A stretch of DNA of 33,002 bases from Bacteroidetes bacterium SB0662_bin_6 (GCA_009839485.1 VXPQ01000028.1:1-33002), one strand, 5' to 3'; counted from the stretch's first letter, positions 1-33,002 are shown. Notes: generated by a model from the letters alone, not told the origin. Made by a program: numbers and translations.

Positions 1-51
1 AATGAGCGACGAGCAACGAAGAGTGACGCCGTGACCGGCGGAACCCGAAGG

Positions 52-150
52 GCGGTGCCTCTTTTCCCGCCATGCGGCGTTGCCGCTCGCTTATGTGGCT
101 GGGCCACATTGCGCTCGCGGCGCCTGGCCTGGCAGGAAAATAGGCACCGC
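52..150. repeat. Long imperfect palindrome (about 99 bp) next to a dispersed repeat
   Basis: The left arm (about 52-99) and right arm (about 103-150) are reverse complements with few mismatches, around a 3-base loop at 100-102. Outer arms share GCGGTGCCT and TTTTCC; inner arms share ATGTGGC/GCCACAT. The structure starts 8 bases beyond repeat-family-A copy 1 and lies downstream of the BamA-like gene. No T-tract follows it in the minus direction, so it is not a classical intrinsic terminator. It looks like a palindromic or MITE-like unit, but its outer end may lie beyond the window. No gene is visible in 1-179. Confidence 0.7.
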
Positions 151-158
151 AGAGCGCA

Positions 159-181
159 GCTGCATAGTGGTAACAGGCCCT
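159..181 (-). repeat. Dispersed 23-bp repeat family A, copy 1
   Basis: Read on the minus strand this matches AGGGCCTGTTRAYACTATGC followed by AGC, with one mismatch (ACC for AAC). The same string occurs at 8697-8719, 15797-15819 and 27462-27484. This copy overlaps the stop codon of the BamA-like gene (180-182) and reads away from that gene. The sharp right-hand edge of the conservation suggests an insertion-sequence end or another mobile unit. Confidence 0.7.
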
Positions 182-2771
182 AAAAAGCGTGCCCCAGGCC
201 GAAATGCCACCGGCGTTCTCCAAGGCCGTCGGGGAATGCTCCGAAATCGGGACGACGAGGATCGTAGACCTTTACGGCCAGATCGACGCGCCCGATGAGA
301 TACTTCCAGTCCAGACGGAAGCCTACCCCGGATCCGACGCCTATCTGGCGATAGAAGGAATCGAATCGGAAGCGCCCATCCAGTTTCCCGGATACATCCT
401 CTCCGAAGCCGGGGTTGCGAGAGCCGAACCATACGTTGCCGGCATCCACAAAGAATGCGCCGATCCAGTCCGAGCCGAGAAAATGGAAAAGAATTCCCCG
501 CATCTCCACGCCTGCTTCCAGTTTGATATCCCCTCCGAGAATGTTCGTCCCTTCCCCGGCATCCTGGACAGACTGGAATTGGGCGCCGCCAGGACCCAAC
601 TCCCGCCAGTCCCAGCCCCGCACGCTTGTGCCGCCGCCGGTATAGAATCGCTGACCGAACGGCACCAGCCCCGTAGTACTGCCCAGAGGATGCGCAATGC
701 CGCCGATGAATTTGAGCGCAACGACGGAAGAAGGGTTCACCGCGTGATACAAGCGGAAATCGCTGGCGAAACGCACATAGCGCCGGTACAAAAGCTGATC
801 GGACGGCCCCTCGGAGGCAAAGAAGGAAAGACCGGGAAGATAGCCTTCCACGTTACCGGGAGAATAGGCAAAACGGTCCAGTAGATAAGGCACGGTATTG
901 CCCAGTTCCGCCGACGCCTCGATACTATATCCCCGGTCGCGCCGGAGCGGATTCACATTGGTCGAACGCAGCGCATACCGGATCGCCGTATTGATTTGCG
1001 GCACCGTGTAATCCTCAAGAATCCGGGCCCGCTGGACCGGGTCTGAAACCGGATCGAGCAGGTCGTTCAGAATCTCGTCCTGAAAATTCCGCAGCGTGTC
1101 GGGATTGCTCAGGCTCACGTCCACCACGTCCAGCAAAGAAGTCAAGGTCTCCGTATGACGCAACTCCAGGCGGTACCGGGCATTGCCGCGTGCGCGGATG
1201 ATGAGACCGAAATCGTCGCGCCGGGCCGTGAGCAGGCTGAGCGTCAGGCGTGTGCGGACATCGTACAGGGGGAGCGAAGCGTCGATCCCGCGAAACGGAC
1301 GCATGAGATACGGCATCGTGAGCGACGTCGCGATCTCCGCCTGCCTCGCGGTTAAGGTGCTTAAATCGTCGAAAGCGGTCGATATGGAGCCGGATGTCCG
1401 TACGCGAAACGCCTCGCCCCGTCCCAGCAGATTGGCGTTCTCGTACGTTAGGGCAACACCCGTGGCCAATTCCTTGTCCGCGTTGTTGAACGGATCCACC
1501 CGCTGAAACACGGACGGCTCGAAACCGATCTGATGCCGGTCGCGAGTACGAAGATCGACACGATGCGACAAGGTTGGAACGGCGCCTGTGAATTGACCGG
1601 TCGATGGTTGAGGAAAAATGTCCGTAAACAAAAACACGCCGGTGCCTTCAAGGCGACGCCGGGTAGCAAGCACCTTTTCCTGCGAGTACCAATCCCCCGG
1701 CGTAAATCGAAGCGTACGAACAAGCAAACCCGGCGATAATTTCTTTTCGTTCCGGAACCGGAAAGACGCCGTACCGCCGGCTACGGAATCCGAGGAGGCC
1801 TCCAGCGAAAGGGTTTCGGACCGCTCCGCAATCTCCGGCTCGGGCCCCGCTATCTCGAAGGAGACATCCCCGAAGCGATAACGCGGGCCCGTCCCGATTT
1901 CGAGGCGCAGATCAAAACTGTCCGGGACTGCCTCAAAAAACACCGCGCGAATGGAATCGCGGGTAACGGCAGGATATCCTTCGTCCCGCAGAAAGGTAAG
2001 GATCCGCCGCACTTCGCTATGCAGCATCGTTTCCGAGTACCGCTGCCGGCGTGCACGAAGATACAGAGGACGATCCTGATCGACGGGTTCGACACGCAAT
2101 ACGGCATCCTGCACCAGCCGCGCATGTTGGTCAGGCGTCAGGTGATCGACCCCGTCGTACCACACATTCCGGATATAGGTGGGCAGTCCGGGCGTCACTT
2201 GAAAAATGACGCCAGCCTTGCCTGCCGCGACCGTATCTATCCGGACGGCTACCTCCGCTTCGAAGAATCCCTCCTGGCGATACAAAAGACGCAGGCGATC
2301 CAGATCCGCCTGGAGAACATCCATGTCGAGCGCGGCGGGAGGCTCGCCGCCGGCCATCAGCGAATTGCTCAACCGTTCACCGAGTATTCCGGAGTTCCCA
2401 AGGCGGTACATCCACAGCCACCAGGTCGCTCCCGGAATTTTGGCAAACCTGCGATTCGGCTTCGTGCGGACCCTGCGGGCCAACGCCGTCTCGCCAAAAA
2501 ATTCGTTGCCTTCAAAGGCAACACGGCGTACGATGAGGGTGTCGGTATCCGCCTCTCCGGGCCTGGCGCCGAAAGAAGTATTCCTCTCTGCGTCCTGAGC
2601 TTCTGCCGTACCGGCAATCGTCAGAACGACAGCAAACCAGACCACCCGAAGAAGAACACGATGTAAACGCCCGCAAGGCGACGGGTCATTCTTCCTCGAA
2701 GTAAAAGTCGTCGTCAGCCGTGGGGTAATCCGGCCAAACCTCCTCAATGCTTTCGTACGGCTCGCCATCAT
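180..2771 (-). CDS. BamA/TamA-family outer-membrane beta-barrel protein with POTRA domains
   Basis: The product is likely an Omp85-superfamily barrel that inserts or translocates outer-membrane proteins. In the longest frame (863 aa) a hydrophobic stretch at about 43-57, ending in an AEAQ-like signal cleavage site, precedes POTRA-like segments (VRRVAFEGNEFFGE near 81; a second after YRFGDVSFEI). The C-terminal half is a D15-type barrel with QRFYTGGGTSVRGW, and it ends in Phe as outer-membrane barrels usually do. It could be a TamA/TamL-like relative rather than the essential BamA. The start is uncertain. The ATG at 2771 overlaps the upstream DUF2795 gene by 86 bases. A GTG at 2645 starts right at the hydrophobic segment but lacks the usual positive charge. 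An ATG at 2689 has an ideal ATGA overlap with the DUF2795 stop but is in another frame. Confidence 0.85.
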   Translation of the reverse strand: MMASRTKALRRFGRITPRLTTTFTSRKNDPSPCGRLHRVLLRVVWFAVVLTIAGTAEAQDAERNTSFGARPGEADTDTLIVRRVAFEGNEFFGETALARRVRTKPNRRFAKIPGATWWLWMYRLGNSGILGERLSNSLMAGGEPPAALDMDVLQADLDRLRLLYRQEGFFEAEVAVRIDTVAAGKAGVIFQVTPGLPTYIRNVWYDGVDHLTPDQHARLVQDAVLRVEPVDQDRPLYLRARRQRYSETMLHSEVRRILTFLRDEGYPAVTRDSIRAVFFEAVPDSFDLRLEIGTGPRYRFGDVSFEIAGPEPEIAERSETLSLEASSDSVAGGTASFRFRNEKKLSPGLLVRTLRFTPGDWYSQEKVLATRRRLEGTGVFLFTDIFPQPSTGQFTGAVPTLSHRVDLRTRDRHQIGFEPSVFQRVDPFNNADKELATGVALTYENANLLGRGEAFRVRTSGSISTAFDDLSTLTARQAEIATSLTMPYLMRPFRGIDASLPLYDVRTRLTLSLLTARRDDFGLIIRARGNARYRLELRHTETLTSLLDVVDVSLSNPDTLRNFQDEILNDLLDPVSDPVQRARILEDYTVPQINTAIRYALRSTNVNPLRRDRGYSIEASAELGNTVPYLLDRFAYSPGNVEGYLPGLSFFASEGPSDQLLYRRYVRFASDFRLYHAVNPSSVVALKFIGGIAHPLGSTTGLVPFGQRFYTGGGTSVRGWDWRELGPGGAQFQSVQDAGEGTNILGGDIKLEAGVEMRGILFHFLGSDWIGAFFVDAGNVWFGSRNPGFGEDVSGKLDGRFRFDSFYRQIGVGSGVGFRLDWKYLIGRVDLAVKVYDPRRPDFGAFPDGLGERRWHFGLGHAF

Positions 2772-2904
2772 CCTCCATCTCTTCGAGATTTTCTATAACC
2801 TCACGCGGAGCTCCCGTACGCTCTGCATAGTCGATGAGTTCGCCTTTCGTTGCAGGCCAGGGCGCATCTTCAAGGTAAGATGCCAATTCGAGACTCCAGT
2901 ACAT
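2686..2904 (-). CDS. DUF2795 family small acidic protein
   Basis: This is a protein of about 72 aa starting MYWSLELASYLEDAPWPA, followed by a helical segment (ELIDYAERTGAP, EVIENL) and a strongly acidic tail ending DDDFYFEEE. The layout and length fit DUF2795-type proteins, whose function is unknown. I chose the ATG at 2904 because family members typically begin at MYW; an in-frame ATG at 2934 would add ten unremarkable residues. It has its own promoter candidate at 2981-3009. Its stop overlaps an ATG (ATGA) that would couple it to the downstream barrel gene, although that ATG is out of frame with the barrel. Confidence 0.8.
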   Translation of the reverse strand: MYWSLELASYLEDAPWPATKGELIDYAERTGAPREVIENLEEMEDDGEPYESIEEVWPDYPTADDDFYFEEE

Positions 2905-2980
2905 CGGGTGAGAACTTGTTGAGAGGGCCGACAAGGCAACCGGTGCGCATCAGGCGGCCGATCTTGCGCATTGTGCAGGC

Positions 2981-3009
2981 ACTATAATTTTCCGAAAGGA
3001 TAAAAGCAA
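2981..3009 (-). promoter_or_regulatory. Sigma70-like promoter for the DUF2795 gene
   Basis: On the minus strand TTGCTT (3009-3004) and TATAGT (2986-2981) are separated by 17 bases. They sit in an AT-rich stretch of an otherwise GC-rich sequence, about 75 bases upstream of the chosen start at 2904. This is a match by eye only. Confidence 0.5.
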
Positions 3010-3114
3010 GTAAATAAATGTGTGACTCTGAAAGATATACAGAAAATATACCAATTATTGCCATCTGTCAGCCGCAAAACGGCTCCCTAACAGACTATGC
3101 GACGTCCTCCGCGC

Positions 3115-4092
3115 TCAATAATCAAGGGATCGGGTCTCCCGCTCCGAATCCCGCTTCAATTTTTCGTACTCCGCCGGCGTCATGGATGGGGACATGAAGG
3201 AAATCGGATTTCGGGCTATTCCTCTGGCGTCCCGCACCTCAAAATGTACGTGGGGGGCCACTGAATGCCCTGAGTTGCCGCTGAGACCAATGCGTTGGCC
3301 ACGCTCGATTTCACGTCCGCGCCGGATGGTATCGTCGATCTCCGAAAGGTGCGCATACAACGTCTCGGTTTCCGATGCAGGATGCGAAATAATCACGTGG
3401 TAGCCATAACTGGTACTGTATCCTCTTTTGAGGATCCGACCGGCAGCGGAAGCAACCACCGGGGTGCCCCGTGGTACGGAAATATCGATCCCGTAATGCA
3501 TTTTGCGGCCTCCGAAAATCGGATGCTCCCTCATGCCGAATCCGGACACGACCCGGCCGGAAGCCGGAAGGATCGCCGGCATCTGATCGTTCCGATCCAT
3601 TTGCTCGTTCGCAAGCGTCATCAAATCGCGCAGACTGGCGCCCTGGAGATTGATGCGGCCTTCGATCTGGTCAAGCCTTTGCGCCGTCTCCTTGAGCAAC
3701 GTACCCGTTGGGGACTCCAACCGGTCGAACTCTTCATACGGATCGGAACCACCCACGCCCAGGCGCCGGACATCTTCGGAAATCGGCTCCACGCCGAGAA
3801 GTACGCGATGCAACTCACGGTCCGACTCCTCGAGTCTTTCCAATTGACGCGCGTACATATCCACCCGATCACCGAATTGCTCAATCCCTTCCTCAAGCAC
3901 CGCCTTTTCGGTCTTCAGGGCTACTTCCTGAGGGGTCTCGTCGACCGTGTCAATGATTAATGACAAGAGAAAGGCAATCGGAAGCGCCAGCACCGCCACC
4001 CACAATAGCTGCCTGCCACTGTACAGCCCGCCCCATTTATCCTCCACATACCGGCAAGATCGGGGGTCGTAATAGTAGCGTTTTTTCGACAT
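3115..4092 (-). CDS. Membrane-anchored M23 family metallopeptidase
   Basis: This is a LytM/M23 endopeptidase (about 325 aa), expected to cut or regulate cutting of peptidoglycan cross-bridges in the periplasm. A short cytoplasmic head (MSKKRYYYDPRSCRYVEDKW) precedes one membrane helix at about 28-48. A coiled-coil-like region (55-170) follows, then the catalytic domain. Zn ligands are visible as HxxxD (H199, D203) and HVH (H281, H283), so the enzyme looks active rather than a degenerate EnvC/NlpD-type activator. I chose the ATG at 4092, not the one at 4146, because the YYYDP-type head is typical of Bacteroidota M23 proteins. A promoter and a palindrome lie upstream (4210-4265), so it is probably transcribed separately from hprK. 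Confidence 0.9.
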   Translation of the reverse strand: MSKKRYYYDPRSCRYVEDKWGGLYSGRQLLWVAVLALPIAFLLSLIIDTVDETPQEVALKTEKAVLEEGIEQFGDRVDMYARQLERLEESDRELHRVLLGVEPISEDVRRLGVGGSDPYEEFDRLESPTGTLLKETAQRLDQIEGRINLQGASLRDLMTLANEQMDRNDQMPAILPASGRVVSGFGMREHPIFGGRKMHYGIDISVPRGTPVVASAAGRILKRGYSTSYGYHVIISHPASETETLYAHLSEIDDTIRRGREIERGQRIGLSGNSGHSVAPHVHFEVRDARGIARNPISFMSPSMTPAEYEKLKRDSERETRSLDY

Positions 4093-4209
4093 ACAAATGC
4101 GTGATTGCGTGAGCGTACATTTGGTTTGCGGTGGCATTATGCCCAACCCTCAGGTATCGGGCCGGGAATAACGTAATGTCTCCGCACGGACGACGAATCC
4201 TGAGACGGA

Positions 4210-4225
4210 GGCTAAAAATTTAGCC
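4210..4225. promoter_or_regulatory. Palindrome GGCTAAA-AA-TTTAGCC, candidate operator
   Basis: A perfect 7-bp inverted repeat with a 2-base spacer. It lies about 12-27 bases downstream of the -10 element of the M23 promoter, near the expected transcription start. That position would suit a repressor-binding site. No T-tract follows, so a terminator is unlikely. Confidence 0.4.
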
Positions 4226-4236
4226 CATGTTAATAT

Positions 4237-4265
4237 AAGATAGGAATATCCCGCCTGATTGTCAA
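4237..4265 (-). promoter_or_regulatory. Strong sigma70-like promoter for the M23 peptidase gene
   Basis: On the minus strand a perfect TTGACA (4265-4260) is followed after exactly 17 bases by TATCTT (4242-4237), in an AT-rich patch. The distance to the chosen start at 4092 leaves a leader of about 140 bases. This supports separate transcription of the M23 gene from hprK, which ends at 4296. Confidence 0.6.
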
Positions 4266-4295
4266 ACGAGCCAACCGGACAGGAAAGCGAATCGG

Positions 4296-5312
4296 TTACT
4301 CGTAATCATGCTGGAAATACTCGATCATCCGGGCAGGCATATCGGATCCCCTGGTGCGAATACGGTCGGCAAGACGCTTGGCAAACACCTCGGCGGGGTC
4401 GTAGCCAGCGCTGCGAAGCAGATGATTCATGGCAATCACTTCGCAGATCACCGTGATGTTTTTGCCGGGGGTGACCGGAATCTTCACCATGGGAAGTTCG
4501 ACATCCAGCACGCTGAAGGTGTCACTCACCATGCCCAGACGCGTGTATTCCTCTTCGGTATCCCACAATTCCATATGCACCACAATCTCGACCCGCTTGC
4601 GAAAACGAATAGCCCGTATGCCGAACATGGCGCGAATATCCACCAGTCCAAGCCCCCGCACTTCCATAAAATGCTGGGCAAGATCCGTGCCGGCGCCCAT
4701 CAGGACCTGCTCTTCCTTGCGCGTGACAATCACCACGTCATCGGCCACCAGCCGATGCCCTCGCTCAACCAGGTCCAACGCCACCTCGCTCTTGCCGATG
4801 CCGGATTTGCCGACCAGGAGCAAACCTATACCGTATACGGCCACCAGGGAGCCATGAATCGTTTGCTGCAACGCAAACTGGTCATTCAGAAAATCCCGTG
4901 AAATCGCCATGAAGTCGATGGACTGCAAGGGCGTCCGGAAAACAGGCACGCCCTGCCGCGTCGCCATATCCACCATCTCTTTGTCGAGCTCATTGTTTAC
5001 GGTGAGCACAATGCAGGGCACGGGAAAGGAAACCAGGGTTTCGAATGCCTTGCGCCGGGCAGCAACCGGCTGATGTTGCAGAAACCGGTTTTCCGTGTTG
5101 CCCAGAATCTGCACACGCTGATGGGTAAACAGATCGGTATACCCGGCCAGCACCAACCCCGGACGGTGCAAATCGACCTCGGTCACCAATCGGTCCTCAC
5201 CGGAAACATCGTTCACGGATTCAATATCGATCCCCGCCGCCGTCCGCAGATGTTCCACCATGAAAGCCACGGTGATAGATTCTTTCTTGAAGGCTTTCGA
5301 CGTATCGGACAT
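4296..5312 (-). CDS. hprK: HPr kinase/phosphorylase
   Basis: The family phosphorylates and dephosphorylates a regulatory serine on HPr-type phosphocarrier proteins in the cytoplasm. The 338-aa product has the usual two-part layout: an N-terminal domain (1-140) and a C-terminal kinase domain. The P-loop is GKSGIGKS (168-175), then VADD (189-192), and the family signature EVRGLGLVDIRAMFG is at 217-231. No HPr, EI or ptsN gene is adjacent, so the partner lies elsewhere. In Gram-negatives lacking sugar PTS permeases this enzyme usually has a regulatory role; that is an inference here. A family-B repeat sits 24 bases before its start. Confidence 0.95.
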   Translation of the reverse strand: MSDTSKAFKKESITVAFMVEHLRTAAGIDIESVNDVSGEDRLVTEVDLHRPGLVLAGYTDLFTHQRVQILGNTENRFLQHQPVAARRKAFETLVSFPVPCIVLTVNNELDKEMVDMATRQGVPVFRTPLQSIDFMAISRDFLNDQFALQQTIHGSLVAVYGIGLLLVGKSGIGKSEVALDLVERGHRLVADDVVIVTRKEEQVLMGAGTDLAQHFMEVRGLGLVDIRAMFGIRAIRFRKRVEIVVHMELWDTEEEYTRLGMVSDTFSVLDVELPMVKIPVTPGKNITVICEVIAMNHLLRSAGYDPAEVFAKRLADRIRTRGSDMPARMIEYFQHDYE

Positions 5313-5335
5313 AGCATCGGGCCTGATTCAATAAA

Positions 5336-5358
5336 GGATACGCTGATTAAAACCGCTT
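5336..5358 (-). repeat. Dispersed repeat family B, copy 1 (moxR-hprK junction)
   Basis: On the minus strand it reads AAGCGGTTTTAATCAGCGTA then TCC, close to the copy at 11493-11515. It sits between the moxR stop and the hprK start, in the direction of transcription. The AAGCGG plus TTTT part can pair with CCGCTT upstream (5390-5385), so it may form a weak terminator-like hairpin after moxR. Confidence 0.55.
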
Positions 5359-5390
5359 GGAGAGGAGGGGCATGCAGGTACGCAAAGCGG

Positions 5391-6395
5391 CTACGGCACT
5401 TCCACGGTTTCAAGGATCTGCCGCACCAGATCGTCGCTCGTCATCTCTTCCGCCTCGGCCTCGTAGGATACCGCAATGCGGTGCCGCATTACGTCCGGGG
5501 CCAGCATACGAACGTCTTCCGGCGTCACATAGGCCCGGCTTTCCAGAAAAGCATGGGCGCGCGCCGCAAGGTTCAGGTGAATGGTCGCGCGGGGGGAAGC
5601 GCCGAATTCGATCAGCGGAGCGATATCCGACAAGCGGTACTCCGCCGGACGCCTTGACGCCATCACAAGATCGACCATGTACTTTTCAACCCGCTCGTCC
5701 ATGTAGAGTTCGTTCAGCACGGCGCGCGCCGACAGGATATCCTCCGGTCCAACCACTTCCCTGACCTCCTCTTTCTTGCCGGTTCGGGCCATGCGGCGCA
5801 TGATTTCCAACTCCTCGTCACGGGTCGGGTATTCCACGCGAATTTTCAGCATAAACCGATCCACCTGCGCTTCGGGAAGAGGATAGGTGCCTTCCTGCTC
5901 GATCGGATTCTGAGTGGCCAGCACCAGAAAAGGCTCTCCGAGCGGAAAAGTCGTCTCGCCGATCGTCACCTGCCGCTCCTGCATACTTTCGAGGAGAGCG
6001 CTTTGGACCTTGGCCGGGGACCGGTTAATCTCGTCAGCCAGAATCACGTTCGCAAAGATTGGACCCTTTTTGATGGAAAAAGACCCTTCCTTCTGATTGT
6101 AAACGAGCGTGCCCAGCAGATCGGCGGGAAGCAAATCCGGCGTGAACTGGATACGCTGGAATTTTGTCCCGATTGCACGGGCAAGAGAACTGACCGTGAG
6201 GGTCTTGGCAAGGCCCGGTACGCCTTCGAGCAGCACATGTCCATCACCGAGCAGCCCGATCAGCAAGCGCTCGATCATGTGACGCTGCCCCACAACGACC
6301 CGGCCCACCTCGTTCAATAACTGGTCCACGAACGCACTTTCCTTGCGGATGCGGTCGCTGACCCGGGCCATATCAAAGTTTGCTACGATTTCCAC
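5391..6395 (-). CDS. MoxR-family AAA+ ATPase
   Basis: The 334-aa product is a MoxR-type AAA+ chaperone ATPase. Walker A is GVPGLAKT (58-65), Walker B is VILADEIN (117-124) and sensor 1 is ATQNP (160-164). The motif QEGTYPLPEAQVDRF (167-181) is a MoxR hallmark, and a lid domain fills the C-terminus. Members usually act with a VWA-domain (metal-binding) protein and DUF58 proteins encoded next door in maturation of a partner protein. Here neither neighbour is a VWA or DUF58 gene, so the partner cannot be read from context. An ATG at 6371 is an alternative start. Confidence 0.93.
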   Translation of the reverse strand: MEIVANFDMARVSDRIRKESAFVDQLLNEVGRVVVGQRHMIERLLIGLLGDGHVLLEGVPGLAKTLTVSSLARAIGTKFQRIQFTPDLLPADLLGTLVYNQKEGSFSIKKGPIFANVILADEINRSPAKVQSALLESMQERQVTIGETTFPLGEPFLVLATQNPIEQEGTYPLPEAQVDRFMLKIRVEYPTRDEELEIMRRMARTGKKEEVREVVGPEDILSARAVLNELYMDERVEKYMVDLVMASRRPAEYRLSDIAPLIEFGASPRATIHLNLAARAHAFLESRAYVTPEDVRMLAPDVMRHRIAVSYEAEAEEMTSDDLVRQILETVEVP

Positions 6396-6471
6396 GTGAC
6401 AGAAAAAAACGGATTACTTGGAACAGGTATGAAGAAAGGGGTCGGAAACGCGGTGCAGAAAACGCAAGTGG

Positions 6472-7710
6472 TCACAGGAGCATGACGTGCATGTCCATGT
6501 CGAATTTCTCTTTGAGTTGTGCCTGCACGCGGTCCAGACAATGGGGAACGACAAAAGGCTGTCCCGCCATCACCACCGCACGCCCCCGGTTCATGGGAAA
6601 CGCTCCGTACATGCCGTCAAGGGTCATGGCGTCCACTTCGTCGACCGCGTTATCCGACACATCCGTGGTGCCCCCCCAGTCCTTGCGCGTCGAGGCGTCG
6701 GCCATGAGAAGAAGCGCTCCAAAAAGCTGCCAGTCTTTACGTTGTACCGCCCCTACCAGTTTCGGCACACGCTGGTTCTCCTTCACCAACCAGCGCAGAG
6801 CAGGCCGCAACCGGATGGGGATCGCGTCGGTCGCCGTCAGTAAATCGCGGTGCTCCAGTTCTCGTAGCGACGTTACTGCATTGAATCCCTTCCTGCGCAG
6901 AATGACCGCCGCCTCGGACGCCATTTTTCTTTTCCTTGCAACGGCTCCGGCTTCGAAGAAGGTACGATCTCCTGTCTCTACCAGCCCGAACGCAAGCGCA
7001 TCCTCCGGAGCGGCTTCGAGCAGCATACATTCGAGCGTAGCGGCATCCACGAAGGAATACTGCTCGGGCCGCCCTTGCTCGGCAGCCACGAGAAACGCGG
7101 GGCTGAAATAGCGGCCCAGGCCCGCTTCAACCGCTTCGTGGACCTGTTCGCATATCCGACGATCCTCCCGGACAGGTGAAAAGATTTCCCCACATGCACG
7201 CGCCGCGGCCATGCCGAGGGCGGCCACGTAGGCATCCGCACACGAAAAGGGCACCGCATTCGCCACAGCTACATCGGCTCGCGCATCTTCGGGCGCCAGG
7301 CGGCGGAGTGTCTCGAAAACAATACGAACAGGCGGGGGGACCGTATCCGGAAGCGGATGATCCGGGCCGTATGTCCATGTTCTGTCGTCGCCTCCAAATG
7401 CAAGACGGGACGCTTCGCCCGACGAGGCGCGCATCGCCACCGCCGTACCGGACGGGATGGAAAAAAACAGGGCGAACCCGTCGAAGTAATGCGTATGTTC
7501 AGCAAGCAAACCTATGCCCCCGTGCGCAAAACCGGTCCCGGAAACTGCTCCTTCCACCCCCTCAAAACGCTCCTCAAGGGTTCTACGCGCACGTTCCATG
7601 AGGCTTGACGGGGCTTCGAAAGAGCGCTCGGGGACGCCTTGCGGCGCCTTCGTCAGGGAGGCCAGGCGAGAAACCGCCCCGGCGCGATCACGAATCGAAT
7701 CTGACGACAT
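6472..7710 (-). CDS. Galactokinase-like GHMP-fold protein, probably catalytically inactive
   Basis: The closest recognisable fold is galactokinase, but the active site is eroded. The signature region (62-79) reads AHGGIGLLAEHTHYFDGF, where active enzymes have GRVNLIGEHTDY. The catalytic Arg and the neighbouring Asn are both Gly, and the sugar-binding Asp is His. The glycine/serine-rich phosphate loop is reduced to VPFSCADAYVAAL. The catalytic Asp motif (G-I-M-D-Q) is absent from the matching stretch FSPAFLVAAEQ. The frame is intact over 412 aa, so it looks like a maintained pseudokinase or a repurposed protein, not a decayed gene. I chose the ATG at 7710, just after the fmt stop at 7727; the ATG at 7758 would overlap fmt. 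Substrate unknown. Confidence 0.65.
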   Translation of the reverse strand: MSSDSIRDRAGAVSRLASLTKAPQGVPERSFEAPSSLMERARRTLEERFEGVEGAVSGTGFAHGGIGLLAEHTHYFDGFALFFSIPSGTAVAMRASSGEASRLAFGGDDRTWTYGPDHPLPDTVPPPVRIVFETLRRLAPEDARADVAVANAVPFSCADAYVAALGMAAARACGEIFSPVREDRRICEQVHEAVEAGLGRYFSPAFLVAAEQGRPEQYSFVDAATLECMLLEAAPEDALAFGLVETGDRTFFEAGAVARKRKMASEAAVILRRKGFNAVTSLRELEHRDLLTATDAIPIRLRPALRWLVKENQRVPKLVGAVQRKDWQLFGALLLMADASTRKDWGGTTDVSDNAVDEVDAMTLDGMYGAFPMNRGRAVVMAGQPFVVPHCLDRVQAQLKEKFDMDMHVMLL

Positions 7711-7726
7711 AATGGGCCTTCCCGCA

Positions 7727-8665
7727 CTATTTGAACAGATGACCCACGGGCAGTGCATGTCCCCGCAGGAAATCCATTGCCGGGATGCGGCGGCGACCTT
7801 CCTGTTGCAGTTCCAGCAACTCCACAGCCCCTTCGCCGCAAGCTACCACGAGGCGATCCGACACATCCGTCACCTGACCCGGCATGCCCTGCACTTCCCC
7901 CTGCCGGCCCGGATGTGCTACACGCGTCCTGTATATCTTGACCATGCTTTCGCCATCACAGGTCCAGGCGCCGGGATGCGGTGACAGTCCGCGTATACCG
8001 TTGTGCACCTGATACGCAGGTCGATCCCATACAATGCGAGCGTCTTCCTTGCGAATCCGCGGGGCCGGAGTAGCCTCTTCGTCGTTCTGGGGATGCACCT
8101 CAACCTCCCCGCGCTCGATGCACCGCACCGTCTCTACGACCGCCTCCGCGCCCATCACCATCATACGGTCATGCACGTCTCCAGTGGTCTCGTCCGGGCC
8201 GATCGGCATGGTTTTTTGCAAGATCACGTTCCCTGTATCCACAGTTTCTCTTAGAAAAAACGTGCTCACGCCCGTCTGCGTCTCACCCGCCATGACAGCG
8301 CGGTGGATCGGCGCAGCGCCCCGGTACTTCGGAAGCAACGAACCATGCAAGTTGAAGGCCCCCTTCCGGGCGATTCTGAACACGTCAGGGGGAAGAATGC
8401 GAAAAGCCACCACCACAATCAAGTCCGGCGTCAATCTGCGCACCGCTTCCGCAAAGACAGGATCGTGAAGGGATGCCGGTTGCAGAATCGTCCTGATACC
8501 CAGCCGCTGCGCTTCCTCCTTCACAGGTGTCGGGTGTATGCGGCGGCCCCGCCCCCGGGGTTTGTCAGGGGCCGTCACCACGGCGACCGGGCCGTAGCCC
8601 GACTCGGCGAGCCGTCGCAGCGACGGCACGGCAAAATCCGGCGTACCCATAAAAACGATCCGCAT
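7727..8665 (-). CDS. fmt: Methionyl-tRNA formyltransferase
   Basis: Fmt formylates the methionine on initiator tRNA, using 10-formyltetrahydrofolate. The N-terminus is MRIVFMGTPDFAVPSL. The catalytic triad is visible as N-L-H in FNLHGSLLPKYRGAAPIH (about N105, H107) and D143 in VDTGNV. The C-terminal OB-like domain (about 205-310) completes a normal length of 312 aa. I chose the ATG at 8665 as the conserved family start; an ATG at 8674 adds three residues. It lies downstream of ftsY, with repeat A (8697-8719) in the gap, and directly upstream of the galactokinase-like gene. Peptide deformylase is not in the window. Confidence 0.96.
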   Translation of the reverse strand: MRIVFMGTPDFAVPSLRRLAESGYGPVAVVTAPDKPRGRGRRIHPTPVKEEAQRLGIRTILQPASLHDPVFAEAVRRLTPDLIVVVAFRILPPDVFRIARKGAFNLHGSLLPKYRGAAPIHRAVMAGETQTGVSTFFLRETVDTGNVILQKTMPIGPDETTGDVHDRMMVMGAEAVVETVRCIERGEVEVHPQNDEEATPAPRIRKEDARIVWDRPAYQVHNGIRGLSPHPGAWTCDGESMVKIYRTRVAHPGRQGEVQGMPGQVTDVSDRLVVACGEGAVELLELQQEGRRRIPAMDFLRGHALPVGHLFK

Positions 8666-8696
8666 ATCCTGCATGGAAATGTCCGACGAGCAGATC

Positions 8697-8719
8697 AGGG
8701 CCTGTTAATACTATGCAGC
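8697..8719 (+). repeat. Dispersed repeat family A, copy 2
   Basis: A full match to the family consensus (AGGGCCTGTTAATACTATGC then AGC), in the gap between the ftsY stop and the fmt start. Unlike the other three copies it reads against the transcription of the genes around it, which argues against a simple terminator role. It is preceded by TCA; copies 1 and 3 are preceded by TTA. Confidence 0.75.
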
Positions 8720-8730
8720 AGACCGGGGCA

Positions 8731-9687
8731 TTACCCGAACAGGGTGTCCACAAACGCGCGGCGGTCGAATATCCGCAGATCCTCAATGCGCTCCCCCACC
8801 CCTATGTACTTGACGGGAATCCGGAAATCATTGGAAATACCGATCACAATGCCTCCTTTCGCCGTACCGTCCAGTTTGGTGACCGCAAGCCCCGTTACCT
8901 CGACACTGCGGGTGAACTCCTCCGCCTGCCGCAGGGCGTTCTGCCCGGTAGAAGCATCGAGTACCAGCAGCACCTCGTGGGGCGCTCCGGGAATGCGTTT
9001 GGCCATCGCACGCCGGATCTTCGCCAATTCCTCCATCAGCCCCCCGCGAGTATGGAGGCGTCCCGCCGTGTCGATAATCGCTACGTCCGCGCCCCGCGAA
9101 TCGGCCGAGGCTACCGTATCGTACGCCACCGAGGCCGGGTCGCTCCCCTGCGCTTGCCGAACGATAGGCACATCGGCACGTTCGGCCCAGATCGAGAGCT
9201 GCTCCACCGCAGCGGCGCGGAACGTATCGGCAGCGCCGAGCAACACGGATTTGCCGGCATCCTTGTACCGGTGCGCCATCTTCCCGATTGTGGTCGTTTT
9301 ACCGACCCCGTTGACGCCGACCACCATGATCACATGCGGACGGTTCGGTAACGGCGCGTCGAACCCTCCAGGGCGATCCGGGGCATCGTCAAGCAGCAGC
9401 GAGGCGATCTCGTTACGGATCAGGACGTGCAGTTCCGCCGTCGACACGTAGCGATCCTCGGCTACCCGCTCTCCGATGCGGTCGATGATGTGGAGCGTCG
9501 TACCGACCCCTACATCGCTGGTAACCAGCACCTCTTCCAACTCGTCCAGCACCTGCTCGTCCACGGTTTTTTTCCCGCGGATGATCCGGCGCATCTTGCC
9601 AAGAAATCCCGTTCTGGTTTTGTCCAGCCCCTTGTCAAGTCCCGCAGAGGGTGCTTCGCCATCCTGAGAACCGTCAAAAAAACCCAT
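8731..9687 (-). CDS. ftsY: Signal recognition particle receptor FtsY
   Basis: FtsY is the SRP-receptor GTPase that delivers ribosome-nascent-chain complexes to the Sec translocon at the inner membrane. The product has 318 aa. The N domain is about 25-100. The G domain has G1 GVNGVGKTT (124-132), the DTFRAAAVEQL segment (154-164), DTAGR (206-210) and TKLDGTAKGG (270-279). It lacks the long acidic A domain of E. coli FtsY; only about 25 N-terminal residues precede the N domain, as in many non-proteobacterial forms. The ATG at 9687 fits the conserved start MGFF. Confidence 0.97.
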   Translation of the reverse strand: MGFFDGSQDGEAPSAGLDKGLDKTRTGFLGKMRRIIRGKKTVDEQVLDELEEVLVTSDVGVGTTLHIIDRIGERVAEDRYVSTAELHVLIRNEIASLLLDDAPDRPGGFDAPLPNRPHVIMVVGVNGVGKTTTIGKMAHRYKDAGKSVLLGAADTFRAAAVEQLSIWAERADVPIVRQAQGSDPASVAYDTVASADSRGADVAIIDTAGRLHTRGGLMEELAKIRRAMAKRIPGAPHEVLLVLDASTGQNALRQAEEFTRSVEVTGLAVTKLDGTAKGGIVIGISNDFRIPVKYIGVGERIEDLRIFDRRAFVDTLFG

Positions 9688-9702
9688 GTGCCGTCCTGTA
9701 TA

Positions 9703-9716
9703 GGATACTCTGATCA
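9703..9716 (-). repeat. Dispersed repeat family B, partial copy 2 (pgsA-ftsY junction)
   Basis: On the minus strand TGATCAGAGTATCC is identical to the right half of the copy at 11493-11515; the AAGCGGTTTT half is missing. It begins inside the stop codon of the phosphatidyltransferase gene and ends 16 bases before the ftsY ATG. Confidence 0.5.
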
Positions 9717-10337
9717 GGGCTCCTCCCGTATCGCCCCGCTCGCGGCGCCCGGCGCAGCCTCCGCAGGCGGCCCGCTTTGCTTCATCAGCCTGGCATACCT
9801 GACCCCGTACATTGCAAAAGAACCGGCCAGAAGCCCCGTCGTCGCAAACAAACAGAATCGCATTACGGGATCGTCAGCCCGCATTAGCGCAGCAAGAACG
9901 GTAACGGCCACAGCCCCTACGGCCACCTTGCCGGACCAATCGCTCATTTCCATGCGCCCTGTGCGACGTACGAGTACTCCCGACCCCAGCAGAATAAGCA
10001 GATCCCGCGTGATCAGCACCATCAGAAACCAGACCGGCAGCATTCCCCGAAGAGCCAGTGCAAGCACGATAGCTATACCGGCGATCTTGTCGGCCAGCGG
10101 ATCCAGTATTTTTCCCCAATCCGATACCCTGCCCGCCCGCCGCGCTATCCGTCCGTCGAGCCAGTCGCTCATAATCATGACGGCAAGCAGCGCAAAAATC
10201 CAGCCGAGCGAGCCGTCGACCATGATCAGCCATGCGACAGGAACCACAAGAAGCACCCGTCCCATGCTGAGTGCGTTGGGCACGGTCCAGAAATTCCCGT
10301 CGGGGCGAAAGCGCCCGAACCTACGGGGTAGCATCAT
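9714..10337 (-). CDS. CDP-alcohol phosphatidyltransferase, PgsA-like
   Basis: This integral membrane enzyme probably makes phosphatidylglycerophosphate from CDP-diacylglycerol and glycerol-3-phosphate. The CDP-OH-P signature is intact: SDWLDGRIARRAGRVSDWG followed by KILDPLADK (about 57-84), with all the metal-binding Asp residues. About five or six hydrophobic segments surround it. The product has 207 aa and a hydrophilic, Ala/Gly/Pro-rich tail after residue 185. Its start overlaps the end of ispG by 17 bases, so the two are probably translationally coupled. Substrate choice (PG, cardiolipin or another phospholipid) cannot be proven from the motif, so I leave the symbol blank. Confidence 0.88.
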   Translation of the reverse strand: MMLPRRFGRFRPDGNFWTVPNALSMGRVLLVVPVAWLIMVDGSLGWIFALLAVMIMSDWLDGRIARRAGRVSDWGKILDPLADKIAGIAIVLALALRGMLPVWFLMVLITRDLLILLGSGVLVRRTGRMEMSDWSGKVAVGAVAVTVLAALMRADDPVMRFCLFATTGLLAGSFAMYGVRYARLMKQSGPPAEAAPGAASGAIREEP

Positions 10338-11409
10338 CGGTGTCGTCCTCCCAGGATTCGATGGCCTCCATCACCGCTTCCACGATATCCTCGGATGGCA
10401 CGGTACCCACCACCTCGCCCCGCTTGAAAAGATGCGCCCGACCCCGCCCAAGCGAAATGCCCAGGTCCGCCCCCGCGGCCTCTCCGGGCCCATTCACCGC
10501 ACAGCCCATGAGCGCTACGTTGAGATCCTTCTCGAAACGGGCTTCCTGCACCGCCGCCTCCACCTTTTCCACGATCGAAAACAAATCGCCTTCCATGCGG
10601 CCGCATGTGGGGCAGGCAATCACGTTTACACCCGGACGTCCCAGGCGGAGCGACTTCAGAATGCGGTGCCCTACCTCGACTTCCCGTACGGAGGGCGTCG
10701 CCAGCGAAACACGGATCGTGTCCCCGATCCCGTCAGCCAGCAGCGTCCCGATCCCTATCGAACTCTTGACGGAACCGCTATCGAAAGCACCTGATTCGGT
10801 GACTCCGAGATGCAATGGAAAATGCGTCTTCTCCGCAAGCAGGCGGTAGGCCTGAATCATGAAAAACACGTCCGAGTGCTTGACCGAAATAACCAGGTCC
10901 TCAAACCCGTGCCGCTGGCATATCTCCACATGCCGCATAGCGCTTTCGAAGAGGGCCTCCGGCTGCGGGTAGCCATACTTGTCCAGCAGATCCTTTTCCA
11001 GCGACCCGGAGTTGACCCCGATGCGAATGGGAATGCCGGCTTCTTTCGCCGCAAGCAATACTTCCCGCTCCCACTCTTCCTTGCCTATGTTGCCGGGATT
11101 GATGCGGACCTTGGCCACCTTCGATTCCACAGCCTTCAGGGCATACTGGTAATTGAAGTGAATATCGGCGACGATCGGCACGGGAGCGCCCTGCACAATA
11201 TCCGGCAGCGCTTCTGCATCTTCCGGGCGCGGTACCGCCACGCGCACAATGTCGGCGCCGGCCTCGGCAAGTTGGCGAATCTCGTTGAGCGACGCCTCTA
11301 CATTATGTGTTTTGGAGGTGGTCATGGACTGCACCGATATCGGTGCGCGCCCCCCGATTTCCACGGGACCCACCTGCACAGGCCGTGATTCTCGCCGATA
11401 TCGTTCCAT
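10321..11409 (-). CDS. ispG: 4-hydroxy-3-methylbut-2-enyl diphosphate synthase (MEP pathway)
   Basis: IspG converts MEcPP to HMBPP, the penultimate step of the MEP isoprenoid route, with a [4Fe-4S] cluster. From MERYRRESRPVQVG the product has 362 aa, the length of the compact bacterial form without the plant-type insert. The TIM-barrel part is 10-255. The cluster ligands are CPTCGR (C266, C269), C303 in MGCAVNGPGEA, and E310, matching the family set. I chose the ATG at 11409; the frame stays open upstream to 11532, but that stretch runs through a family-B repeat and looks non-coding. With ispE at 15.9 kb it marks MEP-type isoprenoid synthesis. Confidence 0.96.
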   Translation of the reverse strand: MERYRRESRPVQVGPVEIGGRAPISVQSMTTSKTHNVEASLNEIRQLAEAGADIVRVAVPRPEDAEALPDIVQGAPVPIVADIHFNYQYALKAVESKVAKVRINPGNIGKEEWEREVLLAAKEAGIPIRIGVNSGSLEKDLLDKYGYPQPEALFESAMRHVEICQRHGFEDLVISVKHSDVFFMIQAYRLLAEKTHFPLHLGVTESGAFDSGSVKSSIGIGTLLADGIGDTIRVSLATPSVREVEVGHRILKSLRLGRPGVNVIACPTCGRMEGDLFSIVEKVEAAVQEARFEKDLNVALMGCAVNGPGEAAGADLGISLGRGRAHLFKRGEVVGTVPSEDIVEAVMEAIESWEDDTDDATP

Positions 11410-11492
11410 GGCTGTCAATAACAATGATGAACGGGTACTCTCCTGTAACGAAACCGAATGTTCTTGTGTTGCACGAAACAGGTTTATGGATA

Positions 11493-11515
11493 GGATACTC
11501 TGATCAAAACCGCTT
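11493..11515 (-). repeat. Dispersed repeat family B, copy 3 (EEP-ispG junction)
   Basis: On the minus strand it reads AAGCGGTTTTGATCAGAGTA then TCC. It differs from copy 1 at only two positions and shares a 14-base identical core with copy 2. It sits 37 bases after the EEP-gene stop and about 84 bases before the ispG start, in the same orientation relative to transcription as the other two. Confidence 0.6.
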
Positions 11516-11551
11516 CGCTCAGCGCTTCGCAAAGGAGCATCCGGAAACCCG

Positions 11552-12622
11552 TCAATCCCGGAGGCGCAAAGTTACCAGAAGCGGCAGATGATCGGAAAGA
11601 TGCGCTTCCTGCACCCGGGCGGCGACGACTTCCCATTCCTCGCTCACGAATACGTAGTCGATCCGCACCGCAGGCAACCGCGCATGGTAGGTCATTCCCC
11701 ACCCCTCGCCCGCCTCCGCAAAGGCATCGCGTAACCGGCCCGACAATGTGTGGTACACCCGGTTGTTCGGGGTGCTGTTCAGATCGCCGCAGAGAATAAC
11801 GGGCAGTGTTTCTTCTTCGATCATCGCTACGATCCCATCGATCTCCCGGGCGCGGACCCGGTATGCGGCGCGGTACTGCCTGAGATAGCGCATGATATAT
11901 TCGACATCGAAAACGGACGAGCGCGTTTCCTCCCAGGGTTTCCTTTCCCCGAACGTGCGCAAGTGCACGTTATACAGTATGAAATCCCGGTCCTGCCAGC
12001 GTACCCGGGCCCTGATAACATGCGACGTACGATTATCCGACGAATACAGGCGACGCCGGGACACATGCACAACCGACGGCTTGCTGAGCACGGGCTGTTG
12101 CGTCCAGGAAGCATTATCGGGACGTATGGACGAGAAGCCCAGCGAGTCGAACAAAATCGAGACATACGGATCGGCCCGGGTAAAAGGCGCCTCGTCATAC
12201 CAGGCAATGGAGGCCTCCTGCAGACCGATAATATCCGGGCGGCTTTCCTCGACAAGACGAGCCATGTGCGCGGGGCGCTCCGGAGTAGCATCGCGCCAGA
12301 TGGCGGGAGCGTTGAATGTGAGGAGCGTCAGTGCATCGTCCGGGGTGTCCGGGACGGCATCGAAGCGGTCGAACGGATTGGCGCGGATCAGAAAAAGCGC
12401 CAGCAACACGCCGTTGACGACCAGAGCGCGCCGGTTCCCCGCCAGCGCAAGCAATACCGTCATCCCCGCGAGAACCAGCGCAATGTACGGTAAACACACG
12501 GCGACGAGTTCGAACCACCAGAAAACGCCGAAGGGCACGTAGTACGCAAGGTACCCGGCCAGAAAGAGCAATGCGATCGGGATATTGACCGCAGCGAGGA
12601 TTGTGCGCACAAACCGTTTCAT
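11552..12622 (-). CDS. Membrane-anchored endonuclease/exonuclease/phosphatase (EEP) family protein
   Basis: The 356-aa product has about three hydrophobic helices (residues 8-90), then an EEP catalytic domain. Its motifs are in order: LLTFNA (metal site), DIIGLQEAS, YNVHLR, ILCGDLNSTPNN, RIDYVFVS and SDHLPL. All core residues of a Mg-dependent DNase-I-like phosphoesterase are present. The substrate cannot be told from sequence; the family covers nucleases, sphingomyelinases and inositol-phosphate phosphatases. Membrane anchoring suggests a lipid or envelope substrate. It starts 9 bases after the rhomboid gene's stop, so the two are probably co-transcribed. Confidence 0.88.
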   Translation of the reverse strand: MKRFVRTILAAVNIPIALLFLAGYLAYYVPFGVFWWFELVAVCLPYIALVLAGMTVLLALAGNRRALVVNGVLLALFLIRANPFDRFDAVPDTPDDALTLLTFNAPAIWRDATPERPAHMARLVEESRPDIIGLQEASIAWYDEAPFTRADPYVSILFDSLGFSSIRPDNASWTQQPVLSKPSVVHVSRRRLYSSDNRTSHVIRARVRWQDRDFILYNVHLRTFGERKPWEETRSSVFDVEYIMRYLRQYRAAYRVRAREIDGIVAMIEEETLPVILCGDLNSTPNNRVYHTLSGRLRDAFAEAGEGWGMTYHARLPAVRIDYVFVSEEWEVVAARVQEAHLSDHLPLLVTLRLRD

Positions 12623-12631
12623 CGCCGATGC

Positions 12632-13297
12632 TTACCAATACATCGTTCGGCCGGGGCGTATTGGAAGTTTGCCCCTCCAGTACTGTATTAGCAGGAAGCC
12701 GAACAACATGCCGCCAAGATGGGCAAAATTGGCGACGCCGGCCTGGGTGCCCGTCACGGCGGCCCATAATTCCAGCACGCCGTACATGATCACAAGCCAT
12801 TTTGCCTTGATCGGGAACAGAAAATAAATATAGATGGGCTGGTTGGGAAACATCATGCCGAAGGCAAGGAGGATGCCGAATATCCCGCCCGATGCGCCTA
12901 CCGTCGGATACACCGTACCGCTGGAGGAAGCAACGATCAGTTGAATCAGCCCCGCGCCGATGACACAGACGAAATAAAATATGGTGAACCGGCGACTGCC
13001 CCATGTATTTTCGATCTGCACGCCAAACAGCCACAGCGCAAACATATTGAACAAAAGATGCGTGAAGCCTCCGTGCAGAAAGGAATACGTCACCAGTTGC
13101 CACGGCAAAAACGACGCAAAACCGCCTGGTAATCCGGAATTTCCTACAGGCCACAGGGCAAACCACTGCACAAGCACCCGACTCAGGACAGGAGTCATCG
13201 TGGCGAGAAATACCAGCCCGTTCAGAATCAGCAGATTCTTGATGACCGGCGGAAACATCGAAAATTGCGTGAGGGGTCGGTAAGAATTCTGGTACAT
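12632..13297 (-). CDS. Rhomboid family intramembrane serine protease
   Basis: The 221-aa product has six or so membrane helices and the full rhomboid catalytic set. The nucleophile is Ser136 in GASGG (134-138), the general base is His193 in FAHLGG, and the HGGFTHLLFNMFALW stretch (75-89) holds the H80-xxx-N84 oxyanion motif. It should cleave transmembrane substrates within the inner membrane; the substrate is unknown. It is the first gene of the minus-strand block, divergent from the PBP gene across a 145-base gap (13298-13442). I see no strong promoter in that gap. Confidence 0.95.
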   Translation of the reverse strand: MYQNSYRPLTQFSMFPPVIKNLLILNGLVFLATMTPVLSRVLVQWFALWPVGNSGLPGGFASFLPWQLVTYSFLHGGFTHLLFNMFALWLFGVQIENTWGSRRFTIFYFVCVIGAGLIQLIVASSSGTVYPTVGASGGIFGILLAFGMMFPNQPIYIYFLFPIKAKWLVIMYGVLELWAAVTGTQAGVANFAHLGGMLFGFLLIQYWRGKLPIRPGRTMYW

Positions 13298-13442
13298 CGT
13301 CCGATATGTACGTGCAATAACGGTATCCCTGCCTTTGGATATACCCCTCTCTTAGCGATAAACGCCCGTAAAGTTGCGTTTCCCTGCGGAACGAACGGTC
13401 GAAAACCGGCATTCAAGGAGCACCGTCCTTCTTTTCGTGTTC

Positions 13443-15770
13443 ATGTCGGATTCGCGATATTCCAAGGAAGAACTGGAACGCTATTTCAGCGATCCTGCCG
13501 CACGTCGTGCGGGCCCTGACCGATCCCGCTCCAGCAAGCGGCAGGGGTATTTCTACCGCCGTTTCCGGAACGAAAAAAAGGCGCAGGCTGCGTTCCTGCT
13601 TTCTGTGATCGGCGGCGGCGTCATTGCCTTTTCCTTCTTCATCGGGGGATGGGCGCTGCTGCTCTCCGATGAACTGCCGGATTTCCGGCAACTCGACAAT
13701 CCCGATTTGCAGCTTGCAACGGTCGCCTATACGGCCGACGGCAAGGAACTCGTGCGGTATGCTTTCCAGAATCGTTCCTGGACCAACTACGACGATATTT
13801 CACCCCATGCGATCAACGCCCTCGTCGCTACAGAGGACCGGCGCTTTCATGGTCACTGGGGTATTGACCCGCGGGGCCTCGTGGCCGCCGCCGTGGATGT
13901 GATTCGAAAGGGCGAATTGCGCGGCGCCTCGACGATTACCCAGCAGTTGGCCCGCAACCTGTACAACCAGGACATCGGTTTCGAGGTGTCCGTTTCCCGC
14001 AAACTCAAGGAAATGATCACGGCGGTGCAACTCGAGCGCCGCTACACAAAGCGGGAGATCATCGAGATGTATCTCAACACGGTGCCCTTCAGCAGCAATG
14101 CATACGGGATCGAAGCGGCGGCCCGCACCTATTTCAGCAAAACGGCGGCGGAATTATCTCCTCTCGAAGGAGCCACGTTGATCGGGATGCTGAAAGCAAA
14201 TACGTATTACAATCCCTACCGGAATCCCGAAAATTCCCGTCGCAGGCGGAACGTGGTGCTGAAACAGATGGCGGATCAGGGCTTCATCCCGCGCACATTC
14301 TATGACGAACACCATCCCGATTCGGTACGCACCGACTACAACCCGTCTTCGGAAGTGACTGCGGCTCTGGCGCCGTATTTCGCCGAGCAGGTGCGGCTTT
14401 GGATGCGGGAGTGGGCTGCGGAAAACGGCCACAACCTGTATGAGGACGGTTTGCGCGTGTATACGCCGCTCGACTCGCGGATGCAGGAAATTGCACAGCA
14501 GTCCGTGGACGAAAATATGGAGGGCCTCCAGGCAGTCGTGGATTACGAATGGAGTTACGGGGGCGGCTTCTGGACATCACTCGACCCGTACCTGGAACAG
14601 ACGGGTTACGAGCCGTGGGCCCGGTACTGGCGCAACAATCCCCAAACGCTCGCGTCGTTCATCCGGGGCACGGAGCGCTACCGCTCGCTTTTGCGCCAGC
14701 CGGGAATGTCGGCGAACGACGCCGTCGCCCAGCTCCGCAATAACGCGGCGTTCATGGATTCGCTGAAAACGGCCAAAACGCGGCTCCAGGCCGGCCTGGT
14801 CTCCATCGATCCCCATACCGGACACATCAAAGCCTGGGTGGGCGGAAGAAACCTCAAGACCGAGTGGTACGACCATGTCAACAAAGCCGCCCGCCAACCC
14901 GGCTCGACATTCAAACCGTTCGTCTACACAGCAGCGATCGACAACGGATGGCCCCCCTGGCATCAGCTCCCGGACAGTGCATTCACGTATGTGGATCCGA
15001 TTACCGAGGTAGTATGGCAGCCGCAAAACGCGGACGACCAATCAACGGGGCGCATGATGAGCCTTACCGAAGGGCTGGCTCAGTCGAAAAACACGGTCAC
15101 GGCTCGTGTGATCACGGAGCTCGTGAACCCGGAACTGGTTACGTTCTATGCACGCAGGATGGGCATAAAAAGCGAATTGGACGCCGTGCCGGCGCTGGCC
15201 CTCGGCACCAGCGACATCACATTGCTTGAACTGACCTCGGCCTTCAGCACGCTGGCGAGCGGCGGCCTGCAATACGATCCCGTCTTTGTGACGCGCATCG
15301 AGGATCGCTTCGGAAACGTACTGTACGAGCACACCTCCTCGCCGGAAGAAGCGCTCTCCGAACAGACGGCGTACACGGTGGTCAACATGATGCGGGGCAT
15401 TATTACCGGTGGCACGGGAAGACGCATCAGAGGTCAGTACGAGCTGTACGACTACGATCTGGCAGGCAAGACGGGCACCACGCAGAACCACGCAGACGGC
15501 TGGTTCGGCCTCATGCACCCCAACCTGGTGACCGGCGCATGGGTGGGATTCAATGACCGGCGCGTGACCTTTGATTCGTTCTGGTGGGGACAGGGCGCGC
15601 ACAATGCGCTGTTTCTGGTGGGGCAGTACTTCCGGGGTCTCGTCGATTCCGAGGAGATCGAGATCACGGAAGATCCCTTTCCCAGCCCCGAAGAACTGGG
15701 CCTGACCTACGATGACCCCTTGGGCGAAGAGAGGAAGGCAAACGTCGGCGAGCGCGGCGTCGATTGGTAA
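13443..15770 (+). CDS. Bifunctional class A penicillin-binding protein (PBP1a-like)
   Basis: This enzyme polymerises lipid II and cross-links peptidoglycan at the outer face of the inner membrane. The 775-aa product has a basic cytoplasmic head and a membrane helix at about 52-75. The GT51 glycosyltransferase follows, with catalytic Glu in EDRRFHGHWG (131-140) and GASTITQQLARNLY (161-174). The transpeptidase has SxxK (S488-TF-K491), SKN (548-550) and KTGT (676-679). A linker at 370-440 (about 70 aa, Trp/Tyr-rich) between the two catalytic parts is longer than usual. I chose the ATG at 13443 because the open frame upstream to 13374 encodes only non-family sequence. It is convergent with ispE. 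Confidence 0.95.
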   Translation: MSDSRYSKEELERYFSDPAARRAGPDRSRSSKRQGYFYRRFRNEKKAQAAFLLSVIGGGVIAFSFFIGGWALLLSDELPDFRQLDNPDLQLATVAYTADGKELVRYAFQNRSWTNYDDISPHAINALVATEDRRFHGHWGIDPRGLVAAAVDVIRKGELRGASTITQQLARNLYNQDIGFEVSVSRKLKEMITAVQLERRYTKREIIEMYLNTVPFSSNAYGIEAAARTYFSKTAAELSPLEGATLIGMLKANTYYNPYRNPENSRRRRNVVLKQMADQGFIPRTFYDEHHPDSVRTDYNPSSEVTAALAPYFAEQVRLWMREWAAENGHNLYEDGLRVYTPLDSRMQEIAQQSVDENMEGLQAVVDYEWSYGGGFWTSLDPYLEQTGYEPWARYWRNNPQTLASFIRGTERYRSLLRQPGMSANDAVAQLRNNAAFMDSLKTAKTRLQAGLVSIDPHTGHIKAWVGGRNLKTEWYDHVNKAARQPGSTFKPFVYTAAIDNGWPPWHQLPDSAFTYVDPITEVVWQPQNADDQSTGRMMSLTEGLAQSKNTVTARVITELVNPELVTFYARRMGIKSELDAVPALALGTSDITLLELTSAFSTLASGGLQYDPVFVTRIEDRFGNVLYEHTSSPEEALSEQTAYTVVNMMRGIITGGTGRRIRGQYELYDYDLAGKTGTTQNHADGWFGLMHPNLVTGAWVGFNDRRVTFDSFWWGQGAHNALFLVGQYFRGLVDSEEIEITEDPFPSPEELGLTYDDPLGEERKANVGERGVDW

Positions 15771-15796
15771 GCGCCGCAAACAGGAAAGACCTGCTT

Positions 15797-15819
15797 AGGG
15801 CCTGTTAACACTATGCAGC
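15797..15819 (+). repeat. Dispersed repeat family A, copy 3
   Basis: Exact consensus AGGGCCTGTTAACACTATGC then AGC, 27 bases after the PBP stop in the 97-base gap between the PBP gene and ispE, which are convergent. It is preceded by TTA, like copy 1. AACAGG at 15779-15784 can pair with CCTGTT inside the repeat. Confidence 0.75.
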
Positions 15820-15867
15820 GGCGTAATGTACCGGGGTGCGTGTTCATCGTGATATCGAACCGGTCGT

Positions 15868-16776
15868 TCATGCGCGGCCCCGCCAGGTTCGGCAACCGGA
15901 TCGGCGGAGCACATCCTCGGCTTTCCGGGCCCGTGCTTCGTCCTCGAATGCACCATACACCGCCGAACCCGAACCGGAAAGCGAAGCGTACACGGCGCCC
16001 GTTTCTTCGAGCACGGTCTTCGCAGCAGCGATGCGGGGATACCGGGGCAGTATGACCCTTTCGAAATCGTTCGTCAGCTCTGCGCGCCAGCGCTCAGGAT
16101 CGCCGGATAACAAGACCTCACACAAATCCGGGCGATTCCGGTCATTCGGCTGCACGAGGGCATAGGCTCCGGCGGTCGAGACCTGCACGGGCGGCGCCGC
16201 CACCACAAGGTGATACGGAAAAACGTACGGAGTCCCGTCCTGCAGGAGTGGTTTCAGCATATCGCCGCGTCCTGTGCCGAACGCCGCCGCATCTCCCGCT
16301 GCGAAGAATGCTGCATCCGCACCGACGCTTGCGGCTATATCTATCAGCTCCTCCAGGGACCGACCCAACTTCCACCAATCATTCAGCAGATGAAGCGCCG
16401 TGGCCGCATCGCTGGACCCGCCTCCGAGTCCGGCGCCCACGGGAATACGTTTGCGAAGCTCAATAGATGCCGCCTTGTCCGGGTTAAGGCATCGCGCCGC
16501 GCGATAGACCAGATTATCGGCGCCCGGCGGAACCTGGAGCACACGATCAGCAGGCGAGGCATCCTCCACAGGAATCACCTGCAACGGGCCGGAAAACGCC
16601 GGGAAATCCGCCTCCTTGCGGCCTTCGGGTGGTGTGATGGAAACCTCATCCGCCCAGCCGATCCGCAGAAACACGGTTTCGATGTCGTGATACCCGTCGC
16701 TGCGCTTGCGGAGCACATGCAAACCAAGATTGATCTTGGCGGGGGCGGCTTTACGAAGCATCCTCTGTGAAACCAT
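15868..16776 (-). CDS. ispE: 4-diphosphocytidyl-2-C-methyl-D-erythritol kinase (MEP pathway)
   Basis: IspE phosphorylates CDP-methylerythritol in the MEP isoprenoid pathway. From MVSQRMLRKAAPAKINLGLH the product has about 302 aa, normal for the family. GHMP motifs are intact: PAKINLGL, the glycine-rich PVGAGLGGGSSDAA, a GADAAFF segment, and LSGSGSAVYGAF near the C-terminus. The frame is open upstream to 16947, but those 57 residues have no family counterpart, so the ATG at 16776 (or 16788/16761) is more likely. Two palindromes lie between this gene and the divergent polysaccharide operon. Confidence 0.95.
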   Translation of the reverse strand: MVSQRMLRKAAPAKINLGLHVLRKRSDGYHDIETVFLRIGWADEVSITPPEGRKEADFPAFSGPLQVIPVEDASPADRVLQVPPGADNLVYRAARCLNPDKAASIELRKRIPVGAGLGGGSSDAATALHLLNDWWKLGRSLEELIDIAASVGADAAFFAAGDAAAFGTGRGDMLKPLLQDGTPYVFPYHLVVAAPPVQVSTAGAYALVQPNDRNRPDLCEVLLSGDPERWRAELTNDFERVILPRYPRIAAAKTVLEETGAVYASLSGSGSAVYGAFEDEARARKAEDVLRRSGCRTWRGRA

Positions 16777-16818
16777 AATGAAAGACATTCCCGCAAAATG
16801 CGCGGATCGGATTACCAA

Positions 16819-16836
16819 TTCGAGCGTGCGCTCGAA
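16819..16836. promoter_or_regulatory. 18-bp palindrome upstream of ispE
   Basis: TTCGAGCG-TG-CGCTCGAA is a perfect 8-bp inverted repeat with a 2-base centre, 43 bases upstream of the chosen ispE start. The A-run on its right would precede it in the minus-strand transcript, so it is not an intrinsic terminator for a minus-strand gene. A dimeric regulator site is the simplest reading; none is proven. Confidence 0.4.
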
Positions 16837-16900
16837 AAAACCCACCGATGTACAGGGAACCCGATAGCCCTCCGGCTGTTGCAACACCCGAAGAAACGAG

Positions 16901-16916
16901 GTATTTTTTAAAATAC
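16901..16916. promoter_or_regulatory. AT-rich palindrome GTATTTT-TT-AAAATAC
   Basis: A perfect 7-bp inverted repeat with a TT centre, in the 280-base gap between divergent ispE and the polysaccharide operon. It is markedly AT-rich against GC-rich surroundings and could overlap a promoter or bind a regulator. A further short palindrome, CGATATATCG, is at 17038-17047. Confidence 0.35.
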
Positions 16917-16977
16917 GCACTGTACACTTCCACCCGGCGCCTCTCATTCATTTCGGTCGAGCCTACCCCGGAAATCG

Positions 16978-17005
16978 TTACAAAATTCGCTCGTACTTTC
17001 ATAAT
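16978..17005 (+). promoter_or_regulatory. Candidate promoter of the polysaccharide export operon
   Basis: TTACAA (16978-16983) and CATAAT (17000-17005) with a 16-base spacer, about 50 bases upstream of the first possible ATG at 17057. This is a match by eye only; it is the best promoter-like pair in the gap on this strand. Confidence 0.4.
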
Positions 17006-17056
17006 CCGAATACTCCGAAGGCGCTGCCCGCGCCTCTCGATATATCGGCATCCGGC

Positions 17057-18850
17057 ATGACAGGCCGACCATTGTTTTCCCCGTTTCACAGGCATCCATC
17101 CATCCGGAACGCTTCGGCGACCGTTATGGCGTGGATTCTCCTCGCATCGTTCCTGCTCGCTCCAACAGCGGCGCAAGCCCAATTCGATTCGCAAGGGAGC
17201 GAATCCGTATCTCCGGCGACCATGGGCCCGGAGATAAATCCTCTCCAGGAGCAACTGACCCGATTCCCAAGTGCAGCAGAGATGATTCCTCTTGAAGGAA
17301 CGGTGGACGCGGATCAGTATATCGTGGGGCCGGGCGATCTCTTCGATATATCCGTGGGCGGCCCTCAACCGCTGCTTGCCCCGACCGCCGTCTCGGCAGA
17401 CGGATATCTGATCGTACCGGAAGCCGGCGCCGTGCAGGTAGGGGGCCTTTCTCTGCAGGAAGCACGCAGCCGGGCGAAACAGGCGCTCCGCGAATCTTTC
17501 GAAAATGTGCGTGTGGAAATCGCGCTGGCGCAGCCCAGACGATTTTACGTGCATGTTTCGGGAGCGGTCCCGTTTCCGGGACGCTATCTGGCCACGCCCG
17601 TGGGCCGTCTGGCCGGCGTGCTGAGTCTGGCTTATGCAGACACCACCCGGGCCCCGACAGGAAACCTGACGTTTCGCCCCGCCCTGCGGAATGTCCTGCT
17701 CTTGCATACGGACGGAACACAGAAAACGGTGGACCTGCTGAGATATCACGCCACCGGCAATACGGAACATAACCCCTATCTGCGGGATGGGGACATCGTG
17801 TCCGTGCCTGCGTTCGACCCCGATTACGGCTCTGTCTTCATATCGGGGAATGTGGCCTTCCCGGGGATATACGACCACCGGTCCGACGATACGCTCTCCG
17901 ATCTCCTTGCCCTCGCTACCGGGCAGGAAACGCCCGGTTATGCACGACAGGTTCGGCTCACCCGCGTGCTTGATGACGGCTCCGTGGAAGCCGAAATATA
18001 TGATGTGGCCGCGCTGTACGGCGGCGGGGACGTACAGGTGCAGGCCCTGGATCAGGTGCATGTGCTGGCCGAAGAAACGGTGCGCGGCGTCGCCGATATC
18101 GAGGGATGGGTGCAATACCCCGGAACCTACCCCATCCTCTCCGGCCAAACGACGCTGCAAGACCTCGTAGCGCTTGCGGGAGGAATGCGTCCCGGAGCGC
18201 TTGCCCGTGCGGCGCATCTCAAGCGATCCACCCTGCCCATGCCGGAACCGGAGTACGAAAACAGATTTGGAATGCTCGCCGGCATACCCGATCTGGTCCC
18301 GGCCGACACGCTGGCCCTGATGCAATCCACCCGGCTGGCGAACATGGGTTTCTTCGGCAGCGCTTATCTGACCCACGACCTGCGGGTGCAAAGCAGCGTT
18401 CCGGTAGACCTGACTGTTGCGCTTGGACAAGGAGCTCCGCCTATTCCTCTCCAGGACGGTGACAAGGTATACGTCCCGCGCGACAACAATCAGGTCTTTG
18501 TATTCGGACAGGTGAATCGTCCGGGATATGTCACGCATCAGGCAGGTATGTCGCCGGAGTACTATGTAAACGCGGCAAGCGGACTTGGGGAAAACGCCGG
18601 AACCTCGTATGTCATCAAGGCCGGTACCAATCGTTTCGTGGAGACTTCCAGGACGGAAATCGAATCGGGAGATCGCATCTTCGTGAACCGGAAAACGATT
18701 CTGGCCGATACGGAAGACTTGCAACGGCTCCTGACGGAGTATCAGCGATTCAGGATGGAAGAACGGTCGCGCACCATACAAGGCGTCGTGGCGTCCATCA
18801 GCGCCGCGACCGGAATCATCGCCACGTACCTGCTGATCCGGAGACAATGA
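17057..18850 (+). CDS. Polysaccharide export protein of the OPX family (Wza-like, multiple SLBB domains)
   Basis: The likely role is an outer-membrane or periplasmic exporter of capsule/exopolysaccharide. The 597-aa frame has a signal peptide (24-41, cleavage after AQA if the ATG at 17126 is used). A Poly_export domain begins at YIVGPGDLFDISV (88-100). Four SLBB-like repeats follow, each with a G-x-(V)-x-(F/Y/R)PG motif: VSGAVPFPGRY (167), ISGNVAFPGIY (262), IEGWVQYPGTY (348) and VFGQVNRPGYV (482). It ends in a hydrophobic helix (577-594), which could be the counterpart of the Wza C-terminal pore helix. No lipobox Cys follows the signal sequence, unlike classical Wza. First gene of the operon; its stop overlaps the next start (ATGA). 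Confidence 0.92.
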   Translation: MTGRPLFSPFHRHPSIRNASATVMAWILLASFLLAPTAAQAQFDSQGSESVSPATMGPEINPLQEQLTRFPSAAEMIPLEGTVDADQYIVGPGDLFDISVGGPQPLLAPTAVSADGYLIVPEAGAVQVGGLSLQEARSRAKQALRESFENVRVEIALAQPRRFYVHVSGAVPFPGRYLATPVGRLAGVLSLAYADTTRAPTGNLTFRPALRNVLLLHTDGTQKTVDLLRYHATGNTEHNPYLRDGDIVSVPAFDPDYGSVFISGNVAFPGIYDHRSDDTLSDLLALATGQETPGYARQVRLTRVLDDGSVEAEIYDVAALYGGGDVQVQALDQVHVLAEETVRGVADIEGWVQYPGTYPILSGQTTLQDLVALAGGMRPGALARAAHLKRSTLPMPEPEYENRFGMLAGIPDLVPADTLALMQSTRLANMGFFGSAYLTHDLRVQSSVPVDLTVALGQGAPPIPLQDGDKVYVPRDNNQVFVFGQVNRPGYVTHQAGMSPEYYVNAASGLGENAGTSYVIKAGTNRFVETSRTEIESGDRIFVNRKTILADTEDLQRLLTEYQRFRMEERSRTIQGVVASISAATGIIATYLLIRRQ

Positions 18851-20073
18851 GCCCTGAAACCATGCATTCGCCGGATGAAGGAGGCGCACCCGGATACGAC
18901 GAGGAGATGCGCCGCGAGCGTGCGGAGGATACGCTTTGGGCCACGCTGGGTACGTTGTACAGGTATCGGCGCCTGGTGATCGGCGTTACGGTCTTTGCGG
19001 GCGTGGCTTCCGTGGTCATCAGCCTGCTTCTGACCAACTGGTACCGCGGCACAGCCCGCGTGCTCATTCCGCAGGGAGGCGAAACCTCGTTGGCCGCCGG
19101 TTTGCTGGGAAGTCTTCCAGCGGGCGCGGCTGCCCTGTTCGGAGGTGGCCCCGGGGGAGACTACACGCGCTATCTGGCCATTCTGACCAGCCGTTCCATG
19201 ATGGAAGCTGTGGTGGATTCGTTCGACCTTATTACTCTCTACGAAACGGAGGACGAAGAATACCCGCTGGAAGAAGCTATTGATATGCTGGAAGACAACG
19301 TGGCGTTCGAAGTGGATATGGAGTACTATTTTCTGTCCGTCTCCGTGCTGGACAAGGACCGCCAACGCGCCGCCGACATGGCCAATTTCCTGGTCCGCCG
19401 CCTCAACGAGATGAGCGTACGACTCTCCAGCGAGGGGGCTTTCGATTATCGCCGCTCGCTGGAAAAACGCTACCTCGAATCCCGGGCCGCCATGGACTCC
19501 GTGCTGTACGCCGCGGAACAGTTTCAGGAAGAGTACGGCGTGTACGACCTGACGTCTCAGACGGAAAGCTTTTTCGAGCAGGTAGGTGCGCTCCGCAGAA
19601 GCGCGCTGGAGGCTGAAATCCAATACGAAGCGCTCCGCGCATCATACGGCGAGGATAATGCGCAGGTCCAGGCCATACAGGAAATCGCCCTCGCCGCCGA
19701 TCAGAAATACCGGCAGGCACTGGCCGGCCGGGAGCAAATGCTCCCCGTGGCGCAGGAGGAAGTACCTGCGGTTGCACGCACCTATGCAGAACTGGAACTG
19801 GAAACCATGATCCAGCGCAGCATCCTTGAAGTCCTGGCGCCGCTATACGAACAGGCGCGCTTTCAGGAGAATCGGGAGGCGCTGGCGGTACAGGTTCTCG
19901 ACGAGGCCATCCCGCCGGCGCTCAAAGCAAAGCCGAAGCGGTCGATCATCTGCATCCTCGCCACGCTCTCCGCCTTTCTGCTGGTCGTGATTTACGTGCT
20001 CGTATATGACTGGTGGGCCAGAAATCACGGGCACTTTCTGCGAAGGCTCCAGGCGCGAACCTGGGCGCAATGA
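18847..20073 (+). CDS. Wzz/Wzc-type chain-length or co-polymerase protein (no kinase domain)
   Basis: This inner-membrane protein is expected to control polysaccharide chain length and link the polymerase to the exporter. The 408-aa product has helix 1 at about 43-62 and a Wzz N-terminal motif (YRGTARVLIPQGG). A long periplasmic coiled coil (about 185-355) leads to helix 2 (about 367-387). Only about 20 basic residues follow, so the BY-kinase domain of Wzc is absent and no separate kinase is visible nearby. A Gly/Ala-rich insert (81-105) follows the first strand. It overlaps both neighbours by ATGA junctions, supporting one transcript. Confidence 0.88.
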   Translation: MSPETMHSPDEGGAPGYDEEMRRERAEDTLWATLGTLYRYRRLVIGVTVFAGVASVVISLLLTNWYRGTARVLIPQGGETSLAAGLLGSLPAGAAALFGGGPGGDYTRYLAILTSRSMMEAVVDSFDLITLYETEDEEYPLEEAIDMLEDNVAFEVDMEYYFLSVSVLDKDRQRAADMANFLVRRLNEMSVRLSSEGAFDYRRSLEKRYLESRAAMDSVLYAAEQFQEEYGVYDLTSQTESFFEQVGALRRSALEAEIQYEALRASYGEDNAQVQAIQEIALAADQKYRQALAGREQMLPVAQEEVPAVARTYAELELETMIQRSILEVLAPLYEQARFQENREALAVQVLDEAIPPALKAKPKRSIICILATLSAFLLVVIYVLVYDWWARNHGHFLRRLQARTWAQ

Positions 20074-21530
20074 CCAGCGAGAAATCGTCCCTTTCTCTTG
20101 ACGCACTCACGCCCGAGCGGCTGTTCGTGTGGACACGGCCATTGCTGTATGCGGGATTGGCTTTCGGGCTTCTCCTGATTGTACTGGGGACCTGGCTTTC
20201 GACCCTCTTGTTGGCTGTACTGGCTGCAGCCTTCCTCGCCGCCCTTGTCTTCGGGGCATTGGCACGCAACGAAGTCTTCCTGCTGTGCGCCGTGCTGGCC
20301 GCCTTCGTCGTTTCAGCCAACTACGAAGCCGGATTTCAGATACAGGAAATCTTTTACGGACTACTGTATTTCGGATATCTGACGTACTGGTTCATAAGCC
20401 GTTTTTTCTTCTACCGGGATCGCGTCCTGAAAACACCCATCGACTGGGCGCTTTTTCTTTTTCTCGTCTATGTTACGCTGTCTCTTGGGCTTACCCCCCT
20501 GCTCGGCGGCGACATGCAAACCGCTGTCAGCGAATGGCTGGCCATCACCATGCTGGCCTTTTACTTTCCAATCAAGGAACTCTGCATTCGGCGGTCCGAT
20601 CTGCTTCCCCAAAAACCTGTCCTGATTAGTCTGGGCTTTGTTGCGCTCTTTATTGCGTTTCGAAATTTCTGGTTTTACCAAACCCACATCAACAACGCGG
20701 AATTCCTGTGGCAGATCGCCACAGGGCGTGTCGTCACGAACGAACATGTGTTGCTGATGGCTGGCCTCGTCGCATTGACCATCCTGTTGTACAGCCGGAA
20801 AAAGCTGCATACGACGGCTATTGCCGGGATATTTACGATCCTGTCTGCAGCCATCGTGATCGGACAAAGCCGGGCCCTGTGGGTGTCTTACATGCTGGGC
20901 ATTGCGGTCATCTTCCTGTGCGTCGATCGGAAAAAGAAATTCCGGATCGTATCCATCGGGGTCCTCGGGGGAGTACTATTCCTCGTGGTGGGGACACTCG
21001 TCTTCGACAATTTCTTTTCACTCATCATTGCCGGTCTTGCAAACCGGTTCCTTTCCCTGCAAACCGCCACGGTCCAGGATATTTCCCTGATCAACCGCTT
21101 CTTCGAGGCGCGCGCGGCATTGGAGTACATCGGCATGAACCCCATCATGGGCTACGGCTTCGGGGTCCCGATCAAATATTACAGCCTCGTCTATGAGTGG
21201 ACGCACGAAACCTCGTTTATTCATAACGGCCCGGTGGGCGTCTGGTACCGCCACGGTCTTATAGGGCTTGGGCTCCTCGGCACGTTCTACATCGGAACGG
21301 TCGTGCGGACCATTCGAACACTGCGTATGCCCGCCATAGCTCGCATCGACCGCATCGTGGCTATTTTCGTCATGGCGTGCCTGATTGCGGAAAGCCTCGT
21401 GGGAAACACCGAAAATCCATTCGCTACCGGCGACAAGACCCTGTTCATCGGAGCCCTGGCCGGCCTTGCCGCCGCATCTGCCCATCGCGCAGCCCACCCG
21501 GTTGCCCGGCCCGAAATCCATGCCGAGTGA
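20070..21530 (+). CDS. O-antigen ligase/polymerase family membrane protein (Wzy_C/WaaL-like)
   Basis: The 486-aa product has about eleven or twelve hydrophobic helices and a larger soluble loop (about 330-400). That loop holds INRFFEARAALEYIGMNPIMG and ETSFIHNGPVGVWYRHGLIG, the periplasmic-loop signature of ligase/polymerase proteins, with the key Arg and the H-N. It would polymerise or ligate lipid-linked glycans on the periplasmic side. Ligase and polymerase cannot be told apart from sequence. The setting with a flippase and a Wzz-like gene favours a Wzx/Wzy-type pathway and hence a polymerase. I chose the ATG at 20070 (ATGA overlap with the upstream stop) instead of 20013. Confidence 0.85.
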   Translation: MTSEKSSLSLDALTPERLFVWTRPLLYAGLAFGLLLIVLGTWLSTLLLAVLAAAFLAALVFGALARNEVFLLCAVLAAFVVSANYEAGFQIQEIFYGLLYFGYLTYWFISRFFFYRDRVLKTPIDWALFLFLVYVTLSLGLTPLLGGDMQTAVSEWLAITMLAFYFPIKELCIRRSDLLPQKPVLISLGFVALFIAFRNFWFYQTHINNAEFLWQIATGRVVTNEHVLLMAGLVALTILLYSRKKLHTTAIAGIFTILSAAIVIGQSRALWVSYMLGIAVIFLCVDRKKKFRIVSIGVLGGVLFLVVGTLVFDNFFSLIIAGLANRFLSLQTATVQDISLINRFFEARAALEYIGMNPIMGYGFGVPIKYYSLVYEWTHETSFIHNGPVGVWYRHGLIGLGLLGTFYIGTVVRTIRTLRMPAIARIDRIVAIFVMACLIAESLVGNTENPFATGDKTLFIGALAGLAAASAHRAAHPVARPEIHAE

Positions 21531-22827
21531 AGGTACAGCCAACCCCGCCGGGCAGGGACAACCCCGACCCGGCCTGCTGGCGAACATATCCTGGCTGAGC
21601 GTTGCCAACGCCATCGTGAAACCGCTATGGTTTCTGTTCATTACGGCGGCATGCATGAGGCTGCTCGGTGTGCGTGAATTCGGTGTCCTTACGGCAGCCT
21701 TGTCGCTGACCATGATCGCCGCGGGTTTCGTAGATCTGGGCATGGCGCAGTACACGGTGCGCGAAGTATCGCGGGCGCTGGACAAGGCATCCCTCTACTT
21801 CTCCAACTTCATGACACTGAGAATCGGGAACTCGGTCCTCGCATGGGGAGGTGCGCTGATTGTAGCGGTCTTGCTCGATTATCGCGGGAGTGCGTTGCTG
21901 GCCGTGTGCTTCGCCGGGATATATGCCCTCACACTGAACCTCACGAATTACTGCCGCAGCATGTACCAGGCATTCGAAAACCTGCGCCAGGAAGCCGTCA
22001 TGCTGATCGTGGAAAAGGTACTGGTTATTGGAGGCGGTCTGCTCCTGCTGTTCGCCACCCGTTCAGCGGCGTGGACGCTCGCCGGCATGGCGCTGGGTAT
22101 GACAGTGACCACGGGCATCAACATCCTGTGTATCGACAGGCGATTCGCAAAAATGCGCAGGTCTCTCGTGAGCAGACGCTTTCTCAAGCGAGCAATCAAG
22201 GTCATGATCCCCTTCGGGTTCGCCGGCCTGTTCACGGTGATGTATTACCGCGTGGATATGGTGATGATCGAAGCCATACTCGGAGCAGTCCCTACCGGAC
22301 AGTACGGAGCCGCTTACCGTATTCTGGAGGCATTTCACACACTACCCGCTATCGTAGGCCTGGCCGCTATCTATCCCAGACTTGCACGGCTACATCGTGA
22401 CCGTGCTCATGCCGATTTTCGGCACCTCTTGCGAAATGGCCTGCTTGGACTCATCAGCATTAGCATCGTTGTCAGCTTGTTGCTCACTATTTTGTCTGAC
22501 ACGGTAATCTGGCTACTGGACCCGGACCCGTCCTATGCTCTTGCTGCGGATGCCTTGCGCATACTGGTATGGACCTTCCCGTTCATATGCGGCAAAACCC
22601 TTCTGTATTTAGCGCTGATCTCTATGGATCAGCAACGATTGGCGGCCATTACGCTTGGATTCGCCGTTCTTTTCAATGTAGCATTCAACACATTCATGAT
22701 CCCGGCGATGGGTATTGAGGGCGCCGCTATCGCTACAGTTCTTACAGAAGTATTGCTTACTGTGATTTTTGCCGCATATTATAGACGGACAGGCTTTATA
22801 TCTACCGAACCACAATCATCCGAATAA
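21520..22827 (+). CDS. Wzx-like polysaccharide flippase (MATE/MVF-type oligosaccharide transporter)
   Basis: The 435-aa product has about twelve to fourteen hydrophobic helices from residue 15 on. Its polysaccharide-synthase-family N-terminus (LANISWLSVANAIVKPLWF, then REFGVLTAALSLTMIAAGFVD) fits Wzx-type translocases, which move undecaprenyl-linked repeat units across the inner membrane. The start at 21520 overlaps the previous gene by 11 bases; the longer frame to 21385 is out-of-frame sequence of the ligase gene. Base composition starts to drift to AT-richer sequence toward the 3' end. Confidence 0.88.
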   Translation: MPSEGTANPAGQGQPRPGLLANISWLSVANAIVKPLWFLFITAACMRLLGVREFGVLTAALSLTMIAAGFVDLGMAQYTVREVSRALDKASLYFSNFMTLRIGNSVLAWGGALIVAVLLDYRGSALLAVCFAGIYALTLNLTNYCRSMYQAFENLRQEAVMLIVEKVLVIGGGLLLLFATRSAAWTLAGMALGMTVTTGINILCIDRRFAKMRRSLVSRRFLKRAIKVMIPFGFAGLFTVMYYRVDMVMIEAILGAVPTGQYGAAYRILEAFHTLPAIVGLAAIYPRLARLHRDRAHADFRHLLRNGLLGLISISIVVSLLLTILSDTVIWLLDPDPSYALAADALRILVWTFPFICGKTLLYLALISMDQQRLAAITLGFAVLFNVAFNTFMIPAMGIEGAAIATVLTEVLLTVIFAAYYRRTGFISTEPQSSE

Positions 22828-22836
22828 CCTCCTCCC

Positions 22837-23556
22837 ATGAACCGTTGGAAAAAATTAATGGGCCTGTGCAGGCATCCCGGTTTTATCCCACCGTTAATAC
22901 GGCATCGGATAGCCGGAGGCATAGAGCATTACGCCATGGTAAAACACCTTGCGCCGGCCACACTTATTGATGCGGGTGCGAACAAAGGGCAATTTTCGTT
23001 GCTGGTGCGCAAATTATTTCCAAAAACCCGTATCATTGCCTTCGAACCGCTCCCCGAATCGGCTGATCGTTACGAACGACTCTTTGGTGATGACAAACTC
23101 ACAACATTGCATCGCCTTGCCCTAGATGTCAGCTCTGGCGAGCGTACCTTCTACGTGGCAAATCGCGGCGATTCCTCGTCTCTATTGCGCCCAGCTCAAG
23201 GATTGCAGATGGCTTTCGGCGGTACGCTATCTCATGAAATATCTGTTGAAACTGTTCGCTTGGACTCAGTGATTGACGCAAAGGATTTACCCGCTCCCGT
23301 ATTGTTGAAAATAGATGTACAAGGCGCTGAAAAACAGGTTATTTTATCTGCCACTAAATTATTGGATTATATCGATCATATTTACGTAGAAATTTTATTT
23401 GCAGATTTATACGATGGACAATCCCGATTCCGCGATGTGTTTCACGAATTGGATGCAAAAGGTTATCGTATGCGTGGCGTATTCAATCAAGTAATCACGT
23501 CAGAATACAACGCCACATATGCCGATGTACTCTTTACACGCGATTTACAGCACTAA
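22837..23556 (+). CDS. FkbM family SAM-dependent methyltransferase
   Basis: The 239-aa product has a class I methyltransferase core: DAGANKGQFS (45-54) is the SAM-binding loop, FEPLPES follows, and KIDVQGAEKQV marks the FkbM family. The likely job is O-methylation of a sugar in the surface polysaccharide, by analogy with other polysaccharide loci. It starts 9 bases after the flippase stop and probably ends the plus-strand operon. Its 3' end overlaps the convergent glycosyltransferase by 23 bases. The gene is clearly AT-richer than the upstream operon genes. Confidence 0.88.
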   Translation: MNRWKKLMGLCRHPGFIPPLIRHRIAGGIEHYAMVKHLAPATLIDAGANKGQFSLLVRKLFPKTRIIAFEPLPESADRYERLFGDDKLTTLHRLALDVSSGERTFYVANRGDSSSLLRPAQGLQMAFGGTLSHEISVETVRLDSVIDAKDLPAPVLLKIDVQGAEKQVILSATKLLDYIDHIYVEILFADLYDGQSRFRDVFHELDAKGYRMRGVFNQVITSEYNATYADVLFTRDLQH

Positions 23557-24721
23557 TCTCTTCGGCGTGACGGACCGCTGCTTCAAGACCATCCACCATC
23601 CTGTCGATCGTCAAATGTTTCCGAGCGTATGCCAACGCATTCGATGAGTACCTATCCTGATCCGCCAGCACTTCCCGTACACTTGCCGCCAGCGCCTCGG
23701 AAGTATGCCCTGAACACAATAGACCGGTTTTCCCGGAACGCACGTATTCCACTTCGGGACTGTGAAACTTCACGCCCCCAGCGCTTTCAGGATGATGCAG
23801 CGACACCACCGGTACGCCAAAGGCAAACGCATGATTCACGGCCAAGCCAAGATACCCTGGCATAAGCATCACATCCGAAGCATACAACCAGGGAGCGGCT
23901 TCCTCGAGCAGCAAGGAACCAAGAAAGCGAACGCCCTGCAACGAACGAGCCGCTACCGTCTTCTCCATTGTTGCTCGCTCCGGCCCATCCCCTATGATTA
24001 ATAGAGTTCCAGGCGTATCCTTCGTCAAAATCTCCCAGGTTTCGAGAAGCATATCCGTGCCCTTTCCCCGAATCAGCCGACCTATATAGACCAGAACAGG
24101 ACTGTGGGGGGAAATGGAAAGTCGCCGCCGAACTGCCTGTTTTCCCTCTGTCGCCAACGTCGTCCGTTGTGCAAACATTGGACGCAAATCCATCGTGTTG
24201 CGCGCCACAAAAATATTGCGATCCGGAACAAACGGGCGCAGCAAATTGGCCCTGCCCTCCGTATAGCAAACACATCCCTCCACTTCTTTTGCCAACGCCA
24301 AACGGTACCTGTCCAGAATATGGCGCCTCGGGTTGAATACCCTGTAGTTCGACGAAAAATGTCCCCAGAGTACCCGTCCCGCTCCAACTGACTTAGCGTA
24401 ACGCAATAAAAAAGGCAACGTAACAGAACGCGGACTTTCCTCCGCAAGAATTGCTGCTGGCGGACCATAAAGATTAAAAACACGACGAAACGGCTGTGCG
24501 TGCACTTTTTCACCAAAAAGCCAGTGATTCCAAAGGTATACCTGCTTGTATGCGGGATCGCTTTCCCGAACCAGATTTCCCAACGAAGACGCTCCCGGAG
24601 GATTCCCGGAACATACGACAAGCCGCCCGTCGAGGCGTTCGTTCAATTTCTCCAGTACCGGAATACGATACCAAAAAATTACCCGGTAGAAAAAGTACAC
24701 GGGGCGATCATTGAAAGACAT
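23534..24721 (-). CDS. Glycosyltransferase family 4 (GT-B fold)
   Basis: The product is about 395 aa. The C-terminal half has the GT4 pattern: LVYIGRLIRGKGTDMLLE, then LLIIGDGPE, VRFLGSL, and the nucleotide-sugar-binding region FGVPVVSLHHPESAGGV. The N-terminal half (MSFNDRPVYFFYRVIFWYR) is the acceptor domain. It presumably adds a sugar to the lipid-linked repeat unit; donor and acceptor are unknown. I preferred the ATG at 24721, since the earlier ATG at 24757 adds 12 unremarkable residues. It is convergent with FkbM-1 and has a 23-base 3' overlap, so it needs its own promoter or one shared with the second FkbM-type gene upstream on this strand. Confidence 0.85.
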   Translation of the reverse strand: MSFNDRPVYFFYRVIFWYRIPVLEKLNERLDGRLVVCSGNPPGASSLGNLVRESDPAYKQVYLWNHWLFGEKVHAQPFRRVFNLYGPPAAILAEESPRSVTLPFLLRYAKSVGAGRVLWGHFSSNYRVFNPRRHILDRYRLALAKEVEGCVCYTEGRANLLRPFVPDRNIFVARNTMDLRPMFAQRTTLATEGKQAVRRRLSISPHSPVLVYIGRLIRGKGTDMLLETWEILTKDTPGTLLIIGDGPERATMEKTVAARSLQGVRFLGSLLLEEAAPWLYASDVMLMPGYLGLAVNHAFAFGVPVVSLHHPESAGGVKFHSPEVEYVRSGKTGLLCSGHTSEALAASVREVLADQDRYSSNALAYARKHLTIDRMVDGLEAAVRHAEEISAVNRV

Positions 24722-24839
24722 GTGCAGCCATTGGAACGGCGAGTTAAACAGAAACAAGGGGACCTTGATACGATCTTGGACCAGATCGGTTCGAGCGAAC
24801 CCGATAGTTCAAGAATGTACCAAAAACCCGGATTAGGGT

Positions 24840-25685
24840 TCATGACTGGCGGTACCAGCATCCCGGTAGCGGTAATGAGCGTTTGTGTGTATTGTCCCTA
24901 TCCAGAGGATGAGGAAACATAGTTTGATACATACCCCTTCTAAATCGATCATTCCGATAGAATGTAAACTCCGCCACTCGCGGAATATCGAATCCGCTTC
25001 CCTTGACAAAACCACAACAGTTGTTGGGGTGAATATGTACAACGCTGTGGGTCCGTAGAAGCCTATCGAAGACATTGGATGCAAGAGTAAAAAATGTTCG
25101 GCGGAACAACGCTTGAAGATTGTGAAACTCAATGACAATAATCCTGAACTGTGCCAAGAGATCCATTGATATTTGCATCAATGTTTCATATTCCATTCCT
25201 TCTATATCCATTTGCAAAATTAGATCGCCCTTGTAATCAGGTATTTTGTTTTTTTTCCATTCATCTAGTGTCATAAAAATTTCATCGGAAAATGCACCCA
25301 CAAATTTCCTGTCAAATTCAAAATTGGGATGAGACTGCGGAACCACCGGCACCGAATAATCCGCCAGATACACCTGCATGCCCTGATTCGCCAGATCAAT
25401 TTCAAAGCCCGACTCCGTGGAAACGCCAGGCGAGAAACCATATTTAATTCCCTCCAGATCATTCGGCAAAAGGTACCCACCGTCGCCATCGGGCCCCAAG
25501 CGAATCAATGGCGCCCCGGCCTGCAAAGGATGTAAACTGCGGATGAGCTTGCCCAGCGCATCCGGAGAAGTACGCCCTTCCAGTACGCCCGCTGGTTTGT
25601 GCTTGGCAATATCCACGCCCAATGCGCCAGATAGCCGAACAATGCTGTCTTTAAGCGTTGCTATAACCAAGGATATGTTATTCAT
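24840..25685 (-). CDS. FkbM-like methyltransferase, second copy type
   Basis: The 281-aa product carries IRLGPDGDGGYLLP (about 61-74), KYGFSPGVSTESGFEIDLA, and DLILQMDIEGMEYETLM, which parallels KIDVQGAE in FkbM-1. It belongs to the Methyltransf_21/FkbM-like group, with a modified SAM loop (no DxGAN). It is not a duplicate of the first FkbM gene and is too divergent to align by eye beyond the core. It probably methylates a sugar or lipid carrier, an inference from context. It lies 82 bases upstream of the glycosyltransferase on the same strand. The codons are the AT-richest in the window, consistent with horizontal acquisition. Confidence 0.72.
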   Translation of the reverse strand: MNNISLVIATLKDSIVRLSGALGVDIAKHKPAGVLEGRTSPDALGKLIRSLHPLQAGAPLIRLGPDGDGGYLLPNDLEGIKYGFSPGVSTESGFEIDLANQGMQVYLADYSVPVVPQSHPNFEFDRKFVGAFSDEIFMTLDEWKKNKIPDYKGDLILQMDIEGMEYETLMQISMDLLAQFRIIVIEFHNLQALFRRTFFTLASNVFDRLLRTHSVVHIHPNNCCGFVKGSGFDIPRVAEFTFYRNDRFRRGMYQTMFPHPLDRDNTHKRSLPLPGCWYRQS

Positions 25686-25827
25686 GCGACTTGTTTCACC
25701 TGATTTATTGTTAGCACGCCTTAACGCTAATGCAATGCAGCGATTATGAGCACAAAGACGACAAAAAGGCCGGGCTGTTCGACGGCTTCTGCATGCCGCT
25801 CAAGAGTTTGCGGTCTTCGGACGGGGT

Positions 25828-26077
25828 TCACGCGCATCGGTTCCGTTCGCGCTTCGGATTAGGGTTTCGCCGGTTTTTCCGTCGGGCGGCGATCTTTCGC
25901 GCCGCTTCGGGATCGTCCGGCTTGTTGATCCAGGCCTCGCTGGAGGACATGGGCACGCGGGGCATGCCGCGAACGAACCGTGCGGAAGTGCGCCTCCAGG
26001 TAGGGATTGTCGTTCGAACGGTACGGACGGCGACCCAACCCGAACGCCGCCACGCCATCCCCGAACGTCAACCGAGC
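25828..26077 (-). pseudogene. Transposase remnant (IS3/rve-type integrase core), internal deletion with frame change
   Basis: On the minus strand one frame reads SNDNPYLEAHFRTV, the motif around the catalytic Glu of rve-type IS transposases (typically SNDNPYSEALFRT). A few codons later another frame reads RFVRGMPRVP and AWINKPDDPEAA, matching the usual C-terminal end of those proteins (ERFVRG, VWINPP). The intervening segment is missing, so an internal deletion fused the two parts out of frame. This assignment rests on motif memory. The stretch 25686-26371 has no intact gene; it holds this remnant, the PIN remnant and a promoter. Confidence 0.6.
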
Positions 26078-26082
26078 AAAAC

Positions 26083-26266
26083 CATACGAAGCATCGCGGA
26101 AAGATTACTGGCCGTGCATGCACTGCGGGCAGCAGACGCCTTGCAACTCGCCGCCGCATTGATGGCATGCGAGGCGCACACAAAGGGGCAAGGTTTCGTT
26201 TCGCTCGATCAACGTTTGCGGATAGCAGCTTACAAGGAAGGGTTTACGGTACTCCCGGATACGTGA
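26083..26266 (+). pseudogene. PIN-domain toxin (VapC-like) C-terminal remnant
   Basis: About 60 codons encode AERLLAVHALRAADALQLAAA, then FVSLDQRLRIAAYKEGF and VLP. This is the C-terminal third of a PIN ribonuclease, with the conserved Asp of RAADAL and FVSLD. The N-terminal two thirds, including the first catalytic Asp, are gone, replaced by the transposase remnant on the opposite strand. No VapB-like antitoxin is visible. Confidence 0.6.
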
Positions 26267-26307
26267 CCCTCATTGATTTCCTGCAGGGTTGCGTCCCCGC
26301 CTCTGAG

Positions 26308-26337
26308 TTGACAGGCTCGCAATAAACCGTGTACCTT
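26308..26337 (+). promoter_or_regulatory. Candidate promoter of the squalene/phytoene synthase gene
   Basis: A perfect TTGACA (26308-26313) lies 18 bases before TACCTT (26332-26337), about 35 bases upstream of the ATG at 26372. It would separate this gene from the degraded region before it. Confidence 0.45.
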
Positions 26338-26371
26338 TTCCTTTTTAAGACAGCGGATACGTACGGCTACG

Positions 26372-27409
26372 ATGGCGGCGCCTTCCTCGAATGAATCGGC
26401 AAATAGCGACCTCGCTTATCAGGAAGAAATCCTGCAAGGCGTTTCCCGCACGTTCGCCCTCACGATCCCGCAGCTTCCGGAAAAGTTACGCACGGTGGTA
26501 GGCAACGCCTATCTCCTGTGCCGCATCACGGACACCATCGAAGACGAACCCGTCCTGCCCGCCGGGCAGAAGCAGGCTTTCGCGGAACGTTTTGCCGAAG
26601 TCGTTGCAGGCCGGGCGGAAGCAGAGCCTTTCGCGCGGGAACTCGGCGCATTGCTGTCATCTTCCACGACTCCGAGCGAACACGACCTGATCGCCAACAC
26701 CGTCCGGGTCATTCGCATCACCAGCGGGTTCAATACCGTCCAGAAAGGAGCGCTCGAACGCTGCGTCCGAATCATGGCGGGCGGCATGGCGGAGTTTCAA
26801 CAGAACGCCACGCCCGACGGCCTGAACGACGTCCCGCATCTTGATCGCTATTGCTATTATGTCGCCGGCGTGGTCGGCGAAATGCTCACCGAGCTGTTCT
26901 GCGACTATTCCGCCGAGATCAATACACGGCGGGAAGAATTGCTTCCGCTGGCCGTCTCCTTCGGGCAAGGGTTGCAAATGACCAATATCCTCAAGGACGT
27001 ATGGGATGACCGGAATCGCGGCGCGTGCTGGCTTCCGCAGGACGTTTTCCTCGCTGCCGGTTTCGATCTGCGCTCCTTATCCCCCGGCCGGACCGATCCC
27101 GGCTTCGTCAAGGGATTATCCGGGCTCGTGGCGATCGCCCGCCGGCACCTCGAAAACGCGTTGCGGTATACGCTGATCATACCTTCACACGAAACCGGCA
27201 TCCGCCGGCATTGCCTCTGGGCATTGGGTATGGCCGTCCTCACCCTGCGCCGCATTCATGCAACGCCCACGTTCAGCAGCGGACAGGAAGTAAAAATCTC
27301 CCGGCGCAGCGTGTGGACCGTCGTCATCGTCACCAGCGCTCTGGCCCGCTGGAATCCGGCGCTGAAATTCCTTTTCGGAGTATTGACCCGAAAACTGCCC
27401 TCTTCGTGA
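26372..27409 (+). CDS. Squalene/phytoene synthase family protein
   Basis: The enzyme should condense two prenyl diphosphates head to head (FPP to squalene or GGPP to phytoene). The 345-aa product carries [16 protein letters not shown] (25-40) and the first Asp-rich motif RITDTIEDE (51-59). [17 protein letters not shown] (160-176) follows, with the second Asp motif in [13 protein letters not shown] (205-217). Both metal-binding clusters are intact, so it should be active. A hydrophobic C-terminal stretch (about 308-340) may bind the membrane, which is commoner in squalene synthases. No desaturase, cyclase or hpn gene is adjacent, so the product is open. The next genes on the strand are the two MpaB/Lcp-like oxygenases. 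Confidence 0.9.
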
Positions 27410-27461
27410 ATGAAGTCGCCGTGCGGGTCCCGGCTGCTTCGTGGATTTGTACGGAACCTCC

Positions 27462-27484
27462 AGGGCCTGTTGACACTATGCAGG
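27462..27484 (+). repeat. Dispersed repeat family A, copy 4
   Basis: AGGGCCTGTTGACACTATGC then AGG: full consensus apart from the last base. It lies 52 bases after the synthase stop, in the 216-base gap before the tandem oxygenases, and is preceded by CCA instead of the TTA/TCA seen at the other copies. Confidence 0.7.
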
Positions 27485-27506
27485 AGATTAAATCTATTTG
27501 CGTTTT

Positions 27507-27542
27507 CCATATGTATTTTTTGTATTTCCCATATGTATTTTG
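27507..27542 (+). repeat. Two CCATATGTATTTT direct repeats, 22-bp period
   Basis: CCATATGTATTTTT starts at 27507 and CCATATGTATTTTG at 27529. The 22-base spacing is about two helical turns, which suits side-by-side protein binding. Each contains the palindrome CATATG. The AT-rich block is about 85-120 bases upstream of the first oxygenase gene, so it could be an operator or upstream promoter element. It is absent from the gap before the second copy. Confidence 0.45.
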
Positions 27543-27625
27543 CTCTGCGTTATAGCAAGATTGAGACACCTCAGACTTTCCGGCCTGTAAACATGCCAGG
27601 GCTCGATAAGAATTGAACCGGTCAC

Positions 27626-28831
27626 ATGATGAGCGCCGAGCCAAAGAATATCCCTTCTTGCTACATCCCGGGCTATGCAAGGGCCCAAGCCCTCGACCCG
27701 GAGATCGTGGCGAACTACATCGCCCATACGCATATCGGAGACCCCGACGCAGATGCGGTGATCGAACAGATGGCTTCCCTCGACGGGGGAACGGCAGCGC
27801 GGTTATTCAGATTGGGGTTGAATACGGAAGATCCCAAGGAGAGAGAGCAAGTTCTGCGCGATGCGCCGTCCGCACTGCAAAACTTCCTGAGAAAGTTGGA
27901 TACACCGCCTGATTGGGTAGACACCTCCGTCTATATGCCCGGCATTCGCATGTTTCACAGGAACTCGCGGCTGGTCCTCGGCGCATTCGTAGGAGGCGTT
28001 TTAATAGAGGGTTTCTCCACGAATATCAGCAAGTCCTTCATAACAACGGGGCGATTGCGCGAATACGGCGTCCGGCGTTTAAAACAGAATAACCGGCACA
28101 TGATCGAGTTATTCATGCCTGGCGGCATGGAGCGAAGCGGAGACGGCTGGAAGTTGTCTATCCGTGTCCGGCTGGTCCATGCACAGATCAGATACCTGCT
28201 GAAAAAATCCGAAGAGTGGGATACGGAAGAGTTGGGCGTACCGATCAGTGCAGCGCATATGGGGTTCTCCGCTGCCGCTTTTTCGGCAAGATTACTAAAG
28301 CATCTGAAAAGCCTGGGCGCCGAATTCAACGACGAAGAACGCAAGAGTTTTATGAAGGTCTGGCGCCATTCGGGATTTTTGATGGGCGTTCCCGAGACCA
28401 TTTTGTTCCGTGACGAGGAGGAGGCATTGCGGCTATTCGATGTGGGGCGCATGTGCGAGCCCATCAGTGAGCCGGAGGCCATTGCAATGGCGAATTCTCT
28501 GATCAATTCCGCTCCACTGGTGATAGGTATCACGGATCCCCTCGCTCGTCGTGATTTGGCAGGGTATGTGTACCGTGTATCTCGAGCGCTTATCGGAAAT
28601 ACGCTCGCCGATGAACTGAAGTACCCCGCGAACCCGACCTTCGGGGTATTGCAATGGTTTCGGCTGCAATCCCGTTATTCCCAAACGATGAACCGTCTAT
28701 TCCCGAAACGTAGCCGGAATGACAGTTTCTCCCAGTTTACCTCCCTGCTTGAAGCCTCGGCGTTCGATGCGGCGGGCATAAGCTACAGACTGCCTGACGA
28801 TCTGTATGCGGAAGCATCTCAGCAATGGTGA
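27626..28831 (+). CDS. MpaB/Lcp-like (DUF2236) haem oxygenase family protein, tandem copy 1
   Basis: The 401-aa product resembles the superfamily that includes fungal MpaB' and latex-clearing protein, oxygenases that cleave isoprenoid double bonds. Matching elements are TGRLREYGVRRL (141-152), the R-x-x-HA pattern in VRLVHAQIRYLL (H185, the expected haem ligand), WDTEELGVPISAAHMGF (198-214), LLKHLKSLGAEF and VWRHSGFLMGVPETIL (245-260). I see no signal peptide or Tat motif, unlike secreted Lcp, so it is probably cytoplasmic. The ATG at 27626 aligns with the start of copy 2. TTGAACCGG sits just upstream in both copies. The true substrate is unknown; the upstream squalene/phytoene synthase makes an isoprenoid plausible. 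Confidence 0.7.
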   Translation: MMSAEPKNIPSCYIPGYARAQALDPEIVANYIAHTHIGDPDADAVIEQMASLDGGTAARLFRLGLNTEDPKEREQVLRDAPSALQNFLRKLDTPPDWVDTSVYMPGIRMFHRNSRLVLGAFVGGVLIEGFSTNISKSFITTGRLREYGVRRLKQNNRHMIELFMPGGMERSGDGWKLSIRVRLVHAQIRYLLKKSEEWDTEELGVPISAAHMGFSAAAFSARLLKHLKSLGAEFNDEERKSFMKVWRHSGFLMGVPETILFRDEEEALRLFDVGRMCEPISEPEAIAMANSLINSAPLVIGITDPLARRDLAGYVYRVSRALIGNTLADELKYPANPTFGVLQWFRLQSRYSQTMNRLFPKRSRNDSFSQFTSLLEASAFDAAGISYRLPDDLYAEASQQW

Positions 28832-28926
28832 GACCATCGAGCCGGAAACATGGCGAACAAAAGAGGATTACATACCAGAGGGCTTGGCGATTTTTATATG
28901 TAATTCCCCAAAGTTGAACCGGGGAC

Positions 28927-30132
28927 ATGAAGGCTGGTAGTGTGAAAAACACCCCTTCTTGCTACATCCCGGGCTATGCAAGGGCCCAGACCATCCATCC
29001 GGAGATGGCCGCCAACTACATCGCCCATACGCAGATCGGAGACCCCGAGGCTGATGCGGTGATCGAACAGATGGCTTCCCTGGACCGGGGAACGTCGGCG
29101 CGATTCTTCAAATTGGGGTTGAATACGGAAGACCCCGGGGAGAGGGAACACGTTCTGCGCGATGCGCCATCCGCGCTACGGGATTTCCTGAGAACGTTGG
29201 ACACACCGCCCGATTGGGTGGATCTGTCGGCCTATATCCCGGGCATCCGCATGTTCCACAGAAACTCGAGCCTGGTTCTCGGAGCCTTCGTGGGAGGCGT
29301 TTTGGTAGAAGGCTTTTCCACGAATATCAGCAAGTCTTTCTTCATAACGGGGCGGGTGCGCGAACACGGCGTCAGGCGTTTGAGACAGAATAACCGGCAC
29401 ATGATCGAGATATTCATGCCCGGCGGGCTGGAACGAATCGGTGACGGCTGGAAGTTGTCTGTCCGTATCCGGCTGGTCCACGCACAGATCAGATACCTGC
29501 TGAACAAATCCGACGACTGGGATACTGAGGCGTGGGGCGTACCAATCAGTGCAGCGCATATGGGATTCTCAGCCGCTGCTTTTTCGGCAAGATTACTGAA
29601 GCATTTGAAAAGCCTGGGCGCCGAATTCAACGACGAAGAACGCGGGAGTTTTATGCAGATATGGCGCCATTCGAGTCTTTTGATGGGTGTTCCCGAGACC
29701 ATCTTGTTTCACAAGGAGCAGGATGCGCTGAAATTATTCGAGATTGGCAGGATATGCGAGCCCGCCAACGAGTTGGAGGCAATCGCGATGGCGAATGCGC
29801 TGATTAACTCCTCCCCATTGGTTATAGGAATTAATGATCCGGTCGGGCGTCGTGAAATGGCGGAGTACGTATACCGCATATCTCGAGCGCTTATCGGGAA
29901 TGCGCTTGCCGACGAATTGCGGTATCCCTCGAATCGGTCCTTTGGCGTGCTGGAATGGTTCCGGTTGCAGTCCCGTTATGCCCAAGTGATGAACAGGTTA
30001 TTTCCAAAACGCAATCAGAATAATAACTTCTCCCAATTCACCTCCCTGCTCGAGGCCTCGGCATTCGATATGGCGGGCATAAGCTACAGGCTTCCTGACG
30101 CTGTGTATGCGGAAGAATCCAGGCAATGGTGA
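28927..30132 (+). CDS. MpaB/Lcp-like (DUF2236) haem oxygenase family protein, tandem copy 2
   Basis: A 401-aa paralogue of the gene before it, about four residues in five identical by eye. The equivalent haem-ligand region is IRLVHAQIRYLL (H185), with WDTEAWGVPISAAHMGF and IWRHSSLLMGVPETIL. There are no gaps relative to copy 1. The duplicated unit runs from TTGAACCGG (27613 and 28914) to ATCGAGCC past the stop (28836 and 30137), a constant period of 1,301 bp. Both frames are intact, so both copies seem maintained. The 95-base gap from copy 1 has no obvious terminator, so they may share a transcript. It converges on the RND gene. Confidence 0.7.
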   Translation: MKAGSVKNTPSCYIPGYARAQTIHPEMAANYIAHTQIGDPEADAVIEQMASLDRGTSARFFKLGLNTEDPGEREHVLRDAPSALRDFLRTLDTPPDWVDLSAYIPGIRMFHRNSSLVLGAFVGGVLVEGFSTNISKSFFITGRVREHGVRRLRQNNRHMIEIFMPGGLERIGDGWKLSVRIRLVHAQIRYLLNKSDDWDTEAWGVPISAAHMGFSAAAFSARLLKHLKSLGAEFNDEERGSFMQIWRHSSLLMGVPETILFHKEQDALKLFEIGRICEPANELEAIAMANALINSSPLVIGINDPVGRREMAEYVYRISRALIGNALADELRYPSNRSFGVLEWFRLQSRYAQVMNRLFPKRNQNNNFSQFTSLLEASAFDMAGISYRLPDAVYAEESRQW

Positions 30133-30174
30133 GGGCATCGAGCCAAAAATAACGCAAACAAAGCCTCTCGATGG

Positions 30175-30201
30175 AAAAAACGCCCTGAAAAAAACGGGGC
30201 G
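30175..30201 (-). terminator. Intrinsic terminator of the RND transporter gene
   Basis: On the minus strand CGCCC and GGGCG (30201-30197 and 30185-30181) pair around an 11-base loop, followed directly by six T's (30180-30175). It begins 3 bases beyond the RND stop codon. The facing strand has an A-run, so it is better placed for the RND gene than for oxygenase copy 2. Confidence 0.65.
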
Positions 30202-30203
30202 GC

Positions 30204-33002
30204 CTACTCGGGAGAAGAAGAACGCGACGGGAAGTGTCTCTTTCGCCATGCCCCGAAGTTATGTTGCGTCATTACGAGCGCAGGCACGACCAGCATCAGA
30301 AGCACGGTGGCGATGAGCACGCCGAAACCGACGGAGGTCGCCAGCGGCACGAGATGTTGGGCGTGCGTACTGGTCTCGAAAATCAGGGGGGCAACCCCTG
30401 CGAACGTAGTGGCGGAGGTCAACAGGATGGCCCGGAAACGATCCTTTGCTCCGGCAATGATTGCGTCTCTGGCCGGCGCTCCGGATCTTCTCAGGTCGTT
30501 AATGAACTTGATCATCATCAGCGAGTCATTCACGACCACCCCGCTTACGCCGATCAGTCCGTACATCGACCAGATTCCCAGACTCAGGCCCATGAGCATG
30601 TGCCCTGCTATGGCGCCTATGGCGCCCAACGGAACCGCAGCCATGATGATGAGCGGCTGGGAATAGGAACCAAAAGGAATCGCCATCAGCACGTACATGA
30701 TCAGCAGAGCCAGGAAAAGCGATCTGCCCAGATCGGCATTGGCTTCCTGCTGCTGTTTCCTTTGGCCGCCGACAGTGTACGCAAAGGCCGGCTCCTCCGC
30801 CTCCAGACGCGCGAGGACCCCGCGCTCCAGCCGGCGGTTTACCTGCTGTCCCGTGGCGATCTGCACATCCACATCGGCCGTAACAGTCACCGCGCGTCGC
30901 CCATCCACTCTGTGGCGGGCAGCTGAGGACCTCGAGAACCGGGCAGTCGCAACCTGACCCAGGGGCACCTCGCCGCCCGGTGTACGGATCAGATAGCCCT
31001 CGACATCGGTCGCGGAATTACGCTCTTCTTCGGGGAGACGCACATATACCCGCATGTCCTCGCGCCCTCGCTGCACCCTGAGCGCCTCGGCTCCAAAGAA
31101 GGCGGACCGTGCTTGCGCTGCGAAATGACCAAGGGTCAGGTTAAGAGTACGAGCCCCGGGCTTGAGTTCCAGTTGAAGTTCTTTGAACCCTTCGTCGAGG
31201 TTGCTCCGGATATCGAAAACCCCGTCTATGCCGGCTAACTCTGTGGTGAACTCGTCGGCAATCACGGCCAACCGATCCGGATCCGGATGAGAGAGTTCAA
31301 AGTGAACAGGGAGACCCAGGGAAATCAGGTTCGAAGAAATCGAGAGGGACTTCGCCTCCGGAAAATTACCCGCTTCTTCCCGCCATACCTGCTCGAAGGT
31401 TGAGGCTGCAATGCCCGCCCGCTCCCAGTCGACAAGTTTGAACTGGACCGCCCCAAGGTGGCCGCGCGGCGCTTCCACTGCGTTGCCGCCCAAGGGGTCA
31501 TAGAGTGTTGCCGCTTCCCCCACGGTGACAGCCACGCCAACCTCCAGCGGAGGTGCATCCTGAGCCCGGCCCTCCGCGATCCGCGCCACCGCGCGGTGTC
31601 CCGCAGCTTCGAGTTCGGCAGCGATCACGGTCGTACGCTCCCCGGGTGTGCCCACGGGCATCTCCAGATTGGCGGAAACGACCTGGCCCTCGATAGGGGT
31701 GAGAAACTGGTTTGGGACGATACCCGATGCCACGATTCCCATCGACAGGATCATCAGGCCTATTGCAGAGACAAGAATGACAGGGGGATGGTCGACGGCC
31801 AGTCGCAGTCCACGATCCAGGGGACCGTCCACCATGCGCTTGAGCAGGGTATCCACGGCTTTCTGAATGCCACGGATGCGCCGGCTGAGCCAGGCGCCTG
31901 CACGCTCTCTCGGCGAAGACAGGTGGGCAAGGTGGTTTGGCAATACAAGCAGGGACTCGATCAGTGAGAGCAACAGTACCGTGATCACCACGATAGGAAT
32001 GGCGCGCCCGAGTTTCCCCTGGGGCCCGGGCGCCGAAAGCAGTGCCGCAAAAGCCGTCACGGTAGTGAGGACCGAAAATATGACGGGGACGCTCACCCGT
32101 TTTGCCCCCCTGATGGCCGCGGCGAACCCACGAATGCCTCGCTCGCGCTCTGCAAAAACACTTTCACCCACCACGATCGCATCGTCCACGACGATCCCCA
32201 GCGCCAGAACGAGCGCCATCAGAGAAAACATGTTGATGGACACACCCAGGAGCCCCATCACCAGGAAGGTTCCCATAAACGAGATACCCACCCCCACAGC
32301 CACCCACACAGCCAACCCAATCTCCAGAAACAGCGTAAGCACCAGGAACACAAGGAGCATTCCCAGCAGTGCATTCTCGATCATAAGACCAAGGCGTCCC
32401 CCGACTTCCTCGGAATCGTCTTTCCATATCTCGACGGAGACGCCTTCAGGAAGAGTCGGTTGAACTTCGGCCGCGAGATAATCCTTGACGACCTCAGCGA
32501 TCTCAAGCACCTGTTCCTCCGAGGTGCGGTACACATCCACGCGAACAGCCCGCTGCCCGTTGTAGCGTACAATGAGATCGGTATCTGCGAAGCCGTCCTG
32601 TACGGTCGCGATGTCACCGAGGCGAACCGATGTTCCATCGGACCGCGTCAGGACGATAATGTCTTCGAAGTCCGCCTGTTCGTAGTTCTGCCCCAGCGTT
32701 CGGACGAGAATTTCCTCCTCGTCCGTGGAAATTTTTCCGGCGGACAACTCGAGTGAACCCTGCCGGACCGCCAACGCGACATCATCCAGAGTAAGCCCGA
32801 GCGCCCGAAGCCGATGGAGAGGCACTTCAATCGAAACTTCGTACGGGCGGGCGCCGCTGGTCTCGGACAAAGACACTTCGGGTAAAGACGAAATTCCTTC
32901 CTCAATCTCGTATGCCGGTTGGTTGATGTTAAAAGTCTTATAAGCGTATCCGTGGCGAGGAGAGGTGGTGGGGTGGGGGGGGGGGGGGGGGGGTGGTGTG
33001 TT
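30204..33002 (-). CDS. RND-family efflux/export transporter, N-terminus cut off by the window
   Basis: This is the inner-membrane pump of a tripartite RND system; substrate unknown. About 890 aa are readable from the GTG at 32876, but the frame stays open to 33002. The first residues (YEVSIEVPLHRLRALGLTLDD) match an internal porter-domain segment, so roughly 150-200 N-terminal residues are missing. Visible features are large porter domains and about eleven membrane helices in two clusters, with LALGIVVDDAIVVGESVFAE (the Asp-Asp proton-relay helix) and GVSGVVVNDSLMMIKFIN. The C-terminus is basic. No adaptor or TolC partner is visible on this side; they may lie beyond the window. The sequence beyond 32960 is unreliable. 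Confidence 0.85.
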   Translation of the reverse strand, partial: NTPPPPPPPHPTTSPRHGYAYKTFNINQPAYEIEEGISSLPEVSLSETSGARPYEVSIEVPLHRLRALGLTLDDVALAVRQGSLELSAGKISTDEEEILVRTLGQNYEQADFEDIIVLTRSDGTSVRLGDIATVQDGFADTDLIVRYNGQRAVRVDVYRTSEEQVLEIAEVVKDYLAAEVQPTLPEGVSVEIWKDDSEEVGGRLGLMIENALLGMLLVFLVLTLFLEIGLAVWVAVGVGISFMGTFLVMGLLGVSINMFSLMALVLALGIVVDDAIVVGESVFAERERGIRGFAAAIRGAKRVSVPVIFSVLTTVTAFAALLSAPGPQGKLGRAIPIVVITVLLLSLIESLLVLPNHLAHLSSPRERAGAWLSRRIRGIQKAVDTLLKRMVDGPLDRGLRLAVDHPPVILVSAIGLMILSMGIVASGIVPNQFLTPIEGQVVSANLEMPVGTPGERTTVIAAELEAAGHRAVARIAEGRAQDAPPLEVGVAVTVGEAATLYDPLGGNAVEAPRGHLGAVQFKLVDWERAGIAASTFEQVWREEAGNFPEAKSLSISSNLISLGLPVHFELSHPDPDRLAVIADEFTTELAGIDGVFDIRSNLDEGFKELQLELKPGARTLNLTLGHFAAQARSAFFGAEALRVQRGREDMRVYVRLPEEERNSATDVEGYLIRTPGGEVPLGQVATARFSRSSAARHRVDGRRAVTVTADVDVQIATGQQVNRRLERGVLARLEAEEPAFAYTVGGQRKQQQEANADLGRSLFLALLIMYVLMAIPFGSYSQPLIIMAAVPLGAIGAIAGHMLMGLSLGIWSMYGLIGVSGVVVNDSLMMIKFINDLRRSGAPARDAIIAGAKDRFRAILLTSATTFAGVAPLIFETSTHAQHLVPLATSVGFGVLIATVLLMLVVPALVMTQHNFGAWRKRHFPSRSSSPE
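32975..32993. other. 19-base poly-G tract at contig end, likely artefact
   Basis: A run of 19 G's sits between G/T-rich bases at the very edge of the window, unlike anything else here. It falls where the RND coding frame should continue. It probably reflects poor sequence at a contig end; I would not assign it biology. Confidence 0.8.

Follow-up and report, generated by a model that had tools for sequence, protein, structure and literature searches.

Organization of the locus

The analysed window is an entire contig of 33 kb (C28) and belongs to a 2.92-Mb bin of 96% completeness (G000, hereafter the window's own genome; G001-G004 are genomes of the same genus, and f15 is a family of the same order). 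At the right end of the contig, a head-to-head prenyl synthase gene (SQS) is followed by two oxygenase candidates (OX1 and OX2; OX is used for the family in general) and by an RND efflux permease gene (Table 1). The first three reading frames are all intact and lie on one strand, and the coordinates assigned to them in an earlier, sequence-only reading of this DNA are right.

Table 1. Features at the right end of the window.
Feature	Position	Strand	Size and basis
SQS, squalene-synthase-type head-to-head prenyl synthase	26372-27409	+	345 aa; PF00494, motifs, orthologue context
OX1, cytoplasmic MpaB/Lcp-superfamily haem oxygenase candidate	27626-28831	+	401 aa; PF09995, predicted fold
OX2, tandem paralogue of OX1	28927-30132	+	401 aa; PF09995, alignment, tree
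RND efflux permease (truncated 5' at the contig end), convergent with OX2	30204-32876	-	ACR_tran 2e-127

Aligned from end to end, OX1 and OX2 share 79% identity, and no further PF09995 gene was found in the window's own genome; the tree places the duplication that gave rise to them within the genus. The RND permease is 92% identical to a 1063-aa RND protein adjoining the same genes in a related locus (L005). SQS, OX1 and OX2 likely constitute a three-gene operon. No terminator-like site was found on the + strand between the three genes, promoter and terminator counts are at chance level, and the Rfam search gave no match. Further upstream, positions 18847-25685 are occupied by polysaccharide-type genes unrelated to the present finding (a chain-length/export protein, a MurJ-like flippase, two FkbM-type methyltransferases and a GT4 glycosyltransferase).

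Identity of the synthase

SQS matches the SQS_PSY profile (PF00494) with an E-value of 4e-55 and retains both Asp-rich motifs (DTIED and NILKDVWDD). Among the NCBIfam models, TIGR01559 (squalene synthase, 104 bits) scores above HpnD, HpnC and CrtB and is the best match; the solved structures nearest to SQS are squalene synthases. In its Asp-rich motifs, its best model and the sterol-operon context of an orthologue, SQS resembles the FDFT1/ERG9-type enzymes; unlike the members of that group, it scores below the equivalog cut-off (104 vs 286.75 bits).

Orthologues of 61-92% identity are present in four other genomes of the genus and in five f15 genomes. Beyond the order they are found in Acidobacteria, in an alphaproteobacterial bin (72%) and in a gammaproteobacterial bin (66%). 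In G044, a genome of the same order, the orthologue (locus L083) stands head to head with consecutive sterol genes encoding an SdmB-like protein, an SdmA-like Rieske oxygenase, an ERG4/ERG24 reductase, a P450 and a squalene epoxidase (SE). In G001 and G002 the window-type SQS is the sole SQS match, hence the only candidate supplier of the fused epoxidase-cyclase (SE-OSC) of these genomes. Because of the G044 context and of this sole occurrence in G001 and G002, we assign SQS to the squalene synthases of bacterial sterol type as the best reading, and squalene is very probably its product.

Besides the window SQS, no canonical SQS_PSY protein was found in the window's own genome. The second SQS_PSY match (65 bits, contig C48) was considered as another synthase and rejected, since the first Asp-rich motif is absent by inspection; this divergent protein of 291 aa (L067:9374-10249, G000:C48) is possibly non-catalytic.

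Family, fold and residues of the oxygenases

The assignment of OX1 and OX2 to the MpaB/Lcp family, previously made from motifs, was upheld by the profile search: OX1 and OX2 score 61.5 and 51.5 bits against PF09995 (MPAB_Lcp_cat, DUF2236), for which the cut-off is 23. A profile built from 38 OX relatives has a sole match in the PDB, Lcp K30 (E 6e-17). The AlphaFold2 model of OX1 (pLDDT 85.8) shows the all-helical Lcp-like fold. It matches Lcp 5o1l in Foldseek with an E-value of 4e-9 and a TM of about 0.7, and superposes on Lcp K30 (PDB 5o1l/5o1m) over 339 aligned residues with Z 31.9 and rmsd 3.1. The second structural match is t-anethole oxygenase (8s1j, Z 18.4), the identity to which is 8%; all others are at Z 4 or below.

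Lcp is a b-type cytochrome that cleaves C=C bonds, MpaB of the mycophenolic acid pathway cuts a farnesyl side chain, and the nitrile rubber oxygenase Nro1 shows b-haem absorption and gives C=C cleavage products (PMC6311187, PMC12724181). Among 495 Lcp homologues R164, T168 and H198 are near invariant, with T168 in 99.6% (PMC6311187). In the sequence alignment, H185 of OX1, around which a haem pocket had been anticipated, falls on the axial haem ligand His198 of Lcp, while R151, R182 and R189 correspond to R164, R195 and R202; these four residues are kept in 50/50 OX sequences. Other positions differ. T168 is replaced by Asn in all 50 sequences (N155 in OX1), E148 by Ser in 47/50 (S137 in OX1) and by Ala in 3/50, and K167 mostly by Gln, and the overall identity to LcpK30 is 16-18%. 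Lcp is secreted, usually by Tat; unlike it, OX1 and OX2 carry neither an N-terminal hydrophobic stretch nor an RR motif, in agreement with the sequence-only reading, and adjoin a squalene synthase gene.

The T168 to N155 and E148 to S137 replacements, together with the absent export signal, rule out an Lcp rubber oxygenase. OX is a distinct, non-Lcp subfamily of the MpaB/Lcp superfamily, and shares its MpaB-type Pfam superfamily with MpaB and Nro1. As T168 and E148 differ, its chemistry could depart from that of Lcp. MpaB-family Nro1 likewise deviates at both T168 and E148 (PMC12724181), so that the changes in OX speak against Lcp membership and not against oxygenase function. It is highly likely that OX binds b-type haem. 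No MpaB-family member beside a squalene synthase is described in the literature searched.

Recurrence of the pairing

The pairing of synthase and oxygenase recurs, within the genus as well as among Acidobacteriota. In 5/5 OX-bearing genomes of the genus (G000-G004) SQS directly precedes OX, which at this place is single in G001 and G002 and doubled in G000, G003 and G004. G003 and G004 also have a third OX paralogue, a distant one with about 41% identity to OX1 (L060:9277-10479 and L061:9005-10207), adjoining sulfotransferase-like and cytochrome-oxidase-subunit-II-like genes by inspection. In an acidobacterial locus (L010) the order is IspH-SQS-SQS-OX, with OMP and MMPL genes in convergent orientation beside it. 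In another (L157, Acidobacteriota genome G090) IspH-SQS converges on OX-OMP-MMPL, with OX on the opposite strand. The L157 OX shares 44% identity with OX1 and 49% with the L010 OX, and is closer to the subfamily of f15, Nitrospirota and Proteobacteria. That this neighbourhood is kept though OX subfamily and strand differ argues for a selected SQS-OX linkage. New here are this linkage conserved across phyla, the placement of SQS among bacterial sterol-type squalene synthases and the separation of OX from Lcp as a subfamily.

Within the order (60 genomes), a close SQS orthologue and OX occur together in 8 genomes, SQS only in 2, OX only in 1 and neither in 49, one weak partial OX match being left out of the counts. 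This co-occurrence is far above expectation (Fisher 1.5e-7). That value overstates how independent the genomes are, since they belong to two families; with families as the units, p is 0.01. OX is not a requirement for SQS, as G044 and G056 (f15) have SQS and OSC without OX. The presence of PF00494 in 30/30 further OX-bearing MAGs was dropped as proof of pairing, since 87/101 Acidobacteriota carry this domain. SQS and OX probably serve one pathway.

Outside the genus, OX loci mostly have no adjacent SQS, and MMPL or RND transporters are found beside them most often; an RND-MFP-OMF set adjoins OX in relatives. Other neighbours are FAD oxidoreductases, among them an HpnE/PPOX-like gene in L005, L006, L033 and L036, a P450-like protein in L019 and, by inspection, a DXS-like gene in L021. 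The MMPL protein near OX in L036 (12402-14942) matches both the sterol-sensing domain PF12349 and HpnN, and its homologue sits near a sterol operon in L105, in the same genome.

The relatives were collected with two exact seven-residue patterns, a search biased to close relatives, and 35/35 of the named ones are MAGs. Codes like SB, RHO and IRC in the isolate names presumably denote sponge bins, and the nearest relatives appear to live in sponges. Phyla are intermixed in the OX tree, a topology consistent with horizontal transfer.

Cyclases and sterol loci

No SHC/OSC-family (PF13243) gene was detected anywhere in the window's own genome, adjacent to SQS-OX or elsewhere, in accordance with the earlier remark that no cyclase gene adjoins the locus; SE-OSC is likewise not found there. 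A hopanoid role of the window SQS was therefore rejected for this genome. No cyclase was detected in the single-contig genomes G003 and G004, which have the same SQS-OX-OX layout, or in the f15 genomes G019, G029 and G050, in which SQS and OX are present. Thus at least six genomes seem, from their gene content, to make squalene without cyclising it, while OX is kept.

G001 and G002 have a sterol operon away from SQS-OX, with a single-frame SE-OSC fusion containing DCTAE (L101:8820-12428 and L102:6968-10462). Such fusions, of about 1120-1520 aa as called and with the DCTAE motif, are also found in the sterol loci L104, L105, L106, L107, L108 and L109, several of them in OX-bearing genomes. Proteins of 650-680 aa with weak P450 similarity lie near sterol operons or IspH-SQS-OX (L105:2597-4630, L106:12663-14699, L110:10576-12540 and L157:4114-6141).

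A bifunctional epoxidase-cyclase of the SE-OSC kind is already described from the msb cluster, as MsbE (PMC7074536), and sponge-symbiont steroid gene clusters spread by horizontal transfer, Rhodothermia included, are likewise published (PMC9531527). An FDFT1-type SQS, ERG24, CYP51 and lanosterol synthase are documented in symbionts of ten phyla, Rhodothermia among them (PMC9531527, PMC7074536); the window's genome differs in having no SE-OSC. The consulted passages of both papers contain no mention of an MpaB/Lcp oxygenase, and no work combining the MpaB family with sponge sterols was found in the literature searched.

Proposed pathway and alternatives

The reading that we favour, with a probability of about 0.45, is a cytoplasmic haem oxygenase which acts on squalene or a squalene-derived triterpenoid beside the squalene synthase, and the product of which may be exported. 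SQS would condense two molecules of farnesyl diphosphate into squalene. As cytoplasmic b-type-haem oxygenases of the Lcp/MpaB fold, OX1 and OX2 would then take squalene, or a triterpenoid closely derived from it, as substrate; an O2-dependent attack on an isoprenoid C=C bond giving aldehyde or ketone products is the likeliest reaction. The adjacent RND/MMPL system would be a candidate for exporting the product or sorting it in the membrane. These substrates would differ from those of MpaB, Nro1 and t-anethole oxygenase. The parts of this scheme are of unequal strength: C=C cleavage as the OX chemistry has about an even chance, export of the product by the RND system is a tentative assignment, and squalene itself as the OX substrate is somewhat more doubtful still. 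Of the isoprenoid-processing pathway proposed in the sequence-only reading, the genes, the DUF2236/Lcp fold and the recurrent pairing stood, while several residues set OX apart from Lcp.

OX could instead oxidise or cleave sterols, for example at the delta-24 side-chain double bond, with SQS linked to it through shared sterol metabolism; the sterol would be made by the cell in relatives and come from the host or community where there is no cyclase. Full sterol operons in G001, G002 and several other OX-bearing MAGs speak for this, and the delta-24 bond may, by analogy, resemble the terminal isoprenyl bond cut by MpaB. The transporters point the same way, as MMPL adjoins OX in L033, L036 (with the sterol-sensing-domain match) and L157, DUF1329-like or OMP genes do so in L033 and L157, and similar MMPL and DUF1329-like genes lie beside the L105 sterol operon. 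However, the genomes of the order with SQS and OX and no detected cyclase, at least six in number, lead us to prefer an uncyclised substrate over sterols, and the sterol-operon genomes G044 and G056 are without OX. Action on sterols is thus considered rather unlikely. Given lower odds is a C30 carotenoid or apocarotenoid branch, in which an HpnE/PPOX-like FAD enzyme would desaturate the SQS product and OX would cleave or oxidise the polyene. An FAD gene directly follows OX2 in G003 and G004, two FAD orthologues are present in the window's own genome (G000:C44), and relatives of 54-66% identity occur in at least eight other OX genomes; yet in G001, G002, f15 and most OX-bearing Acidobacteria the FAD gene is absent or represented by a distant paralogue (about 38%), and the FAD models fit HpnE and protoporphyrinogen oxidase better than CrtI. 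The two C44 genes are convergent (L086:3544-4938 on the + strand and 4943-6310 on the - strand), and in the window, unlike in G003 and G004, no FAD gene follows OX2.

An equally improbable explanation is that the genes are incidental neighbours, with an unrelated OX substrate and a nearness to SQS that comes from shared mobile or lipid islands. That most OX loci have no adjacent SQS, and that MMPL/RND transporters are the commonest neighbours of OX, would fit such an arrangement. It accords poorly with an adjacency found in two phyla, with the difference in subfamily between the OX of L010 and that of L157, and with the further isoprenoid genes that neighbour OX. An oxygenase of squalene, or of a triterpenoid derived from it, remains the preferred reading. 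Its widest form, a new OX subfamily that cleaves C=C bonds of squalene or sterols inside the cell, in an undescribed triterpenoid-cleavage pathway spread horizontally among several phyla in sponges, is put forward as a doubtful extension.

Significance

Sponge bacteria carry sterol genes, and sponge sterols together with fossil steranes serve as evidence for early animals. If the proposed function is true, such cleavage or oxidation of squalene or sterols would supply a missing step in sponge bacteria, through an enzyme that is directly testable, and could account for shortened or oxidised triterpenoids in sponges. The MpaB/Lcp family would then take in the triterpenoid metabolism of bacteria in addition to rubber and the metabolites of fungi.
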